Source: Methanococcus voltae (lineage in GTDB: Archaea > AGJL01 > Methanococci > Methanococcales > Methanococcaceae). Taken from it: a DNA stretch of 64,000 bases. The stretch spans positions 124,001 to 188,000 of the forward strand of contig NZ_JAGGMO010000002.1 in the NCBI RefSeq assembly GCF_017875395.1, in the 5' to 3' direction. Positions 1 to 64,000 of the stretch are shown one piece after another. Position 1 is the first letter of the stretch. Every line of letters starts with the position of its first letter. The notes below the pieces were generated by a model. The model did not search any database and was not told the origin of the DNA. It worked only from the letters and a program-made list of their open reading frames with translations. The position numbers were made by a program, and so were the translations under genes.

Positions 1-3000
1 CTTTTATTTCTGTTAAACTTATATTCGTATTGTTTAATTGTTTAATTCCGCCCTCTTCAATTTCGCCCCATATTTCATCATCGATTGTTATATTACTGGT
101 TTCATTTCCTAAAGCTTCTTTAACTGTACTATTAAGTACGGTTATGTAAATAGGCTTTGTTGCATTGTTTCCTGCAATATCCTTAGCTATCATCAGTATG
201 ATATGGGTACCTGTTATACTTGCATTATATTCGAAAGTTTTATTATATGATATGTTATTACTACTTGTTAGATTAAACTCTTGCCCCCGTAATAATACAT
301 ATACTTCTTTTAATTTTGTATTATCTTTAACTATTGCAGAGGCGGTTATATTATACGTACCTTTTTCTAAACCGTTTGGTGAAATCTTAGCTCTTGAAAT
401 AGTTGGTTTTTTAATATCCAAGTAGCAAGTTACAAATTCGGTTGAATTTACAATAAATGTATTATTTATTAATTTATATTCTGTTATGTATTCGTCTTTA
501 TTTTCAATTAGTTCTCCATCACTAACGTTAATTAAAATTAATTTACCATATAGCTTACTTTCCGATAAATTTTTCAAAACATCGGAATTATTGATATTTT
601 TAAACTCATAGGATACAGGATTATCACATAATTCATCATATTTTTCAGATAAATAAACTCCGTAAGTTTTAATATCTAAAGTATCTTTTAAATTTATTAA
701 TTGATATTGTAATTCATTACTTGATAAATTTAAAGTACCTGTGAATTTTATTTTTGTAATATCTTCTTTTTCTAATTCTAAACCGGTGAATGACTCATAA
801 TTTTCTTCATTTACTAAATTTACATTATTTATAATTCCTTCTTTAGTTAATCTATCGGATAATTGTACAAATTGGTAATTTATTTCATCAGTGATTCTTA
901 TTAACTTTTTCATTCTAGAATCTGAATAGTATGGATTAAATACAATATTACCGTACATTTTACTTTTAATGTCCAAGTAATCATTTGAATCCCAGTAGTT
1001 ATGGGACATATTAACGTCTTTTATGTCTGAAAAAACATAAGCATTGTAACCCTTACTTCCATATATTTCATTTTCGTGAATAGATATATTTCTTGCTTCT
1101 GGACCTTCATACCACGAGGTGTATGATACATCAAAAGCTTCCAACTCTGAATTATATAGTTTATTTCCTGAAACGTTACAACCACTTATATAATTTGCCA
1201 AAATTATTGAATAAGTATTATTTCGTAAAGTATTATCCAATAAAGATATGGATGTATAATTAAGTGGGTCTTCCCAAACATCTTTACCAGGGCAACCACA
1301 TACATAAATACCAACCTGGCTATTTAAAATCTGATTTTCAGATACAGTAACATTATCTGCACCATAAAGTAACATTGCAGTACCCGTCCATCTTTCACCA
1401 GTCCATCCGCAACCAGTTATTATATTTTTAGAAACGATACCTTCTGCCAAATCTGCTAATTGTAGAGCATTTGGTGCCCAAGTTACATTTCTATCTTTGT
1501 TGGGTCCATTTATAATATTTCCTGTTATATTAGTATAACCCATTTTTACACTAATTCCACCCCTTGAAAATTCATAAATTGTATTGTTTGTAATATTCGT
1601 ATTTGAATTTCCATTAACAGATATTCCAAAAGTTTCTGCAGTACTTACGCTAATATTTGTAATATTTAGATTATTAATATTTGAATTTGCATTTCTAACA
1701 AAAATGATCGAATATCTAACCCCTTTTTCAGGTACGTAGTTATTTGCATCGAATTTAAAACCATTTATATTTGCATTAATTACTTTGTCACCAGTTACTT
1801 TATTATCCGTAACAGTTCCTCCGTACATAAGTACATTGTATACGTACTTCTTAGTCTCTTCCTCGATACCAATTTGATTTGGGCTTTCTGGCAACTTCAA
1901 AACTGCATTTTCAGAACCATTTAAGGTAATATTTTTATTGATAAGTATTTGCTCTTCATAAATTCCATCTTTAACATTTATTATGTCAAATTCATCAGCA
2001 TCATCAATTGCATATTGAATTTTGGAATATGATTTATTTTTATTAATATTTACAATTGGAGAATTTGTTAACTCATTAAATTCTTCATCTATGTAATATG
2101 GTACGAAATAAATTTTACCATATACGTCTGCCATTTTTGAGCTTATTACGCCAAAATTGGTAGTCCCCCAATAATTATGAGATACGTTAACTGCCTGGGT
2201 AGTAACATCCATATTGCCCACGAGTACTGTATTATTGGTATCCACCCAGTTTTTAGATATGTTATTATTAATATCTGCATTTTTAATTACTAGTCCTGCA
2301 TTATCGTTATCATATACGTGATTATATTTTATACTACAGTTTTCAGAATCTAACTGAATCCCTGCAATATTATCGTAAACTTTGTTATTGATTACTGCAA
2401 TTGTAGTTGAATCATCTAAAGCAATACCATTCCAGCCAAAACCTGTTACGTTATTTTTATAAATCATGTTATTAACTGAATTTGTATTGTCTACCCCATT
2501 ACCTTGATGACCTATGGAATTAACAGAATTTTGAGAAATAAAGGCTTTTGTAGATTCAAGTAATACAATACCGTTTCTTTTTGAATTTATTTCTTTATTT
2601 TCATTATTTATTATAATTTCATTATTTATGATAGTTAAATTTTCGACATTATTTGCATATATCTGATTTCTATTATTGTTGATTAATTTTGTATTTTGAA
2701 CAGTTGAATTAGCACCGTGGTAAAGACAAATACCGGAACCTGTGCTTATCCCAAAGCCGTTTTCTTCGATTATTGAATTATTAATATGAACACTTGCATC
2801 TACAAGGATACCATATTTAGAAATATTGTAAATATAAACATTATCAATTTTAAAGCCATAAAGTCCTTCAGATATTAAAATACCTGCATTTGTAGCATTT
2901 GCAACTGTAATATTAGAAATACTAGTATCTTTTGAAGAAACCGTTATTATATCGGATAGTAATGTTGAAGAATCTCCCCCGAGTACTATATTCTTAACAT

Positions 3001-3274
3001 TTTCAATATCATTTCCAGTTTTTCCAACAATTGACAATGTTTTATCTATTGTTATACTTTCTTTATACTTACCCTGCTCCAAATATATTATGTCATTATT
3101 TTGTGACGCAGAAATTGCATCAGCGAGTGGAGTATCGCTTTCTACAAAATCTTGACCTTCAATTGTATAACCTGTTGTAGTTACTGTTATATCAGTAGCA
3201 TACACGTCAGATATTAAATTGAAGGTTAAAATTATAGTTAATATAAGCATTAACTGCTTTGATAGCTTTTCCAT
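1..3274 (-). CDS. Secreted NosD-like parallel beta-helix surface protein, C-terminus cut by window edge
   Basis: An open reading frame runs on the minus strand from an ATG at 3274 to the window edge without a stop, giving about 1,090 residues with the C-terminus missing. The first 26 residues form a signal peptide: KLSK, then a hydrophobic stretch, then a likely cleavage site after VYA. Two long blocks of short Asn/Ile-rich repeats follow, of the pectate-lyase/NosD right-handed beta-helix type. Each ends in a similar module with HNYW followed by a PYY motif. A last visible part (from about residue 980) looks like an Ig-type domain, with LEKGTYNITA and DIAGNNAT. N-X-S/T sequons are dense throughout, so it is a plausible substrate for the N-glycan machinery encoded at 22-43 kb. 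The ligand or role is unknown: adhesin, S-layer-associated protein or polysaccharide-binding protein are all possible. Confidence 0.8.
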   Translation of the reverse strand, partial: MEKLSKQLMLILTIILTFNLISDVYATDITVTTTGYTIEGQDFVESDTPLADAISASQNNDIIYLEQGKYKESITIDKTLSIVGKTGNDIENVKNIVLGGDSSTLLSDIITVSSKDTSISNITVANATNAGILISEGLYGFKIDNVYIYNISKYGILVDASVHINNSIIEENGFGISTGSGICLYHGANSTVQNTKLINNNRNQIYANNVENLTIINNEIIINNENKEINSKRNGIVLLESTKAFISQNSVNSIGHQGNGVDNTNSVNNMIYKNNVTGFGWNGIALDDSTTIAVINNKVYDNIAGIQLDSENCSIKYNHVYDNDNAGLVIKNADINNNISKNWVDTNNTVLVGNMDVTTQAVNVSHNYWGTTNFGVISSKMADVYGKIYFVPYYIDEEFNELTNSPIVNINKNKSYSKIQYAIDDADEFDIINVKDGIYEEQILINKNITLNGSENAVLKLPESPNQIGIEEETKKYVYNVLMYGGTVTDNKVTGDKVINANINGFKFDANNYVPEKGVRYSIIFVRNANSNINNLNITNISVSTAETFGISVNGNSNTNITNNTIYEFSRGGISVKMGYTNITGNIINGPNKDRNVTWAPNALQLADLAEGIVSKNIITGCGWTGERWTGTAMLLYGADNVTVSENQILNSQVGIYVCGCPGKDVWEDPLNYTSISLLDNTLRNNTYSIILANYISGCNVSGNKLYNSELEAFDVSYTSWYEGPEARNISIHENEIYGSKGYNAYVFSDIKDVNMSHNYWDSNDYLDIKSKMYGNIVFNPYYSDSRMKKLIRITDEINYQFVQLSDRLTKEGIINNVNLVNEENYESFTGLELEKEDITKIKFTGTLNLSSNELQYQLINLKDTLDIKTYGVYLSEKYDELCDNPVSYEFKNINNSDVLKNLSESKLYGKLILINVSDGELIENKDEYITEYKLINNTFIVNSTEFVTCYLDIKKPTISRAKISPNGLEKGTYNITASAIVKDNTKLKEVYVLLRGQEFNLTSSNNISYNKTFEYNASITGTHIILMIAKDIAGNNATKPIYITVLNSTVKEALGNETSNITIDDEIWGEIEEGGIKQLNNTNISLTEIK

Positions 3275-3400
3275 TAGTTACCCCTCAAAAGAATATACTA
3301 AAACATTTTAATATTTATATAAATTAATATATTAAAAAATTTATAATTCATATTTTATACGTATTTTCATCTGAGTTATTAAAAATGTAAAATTTATAAA

Positions 3401-3450
3401 GAATAAAAAAATAAAAATAAGAATAAAAATAAGAATAAGAATAAAAAAAT
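3401..3450. repeat. Purine-rich A/G simple repeat upstream of the surface-protein gene
   Basis: An irregular AAAAATAAG-type repeat with almost no pyrimidine except T lies between moaA and the beta-helix gene. On the transcribed minus strand it is a pyrimidine run, so it could end moaA transcription or affect spacing upstream of the surface-protein gene. Neither role is shown. Confidence 0.5.
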
Positions 3451-3545
3451 AATATTCATATTAATAACGTAAAAAAGAATACTAAATATAAGTTAATAAT
3501 TATTAAAATAATAAATTAGTAATTTAACAGAGGTTAAAGTATTAT

Positions 3546-4439
3546 TTATTTACAGAATGGTTCCCTGTTATCAATACATTCTACAAAATACTTTTTAACA
3601 TCTGCTTCGCCATTTCTGATTGGAGTTAAAACGTCTACTAAGTTATCGTCTCTTAAAAGACATGCTTTTAGTTGTCCATCATAAGTTAATCTAATTCTTG
3701 TACAATGTCCACAAAATTCAGTATTGTCCATAGGTTTAACGAATTCAACTTCTAAACCATTTTTAAGAACATATTTCTTCCTGTTTTGCATAAATTTTCT
3801 TGTGACTACATCCACAGCATCTTTTGCAATTTCTTCTTCAAGTTTATTTACATCTACGTGTTGTTCTTTTAATTCTTCTTCCATTGGAATAAATTCAATC
3901 ACTTGTAGAATTGCACCAACTTTTGAGCAATAATCCATTATTTTTGGCAATTGATCCAAATTACACTTCATTGCAAGATAATTAACTTTTAAAGGAGTCA
4001 AACCTACTTCGATGGCTTTTTCAATTCCTTTTAAAACTTTATCTACGTTTCCACCAGTTATTTCCTTGTACTGTACAGGGTCTAGAGTATCAAGGCTTAC
4101 GTTAACTCTATCCAAACCAGCTTTTTTTAGACCTTCGGCATATTTTTCTAACAATATACCATTTGTAGTCATTGAAATATCGATTATTTGTTCGTGGACG
4201 ATATTTTCAACTATTTCTACTATATCAGTTCTTAAAAGTGGTTCGCCTCCAGAAATCTTTATTTTTTTGACTCCGAAGTCCAAAGCAGAGTGAACAATCT
4301 TTCCAAGTTCATCGGGTTTCATCAAAGTATCCTTTCCACACCCATGACCTTCTCTGTGGCAGTAGAAACATTTTAAATTACATTCGGGGGTTACTGATAT
4401 TCTAAAAGATTTTATGGCTCTTCCATACTTGTCTTGCAT
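3546..4439 (-). CDS. moaA: GTP 3',8-cyclase MoaA (molybdopterin biosynthesis)
   Basis: MoaA is a radical SAM enzyme that converts GTP to 3',8-cyclo-GTP, the first step of molybdopterin cofactor synthesis; methanogens need the cofactor for formylmethanofuran and formate dehydrogenases. The sequence has the radical SAM CxxxCxxC motif (CNLKCFYC, residues 20-27), a KISGGEPLL SAM-binding segment, and near the C-terminus a second Fe-S site starting with FCGHC, whose third Cys lies in LKACLL. It is 297 residues long and ends at REPFCK, without the terminal Gly-Gly of bacterial MoaA. The open frame extends to a GTG at 4448, but that GTG belongs to a GTGAT ribosome-binding site, so the ATG at 4439 is preferred. 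No other moa gene is adjacent. Confidence 0.93.
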   Translation of the reverse strand: MQDKYGRAIKSFRISVTPECNLKCFYCHREGHGCGKDTLMKPDELGKIVHSALDFGVKKIKISGGEPLLRTDIVEIVENIVHEQIIDISMTTNGILLEKYAEGLKKAGLDRVNVSLDTLDPVQYKEITGGNVDKVLKGIEKAIEVGLTPLKVNYLAMKCNLDQLPKIMDYCSKVGAILQVIEFIPMEEELKEQHVDVNKLEEEIAKDAVDVVTRKFMQNRKKYVLKNGLEVEFVKPMDNTEFCGHCTRIRLTYDGQLKACLLRDDNLVDVLTPIRNGEADVKKYFVECIDNREPFCK

Positions 4440-4636
4440 AATAATCACGTGGGGTAATTAAAACTAATTAATCTTTGATATAAAATAGTAATCCTTATCA
4501 GTATATTAACTTAACTATTTGAAATTCTATAATATAAATTGGAAAATAGTAATAAATTAAAAAATTAAGTAAATTAATCTATTTATCTATTAATCTAGTA
4601 AGTTACTTAAATTATTAATTTAGTAATTTATTAAAA

Positions 4637-5821
4637 TTATGCTGCTGAAACGATTTTTATAACGTCTCCGTCTTTTAATTCTTGGTCAGCACCTATTCTA
4701 ATTTTTTTCTTCGCATCAACTGCATAAATAAATTTATCCCCGATATCGGTGTGTATTTTGTACGCTAATTCTTTAGCAGTTGTTCCTTTTTTAACCAAGT
4801 GTGCGTCGGGAAGTACATTTCCTTTTTTATCACAGTATTTGTTTTCATCTTCTACAGGGTAGACTACAATCATATCTAAAAGTTCAAAATATGCCCTATT
4901 TATTAAATCCTGAACTCCGGTACCATCATATTTGTCAGCGTAATTTTTCATATAGAGTAATGCGTTTTTCTGTGCTTCATTTAAGTCTTTGGTTGCTTCT
5001 TCGTTTATAGTAACTTTTTTACCATCGTAAGTAACTAAATTAGCTTTTGATACTTTGTTGAGTGCCAATTCTATTTCTGCAGACGTTGGTATTACAATGA
5101 AGTCTTTAAATTCTTCTCTTAATTTTTCGATATTTGCTTCAGCATCAGGATGGTCAGCCTTATTCGCGGAAATTATCATAGGTTTTGAAATCATTCTAAG
5201 TGTTGTGGATAATTTTATCATATCTTCGTCAGTCCATTTTATAGGGCTTTCGTCTAACGGTCTTATTGCAGCTAAAACCTGATTTTCAGATATGTTTAAA
5301 CCACTTAGTTGCTCTGCGATTATTCTTGCAGGTTTTCTTTCCTGTTGTGCTTTTCTTGATAATTTATCCCAGTTTTTAGACAATATATTGTAAATCCACA
5401 TGTCAAGCTCGTTTAACAAAAATTTAACGTCTTCAATAGGGTCATGGTTTTCAGCAGGGTTTCCTTCCAAATCTGTTTTTCCACTTGCATCTACAACCAA
5501 GATAAATGCGTCAGCCTGTCTTAAATCGTCTAAAAATTTGTTACCCATTCCTTTTCCTTTGTGAGCTTCTGGAACCAATCCTGCAACGTCTATTATTTCT
5601 ACAGGTACGTATCTTATCCCATCTTCACATTTTGAGTTATTTGGATTACAGGTTACTTTTAAATCAGTACAAGCACATGTTTTTGTAACATATGATGTAC
5701 CAATATTTGGATTTATTGTTGTAAATGGATAATTACCGATATCTGCGGTGTTTTCGGTTAAAGCGTTGAATGTTGTGGATTTACCAACGTTTGGTTTTCC
5801 TACCAGTCCTAATATTGCCAT
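4637..5821 (-). CDS. Obg/YchF-type translation-associated GTPase with TGS domain
   Basis: A cytoplasmic P-loop NTPase of the archaeal Obg-like (YchF-related) family, thought to act with the ribosome. It is 394 residues long. The Walker A/G1 loop is GLVGKPNVGKST (residues 5-16), the G3 region is IDVAGLVP, and the G4 motif is NKAD near residue 220, which suggests guanine specificity. The last 85 residues form a TGS domain (KKGTTAKELAYKIHTDIGD). A Cys-rich insert after the G2 region (CAC, then a Cys about seven residues on, then SKC) is typical of the archaeal branch and may bind metal. The ATG follows a GTGAT site. The gene stands alone, divergent from the TPR gene. Confidence 0.9.
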   Translation of the reverse strand: MAILGLVGKPNVGKSTTFNALTENTADIGNYPFTTINPNIGTSYVTKTCACTDLKVTCNPNNSKCEDGIRYVPVEIIDVAGLVPEAHKGKGMGNKFLDDLRQADAFILVVDASGKTDLEGNPAENHDPIEDVKFLLNELDMWIYNILSKNWDKLSRKAQQERKPARIIAEQLSGLNISENQVLAAIRPLDESPIKWTDEDMIKLSTTLRMISKPMIISANKADHPDAEANIEKLREEFKDFIVIPTSAEIELALNKVSKANLVTYDGKKVTINEEATKDLNEAQKNALLYMKNYADKYDGTGVQDLINRAYFELLDMIVVYPVEDENKYCDKKGNVLPDAHLVKKGTTAKELAYKIHTDIGDKFIYAVDAKKKIRIGADQELKDGDVIKIVSAA

Positions 5822-6253
5822 TTTATCACGTTTATTTTTTTAATAATATTTTATTTAATTAATAATATTAATTAATAGTAATATTGTTATTAGTTTTATT
5901 TAATTTAGTTATACATTACTTATAAAATACATATCAATTTAATAAATTAGCGATTAACCTATTTAAATATATACATTTTAGTTTAATATAATGAAATAAA
6001 ATTCAAAAAAAATTCAAAAAGATAAAATGATAAGCTATAAAAGATAAATTCATTTCCTAATGTATAAATATATTAAATAACACAAAAATTATACAGAATT
6101 ATATAGACTTACATATTATAATATATCACTACATATCCTGATTTTACATATTATATTTACATAGTTACAATGTACAATTTACAATACTCTAAGTAATTAA
6201 TAGTACCTATAACAAGTTTACAGTGAATAATGTTAACCATATTGAGGGATTCT
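5822..6253. other. Divergent intergenic region
   Basis: About 430 bases of very AT-rich DNA between the GTPase gene (minus) and the TIR-like/TPR gene (plus). On the minus strand there is a plausible box A (TATATATTTAAATAG, around 5968-5982) for the GTPase gene. I see no RNA gene or conserved ORF. The plus-strand gene has GAGG at its end as a ribosome-binding site. Confidence 0.5.
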
Positions 6254-8608
6254 ATGGATTTTGATGATGCAGTTATTATATACGATGAAAAAAGTGGAAA
6301 AAAATACTCTGAATATCTTAAAAAAAGTTTGGAAAAAGGATTCCAAAGATTGTGCACATCATATGATATTTCAAAATTAAATGAAATTGAAATAAAAAAA
6401 GAATTTATTAATAGCTGTTATGTGATAGCCTTATTAACTGATGACTATACAAATACGTCGGATGAATATAAAACGAATACTATCAATGCCATAGGCAATG
6501 GTAACAATTTAAAATTTAATAAATTAATAAGACTGTGCAAAAAATCTATAGAATTAGAAAAACACCTTATGGTGTACGTATTAGATGATTTAAATCTTGA
6601 AATATTTTCAGATTTGGAAAATGATGAAAATAAGATTGATAAAAATAAATTCGTATATACGGGATTTAAGGACTCCTATGAGCTAACAGACAGTGTAAAT
6701 TATACAATAACTGGAATTAAGGAAAATATGGAAATATCAATTAATAGATTATGTGATTCAAAATTCAATCTTGCAAATTTATATGTATTTTTAAATTTTT
6801 TAGAAGATGCGTCAAAAGAATACGAATCAATTTTAGAATTATGTCCGGAATATGGTAATGCCAAAAATAACCAGGATTTAGTTAAAAAATACGAATTACG
6901 TAAAAAATATGAAAGTAAATATTGTGCTGAACATGCGGATAATGAAAATAAGGAAAATACTGAAAATAAGGAATATAATGAAGATAATAAAGATAATGTA
7001 ATCGAACAAACCATAAAAACGAATAATGAAAAAATAACTTTAGAAGAAAACAAAGTTGAAACTAATGAAATTAAGGAAACTAAAGAATCAGGTAATCTTG
7101 ATGATATGGTTCATTCGATAAAAGAAAAATTAAAAGAAGAGGAAGTTTTGCACAAATTTGAAACGGCAGAAGGCAAGTTAAAATTTGAAATTCCTCCATT
7201 ATCTGAGTTAAACGAAGATATATCTCAAGAACATCCAAAGCAACAAATTATTGAGAAAAAAGATGTTGCCGAAGCTGAATTAAATAAAATTGAAAATAAA
7301 ATTGAAACTGAAGCTAGAATTGAAGCTAGAATTGAATCAACTGAATCTAAAGTGGAATTGGAAAAATCTAATGAGTTAATATCTCCAAAAGTAGAAAGTT
7401 GTGAGTTATCAGGTAGTGCTGTTAAAAAAGAAAATTGGCCTAAAGTAAAACCTGAAGTAAAAATTGAAATTCATGAACAAAAAATCGATATGAACGAAGG
7501 AATTCCTGAAAAAGAAATAATCAGAACTGAAAAAGCTTTAGATGACGAAAGTGACATTATAATAAACTCTTATGAAGATACAGAGCAAAGTGAAGAAGTA
7601 ACTTCAAAAGAATTATGGCATAAAACAAAAATAACACCGTTACACTCTTTAAAACCTTTTGAAAGTATTGAGTCTTACAATCGTATGGAAGAATCAGAAG
7701 ATATGAAACCTTCTGAGGTTGGCGCAATTAAAAAAGATGCAAAAGATACGGGAATACTTGACGGGATAAAGAAAGGTATCGATGATGAAAATATCCATGA
7801 CAAATCTATGGTTGAACACTATATTGAAGGGCTAATGGAAGAAATATTCCCCAAAAAAGAAGATGAAGAGCACATTAAACCAAAAAAACAGCAACCTGAA
7901 CTAATAAAATATATTGAGTATAATAAGAAAGAACAATTTAATAAAAAATGCTATGATGAAGATATTTCAGAAAATAATATTGTTAGCAAAAAGAATATAA
8001 AGGAGAAGGACCACATAACAAGTCAAAATCATTTAAATGATTCTGATAATTACCAATATAAAAAACAATATATAAAAAACGATTCAGATGATGAAAAAGA
8101 ATATCAAAAGCTTTTAACAAAAGCAAATGAGTATTATTCGTCTGGAGACTATAAAAACGCTGAAAAAAATTATAGGAAGGCAATAACGATGCACTCAAAT
8201 GTTGCGGAAGCACATAATAATTTAGGTTGCCTTTTGGACAATTTGGGCAACCTTGAAGAAGCAGAACACGAATACAGGCAGGCGTTAGAGGTGGACCCTC
8301 AATATATGAAAGCACATAATAATTTAGCTACAATCTTGGGTCATATGGGTAGATACGAAGAAGCAGAAGCCCAATACAATAAGGCTTTAGAATTAAACCC
8401 TGATTACTGGGAAGCTAGGTATAATCTAAGCATAATGTATGCTTCAAACAACGAATATGAACAAGCAATTAGCGAAATTAAAAAGCTTTCAAAATATTTT
8501 AGGAAAAACGGAGAAATTAAAGAAGCTTTACAATTAAAAAAATTTGTAAAATCTTTAAAAAAGATGGCACACCTTGAATCCGATGAAGTTAAAAAAGAAA
8601 ATAAATAA
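6254..8608 (+). CDS. TIR-like N-terminal domain, charged linker and C-terminal TPR repeats
   Basis: A 784-residue three-part protein. Residues 1 to about 160 alternate strands and helices like a TIR or flavodoxin-like Rossmann domain: DDAVIIYDEKSGKKYSEYLK (strand plus helix), then INSCYVIALLTDDYT, then a third strand HLMVYVLDD. A short TPR-like unit follows (ANLYVFLNFLEDASKEYESI). About 400 residues of Glu/Lys/Asn-rich low-complexity linker come next. The C-terminus (about 610-760) holds at least four clear TPRs, such as AEAHNNLGCLLDNLGNLEEA and AHNNLATILGHMGRYEEAEA. An in-frame ATG at 6230 exists, but ATG 6254 is preceded by TTGAGGGAT and is preferred. The TIR assignment is by pattern only; the usual catalytic Glu is not evident. 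The TPR part is secure. A scaffold or signalling role is inferred. Confidence 0.75.
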   Translation: MDFDDAVIIYDEKSGKKYSEYLKKSLEKGFQRLCTSYDISKLNEIEIKKEFINSCYVIALLTDDYTNTSDEYKTNTINAIGNGNNLKFNKLIRLCKKSIELEKHLMVYVLDDLNLEIFSDLENDENKIDKNKFVYTGFKDSYELTDSVNYTITGIKENMEISINRLCDSKFNLANLYVFLNFLEDASKEYESILELCPEYGNAKNNQDLVKKYELRKKYESKYCAEHADNENKENTENKEYNEDNKDNVIEQTIKTNNEKITLEENKVETNEIKETKESGNLDDMVHSIKEKLKEEEVLHKFETAEGKLKFEIPPLSELNEDISQEHPKQQIIEKKDVAEAELNKIENKIETEARIEARIESTESKVELEKSNELISPKVESCELSGSAVKKENWPKVKPEVKIEIHEQKIDMNEGIPEKEIIRTEKALDDESDIIINSYEDTEQSEEVTSKELWHKTKITPLHSLKPFESIESYNRMEESEDMKPSEVGAIKKDAKDTGILDGIKKGIDDENIHDKSMVEHYIEGLMEEIFPKKEDEEHIKPKKQQPELIKYIEYNKKEQFNKKCYDEDISENNIVSKKNIKEKDHITSQNHLNDSDNYQYKKQYIKNDSDDEKEYQKLLTKANEYYSSGDYKNAEKNYRKAITMHSNVAEAHNNLGCLLDNLGNLEEAEHEYRQALEVDPQYMKAHNNLATILGHMGRYEEAEAQYNKALELNPDYWEARYNLSIMYASNNEYEQAISEIKKLSKYFRKNGEIKEALQLKKFVKSLKKMAHLESDEVKKENK

Positions 8609-8621
8609 AAAACGAATAAAA

Positions 8622-8653
8622 GACTAAATGACTAAATGACTAAAAGACTAAAA
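8622..8653. repeat. Tandem 8-bp repeat (GACTAAAT)
   Basis: Four near-identical copies of GACTAAAT/GACTAAAA lie 14 bases past the stop of the TPR gene, in the narrow space before the convergent gene at 8714. It is one of many short tandem arrays placed at gene ends in this window. Confidence 0.7.
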
Positions 8654-8713
8654 AAATAAATAACTACTAGAATAAAAAAAATAAGAATTAATTTAAAAAT
8701 TTAAAATTAGTTC

Positions 8714-9400
8714 TTATTTTATAAATTCTAAAATTTGGTTGTATCTGTTTTCGATTCTTTCGATTAATTCTAAATCATAATCGTGCGTTTTTAAAATACA
8801 TAAATTACTGTCAAACTTATCTTTTAAATTTAATTCATCTATTTTATCTAAATCATAATCTGGAACAATCACTAATTTTTGTAAATCATCCATTGTATTA
8901 TTTCCCAAATTTATTAAACAACCTGCTCTGCAAATTTCATCAATCATTTCTAGATTAACTTTACAATTGTTTAAACCCAAGTCATCTAATATTTTTTGGA
9001 TAAATGACGTATTCGTTATAATAATATTTTTTGAATTAAAATTATCGACCAATTTCTTGATTTCGTCATCAGCATGGATTTGTGTATTCAATTCACTTAG
9101 TTGATCAATACTCTCATCTATGTTTTGACAATTTCCTATTTTTAGTTGCTTTAAATTGTTTAATGTATTTATTAAACTGCCTATTGTGACGGCACTTACC
9201 TCTATAATTTTATCTGGATTTGCACCTGTGTTATTTGAAACTCTTTTTGTGTAACCTTTAGATATTATGATATAATCATAGTAATCTGAAACGTGTTTTA
9301 AGTCGCTATCTTTTTTATAAGGGTTTATTAACTCATAGTCGTCTTCATCTACCCCGATTAAATCCATAAGTTCTTGATACATCTTTGTAATTGCTAACAT
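8714..9400 (-). CDS. Conserved-looking protein of unknown function downstream of SepSecS
   Basis: A 228-residue soluble acidic protein that I do not recognise. It has an N-terminal MYQELMDLIGVDEDDYELIN segment, a central helical region and three Cys residues (GNCQN, NNCKV, RAGC). It has no membrane segment or signal peptide. Alternating strands and helices in the second half (NIIITNTSFIQKIL, QKLVIVPDY, SNLCILKTHDYD) suggest a compact alpha/beta domain. The ATG follows AGGAAG. It lies 100 bases downstream of SepSecS on the same strand, so the two may be cotranscribed; a link to selenium metabolism is only a guess from position. Confidence 0.7.
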   Translation of the reverse strand: MLAITKMYQELMDLIGVDEDDYELINPYKKDSDLKHVSDYYDYIIISKGYTKRVSNNTGANPDKIIEVSAVTIGSLINTLNNLKQLKIGNCQNIDESIDQLSELNTQIHADDEIKKLVDNFNSKNIIITNTSFIQKILDDLGLNNCKVNLEMIDEICRAGCLINLGNNTMDDLQKLVIVPDYDLDKIDELNLKDKFDSNLCILKTHDYDLELIERIENRYNQILEFIK

Positions 9401-9500
9401 CTAAAATCTTCCTTTTAATTTTTATTATTTTATTATTTTATTATATTTTTATTATATTATTTTATTAGCACATATTTGATTTTATTTTTAAGTATAATTA

Positions 9501-10880
9501 TTAAATAACCTTACTTAATTTGTCTACCGCATTAATAACGTCAGTTTCTTTAACGCCGATTGAAGCATTCATAACTACGTAATTATACTTGTAATCTTGC
9601 ATATAACAGTTCCCAAAATGATCTGTGGTTCTTATACCCCTTGGACCGGTAACTCTAAGATTATATAGCTTTGCAGAAACGTCGATAGGGTCTTTTTGTG
9701 TAGATATACAGGAAGCTATGGGGCTATCGACATTTAATTTTTTATTTCCTGTTTTATTTGCCAAATCAATCAATAGTTCGTCTAACAAATTTTTGTTCTT
9801 AACTTGTTCTTTCATTAAATATGTATATTTGTCCATACCCATTGACAAAAGTGATACAAACGTGTTTACGATAGGTGTTGCGGAAGCCCTACCTGGATAT
9901 GTCAAAGAAACTTCTTTTAAGAAATTTTTATCTTTTGAATATATAATTCCCCCACCGATTGGAGTCATTAAATTTTTATCTGTGGAACTTACAATAGCAT
10001 CAACTCGGTACTTTAAGGCTTTTTTAAGCTTATCAAGGTATTTGTGGTTTTGTATTGCATAAGCTCCATTTATAATATGAGGAATATCATTTTCTAGACA
10101 ATACTTGGAAATTTCTTCCACGTTATCACTTCTACGGGGTGGGAAAAATGTTAACGTACTTAAAACTACTGGATTTTTACCATCTTTTAACTCTTTTTCA
10201 GTTGCCGAAATTATATCCTCGACAGGTATTTCCACGCAATCGTCTTTATCACTTAATTTGGTCTCCACAAACCTCATTCTCATTCCTACAAAAGAAGTAG
10301 ACTTTATAGGGCTTTTATGGGACGCGTAAGGGTAAATTACCACATTTGCACCATCGTATTTGGAATACTGCTTTGTAGTAATTTTCGTATCTTTACCCAC
10401 ATCAACATTTTCAACTAAAAATCCACGCTGTAAGGCACTTAAACATAACGCAATGGACATTCCTGTTGACACAGGTGTTGCCAAGGCGTTAACATTTACA
10501 TTTAAGTTTTTTAAAAAGCTTTCTAGTATTTTATTTGTTAATGCGTACATAGCACTTGCTCCTGGTGCCTTAGGCTGAGGATCTACGAGATTTCCACTTC
10601 TGCCAATGCCATGACAAAAATTAGATGATAATTTTTTATGTATTTCTGATGAAATTCGAGCCTCTCTTTCACCAACTCGTATAGCTTTTGGGTCTTTGTC
10701 AGTGTCCATGTTTGCCAAGAAATTTAAAAGTAACTCTATTTTTTCGTCACTTAAACCTTTTTTAGGCATTTTTCGCTGATTTAGTATATTTTCGATTTCT
10801 CCGAGATTATCGGATAAGATGTTTAAACCCCGTTCTTCCATATTTTTAGGTATAGTTCCTTTTATATTAATATCAAGCAT
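9501..10880 (-). CDS. spcS: O-phosphoseryl-tRNA(Sec):selenocysteinyl-tRNA synthase (SepSecS)
   Basis: A PLP-dependent enzyme that converts phosphoseryl-tRNA(Sec) and selenophosphate to selenocysteinyl-tRNA(Sec), the last step of archaeal/eukaryotic Sec synthesis. Its 459 residues carry family signatures: the early GREARISS-type segment (EREARISSEIHKK), SNFCHGIGRSGNL, DPQPKAPGASAMY, and SSTDKNLMTPIGGG with the PLP-binding Lys at about residue 302. It is somewhat longer than the roughly 436-residue M. maripaludis enzyme. It implies that the organism makes selenoproteins (in Methanococcus, hydrogenase, formate dehydrogenase and heterodisulfide reductase subunits). The ATG is preceded by TGTGAAAAA. 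Confidence 0.93.
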   Translation of the reverse strand: MLDINIKGTIPKNMEERGLNILSDNLGEIENILNQRKMPKKGLSDEKIELLLNFLANMDTDKDPKAIRVGEREARISSEIHKKLSSNFCHGIGRSGNLVDPQPKAPGASAMYALTNKILESFLKNLNVNVNALATPVSTGMSIALCLSALQRGFLVENVDVGKDTKITTKQYSKYDGANVVIYPYASHKSPIKSTSFVGMRMRFVETKLSDKDDCVEIPVEDIISATEKELKDGKNPVVLSTLTFFPPRRSDNVEEISKYCLENDIPHIINGAYAIQNHKYLDKLKKALKYRVDAIVSSTDKNLMTPIGGGIIYSKDKNFLKEVSLTYPGRASATPIVNTFVSLLSMGMDKYTYLMKEQVKNKNLLDELLIDLANKTGNKKLNVDSPIASCISTQKDPIDVSAKLYNLRVTGPRGIRTTDHFGNCYMQDYKYNYVVMNASIGVKETDVINAVDKLSKVI

Positions 10881-11169
10881 TTTTTCACATTTTTGACATA
10901 TCGTTATTTATTTTTATCTTATCGTATCTTATCATATCTTATTTTTCTACTCTAATTATCTCTAATTATCCCTAATTATTTTTTTACTTTTTATTTTATT
11001 TTATTTTATTTTACTATTCTTTATTTTTCGTATCTTATTTTACGAGTATTTATTAAATTATGATTATATAAAAATAGCTATTTAATTATTCTAAATTTAA
11101 AAATATGAACCAAAATTAACATAAATATGTAAAAATGAAAAAGTGAAATAAATTATATTTTGATAATGA

Positions 11170-12777
11170 TTAATCGATGGTACTTTCATCTAGTAATCGA
11201 TTAATACCTTCAATTACTGCTTCGACAGAGGCGTGAACCACGTCTTCACTGGTGGATTTTGCAGTCACTATCTTTTTATTATTCTCCAATTTGACGGTTA
11301 CGTCAGCAACAGCGTCACTACCGCCCGTAGCTGCATTTATGGTATATTCGATAAGTTTTGCTTTTACAGTCTCGCCAACTACGGATTCAAGAGCTTTTAA
11401 AGAGGCGTCAACTGGTCCAATCCCCATTTGTGAGGATTTATACCGCTTACCTGCAATATTAACTGCTACACTTGCCGTAGGTATTACATTTATACCCGTT
11501 ACAACTGCCAATTGCTCTAAATTTACTACACGTTTTGATTTAAGCACCTTAGATGTAACATCCTTTATAATTGCCCTTAAATCAGCATCTAGAACTAATT
11601 TTCCCTTATCCCCTAGTGCCTTTATTTTAACAACTATTTCTTCAAACTGTTCATTCGATAGGTTTTCACCCACAATTAAACCCATTTCTTCGAGTTTTAA
11701 TTTTATAGAGTGTGTACCTGCGTGTTTTCCTAAAACCAATCTTCTTTTATTCCCGACCTTTTTCGGGTCAATTGGTTCATAAGTAAGTGCATTTTCAATT
11801 ACACCGTGCGTATGTATCCCACTTTCATGTGCAAAGGCGTTTCTTCCTACTAATGGTTTATTTGGGGCTATTGATATGTTAGAATAATGGGAAACTAATT
11901 TTGAGATATCGTACAACAGTTCAGTTTTTATATTGGTATTTATGCCCATTTTTCCGTCTTCGTTATTGTATAAGAACTTTAAACTTGAAACAAGCTCTGC
12001 AAGATCTGTATTACCTGCTCTTTCACCTATTCCATTAATAGTACAGTGTACTTGTGATACTCCTTGTTCAAAAGCTGTCAATGAGTTAGCTACTGCTAAA
12101 CCGAAGTCATTATGGCAATGTACGGATAAATTTGGCACTTTTAAATTATTATTTAGATTATTATTTAGATTATTATTTAAATTACTAGTTAAGTTTTTTA
12201 TCAAATTTTCCATTTTTTTAGGGGTTAAAATACCCACGGTGTCTGGAATATCAATATAATCTGTTTTTGATAAAATTGCTTCGGTATATACTTCAGTTAA
12301 ATAATCAAGCTCTGTCCGTGTAGCATCTTCTGCCGAAAACTCCACATTTAATCCGTGTTCCTTTGCATAAGTTATGGAATCGGAAACGATTTCCAATATT
12401 TGCTCTTTTGATTTTTTTAATTTGTATTCTCGATGTAATTGTGACGTTGCAATAAATAAATGAATATTATCTAAATCGCAATCTATAATGGCGTCAATAT
12501 CCCCTTTTTGACATCTTGAAAGCCCACAAATTTTTGCATTTAAATTTAATTGCTTTATTTTCTTAACCGCTTCAAATTCGCCGTTTGAAGATATCGGAAA
12601 TCCTGCTTCTATTACATCTACGCCTAATTCATCTAATTTACTAGCAATTTCTAATTTGGCATTTGTTGGGAAAGATACTTCCGGAGTTTGCTCTCCATCC
12701 CTTAGTGTAGTGTCAAAAATTTCCAAATTTCTTATGTTTTTATTTCTATTATTCTTTTTTAATCTGTTGTTGTTCAT
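11170..12777 (-). CDS. leuA: 2-isopropylmalate synthase
   Basis: Condenses acetyl-CoA with 2-oxoisovalerate, the committed step of leucine synthesis. The DRE-TIM core shows FDTTLRDGEQTP near the N-terminus, VHCHNDFGLA (metal-binding HxH), NGIGERAGN, and HESGIHTHG. About 150 C-terminal residues form the allosteric LeuA dimer domain seen in feedback-regulated synthases. EAGFPISSNGEFEA and HLFIATSQLH favour LeuA over citramalate synthase (CimA) or homocitrate synthase (AksA, which lacks the regulatory domain). It has an N-terminal Asn/Lys-rich tail and an insert of three LNNN units encoded by a 12-bp array at 12143-12186. The start is moved from the GTG at 12786, part of the GTGAG site, to the ATG at 12777, giving 535 residues. 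Confidence 0.87.
   Translation of the reverse strand: MNNNRLKKNNRNKNIRNLEIFDTTLRDGEQTPEVSFPTNAKLEIASKLDELGVDVIEAGFPISSNGEFEAVKKIKQLNLNAKICGLSRCQKGDIDAIIDCDLDNIHLFIATSQLHREYKLKKSKEQILEIVSDSITYAKEHGLNVEFSAEDATRTELDYLTEVYTEAILSKTDYIDIPDTVGILTPKKMENLIKNLTSNLNNNLNNNLNNNLKVPNLSVHCHNDFGLAVANSLTAFEQGVSQVHCTINGIGERAGNTDLAELVSSLKFLYNNEDGKMGINTNIKTELLYDISKLVSHYSNISIAPNKPLVGRNAFAHESGIHTHGVIENALTYEPIDPKKVGNKRRLVLGKHAGTHSIKLKLEEMGLIVGENLSNEQFEEIVVKIKALGDKGKLVLDADLRAIIKDVTSKVLKSKRVVNLEQLAVVTGINVIPTASVAVNIAGKRYKSSQMGIGPVDASLKALESVVGETVKAKLIEYTINAATGGSDAVADVTVKLENNKKIVTAKSTSEDVVHASVEAVIEGINRLLDESTID
12143..12186. repeat. Coding 12-bp tandem array inside leuA
   Basis: Successive copies of a 12-bp unit (ATTATTATTTAG with small changes) sit in frame inside leuA and encode LNNN repeats on the minus strand. 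The unit length is a multiple of three, so slippage would change length without a frameshift. The insert falls in a loop just before the VHCHNDFG metal site. Confidence 0.8.
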
Positions 12778-13197
12778 ACATCTCACGAGATATCGTAATT
12801 AATCCATTTAATTATTATCTTAATTATTATCTTAATTATTATCTTAATTATTAATTTAGTTATTAACGTAATTATAACTTAAATTACAGTAAATCATTAC
12901 TTTTTTATTTATGTTATATATTTGTTTATATATGTACCATTATGATAATACCAAATACCTTGTTCGATATAGTAATATACTTATAACAATTATAATTATA
13001 TTCATTATTTATGAATAAATTTTAAATATAGGTATTTAGTTAAATATATACAATTAAATAGTAATTTAAAACTAAATAGTTACCAGTAATTGATACATCG
13101 ATAAATCAATATAAAACTTAAATTTATAAAGTAAACTAAATAATTATATGTTCAGAAATTGTTATTTTGGCGTAATTATTTTATTTGTTGTGATAAT
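12778..13197. other. Divergent intergenic region with 12-bp tandem array
   Basis: About 420 bases separate leuA (minus) from the PhoU-like gene (plus). Positions 12811-12846 hold three exact copies of ATTATTATCTTA followed by a degenerate fourth, about 35 bases upstream of leuA and so probably inside or near its leader. A TATATATTTGTTTATATATG stretch near 12915 could serve as TATA elements. No gene is seen. Confidence 0.55.
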
Positions 13198-14046
13198 ATG
13201 ATGAGAGGAAAGGATGCAACACTACACGCGATATTAAATACCATAATTGAAGATGAACCCGAAACTCAGGACGAAATTGCTGAAAAATTAGATGTCAGTA
13301 GACGATACGTTGCAAAACTTTTAAAACCCCTTATTGACGATAAGGTGGTAAAACACCCGTACGTATTAAATATTGATAAATTACAAGATTATGGAAAATA
13401 TATCGAAGAAGAAAAGTTTTTTGGACAAATTATTAACTCATTGCACGAAATGGGTAATTGCGTAATGGAACATAACGCTAAAATAATAAATGCACTTAAT
13501 ACTAACGATATAGAAGAAGCCAAGTCAATTATAGTTATGGATTACATGTTAAATAGAATGGAAGATGAATTAAACCTAGTAATAAAGATGAAATACTCAA
13601 AATACTTAACAAATGAACAAATTTTACTTATAACGTCCATAGCTTCAAATATTGAACGATGCGGTGACTATTTATCTAACATTGCTGAAGAAATAGTTGA
13701 TGGACTAGTTATTAGTGAAAATATTAAGCCAGATATCCACGAATTGCAAAAAACCATGACAAATATGTTTCCTATTGCCATGCAAATGGTGATTGACAGG
13801 GAAGTAAACATGGATATTTACGAGCAAGAAAAGAAATTACATAGAATTATCGACAAACTATTGGATAAAATAAGCAACCAAACTCCAGAAATTAGTAATA
13901 TACTAAAATATATTGAATTTGGAATGTTTTTAAAAGACGTAGAAAGATTTGGCGATAGAAGTATTAAAATTTATGAATTAAGCAGGGAATTACATTATAA
14001 TATCCCATCTAGTACCAAAATTCCGGAAAACGTTAGAAATGGATAA
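13198..14046 (+). CDS. HTH-PhoU-like phosphate regulatory protein
   Basis: A 282-residue protein. An N-terminal winged-helix segment (TIIEDEPETQDEIAEKLDVS, then RRYVAKLLKPLIDD) is followed by two PhoU-type helical repeats. The helical part shows metal-binding-like patterns IASNIERCGDYLSNIAEE and LKDVERFGDRSIKIYE, matching the ExxxD signatures of PhoU. PhoU-like proteins repress or tune phosphate uptake; the added DNA-binding domain suggests direct transcriptional control. The first in-frame TTG at 13159 gives an unconvincing leader; ATG 13198 follows GTGATA and is preferred. No pst transporter genes are adjacent. Confidence 0.82.
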   Translation: MMRGKDATLHAILNTIIEDEPETQDEIAEKLDVSRRYVAKLLKPLIDDKVVKHPYVLNIDKLQDYGKYIEEEKFFGQIINSLHEMGNCVMEHNAKIINALNTNDIEEAKSIIVMDYMLNRMEDELNLVIKMKYSKYLTNEQILLITSIASNIERCGDYLSNIAEEIVDGLVISENIKPDIHELQKTMTNMFPIAMQMVIDREVNMDIYEQEKKLHRIIDKLLDKISNQTPEISNILKYIEFGMFLKDVERFGDRSIKIYELSRELHYNIPSSTKIPENVRNG

Positions 14047-14136
14047 AAATTATTATTAGTATTATTATTAGTATTATTTTTATTTCTTAGTTCTTATTTT
14101 TTTATTTTATTTTTTATTTTATTTTAATGATATATG

Positions 14137-14577
14137 TTATAATTTGCAAAGTATTTTTCCATTATAATTTATGGCTTTTAAAGATTCTAATGGTGTTTCG
14201 TTAGATAATGGCTGTATAACAAGCTCACAGTTATTTAATTTTGCAATGTTATAGATATCATTCTGTAAATCACGCGGTGGCCGTACAGAATAGATTAAAT
14301 CATATTCCCCATATAAGCCATGATTTGGATTAAAAAGGTCATCTTTGAAAGCATCTAAACCCAAATAATTTGCATTATCTACTGCTTTTTGATTAAAATC
14401 CATTACTGTAATGTTATAATTATTTTTCTTTAATTTTAGCGCCATTTCAAAGTAAAAACCTACACCTAATTCCAAAATTTGTAAATCAGGATTTTCCAAA
14501 AGATAATTTTCCAAAAGATAATTATATAAAGGTTTTACAAGATTAAATTTTTCTTCTTTAAACTCTTTTACAATCAT
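14137..14577 (-). CDS. UPF0146-family Rossmann protein
   Basis: A 146-residue protein resembling the archaeal UPF0146 family: a small Rossmann fold like a reduced SAM methyltransferase. ILELGVGFYFEMALKLKK fits the nucleotide/SAM loop, ITVMDFN the acidic end of strand 2, and YDLIYSVRPPRDLQ the region near the active site. Substrate and activity are unknown. Near the N-terminus YLLEN is duplicated because of an exact 15-bp tandem repeat at 14491-14520. The ATG follows an AGTGATTAA site. Confidence 0.75.
   Translation of the reverse strand: MIVKEFKEEKFNLVKPLYNYLLENYLLENPDLQILELGVGFYFEMALKLKKNNYNITVMDFNQKAVDNANYLGLDAFKDDLFNPNHGLYGEYDLIYSVRPPRDLQNDIYNIAKLNNCELVIQPLSNETPLESLKAINYNGKILCKL
14491..14520. 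repeat. Exact 15-bp tandem duplication inside a coding region
   Basis: Two perfect copies of ATTTTCCAAAAGATA, one at 14491-14505 and one at 14506-14520, lie in frame in the UPF0146-like gene and duplicate the peptide YLLEN/P. Perfect identity suggests a recent slippage event. Confidence 0.9.
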
Positions 14578-14654
14578 TTAATCACTTTAATTTTAAATTT
14601 TAAATTTTATTTTCTATTTTTTACTTTTTATTTCATATATGATATATTATATAG

Positions 14655-16103
14655 TTATATAATTTTTCTCGTACCGAGTAAATTAGTTTTAATTCTTTCT
14701 TTTACATCTTTAGAGATTCTAGCATCATCTACCGCATAAACTTCCATTTTAGGTATAATTACCCGTACCACGTTTACATCATCGACAGTGGACTTGTTTA
14801 AATTCAATACAACAATTTTATCGAATCCATTATCTTTTAACATTGTTTTTACAGTTTCAATATCTGTTTTTAAGTCATAGCTTGCACAATTCTTTATTTC
14901 TGCGATATCTATTTCTTCTTTATGAGTAAACCATCTTCTCTGAATTCTCTTCATTCTGTCATATTCTACTTTACGGATTAAGTCGGCTCTTACAGTATCT
15001 TCCCTAGCACCGTGAATCTGGGTTGCCCTACTTTGTGCTACTTCAGTTAACGCTCTTATAACTGCTATTTCAGGGTCTAAATGGCAACCTACCCCCATAC
15101 ATAAAAGCGCAGGGTCTTTAAGCACATCTTCATCACTTATACATGCGACGGTAGGTATACCTACTTCACTTGTTAAATCTTTAATGATGACGTTTATTTT
15201 TGCTTTTCTGAATTTTAATAACATTTCATGGATAAGGGGATTTTTTGCATTTTGTAAATTTACTTTTCTGTAAGTATTTCTAGATAATTCCGAAATACTC
15301 CATGCGTCACGTTCTACTACTTCAAGTATTCCATGAAAAACTGCTTCTTCATAAGAATTACCAGACGCTAAACCGTTTGTATTACTTCTAAACAACCATT
15401 TGCCAGTATTTGCCTCGTAAGGATGAAAAACACTGTTAGCAGGTACGTCGACGTATTCATCGTTTATTATATCGTAACCTTCGACCCATTCAACCGCCGA
15501 AAGATTTAAATTTGAATTATTTAAACTAAGGTTATCATCTAACTTGTTATTGTCGTTATTATTGGTATTATCAACATTATCCATATTATTCTCATTAATA
15601 TTTGAATTATCCATATTATTGGTATTATTAGGATTATTGGTATTATTGTTCAATTCTTTATGGATTATCAACATATTTAAATTTGGTATTATTAATTCTT
15701 TTAATTCTAAGGGATTTTTTGGAGTATTGGTTGATTTTAAAGGTGTATATTCATCCTGTTCAGCACAGTATCGCTCTATTGCTTCCATTGACGAAGAAAC
15801 TTTTGCTTGTGTTTCAGTTGCCCCTTTACCTGCGTATACGCTTATGGCGCCCTCTTTAGCTTCTGGACGTATTGAAGAATAAACCGGTATACCTATACGG
15901 TCTAAACCATCAATCCTGGCTGTTCTAGTCACGCCAATTCTTTTTAAGATCGGTTCTACCTTTTCCATTGTTTCTTCAGGAGTACAAAGTCTATATGCTG
16001 CCAAAGTGTAGTTTATTTTGGTATTTTTATTATTTTTATTATTTTTAGTATTTTTAGTATTTTTAGTATTTTCTGAATTGGTATCTTTTTGCAAATTATC
16101 CAT
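14655..16103 (-). CDS. YcaO-domain protein, methanogenesis marker 1 type
   Basis: YcaO enzymes use ATP to activate a peptide backbone amide. The methanogen member is linked with TfuA to thioglycine formation in methyl-coenzyme M reductase McrA. The core matches: TRTARIDGLDRIGIPVYSSI, EGAISVYAGKGAT, SSMEAIERYCAEQDE, SNTNGLASGNSYEEA, HGILEVVERDAWS and RALTEVAQSRATQIHG. The 482-residue protein has two low-complexity blocks foreign to the family: an N-terminal NTK-repeat tail (about residues 10-30) and an Asn/Asp-rich insert (about 150-205). Both arise from AAT-type triplet repeats. The ATG is preceded by ATGTGATATT. tfuA is not seen nearby. Confidence 0.88.
   Translation of the reverse strand: MDNLQKDTNSENTKNTKNTKNNKNNKNTKINYTLAAYRLCTPEETMEKVEPILKRIGVTRTARIDGLDRIGIPVYSSIRPEAKEGAISVYAGKGATETQAKVSSSMEAIERYCAEQDEYTPLKSTNTPKNPLELKELIIPNLNMLIIHKELNNNTNNPNNTNNMDNSNINENNMDNVDNTNNNDNNKLDDNLSLNNSNLNLSAVEWVEGYDIINDEYVDVPANSVFHPYEANTGKWLFRSNTNGLASGNSYEEAVFHGILEVVERDAWSISELSRNTYRKVNLQNAKNPLIHEMLLKFRKAKINVIIKDLTSEVGIPTVACISDEDVLKDPALLCMGVGCHLDPEIAVIRALTEVAQSRATQIHGAREDTVRADLIRKVEYDRMKRIQRRWFTHKEEIDIAEIKNCASYDLKTDIETVKTMLKDNGFDKIVVLNLNKSTVDDVNVVRVIIPKMEVYAVDDARISKDVKERIKTNLLGTRKII
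15541..15660. repeat. AAT-rich triplet repeat encoding an Asn-rich insert in YcaO
   Basis: About 120 bases made mostly of ATT/GGT/ATT triplets on the plus strand encode NTNN, MDN and NNDN repeats on the minus strand. The reading frame stays open throughout, so the insert is tolerated by the enzyme. A related array at about 16018-16075 encodes the N-terminal NTK repeats. Confidence 0.8.
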
Positions 16104-16194
16104 AATATCACATATCGCTAATTTAAAATTTAAAATTTAAAATTTAGCTAGTTTTCAAATTCCTACCATTTAATTGGTATTATATTGATAAAAA

Positions 16195-16536
16195 TTATTC
16201 TTTTAAGTTTAATTTTATTAAAACGGTATTTTTGTCCAAATTTTTAAAAAACAATGTCTTTTGACTATTTGTAGAACCAGTAACTATTTCTACGTCTGTT
16301 TTTAAATTCAATTCTGATTTTATAAACTTGATAATGGCCTTATTTGCTTTACCTTCGATAGGTTGTTGTTTTATACGTATTTCCAACCTTTTACGCCATT
16401 CGTTTATTTTACCGATTTCATTAGTTCGAGCATTTGTAGTAACATCGATATTTACATAAGTGCCGTTATTGGCTTCTTTTACTACTTCGTTTAATATATT
16501 GGATTTAGATTTAGTTTCTTTTGATAATTTATTCAT
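16195..16536 (-). CDS. UPF0235/DUF167 family protein
   Basis: A 113-residue small protein of the YggU/DUF167 family. Family features are VNIDVTTNARTNEI, RLEIRIKQQPIEGKANKAII and VEIVTGSTNSQKTL. The EGKANKA and G-x-x-x-x-x-K patterns are diagnostic. Function is unknown in all domains. An unrelated Asn/Lys-rich N-terminal tail of about 20 residues precedes the domain. It lies about 90 bases upstream of the YcaO gene on the same strand. Confidence 0.85.
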   Translation of the reverse strand: MNKLSKETKSKSNILNEVVKEANNGTYVNIDVTTNARTNEIGKINEWRKRLEIRIKQQPIEGKANKAIIKFIKSELNLKTDVEIVTGSTNSQKTLFFKNLDKNTVLIKLNLKE

Positions 16537-16731
16537 CTTATCGCGTTTAATGGATTTTAATTTAAATTGTTAAATTTCTAATATTGAATATTGAATATTG
16601 AGTAATGATTTATAAAAATACGGTATAAATTATCGAATATCTTGTATAAATTATTAATTATTTAAAATCTTAAAATTCCGTAAAAAAAGTAAATTTAAAT
16701 AATGATGAATGAATTAATAAATTAAATATTT

Positions 16732-18066
16732 TTATAATAGGTGATTTGGTACGATATCTTTTGCAATTAAATCTGCTAAAGATTCTCTTTCACGTATTAA
16801 GCTAATTTCTTTTTCGTTGGTTAAAACCATAGCTGGTTTTCCTCTTGAATTGTAGTTGTTTGCCATACTTATACCGTAAGCCCCTACATCAAGTACTGCA
16901 ACGTAATCGCCAACTTTTATTGTTGGAACGGTCCTGTCTTTTCCGAAAACGTCTGAACTTTCGCACAAACCGCCTGCAATATTTAAAACTTCCTCGGTTC
17001 CATCTCTGATTGTACAAGGTGTTATTTCGTGGTATGCCTCGTAGATTGCAGGTCTCATCATGTCATTCATACCTGCATCAATCATTATCCAGTTAGCAAC
17101 TTTTGTTTCTTTTCGGTGGATTGTTTTTCCAACTAAAACACCCGCAGTTCCTACGATACTTCTACCTGGCTCTACGATTAAGTTTGGGAGTGCTATTTTG
17201 TCACTGTAACTTACGATTGTGTCGATTACAGCTTTTGCGAGGTCAGCTTGAACTGGAATTTCCGTATTTTTATCGTATGGAATACCTAAACCGCCACCGA
17301 TGTTAAGGTCTCTTACTTCTATGCCTTCTTCTTTTAAAGTAACGATGAATTCCATTAATTTGTGTGCTTCTTCAACGAATGGGTCAATTTGAGTTAATTG
17401 TGAACCGATATGACAATGGATTCCTACAACTTTTACGTTTTCCATTTCTTCAGCCATTTTTATGGCTTTTAAAGCTGTTCCATCTTCGATATCTAATCCA
17501 AATTTATTTTTCTTTAAACCAGTTGAAATTTTAGGGTGGGTTTTAGGGTCAACGTTTGGATTTACTCTAAACGCTACGTTTGCTATTTTTCCCATTTCCT
17601 TTGCAGTTTCGTTTATAAGGATTAAGTCGCTTATACCATCTACGTTAAAAGCTCTAATATCAGCTTCTACGCCCATTTTTATTTCTTCAACTAATTTACA
17701 GTTTCCGTTAAATACTATTTTATTTGAAGGCACTTTGGATAATTTTGCAATATAGAGCTCTCCACCGCTTACTACGTCAGCTCCACAGCCTATTTTGTTT
17801 AAAAGTGTTGTTATTGCAAGATTTGTATTTGCTTTATATGCGAATGAGAATATTACTTCTTTTCCTGTTTCTTTGGTGTACCTATTGAATGATTGAGTGT
17901 ATTTATCAAAATTACTTCTTATTTGAGTTTCACTCATTATGTACAAAGGAGTACCATACTTCTTTGCTATTTCTTCGATTTTATAGCCATCGATGTGTAA
18001 TATGCCATCTTTTTTGGATATCATGTCATTTCCGAGAAAAATGTTTTCTTGTGAATTTTTTACCAC
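16732..18066 (-). CDS. lysA: Diaminopimelate decarboxylase
   Basis: A PLP enzyme that decarboxylates meso-diaminopimelate to L-lysine. Its 444 residues show the PLP lysine K78 in FSFAYKANTN, the glycine-rich phosphate site DLNIGGGLGIPYD, HCHIGSQ, EPGRSIVG, and the active-site CESSDVFGKDR near the C-terminus. The GTG at 18066 is behind GGTGAGACC; a later ATG (residue 15) is possible but has a weaker site. A well-matched box A at 18105-18124 predicts a leader of about 20 bases. Confidence 0.93.
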   Translation of the reverse strand: MVKNSQENIFLGNDMISKKDGILHIDGYKIEEIAKKYGTPLYIMSETQIRSNFDKYTQSFNRYTKETGKEVIFSFAYKANTNLAITTLLNKIGCGADVVSGGELYIAKLSKVPSNKIVFNGNCKLVEEIKMGVEADIRAFNVDGISDLILINETAKEMGKIANVAFRVNPNVDPKTHPKISTGLKKNKFGLDIEDGTALKAIKMAEEMENVKVVGIHCHIGSQLTQIDPFVEEAHKLMEFIVTLKEEGIEVRDLNIGGGLGIPYDKNTEIPVQADLAKAVIDTIVSYSDKIALPNLIVEPGRSIVGTAGVLVGKTIHRKETKVANWIMIDAGMNDMMRPAIYEAYHEITPCTIRDGTEEVLNIAGGLCESSDVFGKDRTVPTIKVGDYVAVLDVGAYGISMANNYNSRGKPAMVLTNEKEISLIRERESLADLIAKDIVPNHLL

Positions 18067-18104
18067 GGTCTCACCATAAGTAGTTTTTAAAACATTTGCC
18101 TAGC

Positions 18105-18124
18105 AAGTATTTAAAGTTTTTGCA
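18105..18124 (-). promoter_or_regulatory. Predicted lysA promoter (box A)
   Basis: On the minus strand the sequence reads TGCAAAAACTTTAAATACTT, close to the methanogen box A consensus (AAA, two bases, TTTAAATA or TTTATATA). Its core is about 45 bases upstream of the lysA start, so initiation near 18086 is expected. An unusually GC-rich patch lies directly upstream at about 18131-18163. Confidence 0.6.
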
Positions 18125-18354
18125 GTTTTATTTCCTGGTTTCGTATGGAGTCGGTTTATGCCGTATTTGTGATTTGATAGGATAAAGTATATAACATATG
18201 ATAAACTAATTATATAATCTGTAATAAAAATTGAAAAATTAAATCGAAAAATTAAATTTATTGAAAGGAAATAAAAATATCAATTTGTTTAAATTATCTA
18301 AAATACTAAAAATTGTACTAATAGGTAACTAACAATACTAAATAGGCTGAAAAT

Positions 18355-18951
18355 ATGGTTTCTCAAGATAAAATATTAACTGAATTCTATAAAAACGACG
18401 GTATTCTGTCTACAAATGATTTAAAAGAATTAGTAGGCGTTTCGAAACATGAAACACTTAGAAATGTTTCAAAATCCATGAACACATTAATATCTAAAAA
18501 AATTGTTGGAAAAGTCCGAGGTCCAAAAAATACTTCAATATACTTTTTAATAGCCCCTTACGAGTTTATCATGGATGAATACGAAAAAAGTAAATTATTA
18601 GAAGATTTCTGTATGAATATCGTTCGAAAAGTTGCTTTGGAATATGATAATTGTAAAACTTTTGAAAAAAATGGAACCATCATTTTAAAATACGGTAATT
18701 CATATCAAATAAGAAATTATTTAAAAATTCTAAAATTGATTATGGATTACTTTAACAAGCCTATTAACTACATACTTCACGATAATTACCTATTAGTTAC
18801 CAAAAATTTACACGTTGAAATTGATGTTTTTAACGTGGAATCATTAATTTCTGAAATGGATAAAACACTTGAAAAAAATAAAAAAGGATTAAATTTGCTC
18901 AATACCGAAGTAAAATACACATTTAATCGTAAAAAATCATATGAAGAATAA
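18355..18951 (+). CDS. Winged-helix domain protein, function unknown
   Basis: A 198-residue protein with an N-terminal helix-turn-helix/winged-helix segment (DGILSTNDLKELVGVSKHET, then the LISKKIVGKVRG wing). The C-terminal 120 residues are an unrecognised alpha/beta region without membrane segments. The ATG follows AGGCTGAAA. It is divergent from lysA across a 288-base gap, so it could regulate lysA or itself; that is inference from position. No metal-binding cluster or known ligand domain is visible. Confidence 0.7.
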   Translation: MVSQDKILTEFYKNDGILSTNDLKELVGVSKHETLRNVSKSMNTLISKKIVGKVRGPKNTSIYFLIAPYEFIMDEYEKSKLLEDFCMNIVRKVALEYDNCKTFEKNGTIILKYGNSYQIRNYLKILKLIMDYFNKPINYILHDNYLLVTKNLHVEIDVFNVESLISEMDKTLEKNKKGLNLLNTEVKYTFNRKKSYEE

Positions 18952-19024
18952 TTTAAGTTCAAAATTAAAAAATAATGATAAAAAAATAATGATAAAATAA
19001 TAAAATTAAAAAATTAAAAAATAA

Positions 19025-20035
19025 CTATTTTATATTCAATTTATGATTTAAAGTATCCAAGAGACCTACACAACCGGTAATCATTACATCGCCACCCGAA
19101 TAAGCATATTCTCCGTAATCTTTGAAAATACGCCTATTAGGTCCTGCAATATAAGTTTTAGCTAGGTTTATTGGTGCTAATGGACAAGCTCCATGACCCA
19201 TGTCGTCAAAGACTTCTTCATTTGTTAACGTACAACTTTTAAGTTTTTCATTATAATCCAATAACTTTTCTTTGGTCAATAAATTAGTATGGTGCTCATA
19301 CAATCCGTAAATAAGATTATTTTTAATAGAAACACCTAAAGTGTGACCATTTCCGATGTCTAATCCGATATATTCGTCTATTTTTTGCTCGTTTGCATAA
19401 TTCATAATCCCGCATACGGATGCTATTTTACTATCCATTACAAAACCTTTGTAATTTTCGTTTTTTAATGAGTTTAGAATAACGTTAAATCTAGTAAAAT
19501 AACCGGTTTTTTTCTCAAAATAAAAATCATAGGGATTTCTTGTTTCACTTAGTTTTTCCTTAAAGTATTTAAACCGTGTTACCCTATCGCTTTGTCCTTT
19601 TACAAAACCATGGTCTTGACAAGCTACACATACATGATCAGGTTCGAAATCGGTATTTATTGTATTAAATATGTTTTTATACATATAAAAATCTAAATCC
19701 TTTAAAATTACGTTTGGGTTTTCTATTTTATCCTTAATGATAATCCCTTTTGCCCTAACTTGGTCTAAATCATCCCTTATAGTTTGTGCACAATCTTCAG
19801 ATATCTCTACAGTATAGCCTTGTTTAATTTTCTTTAAAATATAATAGCTTACGGCTCCACCACCCATTATTTCGCCGTCTATTCTTAAATTTTCCTTCAT
19901 TTTGGAAATAGTACTACCCAATATTTGAGTAGGGGATGGCAATATTAATTTTACGGCATTTTCTATGTTCTTTTCATTATTATAATAGATTAAATCTTGG
20001 GTGCCGTTTCCAATGTCAATGCAAAAAATATCCAT
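19025..20035 (-). CDS. DUF1786-like ASKHA-fold protein
   Basis: A 336-residue protein of the archaeal DUF1786 type. Two phosphate-binding-like motifs, FCIDIGNGTQDLIYY at the N-terminus and EYIGLDIGNGHTLGVSIKN near residue 225, are the duplicated signature of actin/sugar-kinase/Hsp70-fold proteins. The conserved segments VACQDHGFVKG and DDMGHGACP contain Cys and His that could bind metal. Some databases attach a pyruvate formate-lyase activating enzyme label to this family, but no radical SAM motif is present here. Substrate is unknown. The ATG follows AATGTGATATT. Confidence 0.75.
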   Translation of the reverse strand: MDIFCIDIGNGTQDLIYYNNEKNIENAVKLILPSPTQILGSTISKMKENLRIDGEIMGGGAVSYYILKKIKQGYTVEISEDCAQTIRDDLDQVRAKGIIIKDKIENPNVILKDLDFYMYKNIFNTINTDFEPDHVCVACQDHGFVKGQSDRVTRFKYFKEKLSETRNPYDFYFEKKTGYFTRFNVILNSLKNENYKGFVMDSKIASVCGIMNYANEQKIDEYIGLDIGNGHTLGVSIKNNLIYGLYEHHTNLLTKEKLLDYNEKLKSCTLTNEEVFDDMGHGACPLAPINLAKTYIAGPNRRIFKDYGEYAYSGGDVMITGCVGLLDTLNHKLNIK

Positions 20036-20212
20036 AATATCACATTATCGAGTTACTTGAAGTTACTTTTAAAATTTATTAAAAATGTTTTCTTATGAGA
20101 AATTATGTTAAATATGTTTTTTACCATATAAATAATATTATGTTTTGTAATCAACGTTAGTTACAAAAGCTAAAAAATAGTAAGTAGAATAAGTTATATT
20201 TAGTATTATTTT

Positions 20213-20245
20213 ATTATTAATTTATTATTAATTTATTATTAATTT
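20213..20245. repeat. Three exact 11-bp tandem copies at the tiaS stop
   Basis: ATTATTAATTT is repeated exactly at 20213, 20224 and 20235, ending one base before the tiaS stop codon (20247-20249 on the minus strand). Confidence 0.9.
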
Positions 20246-20246
20246 A

Positions 20247-21662
20247 TTATCTTAATTTATTAGGCAAATAATTGATTAAACTTAATGGCATGCTTAAATG
20301 ACGTCTTGCAGATGGTGGTACTTCATAAAATCCTTCCCTTAAATTCCTAACAATTTGTATCTTAGGGATTTCATCATATTTTAAACGTTTCCCACATTTG
20401 TTACATTTATAACCGCTAGATATACCTTTAGATTTTAATGTACCGCCACACTCACACTTTTTAACCTTTTCGTATATGTTATTGAGCTTTACAACGTTTA
20501 TTTTTTCAATATTTAACTGATAAGGTTCTTCCCTTATTGTACCATAAACAGTTATTAAATCGCCGATTGCCAATTCCCTTATTATATGCCTAAATTTTTT
20601 GGTTGGCTCATAAGCCATACAGTTTATACTACCCGTGTTATCAGATAATTCAATTAAAACGTGTCCGCCACTTATTTCCTTAAATTCCTGAGTAACGCAA
20701 CCTGATAAAATTGCACCGGTGTTTTCCTTAGCATCTGCAATATTCATTAGTCTTAAATGCTGGTCAGTACCTTGATTAGTCCTGAATATCATATATTTAT
20801 CGATATTCTCACATTCTATGATATCTTTGGCTTTTAAAACTATTTCTTTTGAAATTCCACGTACACCATATAAAACTGGGCATTTCGTATTCGGAGCTAT
20901 GATATTTTTATTATTGTCTACATTATTAAAAGTGTATGGATATGTTAGCTTATCCATTTCTACTACTGAACTATCTAGTACATAACGTTCAGTACCCCAT
21001 TTATCCTTTTCTCGGTATGCTAAAAGTTCATATGTGTACGTTTGATTTTCTGCGAAATATGAGGATATTGAACCCAAAGAACCGATAATACCGAGTCCTT
21101 TTTTATATTTCACGTATTCAGCACCAACCTTTTTTATAATTGCTTCTGCTTCATCCAAGGTTACAATTTCAGTAAGTACTCTATTGTAATAATTTTTTAA
21201 AATTGCCTTTTTCTGCCTTGTTAATTTTGAATTTATTAATACAATTCCAGGATTTGTGGTTGAACAGTGAAAATCAGTGTATTTCTCAACAAGACTAGTA
21301 ACTAGCGTTTTTACTTCCAAATATTCCGATTTAGACAATTTGTAACTTTCCTCATTTATTTCAGGATATAACTGTGATTTAATAGATCTAATAAGTTTAG
21401 GAGATTTAATAATCGTTTTTTCCGAAGTTTCCTCTTTTTGAGATTCAGTTTTAGATTCGTTGTCCGCTTCCTTTTTGCCAATGATTTTAAGGCAAACTCC
21501 CCCATTTCCGCGGGTTTTGTATTTTACCATGGGGTTCATTCTTATTAAACGAGGTTCTTCAAGTATATAACCCAATTTAAGTAGCTCTTCTACAATTAAA
21601 GTACCCACATATGTTGTACAGTACTTCTCCCTACTGTCCGTATCATCAATTCCGATATACAT
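20247..21662 (-). CDS. tiaS: tRNA(Ile2) 2-agmatinylcytidine synthetase
   Basis: TiaS attaches agmatine to C34 of tRNA-Ile(CAU) using ATP so that it reads AUA codons, an archaea-specific modification. Visible signatures: MYIGIDDTDSREKYCTTYVG at the N-terminus, GNGGVCLKI, then VKYKKGLGIIGSLGSIS, VLYGVRGIS, FRTNQGTDQHL, an OB-fold segment (SGCVTQEFKEISGGHVLIEL), and a C-terminal zinc ribbon (CECGG, then YKCNKCGKRL). A charged linker of about 25 residues near 75-100 is unusual. The open frame begins at a TTG three bases upstream, but ATG 21662 sits behind GGTGATTTG. It is 471 residues long. Confidence 0.93.
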   Translation of the reverse strand: MYIGIDDTDSREKYCTTYVGTLIVEELLKLGYILEEPRLIRMNPMVKYKTRGNGGVCLKIIGKKEADNESKTESQKEETSEKTIIKSPKLIRSIKSQLYPEINEESYKLSKSEYLEVKTLVTSLVEKYTDFHCSTTNPGIVLINSKLTRQKKAILKNYYNRVLTEIVTLDEAEAIIKKVGAEYVKYKKGLGIIGSLGSISSYFAENQTYTYELLAYREKDKWGTERYVLDSSVVEMDKLTYPYTFNNVDNNKNIIAPNTKCPVLYGVRGISKEIVLKAKDIIECENIDKYMIFRTNQGTDQHLRLMNIADAKENTGAILSGCVTQEFKEISGGHVLIELSDNTGSINCMAYEPTKKFRHIIRELAIGDLITVYGTIREEPYQLNIEKINVVKLNNIYEKVKKCECGGTLKSKGISSGYKCNKCGKRLKYDEIPKIQIVRNLREGFYEVPPSARRHLSMPLSLINYLPNKLR

Positions 21663-22080
21663 CAAATCACCAAGTAAAATAGAGTTTTAAAGGTTTAAAG
21701 TTTAAGTTTTAAGTTTTAAGTTTTAAGTTTTAAAATTCAAGGTTTAAAATTTAGATTTTATTTTAATAAGTATATTTTATCAATTTGTTTTAATGACCTA
21801 TACTATACCATATTATGTTATCAAATATTATAATATATTGTTTACTATAATTTTGAATTTGGATTAAAATTAGTAACTTTTAAAATATTAGGCATTGTAT
21901 TTAAAATCATTTTCTTAATTTATTTTATTATTTTTACTATTTTTTACTATTTTTATATATAATATATGCTAGTTATTGTGATAATGATAATATTAAATTC
22001 ATATTATATATAGCTATATTATCTAATTATAGTACCGTTTAATCTTAAAAAAAAGTTAAAAAAATTAAAAAAAAGTAGGG
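21663..22080. other. Intergenic region with 7-bp tandem array
   Basis: About 418 bases between glmU and tiaS, both on the minus strand. At 21698-21733 a GTTTTAA 7-bp unit is repeated about five times. The rest is AT-rich with no ORF, RNA fold or clear promoter that I can defend. Confidence 0.5.
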
Positions 22081-23433
22081 TTATTTCTTCTTTTTTACGA
22101 CTTCAATCTCTTGTTTTGTAAATACGATTGTATCGTTTTCCACATCTCTATCGATTATGGAATTTGCTCCAATCCAGGAATTACTACCTACTTTTACCCC
22201 CGGCATAAATGAGACCTGGATACCAGTTTTTACATTGTCACCCATTATAGTCCCCATTTTGCGCGTACTTATTGTCGGAACTCCCTTTATATTGACTTTA
22301 GGGGGTTTGTCATCAAACCTCAAATTTGCGGTAATGGTATTACATCCAAAGTTACAATTTTTGCCGACAATACTATCGCCTACGTAGGATAAATGAGGGA
22401 TTTTGCTACCTTCCATAATTAGTGAGTTTTTAATTTCAGAAGAGTTTCCTGCATGCGTATTTTCCATGAGTACGGTGTAAGGTCTAATATGAGCCAAAGG
22501 TCCAATATCAGCACCTTTTTTTATTATTGTAGGCCCTTCAATAACAGTATTTGGTCTAATCACTGCCCCCTCTTCAATCACCACATTTCCAACAATTACA
22601 ACGTTTTGTTGTATTTCCCCCTTAATATCTGATTTTATATGTGCTAAAAGCTCTTTATTAGCCTTTAATACATCCCAAGGTCTACCAATATCGTCCCAGT
22701 AACCTTTTATAGTTATTGCCTTGATTTGCTGTTTTTTGATTAATTCATCTATAGCATCAGGCAATTCAATTTCATTCCTAGAGGATGGTTTCAAATTTTT
22801 TAAAATATCGAAAACATCTTTTTTAAATCTATAAATACCTGCATTAACCAAATTTGAATTTAAAGAAGGTAATTCTTCTCTAGAAGGCTTTTCAACTATT
22901 TTTAAAATGTTATTTTTAGAATCAGTTACTATAACTCCAAAGTTTTCAGGATTGGAAACCTCCAAAGCTCCGATATAATTTTTAGAATTATCCATATCAT
23001 TTTCCAAATTTTTATTCAAAAAGCCATCGAGGTTATCCTCAAATACAATATCCCCATTTATAACAAGAAAATCATTTAAATTTTCATAAGTTCCATTTTT
23101 GTCCAAATATTCTTTCAACATTAAAACTGCGTGACCAGTCCCTAACTGTTCAGTCTGTTCGATAAAATTTATGGCATAATCATTATAGTTATTATTTTGA
23201 TTAAAATATTCAATTATTGCTTCTTTTTGATAACCGACGAGTATGTATATATTATCTACGAAATCCTTTACTTTGTCGACCAAATGTGCAACTATCGGTT
23301 TTCCTGCTATGGGTATCATAGGCTTAGGCGTATTATCCGTTAAAGGTCTTAAACGTGTCCCCTTACCTGCGCATAATATTAAAGCGTCTAAATTATTGGA
23401 TATATTTTTTTCTTGATTTTCTTGTTTTGACAT
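22081..23433 (-). CDS. glmU: Bifunctional sugar-1-phosphate nucleotidylyltransferase/acetyltransferase (GlmU-like)
   Basis: Predicted to acetylate glucosamine-1-phosphate and transfer UMP to it, making UDP-GlcNAc, the precursor for the glycan genes that follow. The N-terminal domain has the pyrophosphorylase signature ALILCAGKGTRLRPLTDN followed by TPKPMIPI, plus EQTEQLGTGHAV. From about residue 255 the C-terminal half is a left-handed beta-helix of hexapeptide repeats (NVVIEEGAVIRPNTVIEGP). It is 450 residues long, the usual size for archaeal fused enzymes. The acyl acceptor and the nucleotide are inferred from family, not from sequence. Confidence 0.85.
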   Translation of the reverse strand: MSKQENQEKNISNNLDALILCAGKGTRLRPLTDNTPKPMIPIAGKPIVAHLVDKVKDFVDNIYILVGYQKEAIIEYFNQNNNYNDYAINFIEQTEQLGTGHAVLMLKEYLDKNGTYENLNDFLVINGDIVFEDNLDGFLNKNLENDMDNSKNYIGALEVSNPENFGVIVTDSKNNILKIVEKPSREELPSLNSNLVNAGIYRFKKDVFDILKNLKPSSRNEIELPDAIDELIKKQQIKAITIKGYWDDIGRPWDVLKANKELLAHIKSDIKGEIQQNVVIVGNVVIEEGAVIRPNTVIEGPTIIKKGADIGPLAHIRPYTVLMENTHAGNSSEIKNSLIMEGSKIPHLSYVGDSIVGKNCNFGCNTITANLRFDDKPPKVNIKGVPTISTRKMGTIMGDNVKTGIQVSFMPGVKVGSNSWIGANSIIDRDVENDTIVFTKQEIEVVKKKK

Positions 23434-23613
23434 AATTTCCCTTATTCCTGTTATAGTTTTAGTCTTAATTTTTATTATAGCGTATATATCTTACTAAATC
23501 GTACTAAATCGTACTAAATAATTTAACATTACATATACCTATTATTTGAATTTTTATCTTTATTATATTTTTTATATCTATTTTATACCTATTTTATACC
23601 TATTTTATAGTTA

Positions 23614-24213
23614 TTATAGCCCATTAGTAGGAGAATTAATCAATTCAAAATCTGATTTATTAAGTAATACAGTTTCCCCGCAAGAATCACAGTTTACAGC
23701 AACATAATCTGTCGTTTCTTCCATTATATTAGTTAAGTCCAGTTTTAATCCGCACTTACATACAAAACCTATTAATCTTGCAGGATTTCCCACAACTAAT
23801 CCATAATCTGGCACATCTTTTGTTACAACACTTCCAGAACCGACCATTGCATATTTACCAATGGTATTGTTGCATATTATTGTTGCGTTTGCCCCAACAC
23901 TGGCTCCTTCCTTTACAAGTGTTTTTTCTATTTTCCAATCGGTATTGAATGCCCTAGGATATAAATCATTTGTAAAAACCATGTGCGGACCTAAAAAAAC
24001 GTTATCTTCGATTTCTACGCCTTGGTATATACTTATACCATTTTGAATTTTTACCCCGTTGCCAATTTTTACATTTACATCGATATAGCATCCTTTTCCA
24101 ACATTACAGTTGTCACCTATTTCACTATCTTTCCTAACGTGACAAAAGTGCCATATATTTGTAGCATTACCTATTTTTGCGCCTTGTTCCACGATTGCTG
24201 TTTCATGAATCAT
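23614..24213 (-). CDS. WbpD-like N-acetyltransferase (UDP-2-acetamido-3-amino-uronate)
   Basis: A 199-residue left-handed beta-helix acyltransferase. It starts MIHETAIVEQGAKIGNATNI and contains HVRKDSEIGDNCNVGKGCYI, PHMVFTNDLYPRAF and YAMVGSGSVVTKDVPDYGLV, the WbpD signatures. WbpD acetylates the 3-amino group of UDP-GlcNAc3NA-uronate. The C-terminus carries a CxC/CxxC pair (CKCGLK, then CDSCGE), suggesting a small zinc-binding appendage. The ATG is behind GGGGAGAAT. Together with the WbpB-like gene at 40690 it indicates synthesis of a 2,3-diacetamido-uronic sugar. Confidence 0.85.
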   Translation of the reverse strand: MIHETAIVEQGAKIGNATNIWHFCHVRKDSEIGDNCNVGKGCYIDVNVKIGNGVKIQNGISIYQGVEIEDNVFLGPHMVFTNDLYPRAFNTDWKIEKTLVKEGASVGANATIICNNTIGKYAMVGSGSVVTKDVPDYGLVVGNPARLIGFVCKCGLKLDLTNIMEETTDYVAVNCDSCGETVLLNKSDFELINSPTNGL

Positions 24214-24414
24214 ATTCTCCCCATCCGTAAACTGATATTTTGCAATTTAATTTATTACTTTTTAATTTTTAAGTTTAATAAATAAAGTCAAATCCATAAT
24301 TATTGAATAGAAAACCATTATAAAATTATTTATATAATCTTTTATATTATAAATACTAAATAAATATTCTAATTACAAATATAATTAATTTATTAATTTT
24401 GATTGGTGGATAAA

Positions 24415-25359
24415 TTGGTAATGATAACAGGTGGTGCAGGATTTATTGGTAGCCATATTGTCGAGGAAATACTTAAAAATTGCCCCGAATGTGATGTATC
24501 AATTTTAGATAACTTAAGCTCTGGAAATATAAATAATTTAAAAGATTTGGAAAAATTAAGCGATAATAACACAAACAATTCAAAGGTAAATTTCATAAAA
24601 AATAGTATATTGGATGAAAATTTAGATAAAATATTTTCTGAAAAAGAATATAGTACTGTTTTTCACACTGCTGCCCAAATTAGTGTGGGTAATTCACTTA
24701 AAAATCCATTAAACGACGCAAATATAAATATTATGGGTATTTTAAACCTATTAGAAGCAATGCGAAAAAATGATATTACTAAAATAGTATTTTCATCATC
24801 CTGTGCAATTTATGGAAATCCACAATATTTACCAATAGACGAAAATCACCCCTTAAAAGCACTATCGCCATACGGACTAAGCAAAATAACTGGGGAAAAT
24901 TATATTAAACTTTATAGCGAACTTTATGGGATTGATTACACGATATTACGATATGCTAATGTATATGGGGAAAGACAAGACCCTTATGGTGAAGCTGGCG
25001 TAATTAGTATATTTATAAATAATATATTAAACAGGCAAATCTCCAAGATTTACGGTAATGGAGAACAGACCCGAGACTTTATAAACGTTAAAGACGTTGC
25101 AAAAGCAAACTTAATGGCAACTAACTGGAAAAATCAGATTCTTAACGTAGGTACTGGCACTAAAACCACCATCAATGAATTATATACGATTATTTCCGAT
25201 ATTTTGGAATTTAAGGATTCTCCAGAATATTGTTCTGAACGAGACGGGGATATAATAGATAGTTACGTTAACATTGATAAAATTAAAAAGTTAGGTTGGA
25301 AACCGACCATTGATTTAAAAGAAGGTCTTAAAAATACCGTGGAAAGTTTTAAAAAATAG
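24415..25359 (+). CDS. NAD-dependent sugar-nucleotide epimerase (GalE-like)
   Basis: A short-chain dehydrogenase/reductase of the UDP-hexose 4-epimerase/dehydratase family: MITGGAGFIGSHIVEEIL (NAD loop), FSSSCAIYG (catalytic Ser region), YGLSK (Tyr-x3-Lys), then ILRYANVYGERQDPYGEAGV. Length is 314 residues from a TTG at 24415 behind GGTGGAT; an ATG at 24421 is the alternative. The likely role is interconverting UDP-Glc(NAc) and UDP-Gal(NAc) for the glycan; the exact substrate cannot be read from sequence. It is divergent from the WbpD-like gene and convergent with the asparagine-synthetase-like gene. Confidence 0.83.
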   Translation: MVMITGGAGFIGSHIVEEILKNCPECDVSILDNLSSGNINNLKDLEKLSDNNTNNSKVNFIKNSILDENLDKIFSEKEYSTVFHTAAQISVGNSLKNPLNDANINIMGILNLLEAMRKNDITKIVFSSSCAIYGNPQYLPIDENHPLKALSPYGLSKITGENYIKLYSELYGIDYTILRYANVYGERQDPYGEAGVISIFINNILNRQISKIYGNGEQTRDFINVKDVAKANLMATNWKNQILNVGTGTKTTINELYTIISDILEFKDSPEYCSERDGDIIDSYVNIDKIKKLGWKPTIDLKEGLKNTVESFKK

Positions 25360-25373
25360 AAATGAGTTTATTT

Positions 25374-25407
25374 TTATTATTTATTATCTTTTATTATTTA
25401 TTATCTT
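25374..25407. repeat. Two exact 17-bp tandem copies between convergent genes
   Basis: TTATTATTTATTATCTT occurs at 25374-25390 and again at 25391-25407, within the 60-base space between two convergent stop codons. Confidence 0.9.
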
Positions 25408-25419
25408 TTATTAGCTATT

Positions 25420-27243
25420 TTAATCATATTTAATACCATAATATTTTTCAATATATTTCATATGTTTATTCAAAAATCCATTTTGTAAATCGTTTTCTAA
25501 GAAAGTTCTAAACTCTTCTGAATTATAATACCAGTATGTAGCATCATAATATGTATCCATCTTTATTAATGGCTTTTCGAATTTATTATTGGCTAAATTA
25601 ATCATTTTATTTTTAAAAGCTTCATAGTATTCACCAAATTTGCAAATTTGTGCAGGCTTGTAGCAATTAACACCCCAACCAGACTTATTTATCTTTGCGT
25701 ATTTTGGAAATCTGTTTATCAAGTATTTTTTATACATGTGATGTTGTGTCTTTAAACTATCGTCAACTTTAATAGCGGTTTCAAACATCCCATATGCAAA
25801 GAACGGGTGTATGAACTCAGCAAAGCTTCTTGTAGCCAAACATCCATTTAAAACATGCCTATGAACTCTTGTTAAGAATTGAAAATGAATATATACGTCC
25901 AAATAATTTTCATAAGATATTTCATCCATGATGTTATTTATTTCATTTTCAACGATTTTTCTCAAATTTACTTCTTTAAAATCATTATATTTTTCTTTTA
26001 AGACTTTTTCTTTATAGATGCCCAAATTTTTCAAGATTAAATTAATACAGTCCTCTTTTGTTTTTATTTCAGGTATTAAATCTTTTAAATCTATTACTTG
26101 GCCACATATACTTATAAAATCAAAATTGCGCCTTGTATAAAATGTTCCGCCCAGTACTGCATCCCCTGCATAACCATTGTATAGGTATTGAACGTTATTT
26201 TTTACTGCCCAATCTTTAAAATCCAACAAATAATCACATTCAAAATTTTCAAATCCTTCGGTAATATTATAATACTCTTCAGCATTTCTTATAATATTGT
26301 CTTCAGTTAATTCATTAATCGTTAAATTATTGGTATTATTTGACAAATTTGCTATTTTGATTGCCAATTTTGTTTCAGCACTATTTTCATGACCCATATT
26401 TAATAAAAATGGTTTTATATTTAATTTTTCCATTTGTGCTAATATGTATCTTGAATCTAAACCGCCAGAAATCATAAGTCCTGTTTTTTTTGAATAATTA
26501 TTCAGTAAAGTTTTTTGGGAGTTATCGAATATATTAAATAATTCAGTGAATTTTTCCTCATTCATTGACTCTTTTTTATATTTTTTCGTATAATCATAGG
26601 TATAATATCTTGAAAAGGATATATTGTTAGTTTTTAAGTCGATTGTTATTTTCCTACCTTGCTTTAGATACTTTATCTCTTTAAAAAACGTATAATCTCC
26701 AATAAAATAACCACAAGATGCAGATAAATATTTTCCGACATTATCTTCTGTTAAAGGCTTTTTAAGGGCTCTTAAACGTTCCAAAATTGGCTTCATCTTT
26801 GTTGCAATTATAAAGATATCCTCATCTTGATAGTAAAACATTGGCAACATTGCAAATATATCATTGTAGATATTTATAGAATTTTGATTTTTATCAATAT
26901 TAACTATATTAAAAGCCCCATACTCAATATTTTCTGTATCTTCGGGGTTGAAACGTTTTTCCAAAGGCAATATCTCGCCATTTAAGATTGAAAGTTGAGT
27001 CGAGTTGTTATCATTATTGGTATTATTGGTATTATTGGTACCGTCACTATTAACTATAGAATCAGTTTTCCAATCAAAATCATAGAAAAATATAGAATAA
27101 TCTTCCGTAATTTCTTCAAAAGAATTATGTGGAACGTAAAATTTAAAATTAGGAGCGTATTTTTTAAATTCATCCGTTCTTAATTTGTTTATGTTTATTT
27201 TTGAGTTTGTATTTTTATAATATTCAAGATATAATTCTGGCAT
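25420..27243 (-). CDS. Asparagine-synthetase-like ligase lacking the N-terminal Cys nucleophile
   Basis: A 607-residue protein of the asparagine synthetase B superfamily. The C-terminal ATP-pyrophosphatase domain is intact (LMISGGLDSRYILAQM, with SGGLDS at residues 259-264). The N-terminal region keeps the glutaminase-fold second half (DIFAMLPMFYYQDEDIFIIA) but begins MPELYLEYY, so the essential Cys2 is absent and glutamine hydrolysis is unlikely. An Asn-rich insert (about residues 68-81) is encoded by triplet repeats. By context it may form an amide on a glycan carboxyl, for example coupling an amino acid such as threonine to a uronic acid as in Methanococcus archaellin glycans; that is inference. 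Confidence 0.8.
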   Translation of the reverse strand: MPELYLEYYKNTNSKININKLRTDEFKKYAPNFKFYVPHNSFEEITEDYSIFFYDFDWKTDSIVNSDGTNNTNNTNNDNNSTQLSILNGEILPLEKRFNPEDTENIEYGAFNIVNIDKNQNSINIYNDIFAMLPMFYYQDEDIFIIATKMKPILERLRALKKPLTEDNVGKYLSASCGYFIGDYTFFKEIKYLKQGRKITIDLKTNNISFSRYYTYDYTKKYKKESMNEEKFTELFNIFDNSQKTLLNNYSKKTGLMISGGLDSRYILAQMEKLNIKPFLLNMGHENSAETKLAIKIANLSNNTNNLTINELTEDNIIRNAEEYYNITEGFENFECDYLLDFKDWAVKNNVQYLYNGYAGDAVLGGTFYTRRNFDFISICGQVIDLKDLIPEIKTKEDCINLILKNLGIYKEKVLKEKYNDFKEVNLRKIVENEINNIMDEISYENYLDVYIHFQFLTRVHRHVLNGCLATRSFAEFIHPFFAYGMFETAIKVDDSLKTQHHMYKKYLINRFPKYAKINKSGWGVNCYKPAQICKFGEYYEAFKNKMINLANNKFEKPLIKMDTYYDATYWYYNSEEFRTFLENDLQNGFLNKHMKYIEKYYGIKYD

Positions 27244-27272
27244 AAAATCACCAAATTCACCAAATTGCTAAA

Positions 27273-27923
27273 TTATTTAGGACTTATTTCTAAGATTAAA
27301 ACATTTCTCATGTGTGGGAAATTATCTACAATATTTCTGAAAATTTTTCCTTTAAACGTTAATTTGTCAGTGCTTGCTCCTGAGTTAGTATATGTAATTT
27401 TTTTAACACCATAGCCCGAAAACTCACATAATTTTGTAAGTGTCTTTGCAGATGTCCAAAAACAGTGGTCTGGGTGAACACTTTCATCTGTTCTAAAATG
27501 ATTTTTTAACTCCAAAATTGACCAAGCATTTGGCGCAGTTATTATTATTCTCGTATTTGGATTACAAAATTGAGTTAAGTTTTCAAGAGCCTGTCCAGGT
27601 TTAGATAAATGTTCTATTACATCAGGAAATATGATTATATCAAATTTCTGATTATTAATATGTTCATCATATTCATTTTCTACGATATCGCCATAATAAA
27701 CATTATTTACGCCATTTTCATTTAATATACGTATGGCATCCCTACTGATATCCAAACCAATTACGTCTGCAACTTTATTCAATTTTTGATGAAGCAAAGT
27801 ACCTTTTTTAACTCTTTCTTCATGATAAGGATAATCACTTGCTCCGATGTGTAATACTTTTTTACCCTTACACGCATTTATCAAATAATCGTGTTTATAT
27901 TTCAATATTGAATCATTTGCCAT
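27273..27923 (-). CDS. Class I SAM-dependent methyltransferase
   Basis: A 216-residue Rossmann methyltransferase. Motif I is KVLHIGASDYPYH, motif II DVIGLDIS, and DIIIFPDVIEHLSKPGQALE followed by ITAPNAWS matches the UbiG/type-11 pattern. It lies just upstream of, and on the same strand as, the asparagine-synthetase-like gene (30-base gap) and is likely cotranscribed. A sugar O-methyltransferase role is inferred from the cluster. The ATG follows CGGTGAATTT. Confidence 0.82.
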   Translation of the reverse strand: MANDSILKYKHDYLINACKGKKVLHIGASDYPYHEERVKKGTLLHQKLNKVADVIGLDISRDAIRILNENGVNNVYYGDIVENEYDEHINNQKFDIIIFPDVIEHLSKPGQALENLTQFCNPNTRIIITAPNAWSILELKNHFRTDESVHPDHCFWTSAKTLTKLCEFSGYGVKKITYTNSGASTDKLTFKGKIFRNIVDNFPHMRNVLILEISPK

Positions 27924-28147
27924 AAATTCACCGATGAACTGTAATACATTGTAATGTAGTATAACATATTGTAAAATATGTAAAATATGTAATATAAAAA
28001 TAATACAAGATACCCATTATTTTTATCCATTAAAATTAAAAAGATTATTTAATTTCTAATATTTTTAATTTTAAATAACTATCAAAAATTATAATCTATT
28101 TAGTATTAATACGGATAGTTATTAGTACTTAGTATTTTAATTTATTA

Positions 28148-29104
28148 TTAAATTCTACATTGTAGAAGTGCATAATAAGGTCTTTCTTTATTCTTTGCCA
28201 TCATACAATTTTTACAAAGTTCAATACCTTTGATATCTTTAGAAACCAAATTTCTAAAGTTTTTATATTTTTTATTTTCCCATATGTCCTGTAGTGTATT
28301 ATCATTACAATTTCCAAGTTTTATTTTGCCATCAAAATCTAAACAACAAGGTACTACATCGCCATTTCTTAAAATAGTCATATAATTATAAACATCAATA
28401 CAACCATTTACATTATTGTTAGCTTCTTCAGATGACCAATTATGTAATTTTTGGATATTTATTCCATTTACTGAACCCCAACTATCCATGAATTCATTTA
28501 GCTGTTTTTCAGATATTTCTTCAGGGTTATAAATAGTATTTAATTTAATAATCATTTTTGAATTTCGATTATTTCTTTCAGACACTGTTTTAATTATCTT
28601 TTCTTTAATGTTTTCATATTTAAACGGAGTCCTGTAAAATTCATAATGTTCTTTAGAGAATCCGTCGAAAGAAATTTGTAATTCATCTAATTTTGAATTT
28701 AATAACTTATTGATATTTTTATCAGAAAGTGCAAAACCATTTGTAATTATTGTAATATATATTTCTTCATCTAATTCCTTGATATAGTCAATTCTTTCAG
28801 CGATTTTTGGGTCGAGTAGTGTTTCTCCAAAATTAGTTAAGTGTACTGCTTTAACGCCCCAACTTACAAGTTCTTTTACAATTTTTTTAAATAATTCATC
28901 GTCAATTAATCCTTTTTCACGAGTCATTGTAGGATGTGGACAATATTTACATTGCGAATTACAATAATTTACAGTTTCAATCTTTATAAATAATGGTTTT
29001 TTGGGTCTTTTATTATGCAATAAGGGTAATAATACATTATATGCACATTTTCCCAGTGTCAAATCTACCTTTCGATTGTATATTTTTCGGATTAAATTTC
29101 CCAT
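28148..29104 (-). CDS. Radical SAM/SPASM protein 1 in the glycan cluster
   Basis: A 318-residue radical SAM enzyme. YCNSQCKYCPHPTM carries the CxxxCxxC cluster motif; VHLTNFGETLLDPKI occupies the SAM-binding position; the C-terminus has SPASM-type cysteines (GDVVPCCLDFDGKIKLGN, then ELCKNCM) for auxiliary Fe-S clusters. The open frame starts at a TTG at 29122, but ATG 29104 is preferred. SPASM enzymes modify peptides or perform sugar and alcohol redox chemistry; here a sugar-modifying role is inferred from neighbours. It is followed by a methyltransferase and preceded by a second, divergent SPASM protein. Confidence 0.82.
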   Translation of the reverse strand: MGNLIRKIYNRKVDLTLGKCAYNVLLPLLHNKRPKKPLFIKIETVNYCNSQCKYCPHPTMTREKGLIDDELFKKIVKELVSWGVKAVHLTNFGETLLDPKIAERIDYIKELDEEIYITIITNGFALSDKNINKLLNSKLDELQISFDGFSKEHYEFYRTPFKYENIKEKIIKTVSERNNRNSKMIIKLNTIYNPEEISEKQLNEFMDSWGSVNGINIQKLHNWSSEEANNNVNGCIDVYNYMTILRNGDVVPCCLDFDGKIKLGNCNDNTLQDIWENKKYKNFRNLVSKDIKGIELCKNCMMAKNKERPYYALLQCRI

Positions 29105-29230
29105 AGTCACAGTATCACTCAATAAATTATAAAAATTAACAATTGAATTAAAATATAATAATATTCATTGTTTTGTAGTTAAAATATATAAATAATAATT
29201 ATTAAAATATTATTAAAATATTATAAAATA

Positions 29231-30277
29231 TTATTTTTTATCAGTAGTCCAATCATGATTCTTTTTAAGACCTATGAATGTAGCTACTCGTCTTAAAAAG
29301 CTACGATTAACTAGGAAAAATGGAGAAGGCGCCTCACATTTAGCTGTTGGTATGTAGGTATCACATTCTTTGCATTGATTGTTATCAGTTAGCTTACCAT
29401 TCAATATATTCTTACGGACTTGAATATACTCCTTAGAATTCCAAATTTCGCCAAGATTCGTTTTGTTTAAGTAACCCATTGGCGTGTCATCGTCGTTATT
29501 ACATAAATAAACTCCAGTATCAGAATTTATAATTACATGTTGCCATGGCTGCAAACAGTAGTTATTCTCATGCGAGATTTTGTGATTTTTCAAATTTGAA
29601 TCGTATTTTGAAATATCGACCCTACCTGCCCAGGTATTTAATACGCCGAAAAGGTACTCCACATTTTCATATTTATCAAAATAACTTTTGAATTTTTGAA
29701 TTTCGCCCTGCAATTGAGGCATATTTATTGTTCGTATTACAATTTTTGTTTTTTTATCCCTATTTTCCAGGAAATGATTGATATTTTTCAAAACTACGTC
29801 TAAATTACCATTTATACATAATTTTTCATATCTTTTAGGCTCCAAACTATAAAGACTCAATATTATCTGTGTTGGAGGGTATTTTTTAAAGATTTCAGCC
29901 ATTTTTTCATCCAATAATGAGCCATTTGTGGTAATATTCCAATCAATTCCTTTTTCACTAAGATATTTAACGAATTTTTCAAATTCGGGATGTAATAATG
30001 ATTCCCCATGACTTGCAAGACCTAAATTATCTATTAAATGACCATATTTATCCACAATATCTTTGAAATCCTCAAAAGACATATAGGTTTTCTCACGGGT
30101 AACTTTTCTCCGTATCGTTTCATTTTCTGAATTCATAGGACAGAATTTACATCGATAATTGCATTCATTTGTAAGCTCCACTATTGCCACTTTTGGCATG
30201 TACGGAAGTTTTGAAACCCTAAAGTTAAAACAGAATAAAGAAAGCATTGTTTTTAATTTTGACTTTAATTTAGACAT
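29231..30277 (-). CDS. Radical SAM/SPASM protein 2 in the glycan cluster
   Basis: A 348-residue radical SAM enzyme clearly different from its neighbour. It has ECNYRCKFCPMNS (CxxxCxxC), LASHGESLLHPEFE, NITTNGSLLDE, and a SPASM C-terminus (CLQPWQHVIINSDTGVYLCN, then QCKECDTY). A basic, hydrophobic N-terminus (KLKSKLKTMLSLFCFNF) and a C-terminal basic segment may associate with the membrane. Probably cotranscribed with protein 1 (126-base gap). The substrate is unknown. Confidence 0.82.
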   Translation of the reverse strand: MSKLKSKLKTMLSLFCFNFRVSKLPYMPKVAIVELTNECNYRCKFCPMNSENETIRRKVTREKTYMSFEDFKDIVDKYGHLIDNLGLASHGESLLHPEFEKFVKYLSEKGIDWNITTNGSLLDEKMAEIFKKYPPTQIILSLYSLEPKRYEKLCINGNLDVVLKNINHFLENRDKKTKIVIRTINMPQLQGEIQKFKSYFDKYENVEYLFGVLNTWAGRVDISKYDSNLKNHKISHENNYCLQPWQHVIINSDTGVYLCNNDDDTPMGYLNKTNLGEIWNSKEYIQVRKNILNGKLTDNNQCKECDTYIPTAKCEAPSPFFLVNRSFLRRVATFIGLKKNHDWTTDKK

Positions 30278-30347
30278 TTAATACACCAACGATATATTCA
30301 ATATATGATTTTAAATATGTATTTTTTTTATTAATTTAGATAACAAG

Positions 30348-31580
30348 TTAAATTATTAATTTAGTATATTCTTTTAAAATTTTTTCACAAATTATTTCCC
30401 ATGAAAAACTATTTGCATATTTTGAAATCTCGTTGTAATCGATTAATTCCTTATTCAGGTATGTATCATTTATTAAATTGAATAATTCGTTCTCGTCTTT
30501 AGGATTTTTCAAAATTCTACCGTATTTTTCATCATAAAGGATATTTGGAATTCCGCCAACGTTTGAACCAATCATGTATTTATTACAACCTAAAATTTCA
30601 AACATTACTGTAGGATTTCCCTCATTTAAACTAGGTAAAACGAACAAATCACAACAATTCATCCAATTAGGTATTTCATCGTGGGGTATTTTACCCAAAA
30701 GTTGGATATTATCACTTAAATCATATTCTTTAATTAAATTAATTAAATATTCTTTTAAATGACCTTCTCCAATAATATAACATTTAAAATTCTTCGTCTG
30801 GTTCTCGTTAAAAAGTTTCAAGGACTTTATAAGAGTTTCTTGATTTTTTATCTCTATTAAATTACCCACTGTTAAAATTATATACTCATCTTTTGGAATT
30901 TTCAATTTATCTTTCAATTCATCGACATGCGATTTTTCAAAATTTTTAAATAAATTATTATATCCATTGGGGATAAGTTCTGCATCATATCCTAATTTAT
31001 TTATACATTTTACGTTCTTTTCAGATACAGTGATTATTTTATCAGTATTTTTTAAAATACCTTTGATTTTGGTATTCCAGTACTCATCTTTAAACGGCAA
31101 ATCATAGACATCAAACCCATGACCTGTGATAACTAAAGGTTTTCCATACTTTTCCTTTAATTTAACACCCGTATAGCCCGAACCCCAAATAAAATGCGAA
31201 TGAATTAAATCAAATTCGATATTTTGACTTTTTAATAATTTATCAATCGCTTTAAATTGATTATCGCCCATTTCGTTTCTAAATTTAGATACTGGAAGAT
31301 GTAAATATTTAGGATAGTAAACTTCAACATTTTTATCTTTGTAATTTTTCAAATCCGGTTTTATATCTAATTTTTTAGTAATAAAACTCAAAAATTTTGC
31401 ATTTTTTAAGGTAGATACCGCCGGAACATAAGGAATTGGAGAAACAACGTAAATTTTATTGAAATTTTTTGCTAATTCATCCACTTGCCCCTTAACAAAG
31501 CTATCGCCAATGATTAAATTTTCACCATCCGGATAAAATCGAGTAATTACAAGTAAATTTTTATCTTTAAAATTTTTCAA
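30348..31580 (-). CDS. GT4-family glycosyltransferase
   Basis: A 410-residue GT-B glycosyltransferase. The N-terminal domain has HSHFIWGSGYTG and ITGHGFDVYDLP. The C-terminal nucleotide-sugar domain has ILTVGNLIEIKNQETLIKSL, YIIGEGHLKEYL, LLGKIPHDEIPNWMNCCDLF and the EGNPTVMFE (E-x7-E) motif typical of GT4. The open frame extends to ATG 31607, overlapping the HisF-like gene, but a TTG at 31580 directly behind GAGGGGGAAAT is far better placed. It probably adds one sugar of the lipid-linked glycan at the inner face of the membrane. Confidence 0.87.
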   Translation of the reverse strand: MKNFKDKNLLVITRFYPDGENLIIGDSFVKGQVDELAKNFNKIYVVSPIPYVPAVSTLKNAKFLSFITKKLDIKPDLKNYKDKNVEVYYPKYLHLPVSKFRNEMGDNQFKAIDKLLKSQNIEFDLIHSHFIWGSGYTGVKLKEKYGKPLVITGHGFDVYDLPFKDEYWNTKIKGILKNTDKIITVSEKNVKCINKLGYDAELIPNGYNNLFKNFEKSHVDELKDKLKIPKDEYIILTVGNLIEIKNQETLIKSLKLFNENQTKNFKCYIIGEGHLKEYLINLIKEYDLSDNIQLLGKIPHDEIPNWMNCCDLFVLPSLNEGNPTVMFEILGCNKYMIGSNVGGIPNILYDEKYGRILKNPKDENELFNLINDTYLNKELIDYNEISKYANSFSWEIICEKILKEYTKLII

Positions 31581-31596
31581 AATTTCCCCCTCATAA

Positions 31597-32352
31597 CTAT
31601 AATTCATCTATAAAATCTGTAGGGTAATTAATAAGTACAGCCTTATTAGCCCCATAATAAACAAAAAGGCTACCTGCAGCACATGCGGAAGCCCCTGCTT
31701 GTAGTGCTTTCTTGAAATCTTCAGTGCTACTTGCCCCACCTAGTGCTATCAATGGTATAGTCAATATATTTGATAATTCATTGATTAAACTTATATTATA
31801 CCCTTTATAGGTACCTTCCAAATCCACAGAATTAATAAGTAATTCACCAGCACCTAAATTTTCAAGGTTTTTCACATAATCTACGATTTTTTCATTTATA
31901 GAATTATTTTTGGAACCGTCATATACTTTTAATTTGCTAAATAAGTTTTTTTTCACATCCACTGATGCTACAATACTTTGAGAACCATATGATTGAGATA
32001 ATTCTGTTAATAAATTTGGTTTTTCAAACAAAATACTGTTTAAGGAAATCTTTTCAAAACCTAATTCAAAAATTTTACTTGCTTCTTCAAAAGACTTGAT
32101 TCCGCCGCCATAACAAAGAGGCATGAAACTTTGAGATGCAATTTTATCTAGTAAGCTGTAATTTATTGACGTGTGTTTTTTACTACATCCTATGTCTAAA
32201 AATATTAATTCATCGACCTCTTTATCATTAAATATCTTTACTGCATTTATGGGGTCGCCTATGTAGTTCGGATTCTTGAATTTTACAGTTTTAACGAGCC
32301 TGTTATTTTCCATTAACAAGGTAGGTATTATACGAGGTCTTAAATTGTTCAT
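31597..32352 (-). CDS. HisF-like subunit of a sugar amidotransferase system (AglZ/HisF2 type)
   Basis: A 251-residue TIM barrel resembling imidazole glycerol phosphate synthase HisF but of the glycan-cluster paralogue type. The start RPRIIPTLLMENNRLVKTVK has Leu13 where canonical HisF has the catalytic Asp of IIPCLDV. The second Asp (SVDVKK, D132) remains. GDPINAVKIFNDKEVDEL is characteristic of the paralogue. With the HisH-like and WbpG-like genes next to it, it should form the system that makes acetamidino groups on diaminouronic sugars (AglX/Y/Z in M. maripaludis; WbpG/HisH2/HisF2 in Pseudomonas). It is not a histidine biosynthesis gene. Confidence 0.85.
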   Translation of the reverse strand: MNNLRPRIIPTLLMENNRLVKTVKFKNPNYIGDPINAVKIFNDKEVDELIFLDIGCSKKHTSINYSLLDKIASQSFMPLCYGGGIKSFEEASKIFELGFEKISLNSILFEKPNLLTELSQSYGSQSIVASVDVKKNLFSKLKVYDGSKNNSINEKIVDYVKNLENLGAGELLINSVDLEGTYKGYNISLINELSNILTIPLIALGGASSTEDFKKALQAGASACAAGSLFVYYGANKAVLINYPTDFIDEL

Positions 32353-32413
32353 ATTATCACAAATTTTATTATTTTGTACATATACATAATTGTACTATTA
32401 TACTGAGGTAGGA

Positions 32414-33097
32414 TTATAAGTTTATAAAATTCTCCATTAACTTCATACCAAATTTATGACTCTTTTCAGGGTGAAATTGAGTTGCGTAAATGTTATCTTT
32501 ATTTACCGAAGATGTAAAATCAATCCCATAACTTGTAGTTGTTAAGATATCTTCCTCATTTATACAATTGACATAATATGAATGTACGAAGTAAAATCTT
32601 GGATTTTCATACATGTCTTTATATAAAGGTGTCTCTTTCTCTATTTTTACGTAATTCCAACCCATGTGTGGTACTTTTAACTTTTTATCGATTTTATTAT
32701 TATTATTATCGTTATATTTATCTTTAAAAGTACTTGAAAAAGACAATGTTTCTGCATCTATCCAACCTAAACCTTCTTTTTGTCCTTCGTCACTTCTTTT
32801 CGTTATTAACTGCATTCCTAAACAGATACCTAAAGTAAATACTTTTTCATCGAGTACTTTTTCATTGAGTATATTTATCAAATCCATTTTTTCCAAATTA
32901 TTCATTCCTTCGTCAAAAGCACCTACTCCTGGCAGTATAAGCTTTTTTGCATTTTTTATATCTTCTTTGCTCGATGAAATCGTAGGATTTCCGCCCATTT
33001 TCTTTATAATATTAGCTACAGATTTTAAATTTCCCAACCCGTAATTTACTATTGTAATATCCTTTTCTGAGTCATTAAATTGGCCAGTATCCATCAT
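32414..33097 (-). CDS. HisH-like glutamine amidotransferase subunit (AglY/HisH2 type)
   Basis: A 227-residue class I glutaminase. TLGICLGMQLI holds the nucleophile Cys92, and ATQFHPEKSHKFG holds the His-Glu pair, so the catalytic triad is complete. The oxyanion region LPGVGAFDEGM is also present. It should supply ammonia to its HisF-like partner, encoded 61 bases downstream. An NDNNNNK insert is encoded by a short AAT array. Its place between HisF-like and WbpG-like genes sets it apart from the histidine pathway. Confidence 0.86.
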   Translation of the reverse strand: MMDTGQFNDSEKDITIVNYGLGNLKSVANIIKKMGGNPTISSSKEDIKNAKKLILPGVGAFDEGMNNLEKMDLINILNEKVLDEKVFTLGICLGMQLITKRSDEGQKEGLGWIDAETLSFSSTFKDKYNDNNNNKIDKKLKVPHMGWNYVKIEKETPLYKDMYENPRFYFVHSYYVNCINEEDILTTTSYGIDFTSSVNKDNIYATQFHPEKSHKFGMKLMENFINL

Positions 33098-33341
33098 GAT
33101 TTCACTTTATTTTTTACGATATCTACGATAAGTTACTATATTCAAATGATTGAATATAATATCAATTCCGTTAATTGCATTTATAGATTATTTGATAAAA
33201 TTAAAACTATTAACTTATTTAACAAAACTATTATAAAAAATATACTAAAGTAAATTTTGTTGTTCAATGATAAAAATAAGAAGTAAGATTTAAAAGAAAT
33301 ATTAAATATGCCATATTTATGATATTGATATGTATTATAAA

Positions 33342-34466
33342 TTAATAATGAATAATTTTTTTGTATAATTCTCTTAATGTACGATATATTGTATGAGTAT
33401 TATATGAAGGATAATCAAAATAAGTTTTGACAGGTAAATTCATATAATCTTCGAATTCTTCTTCGGTAATCTCAAATTTATCACAAGTGTATTTTATTAA
33501 ATACTTCAATTCTTTTTCAGTCATTAATGGCTCTGAAAGTTCAAGTAATGCCTCTTCTCGAGTCATTTGTTTACTGCAAATTAAACTTGAAAGATGCATT
33601 TTCCGTTTGTCAAACCCAAATCTTTCCGGCAATATATAGTTTTGAATAAAGTAGGTATATGTACTTTCACCATGTTTTTTAGAATATCGCTTATAATTTA
33701 ATTCTTTTTCTAATGTTAACAATACATTCTCTTTATTATAATCTACATAATCTAGTATTCTAACTCGCCTTATATTTTTAATAAAATTCCATTTTATAAG
33801 TTTAAGTGGTGTTATGTGAGGGAATGTTTTGAATTTTTGAGTTCCAAACTTTTTTTGAATTAATTTTATATACCTCCAATCATAATGTCCATTACTCCAT
33901 GAAGGCACTGCAATTTGCTCTGTTTCCACATTACTACCATTTAATATATATTTAACCCCGAATTTATCTGCCATTTGGTACAATAGTGCATTGATAGCAT
34001 GATCCGTAGGAATTTCCAAATCGGGAACGCCTGCTTTTAAAAAAGACTTCTGAATATCCTTGAACTCATTCCAATCCATTACATAAGTATATAATTCTAT
34101 ATCCAATATTTTTAAAGTATTTTCTATATTTTGTACACTTAATTCAGAATTCCAGCCATTATCTAAATGTACTGCCAAAGGTCTTAAACCCAATTTTTTT
34201 ACAAGATATGCCACGTATGTACTATCTACCCCACCACTAACTCCGATTATACAGTCGTATTTTTTGCCTTTTCCGTCCCTTTTTATGGCATTAACAACAT
34301 TGTCTAGTGCTTTCTGCTTTTCGTCTTTTGATAATCCTACAGGCGGTTCACTTAATACTTTTAAAGCCCTGGTACAATGATTACAATACCCATTTTCATC
34401 AAAAACTATGTCGGGGTCACTCGTATCCATAATACACCGATTACAAATTTTGTACTCTTTTGTCAT
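33342..34466 (-). CDS. WbpG-like N-acetyl sugar amidotransferase (AglX type)
   Basis: A 374-residue ATP-pyrophosphatase of the WbpG/PseA family. ICNRCIMDTSDPDI and GYCNHC form a four-Cys zinc site at residues 8, 11, 28 and 31. The P-loop IIGVSGGVDSTYVAY (SGGVDS 77-82) activates the substrate with ATP. It is predicted to convert an acetamido group on a uronic-sugar nucleotide to acetamidino, using ammonia from the HisH/HisF-like pair. The reading frame starts with a TTG at 34475; ATG 34466 is preferred, with GAGGTTTGAT upstream. Confidence 0.87.
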   Translation of the reverse strand: MTKEYKICNRCIMDTSDPDIVFDENGYCNHCTRALKVLSEPPVGLSKDEKQKALDNVVNAIKRDGKGKKYDCIIGVSGGVDSTYVAYLVKKLGLRPLAVHLDNGWNSELSVQNIENTLKILDIELYTYVMDWNEFKDIQKSFLKAGVPDLEIPTDHAINALLYQMADKFGVKYILNGSNVETEQIAVPSWSNGHYDWRYIKLIQKKFGTQKFKTFPHITPLKLIKWNFIKNIRRVRILDYVDYNKENVLLTLEKELNYKRYSKKHGESTYTYFIQNYILPERFGFDKRKMHLSSLICSKQMTREEALLELSEPLMTEKELKYLIKYTCDKFEITEEEFEDYMNLPVKTYFDYPSYNTHTIYRTLRELYKKIIHY

Positions 34467-34499
34467 TACTATCAAACCTCAGATTTAGAAATCGTCATT

Positions 34500-35771
34500 C
34501 TATTGTTCCCGTGTTTTAAAACTAGCGTATAAGTTCTTTAAAGCATTTTTTTGAAAATCCCAATAATTAATTACATATTTTTCAGAAATTTCATTTTTAA
34601 CATTATTTTTAAATTTATTACTAGTATTATTACTAGTATTAATAGTATTATTAGTATTATTACTAGTATTATTATTTTTAAATTCATCGTTGATTAAATA
34701 TTCAAATATCTTTAAATAATCTTTTTCATTATCAATATCAATAGAAACACCCATATTATTTGACAAAGTGTAATCTTCAAACAAAGTATTTTTATTAACT
34801 ACTACAGGAATCCCCATATATTGCGACTCCAGGACTTTTAGAGGCATTGCTCTACGTATATTCTCACGCATAGGGTAGCAAGCGTAAATAATATCGCATA
34901 TTTTATAATAATTAGGTATTACATTATAATCAATTTGTCCCGTAAACTCTACATCAATTCCATATTTTTCAGCATATTTTTTAATTTCATCTATTTTGTG
35001 ACCCTTGCCTACAATTAAAAATTTAAATTTATCAGAATAATTATACTCCAAAGTCATCTTAAAAAGTTTTTTAAAATTATCAACAGTTCTAAGACCGCCT
35101 ATAAAACCAATTGTAAATTTATCTGATTTTTTTAAAGATATTTTTTCATAACTTGAGAAAGATTTGATGTCAGGAGAATTCCATATGATTGTAAATTTAT
35201 CATCATCAATACCTTTGTTAGTGTAAAATTCCTTTAAACCATCGTGTTTAAATCCAATATTTTCTGAAACGGTTATTACATTATCTGCATATGATACATA
35301 GGCTAAATCCATTTTTATTATTATTTTTTTTAGAATATCCTTTTTTAAGGACGTAGTTTTACCTTCAGTCTCTAAAAATGTAAAATACAAATCATGAATG
35401 TCGTAAACCCATTTTATGCGTTTATTTTTCTCTTTACTTTTTTTGCCTTGTTTCTTTAAAATATATCCTAAAAAAGCAGTATCAAAGTCATGTGTGTGTA
35501 TCGCATCAAAATCCATTTTTTTCAATATTTTGTAAGCTTTCTTGTAAAATAACGGTAAATTTTTTATAAAATCTTTCATGCCACCGTAAGATGCCTTAAC
35601 GGGAATCCTAATAATCTCAATACCTTCGGGCGTGATTTCAGAAGGATTTTTGCAGTCCCTGTCCCATGCAACAATTGTTATTTTATGCCCTGCTTCATTT
35701 AGGGCTTTCGCCTCTTTTATTATCCTTGGGTCATTAGTTACAGGATTTGTTGCGGTCATTACTATTTTCAT
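34500..35771 (-). CDS. Glycosyltransferase (GT4-like) with Asn/Ser/Thr repeat insert
   Basis: A 423-residue GT-B enzyme. It starts MKIVMTATNPVTNDPRIIKE behind AGGGATGAAATT; the frame itself opens 27 bases upstream. IHTHDFDTAFLG, FTIGFIGGLRTVDNF, FLIVGKGHKIDEI and PLKVLESQYMGIPVVVN (acidic motif region) support the family. Near residue 375-395 the conserved C-terminal domain is interrupted by NNTSNNTNNT-type repeats encoded by ATT/AGT triplets at 34612-34680. It lies 25 bases upstream of the WbpG-like gene and starts the minus-strand block of glycan genes. Confidence 0.85.
   Translation of the reverse strand: MKIVMTATNPVTNDPRIIKEAKALNEAGHKITIVAWDRDCKNPSEITPEGIEIIRIPVKASYGGMKDFIKNLPLFYKKAYKILKKMDFDAIHTHDFDTAFLGYILKKQGKKSKEKNKRIKWVYDIHDLYFTFLETEGKTTSLKKDILKKIIIKMDLAYVSYADNVITVSENIGFKHDGLKEFYTNKGIDDDKFTIIWNSPDIKSFSSYEKISLKKSDKFTIGFIGGLRTVDNFKKLFKMTLEYNYSDKFKFLIVGKGHKIDEIKKYAEKYGIDVEFTGQIDYNVIPNYYKICDIIYACYPMRENIRRAMPLKVLESQYMGIPVVVNKNTLFEDYTLSNNMGVSIDIDNEKDYLKIFEYLINDEFKNNNTSNNTNNTINTSNNTSNKFKNNVKNEISEKYVINYWDFQKNALKNLYASFKTREQ
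34612..34680. repeat. ATT/AGT triplet array within a glycosyltransferase gene
   Basis: About 23 triplets, nearly all ATT, AGT, ACT or close variants on the plus strand, code on the minus strand for Asn/Thr/Ser repeats. It keeps the frame open. Confidence 0.8.
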
Positions 35772-36106
35772 AATTTCATCCCTTATTAATTCAAACAATC
35801 ATGAATAATCTAGTATTGATATTTATTTTATAATACTTTATTACTTTAAAATATTAATAAGTATTGTTTTAAATTTAAAGGCATATTAAAAAGGAATATT
35901 AAAGGAAATAATAGAGGAATATTAAAAATAAAATAAAAATAATAAAATAAAAAATCAGTATTTATTTAAATAAAGATACGATATAAATAATACAAACAAA
36001 TTGTATATTTGATAGTATATGGATAGTATAATCAATTAATTTTGTAGAAGATTTTTAAATTTATAACTAGATTTATAATTAAAATTATTTATTGGAATTG
36101 ATAATA
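35772..36106. other. Divergent intergenic region before hel308
   Basis: About 335 bases of AT-rich DNA between the glycosyltransferase gene (minus) and hel308 (plus). Positions 35880-35955 are purine-rich simple sequence with repeated AATATTAAA units. No ORF or RNA gene is evident. Confidence 0.5.
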
Positions 36107-38791
36107 ATGAATAAAGAACTTTTAATGAATGTATTGTCTAAAAATGGGATAAAAAGCCTTCGACCACCTCAGGAAAAAGTATTAAACGAAGGAATACTTG
36201 AAAAAGACAAAAATTTTATAATTAGCATCCCCACTGCTTCCGGAAAAACACTTATTGGGGAAATGGCATTTATAAATCACGTATTACAACCTTTAAAGTC
36301 ACAAAATGATCGTGGCAATAATAATAATAATAATAATAATAAAAATGAAGATGATAACGCTGATTTAGGATTTATGCCTAGTGGAAAGAAAGCTTTATTT
36401 ATTGTACCTCTTAAAGCACTTGCTACGGAAAAATTTGATGAATTTAGGGAAAAATATAACAAATTTGGTTTAAAAATTGGCATATCAATTGGAGATTATG
36501 ATAGTAAAGAAAATTTGTCAAGATACGATATTATAATTATGACATCTGAAAAACTTGACAGTCTTATGAGAAAAAAGAATACAACTTGGTTAAACGACGT
36601 TTCAGTGGTCATAATTGATGAAATACATTTATTAGGAGATAAAGAAAGAGGAGGTACATTAGAAATAGTTTTGACAAAATTAAAAATGTTGCCAATTCAA
36701 ATAATAGGATTATCGGCTACCATTGGTAATTCTGAGGAACTTGCAACATGGTTAACTGCAAAACTTGTGGTTGATACATGGCGACCTGTGGAACTTAAAA
36801 AAGGACTTTATCATCCTAATGAAAATAAGGTGGATTACTATAAAATCGAGGATTACAAAGTAATTGAAGATAAAAAAGGTAAAAACAAAGAATGTAAGAA
36901 TTTAAAAAATTATGGAAGTTCCAAAAGTGAAATATCAAATCTTATATTGGACTGTATAAAAAATAGTGGCTCTTGTTTGGTATTTTGTAGCTCAAAACGT
37001 AATGCAGTTTCAGAAGCTAAAAAGAATGATCTTACAAAATATTTAACAAATGATGAGCAAGAAGAATTAAACATTATTAGCTCTGAAATTTTAAATGTTC
37101 TTGAAAAACCATCTAAAACTTGCGAACAGCTTTCAGAATGTGTTAAAAAAGGAGTTGCTTTTCACCATGCAGGTTTGGCAATGAAACAACGTAAGTTGGT
37201 TGAAGACGCGTTTAGAAAAAGGCTTATAAAAGTTATTTGCTGTACCCCAACACTTTCGGCGGGTTTGAATTTACCTTGCAGGCGTGCAATAATTAGAGAT
37301 ACCAAGCGTTTTGATGGAACGGGATTCTCAAATATTCCCAATATGGAAATACAGCAATGTATAGGACGGGCAGGGCGTCCTGGACTTGACCCATACGGTG
37401 AAGGTATTATAGTAGTTAAAAAGTCTTCGGAAGTTGGAGATAACCTTTATATGTTGCGTGGAAAGCCTGAAGAGATATATTCTAACATATCCAATAAAAA
37501 AACACTTCGTATATTCATACTTGGAAGCATATTCTCCGGGGAAATTGTTTCATTTGAAGAATTAAAGCAATTCATGAAAAATACGTTTTATGCAGTTCAA
37601 TACGGAGATTATGAAAAAATTGTAGAAGATATTAAAGATGAAGTAATATTTTTAATGGAAAATGGTTTTATCAAATATAATTTTGACTTTGACAATAATT
37701 CAAAAACAAATTTAGGAATAAATTTAAAGACAGACTCTGAAATTGAAAAAGAAGAAGAAATTTTAAACTACATTGCATCGTCTAAAAAAGAATTAAAACC
37801 AAATGCGTATAGTATAAATAATATATCCTTTGATGAAAATGGAAATTTAATATTGGGCAATTCTAAAGGTACTAAAACTACTAAAGGTAGTAAAAGTAAT
37901 AAAAACGTTAAACGTAATACTAAACATAATTACGAAGAATATGAACTTATAGAAGATAAAAGTACCACCTTTAAGTCTACAAAATTGGGCAATGTTACCG
38001 CACAACAATATATCGACCCATTGAGTGCTAAAAATATTTCCGAAGGTATTATATCAATTTATAAAGGCAAAATTGACATTGCCAATGCTAAAAATATTTC
38101 CGATGTTGAAAAGAGAATTTTATATTTTATTTGTAAATCTACGGAATTGAGACCTTTATTAAGGGTAAATAAGTACGAATATGAAGATTTAGTTGAAGAA
38201 ATGGTGGCTTTTGAATTTTACGAATACGAAGACTATGACAATATCTGTGCATACAAAACCTCAAAAATGATTATGGATTGGATAAACGAAGCGTCTGAAA
38301 CAGACATTTTTGAGAAATATAAGGTAGAAGCAGGTATTTTAAACTATAAAATTGAGCAGATTAAATGGATTTCTCACGCTACAACCGAGATATATCGAGC
38401 TTTAGAAATGTCTGGAGCTTTTGAAGAAATTGTCTGCAATAACGAGGGTAATGGTAAAAGTGCCAATAAAATGATTCTTAAAAAAATAATTTCAGATTTA
38501 CAGTTGCGTATTGAATATGGCGCTAAATCTGATCTGGTAGAATTGCTTGGTGTTAAAAATCTAGGTAGGGTAAGAGCTAGAAAACTTTTCAACGCTGATA
38601 TAAAAACTATAGCAGATATTACGACTAACAGGGAATTTGTAATTAAAACTATTGGTAAAATAGGCTACAAAGTATTTGATGAGTTAAAAATCCCGTATGA
38701 TGACATGATTTTAGAGGATAAAGATATGAAAATATTGGGCGAAGGTAAAAAACCTAAAAAAATTCAAAAAACACTGGATAATTTCTTCTAA
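36107..38791 (+). CDS. hel308: ATP-dependent DNA helicase Hel308
   Basis: An archaeal Ski2-like superfamily 2 helicase that unwinds branched DNA at stalled forks. Walker A is IPTASGKT (residues 41-48), Walker B is VVIIDEIHLLGD, motif III is GLSATIGN, and later motifs include FHHAGLAMKQRK, CCTPTLSAGLNLP and QCIGRAGRPGLDP. The C-terminal region contains a helix-hairpin-helix (VKNLGRVRARKLFN) and ends with a PIP-box-like KIQKTLDNFF. At 894 residues it is longer than usual because of a poly-Asn run of eight AAT codons (36317-36340) and a Thr/Lys/Ser-rich insert around residue 590. ATG 36107 is preferred over the TTG at 36092. Confidence 0.93.
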   Translation: MNKELLMNVLSKNGIKSLRPPQEKVLNEGILEKDKNFIISIPTASGKTLIGEMAFINHVLQPLKSQNDRGNNNNNNNNKNEDDNADLGFMPSGKKALFIVPLKALATEKFDEFREKYNKFGLKIGISIGDYDSKENLSRYDIIIMTSEKLDSLMRKKNTTWLNDVSVVIIDEIHLLGDKERGGTLEIVLTKLKMLPIQIIGLSATIGNSEELATWLTAKLVVDTWRPVELKKGLYHPNENKVDYYKIEDYKVIEDKKGKNKECKNLKNYGSSKSEISNLILDCIKNSGSCLVFCSSKRNAVSEAKKNDLTKYLTNDEQEELNIISSEILNVLEKPSKTCEQLSECVKKGVAFHHAGLAMKQRKLVEDAFRKRLIKVICCTPTLSAGLNLPCRRAIIRDTKRFDGTGFSNIPNMEIQQCIGRAGRPGLDPYGEGIIVVKKSSEVGDNLYMLRGKPEEIYSNISNKKTLRIFILGSIFSGEIVSFEELKQFMKNTFYAVQYGDYEKIVEDIKDEVIFLMENGFIKYNFDFDNNSKTNLGINLKTDSEIEKEEEILNYIASSKKELKPNAYSINNISFDENGNLILGNSKGTKTTKGSKSNKNVKRNTKHNYEEYELIEDKSTTFKSTKLGNVTAQQYIDPLSAKNISEGIISIYKGKIDIANAKNISDVEKRILYFICKSTELRPLLRVNKYEYEDLVEEMVAFEFYEYEDYDNICAYKTSKMIMDWINEASETDIFEKYKVEAGILNYKIEQIKWISHATTEIYRALEMSGAFEEIVCNNEGNGKSANKMILKKIISDLQLRIEYGAKSDLVELLGVKNLGRVRARKLFNADIKTIADITTNREFVIKTIGKIGYKVFDELKIPYDDMILEDKDMKILGEGKKPKKIQKTLDNFF
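36317..36340. repeat. (AAT)8 microsatellite inside hel308
   Basis: Eight perfect AAT codons encode eight consecutive Asn between helicase motif Q/I and the LFIVPLKALA segment (motif Ia). Perfect repeats of this length are prone to slippage. Confidence 0.95.
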
Positions 38792-39022
38792 TCTTTTATT
38801 TTATTTCTTTTTTAATTATTTTTAATTATTTTTTATTTCATTCATCTATTTTATGTCTTTTATTTTTGCATATTTGTTAATTTTATTTAGGTTATTTTAA
38901 ATAGCATGTTTAATATATTAGAAATTATCAAATTATAGATTATATTGATTAAAATCCATAAATATCATAAATTATAAAGGATCAAACACATTACAAATTT
39001 ATAAAATAATTTAAGGGATATT

Positions 39023-40531
39023 TTGAGTTACAAACAAAAAGCAGTTAGGGGAATTGGTTGGAATTTTATGCTATTAATTTTAGCAGGTCCTATTGGCTAT
39101 GGGGTGAGGATGCTATATGCAAACTATTTGCCCAAAACAGAAGTAGGTTTATTTTATGCCATATTAGATTTACTTAGTATTTTAGCTGTTTTTAGAGGTT
39201 TAGGGGTAGATGTAGCACTTACAAGATATATACCAAAATTTAAAGCAGAAGGGGATTATAAGTCCATTAAATCATCTGTAAATTTCTCATTTATATTTCA
39301 AATCAGTTTTACAGTGGTGCTAGTTGCAATACTTCTAGCTTTAAGTCCCTACATTGTCAATAACTATCTTAACAGTACTGGACAATATACTGGTAATTTG
39401 TTGATTGCTTCCGATGCTTTTATGATAATGGTGGTAGTATACTTCATATTTGAAGGTATACTCGGAGTAATATATAATGTATTAAGAGGCCTCCAAAATC
39501 AAAAGTATTTAGCCACAATTACACCATTTAAGATAAGTTTTATATTTGGTATATCATTACTGTTGATTTTATTGGGAATAAATAACGCATTTGTGCCGGT
39601 GTTGGCTTATTCGGTTGTTCCAGTTCTTGCGGTAATCTTGTACGGGATTATATTATTCAAAAAAGTTTATCCTGATTATTTCAAAATAAAATCTAAAATA
39701 TCTAAAGATTTGATTAAAAAAATATTTAAGCAAGGGATACCTGCAGCCCTAACTAATTCTACATCTGTATTGATGAGTTATATTGATGGAGTATTTTTAA
39801 CGATATTCGCAGGATTAATTGCAGTTGCAGAATACCGTAATGTTGCAACACCCACTATTACGTTACTTAATGTAGGCGTTGGTGCTATATCCATAGTTTT
39901 ATTACCTTTAGTATCTGAATTATGGACACTTGGCAAAGTAAAGGAGTTAAATTACGGTATTACAAATATCTTCAAATATTTGATGGCATTGACTTTGCCG
40001 TTAATTATCTGTCTAAGTTATTATATGCCAGAATTTATAAATGTATTCTTTAACTCTAGTTATCTACCGGTAACCAATGCAGTTAGAATATTGATGATTA
40101 GCGCAGTATTCTCCTCATTAAATGTTATAAGTTCCGATATATTGGTAGGAGTAGGAAAACCACAGATAGCAACCAAATTTTTATATTTTGGAGCCATGGT
40201 AAATGTAATATTAAATATGTTGTTAATACCACAGTTTGGAAGCTTAGGGGCTGCTACAACTACATTGATTAGCTATTTTGCAATCCAAATGCTTATGGGC
40301 AGGTATATTAAAAAGAATATGAATTTGCAAATTAAATATAAAGAAACATTTAAATTATTAATAATTGGACTTTTGAGCTTAATACCCGTAGTAATTCTAT
40401 CAAATTTCGCAATGAGTGATTTATACAGGTTAATAATTGGTTCTATAAGTTATTCTGCATTATACATATTACTAGTATTTGGATTAAAAATAATTGATAT
40501 TGATGAAATTATATCCCTTATCAAAAAATAA
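39023..40531 (+). CDS. Polysaccharide/oligosaccharide flippase (Wzx-like)
   Basis: A 502-residue polytopic membrane protein of the MATE-like polysaccharide exporter family, with about 12 to 14 hydrophobic segments. The N-terminus AVRGIGWNFMLLILAGPIGY followed by RYIPKFKAEGD is typical. It is predicted to flip lipid-linked glycan across the membrane for the oligosaccharyltransferase. The start is TTG at 39023 behind AAGGGATATT. It is the only flippase candidate in the window and faces the same way as the two dehydrogenase genes that follow. Confidence 0.87.
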   Translation: MSYKQKAVRGIGWNFMLLILAGPIGYGVRMLYANYLPKTEVGLFYAILDLLSILAVFRGLGVDVALTRYIPKFKAEGDYKSIKSSVNFSFIFQISFTVVLVAILLALSPYIVNNYLNSTGQYTGNLLIASDAFMIMVVVYFIFEGILGVIYNVLRGLQNQKYLATITPFKISFIFGISLLLILLGINNAFVPVLAYSVVPVLAVILYGIILFKKVYPDYFKIKSKISKDLIKKIFKQGIPAALTNSTSVLMSYIDGVFLTIFAGLIAVAEYRNVATPTITLLNVGVGAISIVLLPLVSELWTLGKVKELNYGITNIFKYLMALTLPLIICLSYYMPEFINVFFNSSYLPVTNAVRILMISAVFSSLNVISSDILVGVGKPQIATKFLYFGAMVNVILNMLLIPQFGSLGAATTTLISYFAIQMLMGRYIKKNMNLQIKYKETFKLLIIGLLSLIPVVILSNFAMSDLYRLIIGSISYSALYILLVFGLKIIDIDEIISLIKK

Positions 40532-40689
40532 ATAGAATAGTTTATTAAAAATGTTTATTAAAATTAATATAAATTATTAATTGACACTGCATAAAATACA
40601 TATTATATAAATCAATAAATTATGTCAAATAAAAATACATAAAATAGAATAATTAAATTATATTGATTAAAGGACTTAAAGGTGATAAT

Positions 40690-41622
40690 GTGTTAAAAGT
40701 TGGCGTTATTGGCGTTGGAATGATGGGTTATAACCATGTTAGAATTTATAAAGAATTAGAAAAAAGTAAAGAAAAAGATATAAAACTAGTAGGCGTTTCA
40801 GATACTAATGAGGAAAGAGTTAATGAAATAGCAAAAGAATTCGATACAAAGGCTTTCACAGATTACAAGGAACTTATAAACGAAGGCGTTGACCTTGTTA
40901 GTATTGTTGTGCCTACCTTCTTGCATAAAAAAATTGCAAGTGAATTTATAGAGGCTGGTGTTAACGTACTTGTAGAAAAACCTATTGCAGATAGCATCGA
41001 AAATGCAAAGGAACTTATAGCGCTTGCTAAGAAAAATAACGTTAAATTAGCGGTCGGACATGTTGAAAGGTTTAATCCTGCAATATTGGAGCTTAAAAAA
41101 CATATTGAGAAGGGAGTTTTAGGGGATATCGTTACGATGACTGCCAAGAGAGTTGGACCTATGACTTCACGTATCACTGACGTGGGAGTTATTCTTGACC
41201 TTTCCGTACATGATATTGATGCTATGCACTTTTTATGTGGTTCAAAAGTAAAAGACGTTTATGCAAAAGCTAAAAACGTAAAACACCCATCTGATGCTGA
41301 GGATTATGCGCTTATTATTGCAAGTTTTGAAAATGATATTGATGGAATTATTGAGACGAACAGGCTTACTCCACACAAAACTAGAAGTTTAAACATTATT
41401 GGAACTCAAGGCATAGCTTATTTGGATTACATAGACCAATCTCTCACAATATATGACGACGAATGGGTTAAAAAAGCTAAAATAGAACATTCAGAACCAC
41501 TTAAAAACGAACTATTAAATGTCATTGAAAGTGTTGAAAATGGCGTAGAACCGTTAGTATGTGGAGAAGATGGACTTCACGCGTTAGAAGTTGCCCTTAA
41601 AGCTTTAAAAAGTTCAAAATAA
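40690..41622 (+). CDS. Gfo/Idh/MocA oxidoreductase, WbpB-like UDP-sugar 3-dehydrogenase
   Basis: A 310-residue NAD-dependent oxidoreductase. [20 protein letters not shown] is the Rossmann loop, [10 protein letters not shown] has the EKP catalytic motif, and [13 protein letters not shown] provides the downstream His/Asp. WbpB oxidises C3 of UDP-GlcNAc-uronate before transamination. The frame opens at a TTG at 40663; the GTG at 40690 behind GGTGATAAT is favoured. The partner aminotransferase (WbpE) is not in the window. Confidence 0.85.
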
Positions 41623-41711
41623 TAAAAAAGATGCAATAAACCAATATTAGCAAAATAGAATGGCAATAATATTGTTGCAATAATAGATATTATTTAAAAA
41701 AAGGTAATACA

Positions 41712-43070
41712 ATGAGTATGTTAAATTTATCAAAAGAAGACTTTAAAAATAAATTTAAAAACGGTGAAATAACTGTAGCAGTTTATGGTCAAGGTAAAAT
41801 GGGTTTACCTCTCGCAAATGTCTTTGCAGAAGCTGGTGTTAATGTAATAGGCGTCGATATTTGCGAAGAAGTTGTTGAAAACTTAAACAAAGGTATAAAT
41901 CACATTACTGAAGAACCATTTTTAAGTGATTTGGTAGCTAAAAACGTTAAAAATGGGACATATTCTGCCACAACTGATGGAAAACTTGCAGCTGAAAAAG
42001 CTGACATTATGATCATACTTGTTCCGACCCTTACGGATGAAAAAGGCAATATTAAACTTGGACCGGTTTATAATGTTGCTGAAATAATAAGTAGCGGGTT
42101 AAAAGAAGGTAACATTGTTATTACAGAAGCTACAATGCCTCCTTCCACAACAGAAAGTCTTATACCAATTTTAGAAAAGAGTGGTTTAAAATTAGCAAAC
42201 GGTGATTTTGGGCTTGCACATGCTCCTGAAAGGACTATGACCGGTACTGCACTTAGGGATATTAAAGGTCAATACCCTAAAATTATAGGTGCCAATGGTT
42301 CCGCGACTCTTGAAATATTATGTGGAATGTATGAAACTATAAATAGCGCGGGTATTGTGCCAATTAGTAGTATTAAAGGAGCTGAAGCAGTTAAAGTATT
42401 TGAAGGAGTTTATAGGGACGTTAATATTGGATTAGCTAATGAATTAGCACTTTGGTGTGAAGAACACAATGTTGAAGCCCTTGAAGTGTTTGAATCAGCT
42501 AATACTCAACCTTATTGCCATATTCATACACCTGGTGCAGGTGTTGGAGGTCACTGTATTCCGGTTTATCCATGGTTTGTAATCAACTCATCAGAAGAAC
42601 TTAATCCACGTATTACAAAAACAGCGAGAGAATTAAACGATTATATGGCCCACCACATGGTTGAATTAACCATTAAAGGTCTTAATAGCTTTGAAAAATC
42701 ACTTAAAAATGCCAAAATTCTCGTATTGGGGCTTACCTTTAGAGGGGGCGTTAAGGAATTTATGAAAAGTGCAGCTATCCCGATAATTTCAGAACTCAAT
42801 GGTTGGGATGCAGATGTTTATACGTTTGACCCATTATGTGATGAAACAGACGCAGAAAGATTTGGTGCAAAATGGGCCGAATTAGAAGCTCACAAATGGG
42901 ATGCAGTTATTATAACATCTGACCATGCCGAATTTAAAAATATGGACTTGGATAATTTAAAAAAGAATATGGACATTCCTTTGATTGTTGATGGTAGAAA
43001 TACAATTAAACCTACCATTGCACGTGAAAAAGGATTTAAATACTTGAGTGTAGGTAATTTTAAATTATAA
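41712..43070 (+). CDS. UDP-N-acetylhexosamine 6-dehydrogenase (WecC/WbpA-like)
   Basis: A 452-residue NAD-dependent dehydrogenase that oxidises a UDP-HexNAc C6 alcohol to the uronic acid. TVAVYGQGKMGLPLANVFAE is the NAD site, LAHAPERTM a family signature, and GAGVGGHCIPVYPWF carries the catalytic Cys. ILVLGLTFRGGVKEFMKSAA starts the C-terminal UDP-binding domain. Whether it acts on UDP-GlcNAc (WbpA) or UDP-ManNAc (WecC) cannot be read safely; the neighbouring WbpB-like gene favours the former. It is 89 bases downstream of that gene. Confidence 0.88.
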   Translation: MSMLNLSKEDFKNKFKNGEITVAVYGQGKMGLPLANVFAEAGVNVIGVDICEEVVENLNKGINHITEEPFLSDLVAKNVKNGTYSATTDGKLAAEKADIMIILVPTLTDEKGNIKLGPVYNVAEIISSGLKEGNIVITEATMPPSTTESLIPILEKSGLKLANGDFGLAHAPERTMTGTALRDIKGQYPKIIGANGSATLEILCGMYETINSAGIVPISSIKGAEAVKVFEGVYRDVNIGLANELALWCEEHNVEALEVFESANTQPYCHIHTPGAGVGGHCIPVYPWFVINSSEELNPRITKTARELNDYMAHHMVELTIKGLNSFEKSLKNAKILVLGLTFRGGVKEFMKSAAIPIISELNGWDADVYTFDPLCDETDAERFGAKWAELEAHKWDAVIITSDHAEFKNMDLDNLKKNMDIPLIVDGRNTIKPTIAREKGFKYLSVGNFKL

Positions 43071-43083
43071 ATAAATTATAAAA

Positions 43084-43120
43084 AAACTTTTTTTCTTTTT
43101 CTTTTTCTTTTTCTTTATTA
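43084..43120 (+). terminator. T-rich repeat, likely transcription end
   Basis: Directly after the dehydrogenase stop, a CTTTTT unit repeats about four times with T-runs of five to seven. T-tracts of this kind terminate archaeal RNA polymerase, so it probably ends the 39-43 kb transcript. Confidence 0.6.
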
Positions 43121-43348
43121 TAGTTTATTTTTTTATAGTCTATTTTTCTAATTCTTTGCTATTAATTATCATTCCTTTATATATGAAAAATAATATATTG
43201 TTTGATGCAATAATAATTGAAAATGATTTAAACTTATTTTAATTATTGCAATATCATTTAATTTTAATAAACATACATATTACAAAAATTTACGCAAAGT
43301 GTTTAATTTACGGTAAACGCAACAAATAAAAACGTACCAAGGTGTAGT

Positions 43349-43867
43349 ATGAGTATAGAGTTATCTACATTTATTGACCCATTTATCGACTTCGGACTTT
43401 ATTTGGTGCATAAATATGGTATTTGGGCAATATTTGTATTAGGATTTACAGAATCAATATTTCAACCATTTCCTACTGAAATATTTATGATTCCAGGTCT
43501 TACAATTGGTTTAAACTGGTTTTGGGTACTTATAGCTTCTACTGTTGGGAGTACTCTTGGTGCCATTGTCACATACTACCTTGCATCAAAATATGGGGAA
43601 AGATGGTATCACAAATTTTTTAAAAGCGATAAGTACTATGAAAAAACCAATCGTTTTTTAGAAAAATGGGGCCCCATGGGCATTATCGTTGTAGGAATTA
43701 CACCGATACCTTTTGAACTAATTTGTTGGTCAGCTAGTGCTTTTAAAATGCCATTTAAAACTTACATTATTGCCGTTATAATCAGTAGGGTTTTAAAACA
43801 TGGTGCTATAGTTGCACCTTTTGGATTATACGCATTTTTAAAATCGTACGGTCTTTGGCCTTTTTAA
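43349..43867 (+). CDS. DedA/VTT-domain membrane protein
   Basis: A 172-residue integral membrane protein of the DedA (SNARE-associated/VTT) family. YGIWAIFVLGFTESIFQPFP and the GSTLGAIVTYYLASKYGERW segment are family hallmarks, and there are four to five hydrophobic stretches. DedA proteins are now linked to undecaprenyl- or dolichyl-phosphate and phospholipid recycling, which would suit a lipid carrier used by the adjacent glycan genes; that link is inference. The ATG follows AAGGTGTAGT. Confidence 0.85.
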   Translation: MSIELSTFIDPFIDFGLYLVHKYGIWAIFVLGFTESIFQPFPTEIFMIPGLTIGLNWFWVLIASTVGSTLGAIVTYYLASKYGERWYHKFFKSDKYYEKTNRFLEKWGPMGIIVVGITPIPFELICWSASAFKMPFKTYIIAVIISRVLKHGAIVAPFGLYAFLKSYGLWPF

Positions 43868-44016
43868 AATAACCTAGAAATTGTTATTTTTACCATATTT
43901 ATTAGTTTTATTATTTCTTTTTTATTTTTATAGAATCATATAAAAAAATTGAATACCTTATCTTTAAATATTTTAAAAAACTATATAATTGTAAATTAAA
44001 TTAGGTGGTAGTGAAT

Positions 44017-44316
44017 ATGTGTTTGGCAATACCTTCAAAAGTTATTGAGATTTTTGAAGAAGATGGGGAAAAATACGCAGTTGCAGAATACAAAGGCGTT
44101 AAACAAAAAGCTAAATTGGCTTTACTCGAAGATGTAAGCGTTGGGGACTATGTATTGATACATACTGGTTATGCCTTAGAAAAATTAAGTGAAGAAGATG
44201 CTAAAATAACCCTTGATACATGGGAAGAATTATTTGATGCTTTAGATGAAATGGAAGGCAAAAACGAGAATGTTAACGTTCCAGAAGATTTAAAGGGAAT
44301 TATGAGAAAGGAATAA
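44017..44316 (+). CDS. hypC: Hydrogenase maturation chaperone HypC
   Basis: HypC carries the Fe(CN)2CO intermediate with HypD to the large subunit of NiFe hydrogenase. The 99-residue protein starts [10 protein letters not shown], with the essential Cys2, and contains the family [16 protein letters not shown] segment. The frame opens at a GTG at 44005, but only the ATG at 44017 places Cys at position 2; GGTGGTAGTG is the binding site. Other hyp genes are not adjacent. Confidence 0.93.
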
Positions 44317-44321
44317 CTTAA

Positions 44322-44354
44322 AATAATTAATAAATAATTAATAAATAATTAATA
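44322..44354. repeat. Three exact 11-bp tandem copies after hypC
   Basis: AATAATTAATA is repeated at 44322, 44333 and 44344, six bases past the hypC stop codon. Confidence 0.9.
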
Positions 44355-44454
44355 ATTTAATATATCCATATTATCAATAAATTACTATTTTAAATTTTAT
44401 TTAAGTATACACTTAACTAATTGATTAATTGATTAAAATTTTACGAGGAATAAT

Positions 44455-44652
44455 TTGGTTAAAATAAAAATAGACTATAATTTCTGTAATGGTTTAGATT
44501 GTGCGGAATGCGTTAATACGTGCCCTATGGAAATATTTGATATATCGGAAGATAAAATAGTAATAGTTAATCAAGAAACTTGCGTATGGTGCAAAGTTTG
44601 TACAGATGTTTGCCCTAACGACTGTATTGCGTTAGACTTTGAATCAGATTAA
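44455..44652 (+). CDS. 2[4Fe-4S] ferredoxin
   Basis: A 65-residue electron carrier with two cluster motifs: CNGLDCAECVNTCP (Cys 11, 16, 19, 23) and CVWCKVCTDVCP (Cys 43, 46, 49, 53). The first has four residues between the first two cysteines rather than two. An extra Cys57 follows. The start is TTG at 44455 behind GAGGAATAAT. It lies downstream of hypC on the same strand. A specific partner is not evident. Confidence 0.88.
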   Translation: MVKIKIDYNFCNGLDCAECVNTCPMEIFDISEDKIVIVNQETCVWCKVCTDVCPNDCIALDFESD

Positions 44653-44734
44653 AAAATAAAATATTAATAATGAAATATTAATAAAGAAATATTAAAATAA
44701 AATAAGATATTGTAATTTATTTTAAAGATTTATT

Positions 44735-45673
44735 TTAAAATCTTGTAACATTTGGATTTTTTAGAACTCTTTCTACATTCCAAAGTTCGTTTAAAATTTT
44801 AGATGTTAAGCATGTTTTTATTATTGGCACTTTAAAACCTATTGCTAAATGAGCAAAAGACGTATTTTCCGAATCTATCATTGGGGTAATGCCTGCATTT
44901 GTCATGTAATTTATCAAATATTTCATTTCTGTTAATGAACCTGTTGTATACGGGTTTATTTTTGAAATATCGGCTTCTTCATCCATGCTTTCAGTACATA
45001 ACAAACCATCGAAATCTACGACTTCATTGGTTTCTAAATAATCTAAACCTTCTATCCTTTGGTCATAACTGGTTATTTTTGCACCCATTAAAATATCCAA
45101 GTCTTCTTCTTCTGCAATATTTGATATTATTTCAGAAAAGTCGTCTATATTATCAAAAATAGACTTACAGACGAATTCACCATCCATGTTTCTAGATTGA
45201 TATTTAGGATAGATATTTCCAATGATGAATTCATAAATATGTATCATTTCCCCTATTGACTCCGCCATAGGAAATACGATTAATTGATTACCTTTTTTAT
45301 CTGAAGCGATTGGACAACTTACTACAGGCAAATCAGATGATAAAATACCGCCTATGTGTTTAAACATTGGTATATTAATACTGTTTGATGCAGCCCTAGC
45401 AACACTAACTGACGCACTCATTGTAATCATGGGATTGTCAACATTTGTGTCACAAATTATTGCGTCAATGAAATCCTGATCGTATGCTGGATACCCTACG
45501 ATTTCAGGAGCTATTACATTTTCAATGTCTGAAATTACATATTCTGGATTATCCACATCTATAACATCGTATCCTATTCCTTTTTCGGTTATTGTGGATA
45601 TTTTAACCTGAATTTTGGAATTTTTGAATACTTTCTTTGCAGTTACTCTTTTTATAGCTGTTTCATATTCCAA
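44735..45673 (-). CDS. Enolase-like protein without enolase catalytic motifs
   Basis: A 312-residue relative of enolase, about 110 residues shorter than normal. The N-terminus AIKRVTAKKVFKNSKIQVKI aligns with the enolase start but the DSRGNPT loop is gone. GYPAYDQDFIDAIICD and MTMSASVSVARAASNSINIP followed by MFKHIGG match the enolase N-domain strongly. At the C-terminus SFAHLAIGFKVPIIKT keeps the IKT lysine, while the preceding SHRSGE motif reads MIDSENT. Catalysis of phosphoenolpyruvate formation is therefore unlikely. It sits downstream of rpoN-rpoK, where many archaea carry eno. The start is TTG behind GGGGATT. Function is unknown; regulatory or structural roles are possible. Confidence 0.8.
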   Translation of the reverse strand: MEYETAIKRVTAKKVFKNSKIQVKISTITEKGIGYDVIDVDNPEYVISDIENVIAPEIVGYPAYDQDFIDAIICDTNVDNPMITMSASVSVARAASNSINIPMFKHIGGILSSDLPVVSCPIASDKKGNQLIVFPMAESIGEMIHIYEFIIGNIYPKYQSRNMDGEFVCKSIFDNIDDFSEIISNIAEEEDLDILMGAKITSYDQRIEGLDYLETNEVVDFDGLLCTESMDEEADISKINPYTTGSLTEMKYLINYMTNAGITPMIDSENTSFAHLAIGFKVPIIKTCLTSKILNELWNVERVLKNPNVTRF

Positions 45674-45888
45674 ATAAATCCCCTGTTTTGATTTTTAAAT
45701 TATTATGATATCAATATTGATAATAACTTTATTGATAATAAATTAATAGATTGGTAAAATTAGACGAAATAAAGCATGGTTATTAGTTGGTAAATTAATA
45801 TTTGTAAAGTAATAACTAAGAAAATTAATAGAAATTTGAGAAAATTATATGATATATGTGATTATGTAAATAATTGATAATATTGATA

Positions 45889-46074
45889 TTATTCATCTAA
45901 TTTAATAACTTTAGGTTTTTTGATTGTTAAGGGTACAACATCGTTGGTTACCTCTTCAATTGCTAAATCTAAAGAAGAACTACTTTCTGAATCTACAGTA
46001 GTTGGTGCTCCACCAGAAATTTGCAAGGCTCTTGAACCTATTAATCTCGCTTTTTCAAATTTTGTATAGCTCAA
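45889..46074 (-). CDS. rpoK: DNA-directed RNA polymerase subunit K (Rpo6)
   Basis: A 61-residue homologue of Rpb6/omega. SYTKFEKARLIGSRALQISG contains the conserved KYE-R-x-IG-xRALQ-type core that clamps RpoA'. The C-terminal IKKPKVIKLDE is the family tail. The start codon is TTG at 46074 behind GGGTGATTTT, 39 bases after rpoN. A Ser-rich loop (SESSSSLDL) is mildly unusual. Confidence 0.92.
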   Translation of the reverse strand: MSYTKFEKARLIGSRALQISGGAPTTVDSESSSSLDLAIEEVTNDVVPLTIKKPKVIKLDE

Positions 46075-46113
46075 AAAATCACCCGCACGTAATTGTGAGT
46101 AATAGTAAATTAT

Positions 46114-46320
46114 TTATTTATATTCCATAACATCGTCAAATAAATCTTTTTCGTTTTGTAATCTGTGAGATGCAAACATTCTTCTACAACAGTATTTTGT
46201 GATTTGCAAGTCATCTAAAATATCATCTGGTTTTTCCCCATTACTAAGTCTTTCGTGGTATTCTTCGTATACTTCAGAAACGACAGTTCCACAAGAAAAG
46301 CATCTAACCGGAAACATCAT
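46114..46320 (-). CDS. rpoN: DNA-directed RNA polymerase subunit N (Rpo10)
   Basis: A 68-residue zinc-binding subunit homologous to Rpb10. MMFPVRCFSCGTVVSEVYEE has the CxxC pair and KYCCRRMFASH the second CC pair, the complete zinc-bundle signature. It starts at ATG ATG behind AAGGTGATAAC; either Met is possible. It is separated from rps9 by 418 bases, unusually far for this normally tight operon. Confidence 0.95.
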   Translation of the reverse strand: MMFPVRCFSCGTVVSEVYEEYHERLSNGEKPDDILDDLQITKYCCRRMFASHRLQNEKDLFDDVMEYK

Positions 46321-46738
46321 GTTATCACCTTTTGCCGGTAATTATTAAGTGTTTAAAGTGTATTGATTCTCATTAATATTTATTAAGCTATTATTTATTA
46401 ATATCTATTTTAGGATACATATTTATGATACATATGTTTTACATTATGTTTTATATTACCAAGTATTTAAAATTATAATTGTTAACATTACGTTAATAAA
46501 GTTAAATCTGATAAAAAACTTAAAAACTTAAAATCTAAAGCTTAAAACTTAGTAAACCATAATTTCTCAATATATTATTATTTTACTAATTGAAATGGAC
46601 ATTAATGACCCAATAAACTTAATAAGATTAATAATAGTAAAATCTAAAACTTAAAAATCAATAATTATTCAATATATGACTAATTCATAATTAATTTAAT
46701 TCATAAAAGTAAAATCTAAAAGATAAATAGTAAATAAT
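46321..46738. other. Long gap inside the ribosomal/RNA polymerase gene string
   Basis: About 418 bases between rps9 and rpoN on the minus strand. It holds two diverged copies of a segment beginning AAATCTAAA-CTTAAAA (near 46530 and 46640) and a pair of GATACATAT repeats near 46415-46440. No ORF or RNA gene is visible. A separate promoter for rpoN-rpoK is likely but I cannot fix its box A with confidence. Confidence 0.5.
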
Positions 46739-47143
46739 TTATCTGTATGATTTTTGTCTTTTAGCTCTTGGACCTTTTGAAGACTTACTTGGTTTGTGTG
46801 GTTCAGTTCTTCTTGCGTCACTAACTAACATTGTTCTGTCGTAAGCTAAGTACTTATCTTTTAATTCGAGGTTTCCTACGAATTCTACGATTGCTTTACC
46901 TAAAGCAGTTCTTGCTGCTTCTGCTTGACCAACAGCACCGCCACCTTTAACGTCGATGTCGATGTTAATGTTGTTTATTTCTTCACCAGCTAAGATAACA
47001 GGTTCCATTAACTTCATTTTTAAGTATTTGGATTCTGTTAATTCTATAGGCTTTTTGTTAATTCTAATTCTTCCGTTTCCTTCTTTAGCAGTAGCTCTTG
47101 CAACTGCAGTTCTTCTTTTTCCTACTGTATTGATAACTTTCAC
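46739..47143 (-). CDS. rps9: 30S ribosomal protein S9
   Basis: A 134-residue S9/uS9. [20 protein letters not shown] opens the domain, [20 protein letters not shown] is the family signature, and it ends in a basic tail with KRQKSYR that reaches the tRNA P site. The start is GTG at 47143 behind GAGGTGATTT, 16 bases after the rpl13 stop. Confidence 0.96.
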
Positions 47144-47159
47144 GCTAAATCACCTCAAA

Positions 47160-47573
47160 TTAAAATTTAGCACCTAAGAAGCTACTTAATTCTCCCAAAG
47201 TTACGTACTTGTTGGTTTTTGGTATTGAACCTAAAATGATATCCGCTTCAACACCTGCAGGAGCTCCTACTTCAACTTTGATGTTTTTGAAAGCTGCTAC
47301 TCCTCTTGGTTTTTTGTAAGGGAGCATGCCTCTGATAACTCTTCTTAATATGTCTTCTGGTCTTCTTGGGAATTTTGGACCCATTTTTTTAGGGTTGGAA
47401 ATACTTTTTCTGTTTCTTAATTGCACGTATTTTTGGAAAACAAATTCTTTGCTACCAGTCATAATTGCTTTTTCAGCGTTGATAATGGTAACTTCTTCAC
47501 CGCTTAATGCAACTTTAGCAACGTATGAAGCTAATCTTCCAACTACAGCGTTTTCAGCATTAATAACAACCAT
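47160..47573 (-). CDS. rpl13: 50S ribosomal protein L13
   Basis: A 137-residue L13/uL13 with VVINAENAVVGRLASYVAKV, INAEKAIMTGSKE, and GPKFPRRPEDILRRVIRGML followed by PYKKPRG, the family core. It is closely coupled to rps9 downstream. The ATG follows GGTGGATAAGC. Confidence 0.96.
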   Translation of the reverse strand: MVVINAENAVVGRLASYVAKVALSGEEVTIINAEKAIMTGSKEFVFQKYVQLRNRKSISNPKKMGPKFPRRPEDILRRVIRGMLPYKKPRGVAAFKNIKVEVGAPAGVEADIILGSIPKTNKYVTLGELSSFLGAKF

Positions 47574-47743
47574 GCTTATCCACCTTTCGTGTTTATCGTT
47601 CGTATATTATTTATAATTGTAATTACGAGTATAATTAGTATGACTATTGTAAATAACTATTATTTAGCAATTAATAAGCTAATAAAAAACTTTTAAAATA
47701 TTAAAATCCAAAACTTAGAATTTTAAAATTTTAGAAATCTCAA

Positions 47744-48106
47744 TTATGCCATTATAACTACTTTTGAACCTTTAGGGTTTTGCTCTACGAGTTCTGGGAT
47801 TGTTATACATTTTCCACCGGCAGCTTCAATAGCTAATTTAGCGGTGTTTGAAAAATTAAATGCAGCTACTGTAACATTTTGTTTTAATGAACCAGCACCT
47901 AAAACTTTTCCAGCTACTACGATTGTGTCATTTTCTGAAGCATATCTGTTTATTTTACTGATATTTACTTCTGCTCTTCTTCTTGATGGTTTTGCCATTC
48001 TTTTAGCAACGTCTTTCCAAATTGGTGCTTCATTTTTAAAAGCTGCTTCTTTTAAGAATTGTACCAATCCGTGTACTTCAGGGTTTGTTGCAAGTAACTT
48101 TCTCAT
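47744..48106 (-). CDS. rpl18e: 50S ribosomal protein L18e
   Basis: A 120-residue archaeal L18e/eL18. RRAEVNISKINRYASENDTI, VVAGKVLGAGSL and the C-terminal VEQNPKGSKVVIMA are characteristic. The frame opens at ATG 48118, but GGTGAAAATC overlaps that codon and places ATG 48106 at the correct distance. It belongs to the rps13-rps9 string. Confidence 0.93.
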   Translation of the reverse strand: MRKLLATNPEVHGLVQFLKEAAFKNEAPIWKDVAKRMAKPSRRRAEVNISKINRYASENDTIVVAGKVLGAGSLKQNVTVAAFNFSNTAKLAIEAAGGKCITIPELVEQNPKGSKVVIMA

Positions 48107-48285
48107 GATTTTCACCATGTCATGTTTGATTATCTTATCGTTTTTCTAATATTAAATATTTATGAATAATCTAAGAATATTATAAATAATATTGTTTCGT
48201 GAAATTTTTGGAATTAATTACATCAAATATGCTAGATATTTGATATATTTAACTAATATATGTGTATCGTATTTAATTAAATTAT

Positions 48286-48304
48286 TAATTAATTAATTAA
48301 TTAA
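48286..48304. repeat. TTAA tandem repeat overlapping the rpoD stop
   Basis: About five TTAA units cover the last codon and the stop of rpoD (48297-48299 on the minus strand). Confidence 0.8.
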
Positions 48305-48878
48305 ATACATGACTTTCTAATTCAATTAAGCAGGTTTCTGCCTTATTTTTAAGAATTTCTAATGCAGATCTTACTAAATCCTCAGCTTCCATATTTTTGT
48401 GTGATTCTATCTTAAACTCTACGAGGTTATCTTCGAGTTGTGTATATACCACGTTGCATGGTTGCCATTTTGAATGAATTTTACCGGTTCCTACCAATGC
48501 TTCACATTCAGCTTCTAATTTTTGACCTTCTGACAATTTAACCAAAGGTATGTTCTCAAAAGCAGGTTCCCCAACTTCTGATTTTAAATCTGATGAGTAA
48601 ACTGTGCAAGGTCCTTCTTTAGATACTACAAATGTTATTAATTCATCAGAACTTACAGGTTTTCCTTTTATAGGTACCATACCTAACCTATGAGCTAAAA
48701 CTTCATCGTACATTGATGATGTGTTTTCATAGAAAAAAACATTTTCTATAGCATAAGTTGGTAATTCTGATATCATTATTCTTCTTAATGCACTGGAAAA
48801 AGACAAAGGAGCTTCAACTTTCATAGTTATAATTTCCCCGGTTCTTTTTACCTCTTTTTGCATATCAGTTATCAAAAA
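48297..48878 (-). CDS. rpoD: DNA-directed RNA polymerase subunit D (Rpo3)
   Basis: A 193-residue archaeal subunit D, the alpha/Rpb3 homologue that nucleates polymerase assembly. APLSFSSALRRIMISELPTY is the alpha-motif; DEVLAHRLGMVPIKGKP follows. It is shorter than forms that carry a four-Cys Fe-S insertion, and no ferredoxin-like cysteines are seen. GGTGAT at 48888-48883 is followed four bases later by TTG 48878; ATG 48866 is the alternative. Confidence 0.93.
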   Translation of the reverse strand, partial: FLITDMQKEVKRTGEIITMKVEAPLSFSSALRRIMISELPTYAIENVFFYENTSSMYDEVLAHRLGMVPIKGKPVSSDELITFVVSKEGPCTVYSSDLKSEVGEPAFENIPLVKLSEGQKLEAECEALVGTGKIHSKWQPCNVVYTQLEDNLVEFKIESHKNMEAEDLVRSALEILKNKAETCLIELESHVFN

Positions 48879-49056
48879 AATCACCAAATCAATTTCATAA
48901 ATATTTAATAACTACTTAATGGGTATTTATCATCTAATTATCTAATAAATTACCATAAATTCATTATAAACTTTAATTCTAAAATATAGGAATAATTAAA
49001 AGTAAAATTGATTAATTTATTCGTTATATTTTGAATAAATTTATAAATTAGATTAA

Positions 49057-49431
49057 TTATCTGTTTTTCCTTTTAGGTGTTGTACCATCGTGTGGAATTG
49101 GTGTAGCATCTTCGATTCTACCGATTCTAATTCCTGCTCTTGATAAAGCTCTGATAGCTGCTTGAGCACCTGGTCCTGGGTTTTTGGATTTTTGTCCACC
49201 AGCACCTCTTACTTTAACGTGAACGTGGTCGATACCTTTATCTCTGATTAAATCAGCGATTTTGAATGCTGCTTGCATTGCTGCGTAAGGTGATGACTCA
49301 TCTCTCTGGTTTCTTACAATCATACCACCAGATACCTTAGCAATTGTTTCTGAACCTGTTACATCTGTAACATGAAGTATTGTGTTGTTGTATGATGCGT
49401 ATATGTGCACTACTCCCCATTTTTGACTCAT
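49057..49431 (-). CDS. rps11: 30S ribosomal protein S11
   Basis: A 124-residue S11/uS11. [39 protein letters not shown] and the basic tail [11 protein letters not shown] are diagnostic. It starts 10 bases after the rps4 stop, behind a GGTGATTAA site. Confidence 0.97.
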
Positions 49432-49440
49432 TTAATCACC

Positions 49441-49977
49441 TTATTGTTTTTCGTCTGCAACGGCTTTTGTTCTTTCAGGATGATTTTCAGCAGCCAGTGG
49501 TGAAATACCAACGTATGAAATAGCATCATTTTCTTCAAGTGCAACTAAGTATGAAGGTGATGATACTTTTCTACCGTTAACTGCAATGTGACCGTGTACG
49601 ATAAATTGTCTTGCTTGTTTTGGCGTTCTTGCTAAACCTTTTTTGTACACAATTGTCTGTAATCTTCTGTCTAAGATACTTTCAATGTTTAATGACAAGA
49701 TGTGGTCTAATGTTGGCTCTTGTTCAACTAAGATACCGTATCTTTTCAAAACAGCGAATAACTGAACAGCTTCTTTAGCACCTTGTGCTGTTGTGTTGCT
49801 GATAAGTTTTCTTGCTTGTCTTCTGTAGTTTCTTAATTGTGTTTCCATTTTCCACAATTCTTTTTTATTTGTTAAACCATACTTTTGACTTAAATCTCTT
49901 TCCTTGTTTATTCTTTCGCCAATCCAAGGATGATTAGGTGTGTCGTATTTTTTACTTAACCTTCTTGGGTCTCCCAT
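49441..49977 (-). CDS. rps4: 30S ribosomal protein S4
   Basis: A 178-residue S4/uS4. MGDPRRLSKKYDTPNHPWIG is the archaeal N-terminus; an S4 RNA-binding domain follows (RRLQTIVYKKGLARTPKQAR, QFIVHGHIAVNGRKV). The open frame runs to ATG 50001, but AAAGGTGAAAAC precedes ATG 49977. Confidence 0.96.
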   Translation of the reverse strand: MGDPRRLSKKYDTPNHPWIGERINKERDLSQKYGLTNKKELWKMETQLRNYRRQARKLISNTTAQGAKEAVQLFAVLKRYGILVEQEPTLDHILSLNIESILDRRLQTIVYKKGLARTPKQARQFIVHGHIAVNGRKVSSPSYLVALEENDAISYVGISPLAAENHPERTKAVADEKQ

Positions 49978-50205
49978 GTTTTCACCTTTTTGCATTTGCA
50001 TTTGCTTTTATTCGCATTTAATTGCATTTGCGTTCTGCCATGCTTAGGTCATTAGATAAATAGGTCTATCGACTTTAATATCGATTATATGCTATGCTAT
50101 TGAATAAAGCACTCGTTTTTGATAATTAAGTTACCGGATATGTCCTAATTACTTACAAAATACATATAATATATAATGCTAGTTATGAACATCAAAGTTA
50201 CTTAA

Positions 50206-50655
50206 TTATTTTCTTCTTTTAACACCCATTGAGCTACCTTTTCTGAATGAGCCTCTTGTTCTTTGGCCTCTACATGGTAATCTCAATTCGTGTCTGATAC
50301 CCCTGTAACATCTGAGTTTCTTCATTGTTGTGATATCTTCTTGAACGGTCATTGTTAAATCTGTTTCGATAAGGTGTTTGTCTAACCCTGAGTACACATC
50401 TTTTTTTCTGTTAAACATCCAAGATGGTATACCGTGTTTTGCTGGGTCTTCCAATACTGACTCGATTTTAGCGACTTCTTCATCACCGATGTAACCTGCT
50501 TGAACTTTAGGGTCTAACTCGGTTAATCTAATGATAGCTCTTGCCATTGCTCTACCAATACCTTTTATTTCTTGAAGAGCGTATTCTAAAGGACTTTCCC
50601 CTTTTAAATCTGTTTTAGATATTCTAATTCTGTGTCTAAATTCTGTTTGAGTCAC
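50206..50655 (-). CDS. rps13: 30S ribosomal protein S13
   Basis: A 149-residue S13/uS13. IKGIGRAMARAIIRLTELDP is the helix-turn-helix core; CYRGIRHELRLPCRGQRTRG and the basic tail GVKRRK complete the family pattern. The start is GTG 50655 behind a full GGAGGTG site; the open frame to 50745 is not coding because it enters the tRNA-Ser leader region. It heads the protein part of the rps13-rps4-rps11-rpoD-rpl18e-rpl13-rps9 string. Confidence 0.96.
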   Translation of the reverse strand: MTQTEFRHRIRISKTDLKGESPLEYALQEIKGIGRAMARAIIRLTELDPKVQAGYIGDEEVAKIESVLEDPAKHGIPSWMFNRKKDVYSGLDKHLIETDLTMTVQEDITTMKKLRCYRGIRHELRLPCRGQRTRGSFRKGSSMGVKRRK

Positions 50656-50691
50656 TCTTGCACCTCCAGAGATCTTCGTGTTTGATGACTG

Positions 50692-50707
50692 TAAAAAAAA
50701 TAAAAAA
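50692..50707 (-). terminator. T-tracts between tRNA-Ser and rps13
   Basis: On the minus strand, T6-A-T8 follows the tRNA-Ser 3' end by five bases. Such tracts end archaeal tRNA transcripts. It leaves only 37 bases before the rps13 start, with no box A in that space, so read-through from the tRNA promoter into rps13 seems required. Confidence 0.6.
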
Positions 50708-50711
50708 GTGA

Positions 50712-50796
50712 CGCAGAGAGGGGGATTTGAACCCCCGAGAGGCAAAGCCTCATACGGGTTCCAGCCGTACGCCTTTCCGGGCTAGACTATCTCTGC
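50712..50796 (-). tRNA. tRNA-Ser (anticodon GGA)
   Basis: An 85-base class II tRNA. Acceptor arms GCAGAGA/TCTCTGC pair perfectly, the anticodon stem TACGG/CCGTA encloses CTGGAAC (anticodon GGA), the variable arm pairs GAGGC/GCCTC, and the T-arm is GGGGG-TTCAAAT-CCCCC. The discriminator is G as expected for Ser. CCA is not encoded. It reads UCC and UCU codons. Confidence 0.97.
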
Positions 50797-50829
50797 ACAT
50801 CAACGTTTTTAAGTTTTCATTCGCTGTAG

Positions 50830-50844
50830 TATATAAAAGCATTT
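50830..50844 (-). promoter_or_regulatory. Box A of tRNA-Ser / ribosomal operon
   Basis: On the minus strand the site reads AAATGCTTTTATATA, a strong match to the methanogen box A. It lies about 35-48 bases upstream of tRNA-Ser, predicting initiation near 50806 with a leader of about 10 bases. Confidence 0.75.
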
Positions 50845-51533
50845 TGATTGTTAAGCGATAATTAATAAACTTATTAAACGAATATGGTATTCTAACTATA
50901 TAATTATAAATTCTATACTTATAAATTCTATTCATCTATTTATTAAGCAAATGCTTAATTTTTTACCAACCATATTAAATTAGGGTTTCTGACTTCAACC
51001 ATATAATCCATATGACCAATATATTCGTGTATAATCACATATATTTGTATTTTGCACTTTTTAAAAGGCAAATACCCGTATATTCACTTTAATATTAAAT
51101 TTACAGACTTAGGAACCTAATTCAACCAATTAATACCCAAATACATTGAAAACTACACTAAAAACTAAAATATAATTCCTAAATTTTCAAATACTGTCAT
51201 TTAGATTATAATTTAGTACATATTAAGTAATTCATTGTAATTAAATATATATCTGTGTTTCAGTCCCGTAATACTTCATCAAATACTATGTTAACTTTAT
51301 TTATATAGATTTCGATTTAAATCTACCAATAACGTTAGTTATCGTATAGATTACGTGTTTCTCATTTATTATAATAATATACTATAGAGATGTTATTTAT
51401 AATATATAAAGCTTTTTAAAACGCGTATATCGGAATATATGAATTTTATAATTTAATTTTAATTTTAAATTAAAATATACATAATATAATAATATAATAT
51501 AAAATAGTATATGTAGATATATGACAAATTATA

Positions 51534-51547
51534 GAAAGCTTTATATA
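51534..51547 (+). promoter_or_regulatory. Box A of tRNA-Cys
   Basis: GAAAGCTTTATATA is a near-perfect methanogen stable-RNA box A. It is centred about 60 bases upstream of tRNA-Cys, so the primary transcript probably carries a 5' leader of 30 or so bases. Confidence 0.8.
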
Positions 51548-51600
51548 GTAGAATAGCCTTCCTATACTTGTAAATAAAAGAAATAGAAAAACACGCAAGT

Positions 51601-51674
51601 GCCAAGGTAGTCTAGTCCGGCGAGGCAGCGGACTGCAGATCCGCTTCAGAGGGGTTCAAATCCCTTCCTTGGCT
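51601..51674 (+). tRNA. tRNA-Cys (anticodon GCA)
   Basis: A 74-base tRNA. Acceptor GCCAAGG/CCTTGGC pairs perfectly, the anticodon stem GCGGA/TCCGC encloses CTGCAGA (anticodon GCA), and the T-loop is GTTCAAATC. The discriminator is U, as usual for Cys. CCA is not encoded. In methanococci this tRNA can be charged through SepRS/SepCysS. Confidence 0.97.
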
Positions 51675-51685
51675 TTTTTTATTTT
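51675..51685 (+). terminator. T-tract after tRNA-Cys
   Basis: Six T residues, then A and four T, directly follow the tRNA 3' end, the normal end signal for an archaeal stable-RNA gene. Confidence 0.7.
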
Positions 51686-51731
51686 AGGCAAATATATTTA
51701 TTAATTTAGATTTACGATTATTATTTTATCT

Positions 51732-51769
51732 TATTTTTTATATACTATTTTATTTTTTATATACTATTT
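51732..51769. repeat. Two exact 19-bp tandem copies upstream of lysS
   Basis: TATTTTTTATATACTATTT occurs at 51732-51750 and 51751-51769, between tRNA-Cys and lysS. Each copy has a TTTATATA element, so one could act as a lysS promoter, but the distance to the start (about 170 bases) is long. Confidence 0.85.
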
Positions 51770-51927
51770 TATTCTTTGTTTTAATTTTTATATTAGATAA
51801 ATCATCAATTTTATATATCCCATAGTTAATCTTTTTATAAAATTAATACATAAGTAATTAAAATCACTTATTTAAGATTTTTACAAGTTTAAATTATACG
51901 CATAAAAATACTCTATGGAGGAAAAAC

Positions 51928-53547
51928 ATGTACTGGGCAGATGCTACAGCTGAAAAAATAATCAAAAAAAGAGATAGACAAGGAATTGAAGAATATGTCG
52001 TATCAAGCGGTATTACCCCATCTGGTCATATTCACGTTGGAAATGCAAGAGAAACACTTACTGCAGACGGTATTCACCAAGGACTCAAAAAAGCAGGAAA
52101 AAAATCAAAATTAATATTTGTTGCAGATGATTATGACCCACTTAGGAAATTATACCCATTCTTAACCGAAGAATACACAAAATACATTGGTATGCCTTTA
52201 AGTGAAATACCTTGTCCTGAAGGATGCTGTAATAGCTACGCAGAACACTTCTTAAACCCGTACTTAAACAGTTTAAAAGACTTAGGTATTGAAATTACTA
52301 CATACAGAGCAAGTGAGTGCTATAAAGCTGGTATGTACAACGATGCAATTATAAAAGCTCTTGATAATAGGTTAAAAATCAAAGAAATCCTCGATGGATT
52401 CAGAAAAGAGCCACTTGCTGATGACTGGTATCCTTTAAACGTTGTTTGTGAAAAATGCGGTAAAATGATAAACACAAAAATATTAGGATACAACAGTGAA
52501 GATAAAACAATTACTTACGTTTGTTCAGACTGTGGATTTGAAAATACCGTTCAGCCATTCGATGGAATCGGTAAATTACCATGGAGAGTTGACTGGCCTG
52601 CTAGATGGCAAATATTCGGCGTAACTGCAGAACCTATGGGTAAAGACCATGGTGCTTCCGGCGGTTCATACGATACCGGTGTTAAAATCTCAAGAATGGT
52701 TTACGGATACGTTCCACCTGAAAAAATGATTTACGAATGGATTCAGTTAAAAGTGGGCGATAAAGCTGTGCCTATGTCCTCCTCTGCGGGTGTTGTATTT
52801 GCAGTTAAAGATTGGAATGAGATTTGTCACCCTGAAATATTGAGATTCTTATTAGTAAGAAGTAAGCCTTCAAAACACATTGACTTTGATTTAAAAGGTA
52901 TTCCTAACATAGTTGACGATTACGATGAATTAGAAAGAAAATACTTCGAATTAATTGAAAAACAGAAAAATAATCCCGAAGAAGAAATAAACACAAATGA
53001 CCTCGATAAAATTAGATTATATGAGGTTGTAACCGCGAATATCCCTGAAAAATTACCTGTTCAAGTTGCTTACAAATTCTGCTCAATTATTGCACAAATT
53101 GCAATTGCAGATAATGAAGAAATTGATATGGAAAGAGCATACGACATATTAAGTAGAAATGGATATAATGTGGAAGAATTTACCGAATTTGATAAAACCA
53201 GACTTATTGCAAGACTCGAAATGAGTAAAAACTGGGCTAAAAACTACGGTGAAAAATTAATCATAAATACAAAAGAGCAAGCAAAAATGGAATATGAAAA
53301 ACTTTCAGATGCTCAAAAAGAATGGGTTAACACATTTATTGCAAGATTTGAAGCTCTCGAAACTCAGGAAATTACTGCAATGAACTTGCACGAGTTAATC
53401 TATGAAGTAGCTAATTCACTAGAATTAGATCCTAAAGAGGCATTTGGTGCTTCATACGCTATGTTATTAAGCAAAAAATACGGCCCTAAATTAGGTAGCT
53501 TCTTAGCTTCGTTAAATAGAGAAAAAGTAATCGAATTATACAAATAA
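51928..53547 (+). CDS. lysS: Class I lysyl-tRNA synthetase
   Basis: Charges tRNA-Lys; the class I form is typical of many archaea, unlike the class II enzyme of most bacteria. [18 protein letters not shown] has the HIGH-type motif (HVGN, residues 36-39), a zinc-binding-like segment has CEKCGK and CSDCGF, and [10 protein letters not shown] is the KMSKS equivalent. It is 539 residues long. The start follows a strong GGAGG at 51917-51921. Confidence 0.96.
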
Positions 53548-53568
53548 ATAAAATAAAATAAAAATGTA

Positions 53569-53609
53569 ATAAATAAATAGTAAATAAATAGTAAATAAAT
53601 AATAAATAA
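53569..53609. repeat. 11-bp tandem repeat between convergent genes
   Basis: About three copies of AAATAAATAGT, the last degenerate, lie about 20 bases after the lysS stop codon, before the convergent hisC. Confidence 0.75.
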
Positions 53610-53683
53610 AATAAAATTTTATTTTTAATTCTTAAGTTTTATTTTTTAATTTTTTTAATTCTTTTTAATTTTTAATTTTCTTT

Positions 53684-54796
53684 TTATTCGACAACTTCTT
53701 TAAGTATATTTAGGAATCTTTCATTTTCTTCAAAGGTTCCTATTGATATCCTTACGTAATAAGGTTCTAATCCTGTGAAAGAGTAACAATCTCTAACAAT
53801 AACGCCTTTTTTAAGCAATTCTTCTGCAAATTGTGAAGAATTCATACCGTTTTTAACTTTTACGAGCATGTAGTTTGCTTCAGTTGGGTAAACTTCCAAT
53901 TCTTTAAATTGCTTTATTCCTTCGTATATCATTTCTCGGCTTCTTATTCCATCGTCGAGACTTTTATAGATAAATTCCTTATCTTGAAGTGTAGCGATTG
54001 CTGAAATTTGCGTAGCTCTTGTTAAACTGAATGCAGGTCTTATCCTCATCATATAATCGATTACCTTTGTGCTTGAAACACCGTAGCCGATTCTTTGACC
54101 TGCTAAACCTAAAACTTTTGAGAAGGTTCTTAATACAAGTACATTATCGTATTTTAAAGCCCAATCCGTTAAATCATATTCTTTTCGTGAATATTCAATG
54201 TATGCGTGGTCAATCATTACAAGAGCGTCAGTAGCTTCAACGATTTTCTTAATGTCTTCTGTTGGGACTACATTACCGGTTGGGTTATTAGGCGTACATA
54301 TGAAAATAACTTTTGTTTTATCGGTTATTTGACTTAAAACACTGTCAACGTCCAATTTAAAGTCGTTTTCCTCGTCATACTTAGCCCACTTTATATTTGC
54401 ACCATGTATTTTTGCGGAAATTGCATATTGTGTAAATGTTGGTATTGGAATTATAACTTCGTCGCCTTCATCAATCAAAATTCGCATAATAAGGTCGATT
54501 ACCTCATCTGCACCATCTCCCCCTACAATTAAGTTTTCTTTTGGCACGTCTGCAAAATTAGCTATCTCTTGTAATAAAAGCGGGTTTATTGATTCAGGGT
54601 ACTGACTAAATTTTGGTAATTCTTCGAGTAACTTATCCTTAATCATTGGCGAGCAACCCCAAGGATTTTCGTTTGAACCTAATTTTATAATTGTTTCAGG
54701 GTCTAAATTATATTTTCTTGCGATTTCTTCTTTTGATTTTCCCGGAACGTATGCTTTAAATTCCTTCACTACATTTCTTATTTTATCATCAATCAT
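53684..54796 (-). CDS. hisC: Histidinol-phosphate aminotransferase
   Basis: A 370-residue fold type I PLP enzyme of histidine biosynthesis. [13 protein letters not shown] at the N-terminus is the HisC signature, [20 protein letters not shown] and [18 protein letters not shown] (with the PLP Lys) follow, and [17 protein letters not shown] ends it. Related aromatic aminotransferases cannot be fully excluded. No other his gene is in the window, as usual for dispersed methanococcal his genes. Confidence 0.9.
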
Positions 54797-54899
54797 AAAA
54801 TCATCTCGGCTAATAAGTAAAAAATATTAATAAAATTTATATTAGTAAAATTATAAGAATTATGATTCATTTAATAACTTGTTTTAATTAAAATTTTAA

Positions 54900-55670
54900 T
54901 TAAAGTACCTGTAATTCTTCTAAAGGTAATTTTTTAGCATCGTATAAAGCTTCTGCTCTATTTAAAATTAATTCATCAGCTTTATCGCCTTCTTTAACTA
55001 CCACAAATACTTTTGTAGGTTTTTTGTTATCGATTATTTTTTGTATGTTTTCCTTTGTAATGCTACATTTCTTTTCAATACCCTTTAAGGCTTTTTCAGG
55101 CATTTTTGGATTAATGATGAGCATATCTTCAGGTTCTAAAACACCTTCTGTTGAAATAATGTTTAAATTAGTCTTTAAAGTTATTCCCATTGCTTTGTTT
55201 GCTTCTTCATTTATTTCATTCAATATTTTTATTAATTTTTTATTGCTAACTAAGTATAACGCCTCAGAGTCAAGATTTATGATAGTTTTTTCTTGTTCAA
55301 ATCCAAAGCCTTCTAAAATATTATTTAAACTTTTTTGAGCGCCCAATATTATTTTAGTAAACTCCTCAGCTTCTTCTTTTGTTAATTCATGATTAGGAGC
55401 TTTTTTGTAAACGTATTCATCAGCTTCTATTAAATCGTAAGCAGCTTTTTTGAGTTCTACTATGTTAATAATACCTGCTTTTGCATCTTTATGGGTCTTT
55501 TCGGCATTTTTGGTGTTCGCATTGTCACCATTTTCAGCACCATTTTTATTACCCGTACCTTGTTTTTTAATTTCTATCAATTTCTCTTGTTCCAATTTTG
55601 AAATTGACTCTATTGATTTTTTAAGTAATTCTTGTGAATTTCTAAGTTGTTTATCCATTTTATCATCCAT
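54900..55670 (-). CDS. Methanogen protein of unknown function, possibly DUF2100-like
   Basis: A 256-residue soluble protein. The first 35 residues are a likely coiled coil (LRNSQELLKKSIESISKLEQ), then comes a Gly/Asn/Lys/Ala-rich linker (residues 38-65), then an alpha/beta region with TEGVLEPEDMLIINPKMPEK and TKVFVVVKEGDKADELILNR. It lacks membrane segments and known catalytic motifs. It resembles my memory of a methanogen DUF2100 family, at low certainty. ATG 55670 and ATG 55658 are both possible starts; the second has GGATGAT before it. Confidence 0.7.
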   Translation of the reverse strand: MDDKMDKQLRNSQELLKKSIESISKLEQEKLIEIKKQGTGNKNGAENGDNANTKNAEKTHKDAKAGIINIVELKKAAYDLIEADEYVYKKAPNHELTKEEAEEFTKIILGAQKSLNNILEGFGFEQEKTIINLDSEALYLVSNKKLIKILNEINEEANKAMGITLKTNLNIISTEGVLEPEDMLIINPKMPEKALKGIEKKCSITKENIQKIIDNKKPTKVFVVVKEGDKADELILNRAEALYDAKKLPLEELQVL

Positions 55671-55753
55671 TAGTATATTATTTTAATATTATTCTATTTT
55701 ATCTTAATTTATATTTTATCTTAATTTATTAATTATTAATCTACTATTTTATC

Positions 55754-57031
55754 TTAATTTTTATTTTTATGTTCATTTTCCAATTTTTCCAATTCTTTTG
55801 CCAATAATACTAAAAATACACCTATATCTGTTACAACACCAATTGCTTGAGATGTTCCCCTATCCATTAATTTTGTAACGGTTGCAGGTAATATATCTAC
55901 ACACACGGTTTTTACGGACGAAGGCATTAAATTACCCGTAGCTATTGAATGCAAGAGCGTTGCCATCATAATAACCATTTTTTTGTCCATGACCATATTT
56001 CTCATGATATCCTGAGCTTCCACGGAATCAGTGACTACATCAGGGAGTGGTCCATCATCCCTTATACTTCCTGCTAATATATAAGGTACATCATTGTTTA
56101 CACATTCGTACATTATACCTTTTGTAAGTATACCTTGTTCCACAGCATTTTTTATGCTTCCTGCTTTGTTTACGTCGTTTATTGCGTAAATATGGTGTTT
56201 ATGTCCCCCTACAACAGGATTTGCAGATTCAATGTTAATACCTAATGAAGTGCCATACAATACGCTCTCTATATCATGTGTTGCGAGTGCATTACCTGCT
56301 AAAAGACCTTGAACGTATCCCATTTCTACTAATTTAGCTAGAGCTTCCCCTCCACCTGTGTGTATGATTGCAGGACCGCCGACTATTGCAATACCGCCTT
56401 CATTTTTACCTTCTTTTAAGTTCTTTTGATATTCTTGTTTAATCTCAAACATTTCCTTTGCAATTTTTCTAATTATGGCTTCCTTTGGTTTTTCGGAAGA
56501 AACTTCGGAATTCATAAATTCGAATAATTGACCTGCTTCTCTTGGCTTTTCAGGAGGTACGATTCTAATACCGCTATGACCCACTACAACATAGTCTCCG
56601 ACTTTAATTTTTCGTATAACCTTTGTTTCAGCGGTTTTCGTAACTGGGTCTACGGTTATTACTGCATCCATTTTTGGATGTTGTACTTCAATCCACTCGC
56701 CATTTAATTTAACAAAAGTCTGGTGATTTGTTGTGGAGTAAAACCCTTTAGGTAAACACTGGTCTTTTTCAGCTTGTTTTAAATTAACATCTTGAACTTC
56801 AGGGATATCTGCACCAATGTTTTGTAATTCTTCCAATATATTCTCAAGGTGCTGTTGACTCTCATTTGAGATAATTAAAAGTTTTGCATAGGACGGATCA
56901 GTTTTTTCTTTTCCTATATCAAATTCTAAAACTTTATAATCTCCACCCAATTCCAAAGTGGTGTCGAAAACTTTTGTCATAATCATACTATCTACAATGT
57001 GCCCTTTTAATTCAATTTCACGCATAAACAT
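55754..57031 (-). CDS. TIGR00300-family enzyme, probable ornithine cyclodeaminase
   Basis: A 425-residue protein of the LOR/SDH-conserved (TIGR00300) family. The N-terminal ACT-like part is LKGHIVDSMIMTKVFDTTLE; the central DPVTKTAETKVIRKIKVGDY and GGPAIIHTGGGEALAKLVEM, then the NAD-binding-type GLLAGNALATHDIES and PVVGGHKHHIYAINDV, are conserved. Methanogen members are related to the C-terminal part of cyanobacterial AgrE and have been reported to convert ornithine to proline. That activity is inherited from the family. The ATG sits behind CGGTGAAATA. Confidence 0.8.
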   Translation of the reverse strand: MFMREIELKGHIVDSMIMTKVFDTTLELGGDYKVLEFDIGKEKTDPSYAKLLIISNESQQHLENILEELQNIGADIPEVQDVNLKQAEKDQCLPKGFYSTTNHQTFVKLNGEWIEVQHPKMDAVITVDPVTKTAETKVIRKIKVGDYVVVGHSGIRIVPPEKPREAGQLFEFMNSEVSSEKPKEAIIRKIAKEMFEIKQEYQKNLKEGKNEGGIAIVGGPAIIHTGGGEALAKLVEMGYVQGLLAGNALATHDIESVLYGTSLGINIESANPVVGGHKHHIYAINDVNKAGSIKNAVEQGILTKGIMYECVNNDVPYILAGSIRDDGPLPDVVTDSVEAQDIMRNMVMDKKMVIMMATLLHSIATGNLMPSSVKTVCVDILPATVTKLMDRGTSQAIGVVTDIGVFLVLLAKELEKLENEHKNKN

Positions 57032-57331
57032 TATTTCACCGAATTTTTGTTTTTAAAACCTTTAACCGTGTTATTATTCAGTATACTTATATTTTAAATC
57101 TTATATTTTAAATTTGTATTTTATCATACTTGGGAATTATTTGTAATTACCACTAACTTTAAAAATATATATTTTATATTCTTTTTATGTGCTAAATTAT
57201 ATAAAGATTTTTGGAAATGAGATGTACTGAAGAAATTAGTCTTGTATATTAATATAAAAATAATATAAAAATAATCTAAAATTAAAAAAAGAATAAATGA
57301 ATAAATAAAAAAAAGAATAAAAATTAAAGAT
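57032..57331. other. Intergenic region
   Basis: Exactly 300 bases between two minus-strand genes. The end near 57250-57325 is A-rich simple sequence with repeated AATAAAA units just past the transketolase stop. No gene or defined site is seen. Confidence 0.5.
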
Positions 57332-58264
57332 TTATAAGTTTTTAACAATTGTTTCAGCTACGCTTTTACCATCTAACTTGTAGTAGGTTAACAATTCACT
57401 TGCAGGTCCTGATTTACCGAATGTATCGTTTATACCGATTCTTAAAACTCTTTTATTGAGACCTTTTGAAGAAACAACTTCTGAAACAGCTCCACCTAAA
57501 CCGCCGATTACGTTGTGGTCTTCTAAAGTTACGATTATATCTTTTGCAAATGATATTGCAACTTCGTCAATAGGTTTTATTGAAGTCATGGATACTACTT
57601 CAGCGCTTATTCCTTCGTTGCTTAAGTATTCTGATGCTTTTAAAGCTTCTGGGACTACTTCACCGGTTGCGATAATTGTTATATCGGTTCCTTCTTTTAA
57701 TTTTCTTGCTTTTCCTAATTCGAATTTTGCATCTTCTTCGTTATTGAATATAAGTTCGGTGTTTCCTCTTGGCATCCTTACATAAACTGGTCCTTCGTAA
57801 TTTGCACACCATTTGATAACGCTTTTAGCTTCGTAGTAGTCTGCAGGTGCTAAAACTACCATGTTTGGTATAACTCTCATAATTGCCAAATCTTCGGTCA
57901 TTTGGTGGGAAGCTCCATCTTCACCTACTGTTATACCACTGTGGGTTGCACATACTTTTACATTTAATTTAGGGTATGCTATTGAGTTTCTTATTTGTTC
58001 CCAAGCCCTACCTGTTGCAAACATTGCAAATGTAGATGCAAAAACGGTTTTTCCAGTTCTTGCAAGACCTGCGGACATTCCAATCATGTTTTGCTCTGCA
58101 ATACCTGCATTGAAAAATCTTTCAGGGTATTTTTTTGAGAAAAGGGCGGTTTTTGTAGAACCGGATAAATCTGCATCTAAAACTACAATATTTTCATTTT
58201 TTTCGCCCAATTCAACTAATGTTTCACCGTAGGCTTCTCTCATTGCCTTTTTAACTCCATTCAT
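57332..58264 (-). CDS. Transketolase, C-terminal subunit
   Basis: A 310-residue protein equal to the pyrimidine-binding and C-terminal domains of transketolase. VVLDADLSGSTKTALFSKKY, FFNAGIAEQNMIGMSAGLAR (with the catalytic Glu of the thiamin site) and THSGITVGEDGASHQMTEDL are visible. It partners the N-terminal subunit encoded at 59317. Transketolase interconverts sugar phosphates; in methanogens it supplies pentose or erythrose phosphates. Confidence 0.92.
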   Translation of the reverse strand: MNGVKKAMREAYGETLVELGEKNENIVVLDADLSGSTKTALFSKKYPERFFNAGIAEQNMIGMSAGLARTGKTVFASTFAMFATGRAWEQIRNSIAYPKLNVKVCATHSGITVGEDGASHQMTEDLAIMRVIPNMVVLAPADYYEAKSVIKWCANYEGPVYVRMPRGNTELIFNNEEDAKFELGKARKLKEGTDITIIATGEVVPEALKASEYLSNEGISAEVVSMTSIKPIDEVAISFAKDIIVTLEDHNVIGGLGGAVSEVVSSKGLNKRVLRIGINDTFGKSGPASELLTYYKLDGKSVAETIVKNL

Positions 58265-58373
58265 TATTTCACCGTTAGTTTAACGTATATTTAACGTATA
58301 CTTGATTACACTAGAATATAATGTTATTTTTCCATTCAACTATTATTTTGAAATTAAATTTGATTAAATTTGA

Positions 58374-59036
58374 TTAAATTTTGAAATTTGCAGAAGCTCT
58401 TAAATCTTGAACAGCTTTTACAACGTCATCTTTTCCATAGATTGCTGATGCAGCAACTAAAGCGTCAGCTCCTGATTCAACAACTTTAGGTGCGGTAGTT
58501 GTATTTATTCCACCATCTACGAATATTTTTGTATCGTATCCTTCTGTAAGTATTAAATTTTTTAATTTGTCAATCTTTTTTAACATTGGGTTTATGAATG
58601 ATTGACCTGAAAATCCTGGCTCTACGGTCATTATAAGTACTCCGTATAAGTTTTCAAGTACATATTCGATATTTGTAAGACCTGTGGATGGATTTAGTGC
58701 CACTATTGGCTTTGCACCGTGATCTGCTATCAAATCTACTGTTCTAAATAAATATTTTGTAGATTCTGCGTGAAATGAAATCATATCTGAAGCTTCGGCT
58801 ATTTTTGGGATAAATATGTCCGGATTTTCAACCATTAGGTGAACATCTATATCTGTTCCATGGGTAATATCTTTTAAATATTCAGGTACTTTTAAACCCA
58901 TACTTAAGTTAGGTACAAAGTGACCATCCATAATATCAACGTGGAAAAAGTCAACTTTCGCTTCTTCTGCCTTTCTTACTTCTTCTGCCATATGTCCGTA
59001 GTTAGCAGACAATATTGAAGCTCCAATCATAACCAT
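58374..59036 (-). CDS. rpe: Ribulose-phosphate 3-epimerase
   Basis: A 220-residue TIM-barrel epimerase of ribulose 5-phosphate and xylulose 5-phosphate. IGASILSANYGHM, FFHVDIMDGHFVPNLSMG (metal-binding His and Asp), IDVHLMVENPD, LIMTVEPGFSGQSF and IFVDGGINTTTAPKVVESGA cover all family blocks. It lies between the two transketolase subunit genes and fits their product use. Confidence 0.96.
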   Translation of the reverse strand: MVMIGASILSANYGHMAEEVRKAEEAKVDFFHVDIMDGHFVPNLSMGLKVPEYLKDITHGTDIDVHLMVENPDIFIPKIAEASDMISFHAESTKYLFRTVDLIADHGAKPIVALNPSTGLTNIEYVLENLYGVLIMTVEPGFSGQSFINPMLKKIDKLKNLILTEGYDTKIFVDGGINTTTAPKVVESGADALVAASAIYGKDDVVKAVQDLRASANFKI

Positions 59037-59292
59037 TTAATCACCATTAATCATAAACTCGATAATTTACTCATAAATATAAATGTAAATAATAAATCCA
59101 ATATTGATAAATAACAGATGTTTATTAATTAATAAATTAATTTAATTACTATTTATCAAATATTATTTTAATTATTCTTAGTTTTTTATATTATGTTTAA
59201 TTTAATAATTTATTTTTATTTACGGTATTTTACGATATTTTATATTTACGATATTTGCCATATTTTACGATATTTTATATTTATTTAATTGA

Positions 59293-59330
59293 TTAATTGC
59301 TTAATTACTTAATTACTTAATTACTTAATT
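59293..59330. repeat. 8-bp tandem array spanning the transketolase stop
   Basis: TTAATTAC is repeated exactly at 59301, 59309 and 59317 with degenerate flanking copies. The stop codon of the gene at 59317 is inside the array, so slippage would alter the last residues or the stop. Confidence 0.85.
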
Positions 59331-60165
59331 CGTTTAAAGCTTGCTCTAATTCTTCCGCATTTGGTGCTTTTCCGTGGAATCCTACGTTATTTTCCATGAA
59401 TGAAACGCCTTTTCCTTTAATTGTGTTTGCAATTATTGCAGTAGGTTTTCCATTTTTAAGTGCTTTTGCAGTTTCTACGGTTTCAATGATTGCTTTGTAA
59501 TCGTGACCATCAATTTCAAAAGTATTCCAACCGAAAGCGTCGAATTTAGCTTTAACGTCACCTAAACACATTACATCTTCAGTACATCCATCGATTTGTA
59601 ACTTGTTTCTGTCAACGATTGCTACTAAATTGTCTAATTTATAGTGGTGTGCAGCCATTGCAGCTTCCCATACTTGACCTTCTTGGCATTCTCCGTCGCC
59701 TAAAAGTGTAAAAACGTTGTTATCATATTTATCTAATCTACAACCGAGTGCAGTACCCACTGATGCTGAAAATCCTTGACCCAATGAACCGGTGTTTGCC
59801 TCAATTCCTGGTATGTCAATTGTAGGGTGACCTTGCAAAAGAGCTCCAACTTGCCTAAGGTTCCATAATTCATTCTCTGAAAAATAGTTTAAACTTGCTA
59901 ATGTAGCATAAACTGCAGGGCATGCGTGACCTTTACTTAAAATAAATCTGTCTCTATTTGGCATTTTAGGATTTGTTGCATCCTGGTTCATGATTTCGTA
60001 GTAGAGTGTAGCCACTATATCAATAGCGGATAATGACCCACCAGGGTGTCCTGAATTAGCTTTTGCTATCATTTTTACAATATTGTATCTTAATTTTTTT
60101 GTTATTTGGGTTAACTCTTGGATTTTTTGTTCCATGGTTTTATCGTTTTTATCGTTTGTACTCAT
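59317..60165 (-). CDS. Transketolase, N-terminal subunit
   Basis: A 282-residue protein equal to the pyrophosphate-binding domain of transketolase. [32 protein letters not shown], and [20 protein letters not shown] followed by VDRNKLQ (thiamin diphosphate GDG-x-N motif) are visible. It is the first gene of the order N-subunit, rpe, C-subunit. The ATG follows ATGGTGTAATT. A TATATAAAT near 60270 could be its box A. Confidence 0.92.
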
Positions 60166-60806
60166 AATTACACCATTTTATTTGCGTATAATTGCATATG
60201 ATTTGTATATACTGTTTACATGATATTTAACATTAAATAATATTTTATAATTCATTTAATTCATTACTTATTTATATATTTGGAATATGGTTAAAATTAA
60301 AATAATAATTTTGTTTTGTTTTGATTTATTTTTATTATATATTCTCATATTATATTATTACAATCCTATAATTTATACTATACAATTGAACAAAATATTA
60401 GCAATGTATTTAACAATTTATCATAGTATATTTCAATTAAGGATTATATTTAAATACTTAATTAGAATATTTGATGTTAACGAATACATAAAAAAATACA
60501 AATTAATTGATACATACAGATTTTAATTATATTATCAGTATCATTATGTAATTATAAATACAATCGAAACTATAGATAAATATGTAGATGTTGATACAAA
60601 TTTGTATAGCTATTTGTAGGGATATTTGTATAGATATAAGCATATATTTTTGCAAATGCGATTTATACAAGAATGAAGTATTGAAATCTACAGAATTATA
60701 TAAATAATTTGTAACACATTATATTATTGAATTATAAATTATTAAAATAAATTAAAAAGAAAAGTAATATCAAAAAATTATCACATATTTATACTACGGT
60801 GAAAGA
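60166..60806. other. Divergent intergenic region
   Basis: About 640 bases between the transketolase gene (minus) and ppsA (plus). A 79-codon open frame at 60287-60526 is hydrophobic and rich in AT-codons but lacks a proper ribosome-binding site, so I do not call it. AATTATATAAATAA near 60697-60710 is a candidate ppsA box A, with GGTGAAAGA just before the start. Confidence 0.5.
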
Positions 60807-63095
60807 ATGAAATTAATAGCTTGGTTAGATGAACTAACAAATGAAGATGTAGATATAGCGGGTGGAAAAGGTGCCTCATTAGGTGAAATGTGGAATGCAA
60901 AATTACCAGTACCTCCTGCATTTGTTACTACGGCAGACGCATACAGATATTTCATTGAAGAAACTAACTTAAAAAACACTATTAAACACATTCTCGAAGG
61001 TTTAGATGTAAACGATTCAAAAAAATTAATAAAAGCTTCCGAAGATGTTAGAAAAGCTATTGAAACGGTAGAAATGCCTGAAGACTTAAAATTAAGTGTT
61101 ATCGAATCATACAACAAATTAGGCGATGGCGAAGATATCTTTGTAGCAGTTAGAAGTTCAGCTACTGCGGAAGATTTACCAGACGCAAGTTTTGCAGGTC
61201 AGCAAGAAACATTTTTAAACATGAAGGGTAATGAAGAAGTTTTCGACGCAGTTAGAAAATGTTACTCATCATTATTCACGCCGAGAGCTATTTTTTACAG
61301 AGAACAGAAAGGATTTGACCACTTTGAAGTGGCTTTATGTGCAGTAGTTCAAAAAATGGCTGATGCAGATGAAGCAGGTGTTATGTTCACAGTTAACCCA
61401 ATTAACCAAAATCACGACCAGATGGTTATTGAAGCAGCTTGGGGATACGGTGAAGGTGTTGTTAGCGGTACAGTTAGCCCAGACACTTACTTAATAGCAA
61501 AAGAAGCTGAAAAAGTAACTGACATAAATGTTGCAAGTAAAGACACAATGTTTATTAAAAATGCAGAAGGTAAAACCGAAGAAATAGAAACCCCTGCTGA
61601 AAAAGTAAACGCTCAAGTTTTAGATGAAGCTAAAATAGTAAAACTTGCACAAGTTGGTAAATTAATTGAAAAACACTATGCTCAACCTATGGATATTGAA
61701 TGGGTTTACGAAGGCGACGAATTATACATGGTTCAAGCTAGACCTATTACAACATTAGACAAAGGCGGAAAGAATGGAAAAACAGCATCAGAAGAGCAAT
61801 ACGATGCTGAAATCTTAATGAAAGGTATTGGTGCTTCACCAGGTACAATGTCTGGAGACGTTAAATTAATCTTAGACCTTGACCAAATCGGAGATGTTGT
61901 AGAAGGAGACATCTTAGTAACAAAAATGACCACACCTGACATGGTTCCAGGAATGAAAAAAGCTGCGGCAATTGTTACCGATGATGGGGGTTTAACCTGT
62001 CACGCTGCAATTATTTCAAGAGAATTGGGCACACCTTGTGTAGTAGGAACTAAAAAAGCAACTCAACTTTTGAAAAACGGTGAAACCGTAACTGTTGACG
62101 GTGAAAAAGGTATCGTATACGCGGGTGCAATTGCTAAAAAACAAAATGGTGCTGAACAATCTCAACAACAAGTTGTTTACGAAGGAGCCCCAATAATCAC
62201 AGCTACAGACATCAAAGTAAATGTAAGTATGCCTGAAGTAGCTGAAAGAGCTGCTGCGACCGGTGCTGATGGTGTTGGTTTATTAAGAGCTGAACACATG
62301 ATTTTAGGAACTGGTGTTCACCCAAGTAAAATATTGAACGAACAAGGTTCAGAAGCACTCGTTGAAGTATTCATGGAAGGAATTAGGAAAGTAGCAGACG
62401 CATTCTACCCAAGACCTGTTACATACAGAACTTTAGATGCTCCAACCGATGAATTTATGGGTTTAGAAGGTGGACAAGATGAACCACACGAACAAAACCC
62501 AATGATGGGATGGAGAGGTATCAGAAGAGGATTAGACCAACCTGAAATCTTAAGTTGCGAATTAAAAGCAATTAAAAGACTTAGAGAAGATGGATACAGA
62601 AACTTAAACATTATGATACCACTCGTTACAAACGTTGACGAAATCAGAAAAGTTAAAGAAATAGGTAAAGAAGTAGGTTTAAACATGAGAACAGACATCG
62701 AGTTTGGTATCATGGTTGAAACACCTGCAGCTGCTTTAATCATTGAAGATATTGTAAAAGAAGGCGTAGATTTCGTTAGTTTCGGTACCAACGACTTAAC
62801 ACAATATGTTATTGCAATTGATAGAAACAACGAGTTTGTGGCTAAATACTACATGGAAAACCACCCTGCAGTTTTAAAACTAATCGAGCAAGTTATAAAA
62901 GTTTGTAGGGAAAACGATGTTAAAACATCAGTTTGTGGACAAGCTGGAAGTAGACCTGCAATCGTTGAAAAATTAGTTGAATGGGGTATCACAAGTATTT
63001 CCTCAAACATCGATGCTGTAAAAACCATTAGAAGCGTAGTAGCAAGAACAGAGCAAAAAATAATTTTAGATTCAATTAGAAATTCAAAAAAATAA
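60807..63095 (+). CDS. ppsA: Phosphoenolpyruvate synthase
   Basis: A 762-residue pyruvate, water dikinase that makes PEP from pyruvate for gluconeogenesis. The N-terminal ATP-grasp part has DIAGGKGASLGEMW and VAVRSSATAEDLPDASFAGQ; the swivelling domain has DDGGLTCHAAIISRELG with the phosphorylated His399; the C-terminal barrel ends TSVCGQAGSRP with the acid Cys at about 710. GGTGAAAGA precedes the ATG. Codon use is more GC-rich and regular than in the flanking genes, as expected for a highly expressed enzyme. Confidence 0.96.
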   Translation: MKLIAWLDELTNEDVDIAGGKGASLGEMWNAKLPVPPAFVTTADAYRYFIEETNLKNTIKHILEGLDVNDSKKLIKASEDVRKAIETVEMPEDLKLSVIESYNKLGDGEDIFVAVRSSATAEDLPDASFAGQQETFLNMKGNEEVFDAVRKCYSSLFTPRAIFYREQKGFDHFEVALCAVVQKMADADEAGVMFTVNPINQNHDQMVIEAAWGYGEGVVSGTVSPDTYLIAKEAEKVTDINVASKDTMFIKNAEGKTEEIETPAEKVNAQVLDEAKIVKLAQVGKLIEKHYAQPMDIEWVYEGDELYMVQARPITTLDKGGKNGKTASEEQYDAEILMKGIGASPGTMSGDVKLILDLDQIGDVVEGDILVTKMTTPDMVPGMKKAAAIVTDDGGLTCHAAIISRELGTPCVVGTKKATQLLKNGETVTVDGEKGIVYAGAIAKKQNGAEQSQQQVVYEGAPIITATDIKVNVSMPEVAERAAATGADGVGLLRAEHMILGTGVHPSKILNEQGSEALVEVFMEGIRKVADAFYPRPVTYRTLDAPTDEFMGLEGGQDEPHEQNPMMGWRGIRRGLDQPEILSCELKAIKRLREDGYRNLNIMIPLVTNVDEIRKVKEIGKEVGLNMRTDIEFGIMVETPAAALIIEDIVKEGVDFVSFGTNDLTQYVIAIDRNNEFVAKYYMENHPAVLKLIEQVIKVCRENDVKTSVCGQAGSRPAIVEKLVEWGITSISSNIDAVKTIRSVVARTEQKIILDSIRNSKK

Positions 63096-63471
63096 ATAAA
63101 AAAATAATATTTGATATATAATATACAATATCAAATATTAATCTAAATTAATCTAAAATCTACATTTTCTTTTTTAATTATTTATATTAATTTTATTAAC
63201 TTTATTAACAATTAATACGTACTTATATTCAATTATTATTAATATTTAGGCATATAATAGCTATTTTTAAAGTTTTTTAAATTTTTATTGAGCATATGGC
63301 TTTATAATTACTATAAAAGGATATAATTATGTCAAACTATATATATTACAAATTAAATAATGAATAAAAATAAATAACTAAAAATAATATAATTAAAAAT
63401 TAAAAATTAAAATAATGATATAATATTGATAAATAAAGATATAATAACGATGAAAAATAAAAGGTACGAAA
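63096..63471. other. Intergenic region
   Basis: About 376 bases between ppsA and the adenylyltransferase gene. AT-rich, with AAAATTAAA-type simple repeats at 63390-63415. No gene is seen. Confidence 0.5.
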
Positions 63472-63987
63472 ATGAAATTATCCGGAATAAAGAATAAAAT
63501 AATAAGTAATGATGAATCAGAGCTTTTTACTAAGGTTGTAATTGGCGGTACTTTTGATATAATTCATAAAGGGCATGAAAAATTACTTAAATATGGTTCG
63601 AAATTTGGTAAACTTTATATAGGAATTACGAGTGACGAGTACCTTAAAAAATACGAAAAATACAAAAAACACGATATTAATCCACTGGTTATTAGGATTA
63701 AGAAATTAGAAACATTCCTTACGGAAAATAACTTAGAATTTGAAATTCAAATCATAAACGACCCTTACGGGGATACTTTAGAAAACGACTACGACCATAT
63801 AGTTGTTAGTCCCGAAACACTTTGCAATGCGGAAAAAATAAATAAAATCCGTGTTGAAAAAGGAAAAAAACCTATAAAAATAGAATTATGTGAATTTGAA
63901 CTAGCAGAGGATAATAAACCAATATCTACTACTCGAATTAGACGTAATGAATTAGATAAGTGTGGAAACATCTTAGATGTTAAATAA
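63472..63987 (+). CDS. coaD: Phosphopantetheine adenylyltransferase, archaeal type
   Basis: A 171-residue nucleotidyltransferase of CoA synthesis, converting 4'-phosphopantetheine and ATP to dephospho-CoA. [20 protein letters not shown] has the T/HxGH motif (HKGH, residues 32-35). PISTTRIRR near the C-terminus is the STxxR-type ATP site. An N-terminal extension of about 20 residues precedes the domain. The ATG follows AAAGGTACGAAA. Confidence 0.9.
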
Positions 63988-64000
63988 ACATTTAGAATAG

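Follow-up and report, generated by a model that had tools for sequence, protein, structure and literature searches.

An enolase-like gene lies directly behind rpoK

The window analyzed here is a 64,000-nucleotide stretch of the Methanococcus voltae genome (contig NZ_JAGGMO010000002.1, positions 124,001 to 188,000). On its minus strand, rps9, rpoN and rpoK are followed, directly downstream, by an open reading frame encoding a 312-residue protein. The features of the locus are as follows:

44735..45673, minus strand: coding sequence (312 aa) of a probable dead enolase paralog (arCOG01170-like); open reading frame with TTG start, stop included; supported by orthologs and dN/dS
45678..45684, minus strand: ribosome-binding site AGGGGAT, 5' of the TTG start; a similar motif precedes the GTG/TTG starts of orthologs
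45344..45673, minus strand: N-terminal enolase-like domain, residues 1–110; from Pfam match, alignment and predicted structure
44738..45343, minus strand: reduced barrel domain, residues 111–312; from alignment, predicted structure and Foldseek
45889..46074, minus strand: rpoK (Rpo6), RNA polymerase subunit, immediate upstream neighbor; from the ORF list and ortholog loci
46114..46320, minus strand: rpoN (Rpo10), RNA polymerase subunit; from the ORF list and ortholog loci
46739..47143, minus strand: rps9, ribosomal protein S9; from the ORF list and ortholog loci
44455..44652, plus strand: ferredoxin gene (fdx), downstream, convergent here and on the same strand in other species; from the ORF list

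A first-pass annotation had described an enolase relative at 44735–45673 that lacks the catalytic motifs. This description holds: the reading frame is exact, and DSRGNPT, SHRSGE, GGxHA and GDEGG are all absent from the protein. The product is strongly acidic, with a pI of 4.4 and a net charge of about −23, and every member of the family that we tested falls within a pI of 4.3–4.5 and a net charge of −22 to −27.

The neighborhood is largely constant among orthologs. rpoK is directly upstream wherever the flank of an ortholog extends far enough, and rps9 and rpoN also lie upstream in all loci except one short contig. Downstream, fdx, hypC and a DedA gene keep their order as well in most loci. 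Because hypC and the DedA gene are conserved neighbors too, genomic position is weak evidence for a role, and because the distance to rpoK ranges from 31 to 599 bp, with 215 bp in the window and the maximum in one relative, co-expression with rpoK stays hypothetical.

The intergenic regions of the locus have features of their own. Many Methanococcales carry a tRNA-Pro(GGG) gene in the rpoN–rpoK interval, as do the second order described below and one genome with an operon enolase (loci L005, L006, L018, L028, L060, L061, L092 and L066); it is missing from the 39-bp rpoN–rpoK gap of the window (46075–46113) and from the close relative L003. The gap between rps9 and rpoN (46321–46738) is 418 bp long and AT-rich, with imperfect repeats such as ttttagattttact. 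In M. maripaludis, in which RpoN is MMP1326 (PMC6705878), an internal terminator at the rps9–rpoN junction adjusts the levels of RNA polymerase subunits, and growth is slower when it is mutated (PMC10450193). We found no discussion of the enolase-like gene downstream of rpoN in the available portions of these two papers.

The gene is under strong purifying selection

An ortholog is present in 34 of 36 Methanococcales genomes, covering all five genera. The exceptions are a draft assembly of 86% completeness with no match (G014) and a genome (G024) whose one match apart from the working enolase is a 31-residue fragment. All seven genomes of the genus carry the gene, at 60–98% identity. A profile query also matched Methanothermococcus and Methanocaldococcus records (for example, LR792634.1), unlike a single-protein query of genome contigs, which found nothing. 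Orthologs with an assignable start use GTG or TTG, not ATG, and a conserved ribosome-binding motif (AGGGGAT, GAGGTGGAT or GAGGTAGAT) precedes the start. Across ten species pairs, dN/dS is 0.04–0.13, about as low as for rpoN. This is a real protein gene under strong purifying selection.

The dN/dS values, together with near-universal conservation, lead us to reject a decaying pseudogene. A slowly decaying and functionless relic, kept in place by its essential neighbors alone, would agree with the loss of catalytic residues and with the variable gap to rpoK, but it is hard to reconcile with such low dN/dS values and with a frame that is open, with no internal stops, in every listed relative from five genera; we regard it as extremely improbable.

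The protein has an enolase fold that lacks the active site

Library searches with the window protein returned convincing matches only to enolase-type families, all below cut-off: Enolase_N (PF03952) at 21.4 bits against a Pfam cut-off of 35, the enolase (phosphopyruvate hydratase) family TIGR01060 at 41 bits against 300, and NCBIfam NF006223 (PRK08350, ‘hypothetical protein’) at 60 bits against 624. Enolase_N was matched by 30/30 aligned Methanococcales members and Enolase_C by 0/30, and a sequence search of solved structures gave matches to enolases in the N-terminal domain only. A profile comparison of the reduced copies with intact rpoK-linked enolases, by hhalign, spans the full length (E = 5e-22). 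The resemblance to enolase is far beyond chance, and the protein has both parts of an enolase-type fold, N-terminal domain and barrel, which speaks to homology and not to activity.

To follow the active site, we aligned 33 reduced copies and 25 working enolases from Methanococcales with four working enolases and seven reduced copies from the second order and 17 intact enolases of the archaeal lineage (residues in yeast enolase numbering). The alignment runs the full length of the protein, and the enolase Mg-ligand set and E211/K345/H373-R374-S375 are missing from it. In the N-terminal domain, the DSRGNPT segment and the SGASTG substrate loop are deleted. In all 33 Methanococcales copies, the positions of the substrate loop, H159 and E211 are deleted or not conserved as a catalytic residue, H373-R374-S375 is deleted, and the Mg ligands D246, E295 and D320 are not conserved as a set, with Glu or Asp at some of these columns within gapped regions. 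The K345 column holds Asn, Glu, Tyr, Asp or Phe, and the E211 column is mixed. The first-pass annotation had listed the C-terminal IKT as kept. It is present in the window protein, but its lysine (K396) does not count as a preserved piece of the active site, because the column is Arg in 30 of the 33 copies and Lys is confined to the three species in the clade to which the window belongs. By comparison, the catalytic set is retained in 29 of 30 control enolases, drawn from 29 other archaeal genomes. The residue losses indicate that the 312-residue protein is probably a catalytically dead paralog, a pseudoenzyme.

Could the barrel instead have been retained as an enzyme with a new reaction? In favor of this, several positions that are not enolase positions are strongly conserved, namely Asp-Tyr-Leu-Glu (211–214), Phe-Asp-Gly (221–223) and Pro-Tyr (241–242). 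Yet enolase-superfamily chemistry is defined by three acidic Mg-ligand positions, and these are lost, as are the general acid/base positions and the substrate loops, and the barrel is eroded, which makes this an improbable explanation.

One further enolase-like gene came to light in these comparisons. It encodes 419 residues (L097:1802-3058, minus strand; also L129, G089:C9:21807-22661) in an archaeal genome with an intact enolase besides, and its E168 and E211 columns hold Asn and Asp. It is possibly another, independent pseudo- or neo-enolase.

An AlphaFold2 model built on 43 aligned sequences reached a pLDDT of 92 and a pTM of 0.89. An earlier model from 30 Methanococcales sequences only had a pLDDT of 77 and a pTM of 0.68; the rise to 92 came with the addition of intact and Thermococcales-type rows, of which the intact ones may bias the model toward enolase. 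All top Foldseek matches in the PDB are enolases (TM 0.76–0.84), including MJ0232, the working enolase of M. jannaschii (PDB 2pa6), at a TM of 0.84 by query length, and the model thus bears out the enolase fold anticipated by the first-pass annotation. In the model, the N-terminal domain comprises three strands followed by helices at 43–58, 66–75 and 81–98. The same annotation had stated that much of the barrel was lost, and the loss indeed comes to about 100 residues relative to rpoK-linked enolases, including the catalytic loops; all eight barrel strands, however, are still predicted (117–124, 130–135, 194–199, 212–214, 224–227, 236–239, 263–267 and 284–286). We numbered strands and helices by comparing the secondary structure of the model with the alignment; on this assignment, barrel helices 1, 2, 6, 7 and 8 are present, helix 3 is reduced to a single turn, and neither helix 4 nor helix 5 is there. 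The model therefore shows the fold of enolase with its active site gone, and a barrel that lacks consecutive helices is an unusual structural case.

The reduced copy groups with operon enolases

Two Enolase_N matches occur in the genome, with no third copy. Besides the window protein, there is one intact enolase on another contig (G000:C3), the separate full-length enzyme that a pseudoenzyme at the rpoK locus would call for; it keeps DSRGNPT, GGEHA, GDEGG, IEDP, GDDL, KVNQ, SHRSGE and IKTG. Several other archaeal families encode, right after rpoN and rpoK, a complete enolase of about 420 residues with intact motifs, which upholds the earlier view of this site as an archaeal eno position.

Profile scores place the Methanococcales reduced copies closer to these rpoK-linked enolases (E = 5e-22, as above) than to Methanococcales working enolases (2e-12), and the second-order copies closer to operon enolases (3e-50) than to working enolases (5e-27). 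Trees agree: both reduced groups, Methanococcales and Thermococcales-type, form long branches and side with the operon enolases, also when either group is kept alone. The approximately unbiased (AU) test rejects a clade of Methanococcales reduced copies and Methanococcales working enolases at p = 0.026, a modest value for a group with a long branch, and it rejects the corresponding second-order clade at p = 4e-7. On the basis of the profile scores and the AU test for Methanococcales, we reject the idea that the protein is a decayed duplicate of the working enolase in the same genome. The reduced copy probably belongs, on the strength of these comparisons, to the lineage of the operon enolase in rps9-rpoN-rpoK-eno. 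It shares with that enzyme its locus, its place in the tree and its best profile match among intact enolases, and differs from it in length and in having lost the catalytic residues. MJ0232, although of the same fold, is of the working type, and Methanococcales working enolases form a separate intact lineage that is not beside rpoK.

The association of such paralogs with rpoK is not new. Makarova, Wolf and Koonin (2015; PMC4390880) placed rpoK-linked enolase paralogs in arCOG01170, branches 3 and 4, and proposed that they lost the glycolytic role and kept only an ancillary function; the core idea has thus been known since 2015. Like those paralogs, as described in the parts of that paper available to us, the gene studied here occurs beside Rpo6 (RpoK) in the lineages of Methanococci and Thermococci, evolves fast and is additional to a working enolase. 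It is an in-place paralog of the kind described there for Methanococci, and its position and lineage make it a likely member of arCOG01170. The text of PMC4390880 contains none of the words ‘active site’, ‘catalytic’ or ‘truncated’, and in its available parts we saw no structure or selection analysis of the reduced copy. Our literature search found no functional study of it and no report of a partner, of expression or of a phenotype, with nothing relevant under MJ0198, MMP1327/1328 or PRK08350. To this, our analysis adds explicit evidence that the active site is lost, that the barrel is reduced, that erosion differs between lineages, that dimer contacts are rewired and that the gene is under purifying selection.

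A second order retains a differently eroded copy

A reduced counterpart of 341 residues and a working enolase are both present in 61/61 genomes of a second order (family f7), which we take to be Thermococcales by inference from NF006223 and PMC4390880. The counterpart is directly behind rpoK in all seven loci examined and is followed by a gene for ribosomal protein S2, identified by eye, in the three loci where the downstream side was read. It matches NF006223 (PRK08350, 341 aa) in full. One Methanococcales relative aligns with NF006223 over most of its length, and the window protein does so in two stretches. By alignment, erosion has taken different courses: the second-order proteins keep helices 3–4 and K345 and have lost the part from GGxHA to GDEGG, and NF006223 appears to keep helices 3–5 at least in part and has lost more around helices 1–2, whereas the 312-residue window protein has lost helices 3–5. 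The two are related but separate subfamilies. Because both branches are long, the two reduced groups may be sisters or may have arisen in parallel, and the two archaeal orders possibly lost operon-enolase activity independently.

The two orders also differ at the dimer interface. We take R8, E20 and R414, from yeast enolase, to be the residues of the dimer salt bridges. All three are kept in 7/7 second-order reduced copies. In 33/33 Methanococcales copies, E20 is replaced by Met, Lys or Arg, R414 by Asn, Asp or Glu, and E417 by Arg, and in nine of these sequences Lys and Asp occur together at E20 and R414; the Methanococcales working enolase keeps both E20 and R414. This pattern suggests that one order has conserved the dimer contact and the other has rewired it.

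These contacts bear on the idea that the reduced copy is a regulatory subunit, which forms mixed dimers with the working enolase and tunes its activity or location. Such a role would fit with both proteins being universal or nearly so in two orders, and with the salt-bridge residues retained in the inferred Thermococcales. In Methanococcales, however, a mixed dimer would pair Lys or Met with Arg, and the Lys and Asp pairs look more like a swapped homodimer contact. We consider this idea unlikely.

The reduced copy as a candidate protein scaffold

Among moonlighting enzymes, enolase is a classic case, and in many archaea its gene adjoins those for RNA polymerase subunits and ribosomal proteins. 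The first-pass annotation had suggested a regulatory or structural role for the reduced copy; such a role is conjectural. We favor, at a probability of about one half, a reading in which the in-place copy keeps a non-metabolic job as a protein-binding scaffold while an intact enolase elsewhere performs metabolism. The operon enolase ancestor in rps9-rpoN-rpoK-eno would already have had an additional non-metabolic function. In Methanococcales, the second, intact enolase would carry the glycolytic and gluconeogenic activity, and the in-place copy, having lost its metal and catalytic residues and shrunk to 312 residues, would have been kept by strong purifying selection to serve as a scaffold and not as an enzyme. 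Its retained role would most likely lie in the production or assembly of RNA polymerase or ribosomes.

Two features point to a protein, more than to RNA, as the binding partner: the acidic make-up of the molecule and the barrel face exposed where helices have been lost. Such an uncovered face should need a partner. Direct RNA binding, or a part in a degradosome-like complex such as the E. coli RNA degradosome, of which enolase is a known subunit (cited in the available text of PMC4390880), would suit a gene that adjoins gene-expression genes. Strong acidity in every member tested argues against direct RNA binding, even if a local patch could still bind RNA, and E. coli enolase itself binds RNase, not RNA (PDB 2fym). 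We give this alternative little credence in its direct form; a protein-mediated version of it would be part of the scaffold explanation.

A more far-reaching form of the scaffold explanation is tentative and, in our judgment, rather doubtful: both orders would have stripped the operon enolase, possibly independently, down to its role in gene expression, and in Methanococcales the bare face of the eight-stranded barrel, which lacks helices 4–5, would be permanently covered by a partner from RNA polymerase or ribosome assembly. If true, the long-suspected non-glycolytic function of enolase would stand isolated, in a gene that could be deleted without touching metabolism. Since metabolism depends on the enzyme, a second role of enolase is normally hard to test. 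In this case, evolution has apparently separated the two jobs, so that, with enolase activity left in place, the in-place copy may be deleted, tagged and pulled down in Methanococcus maripaludis or Thermococcus kodakarensis.
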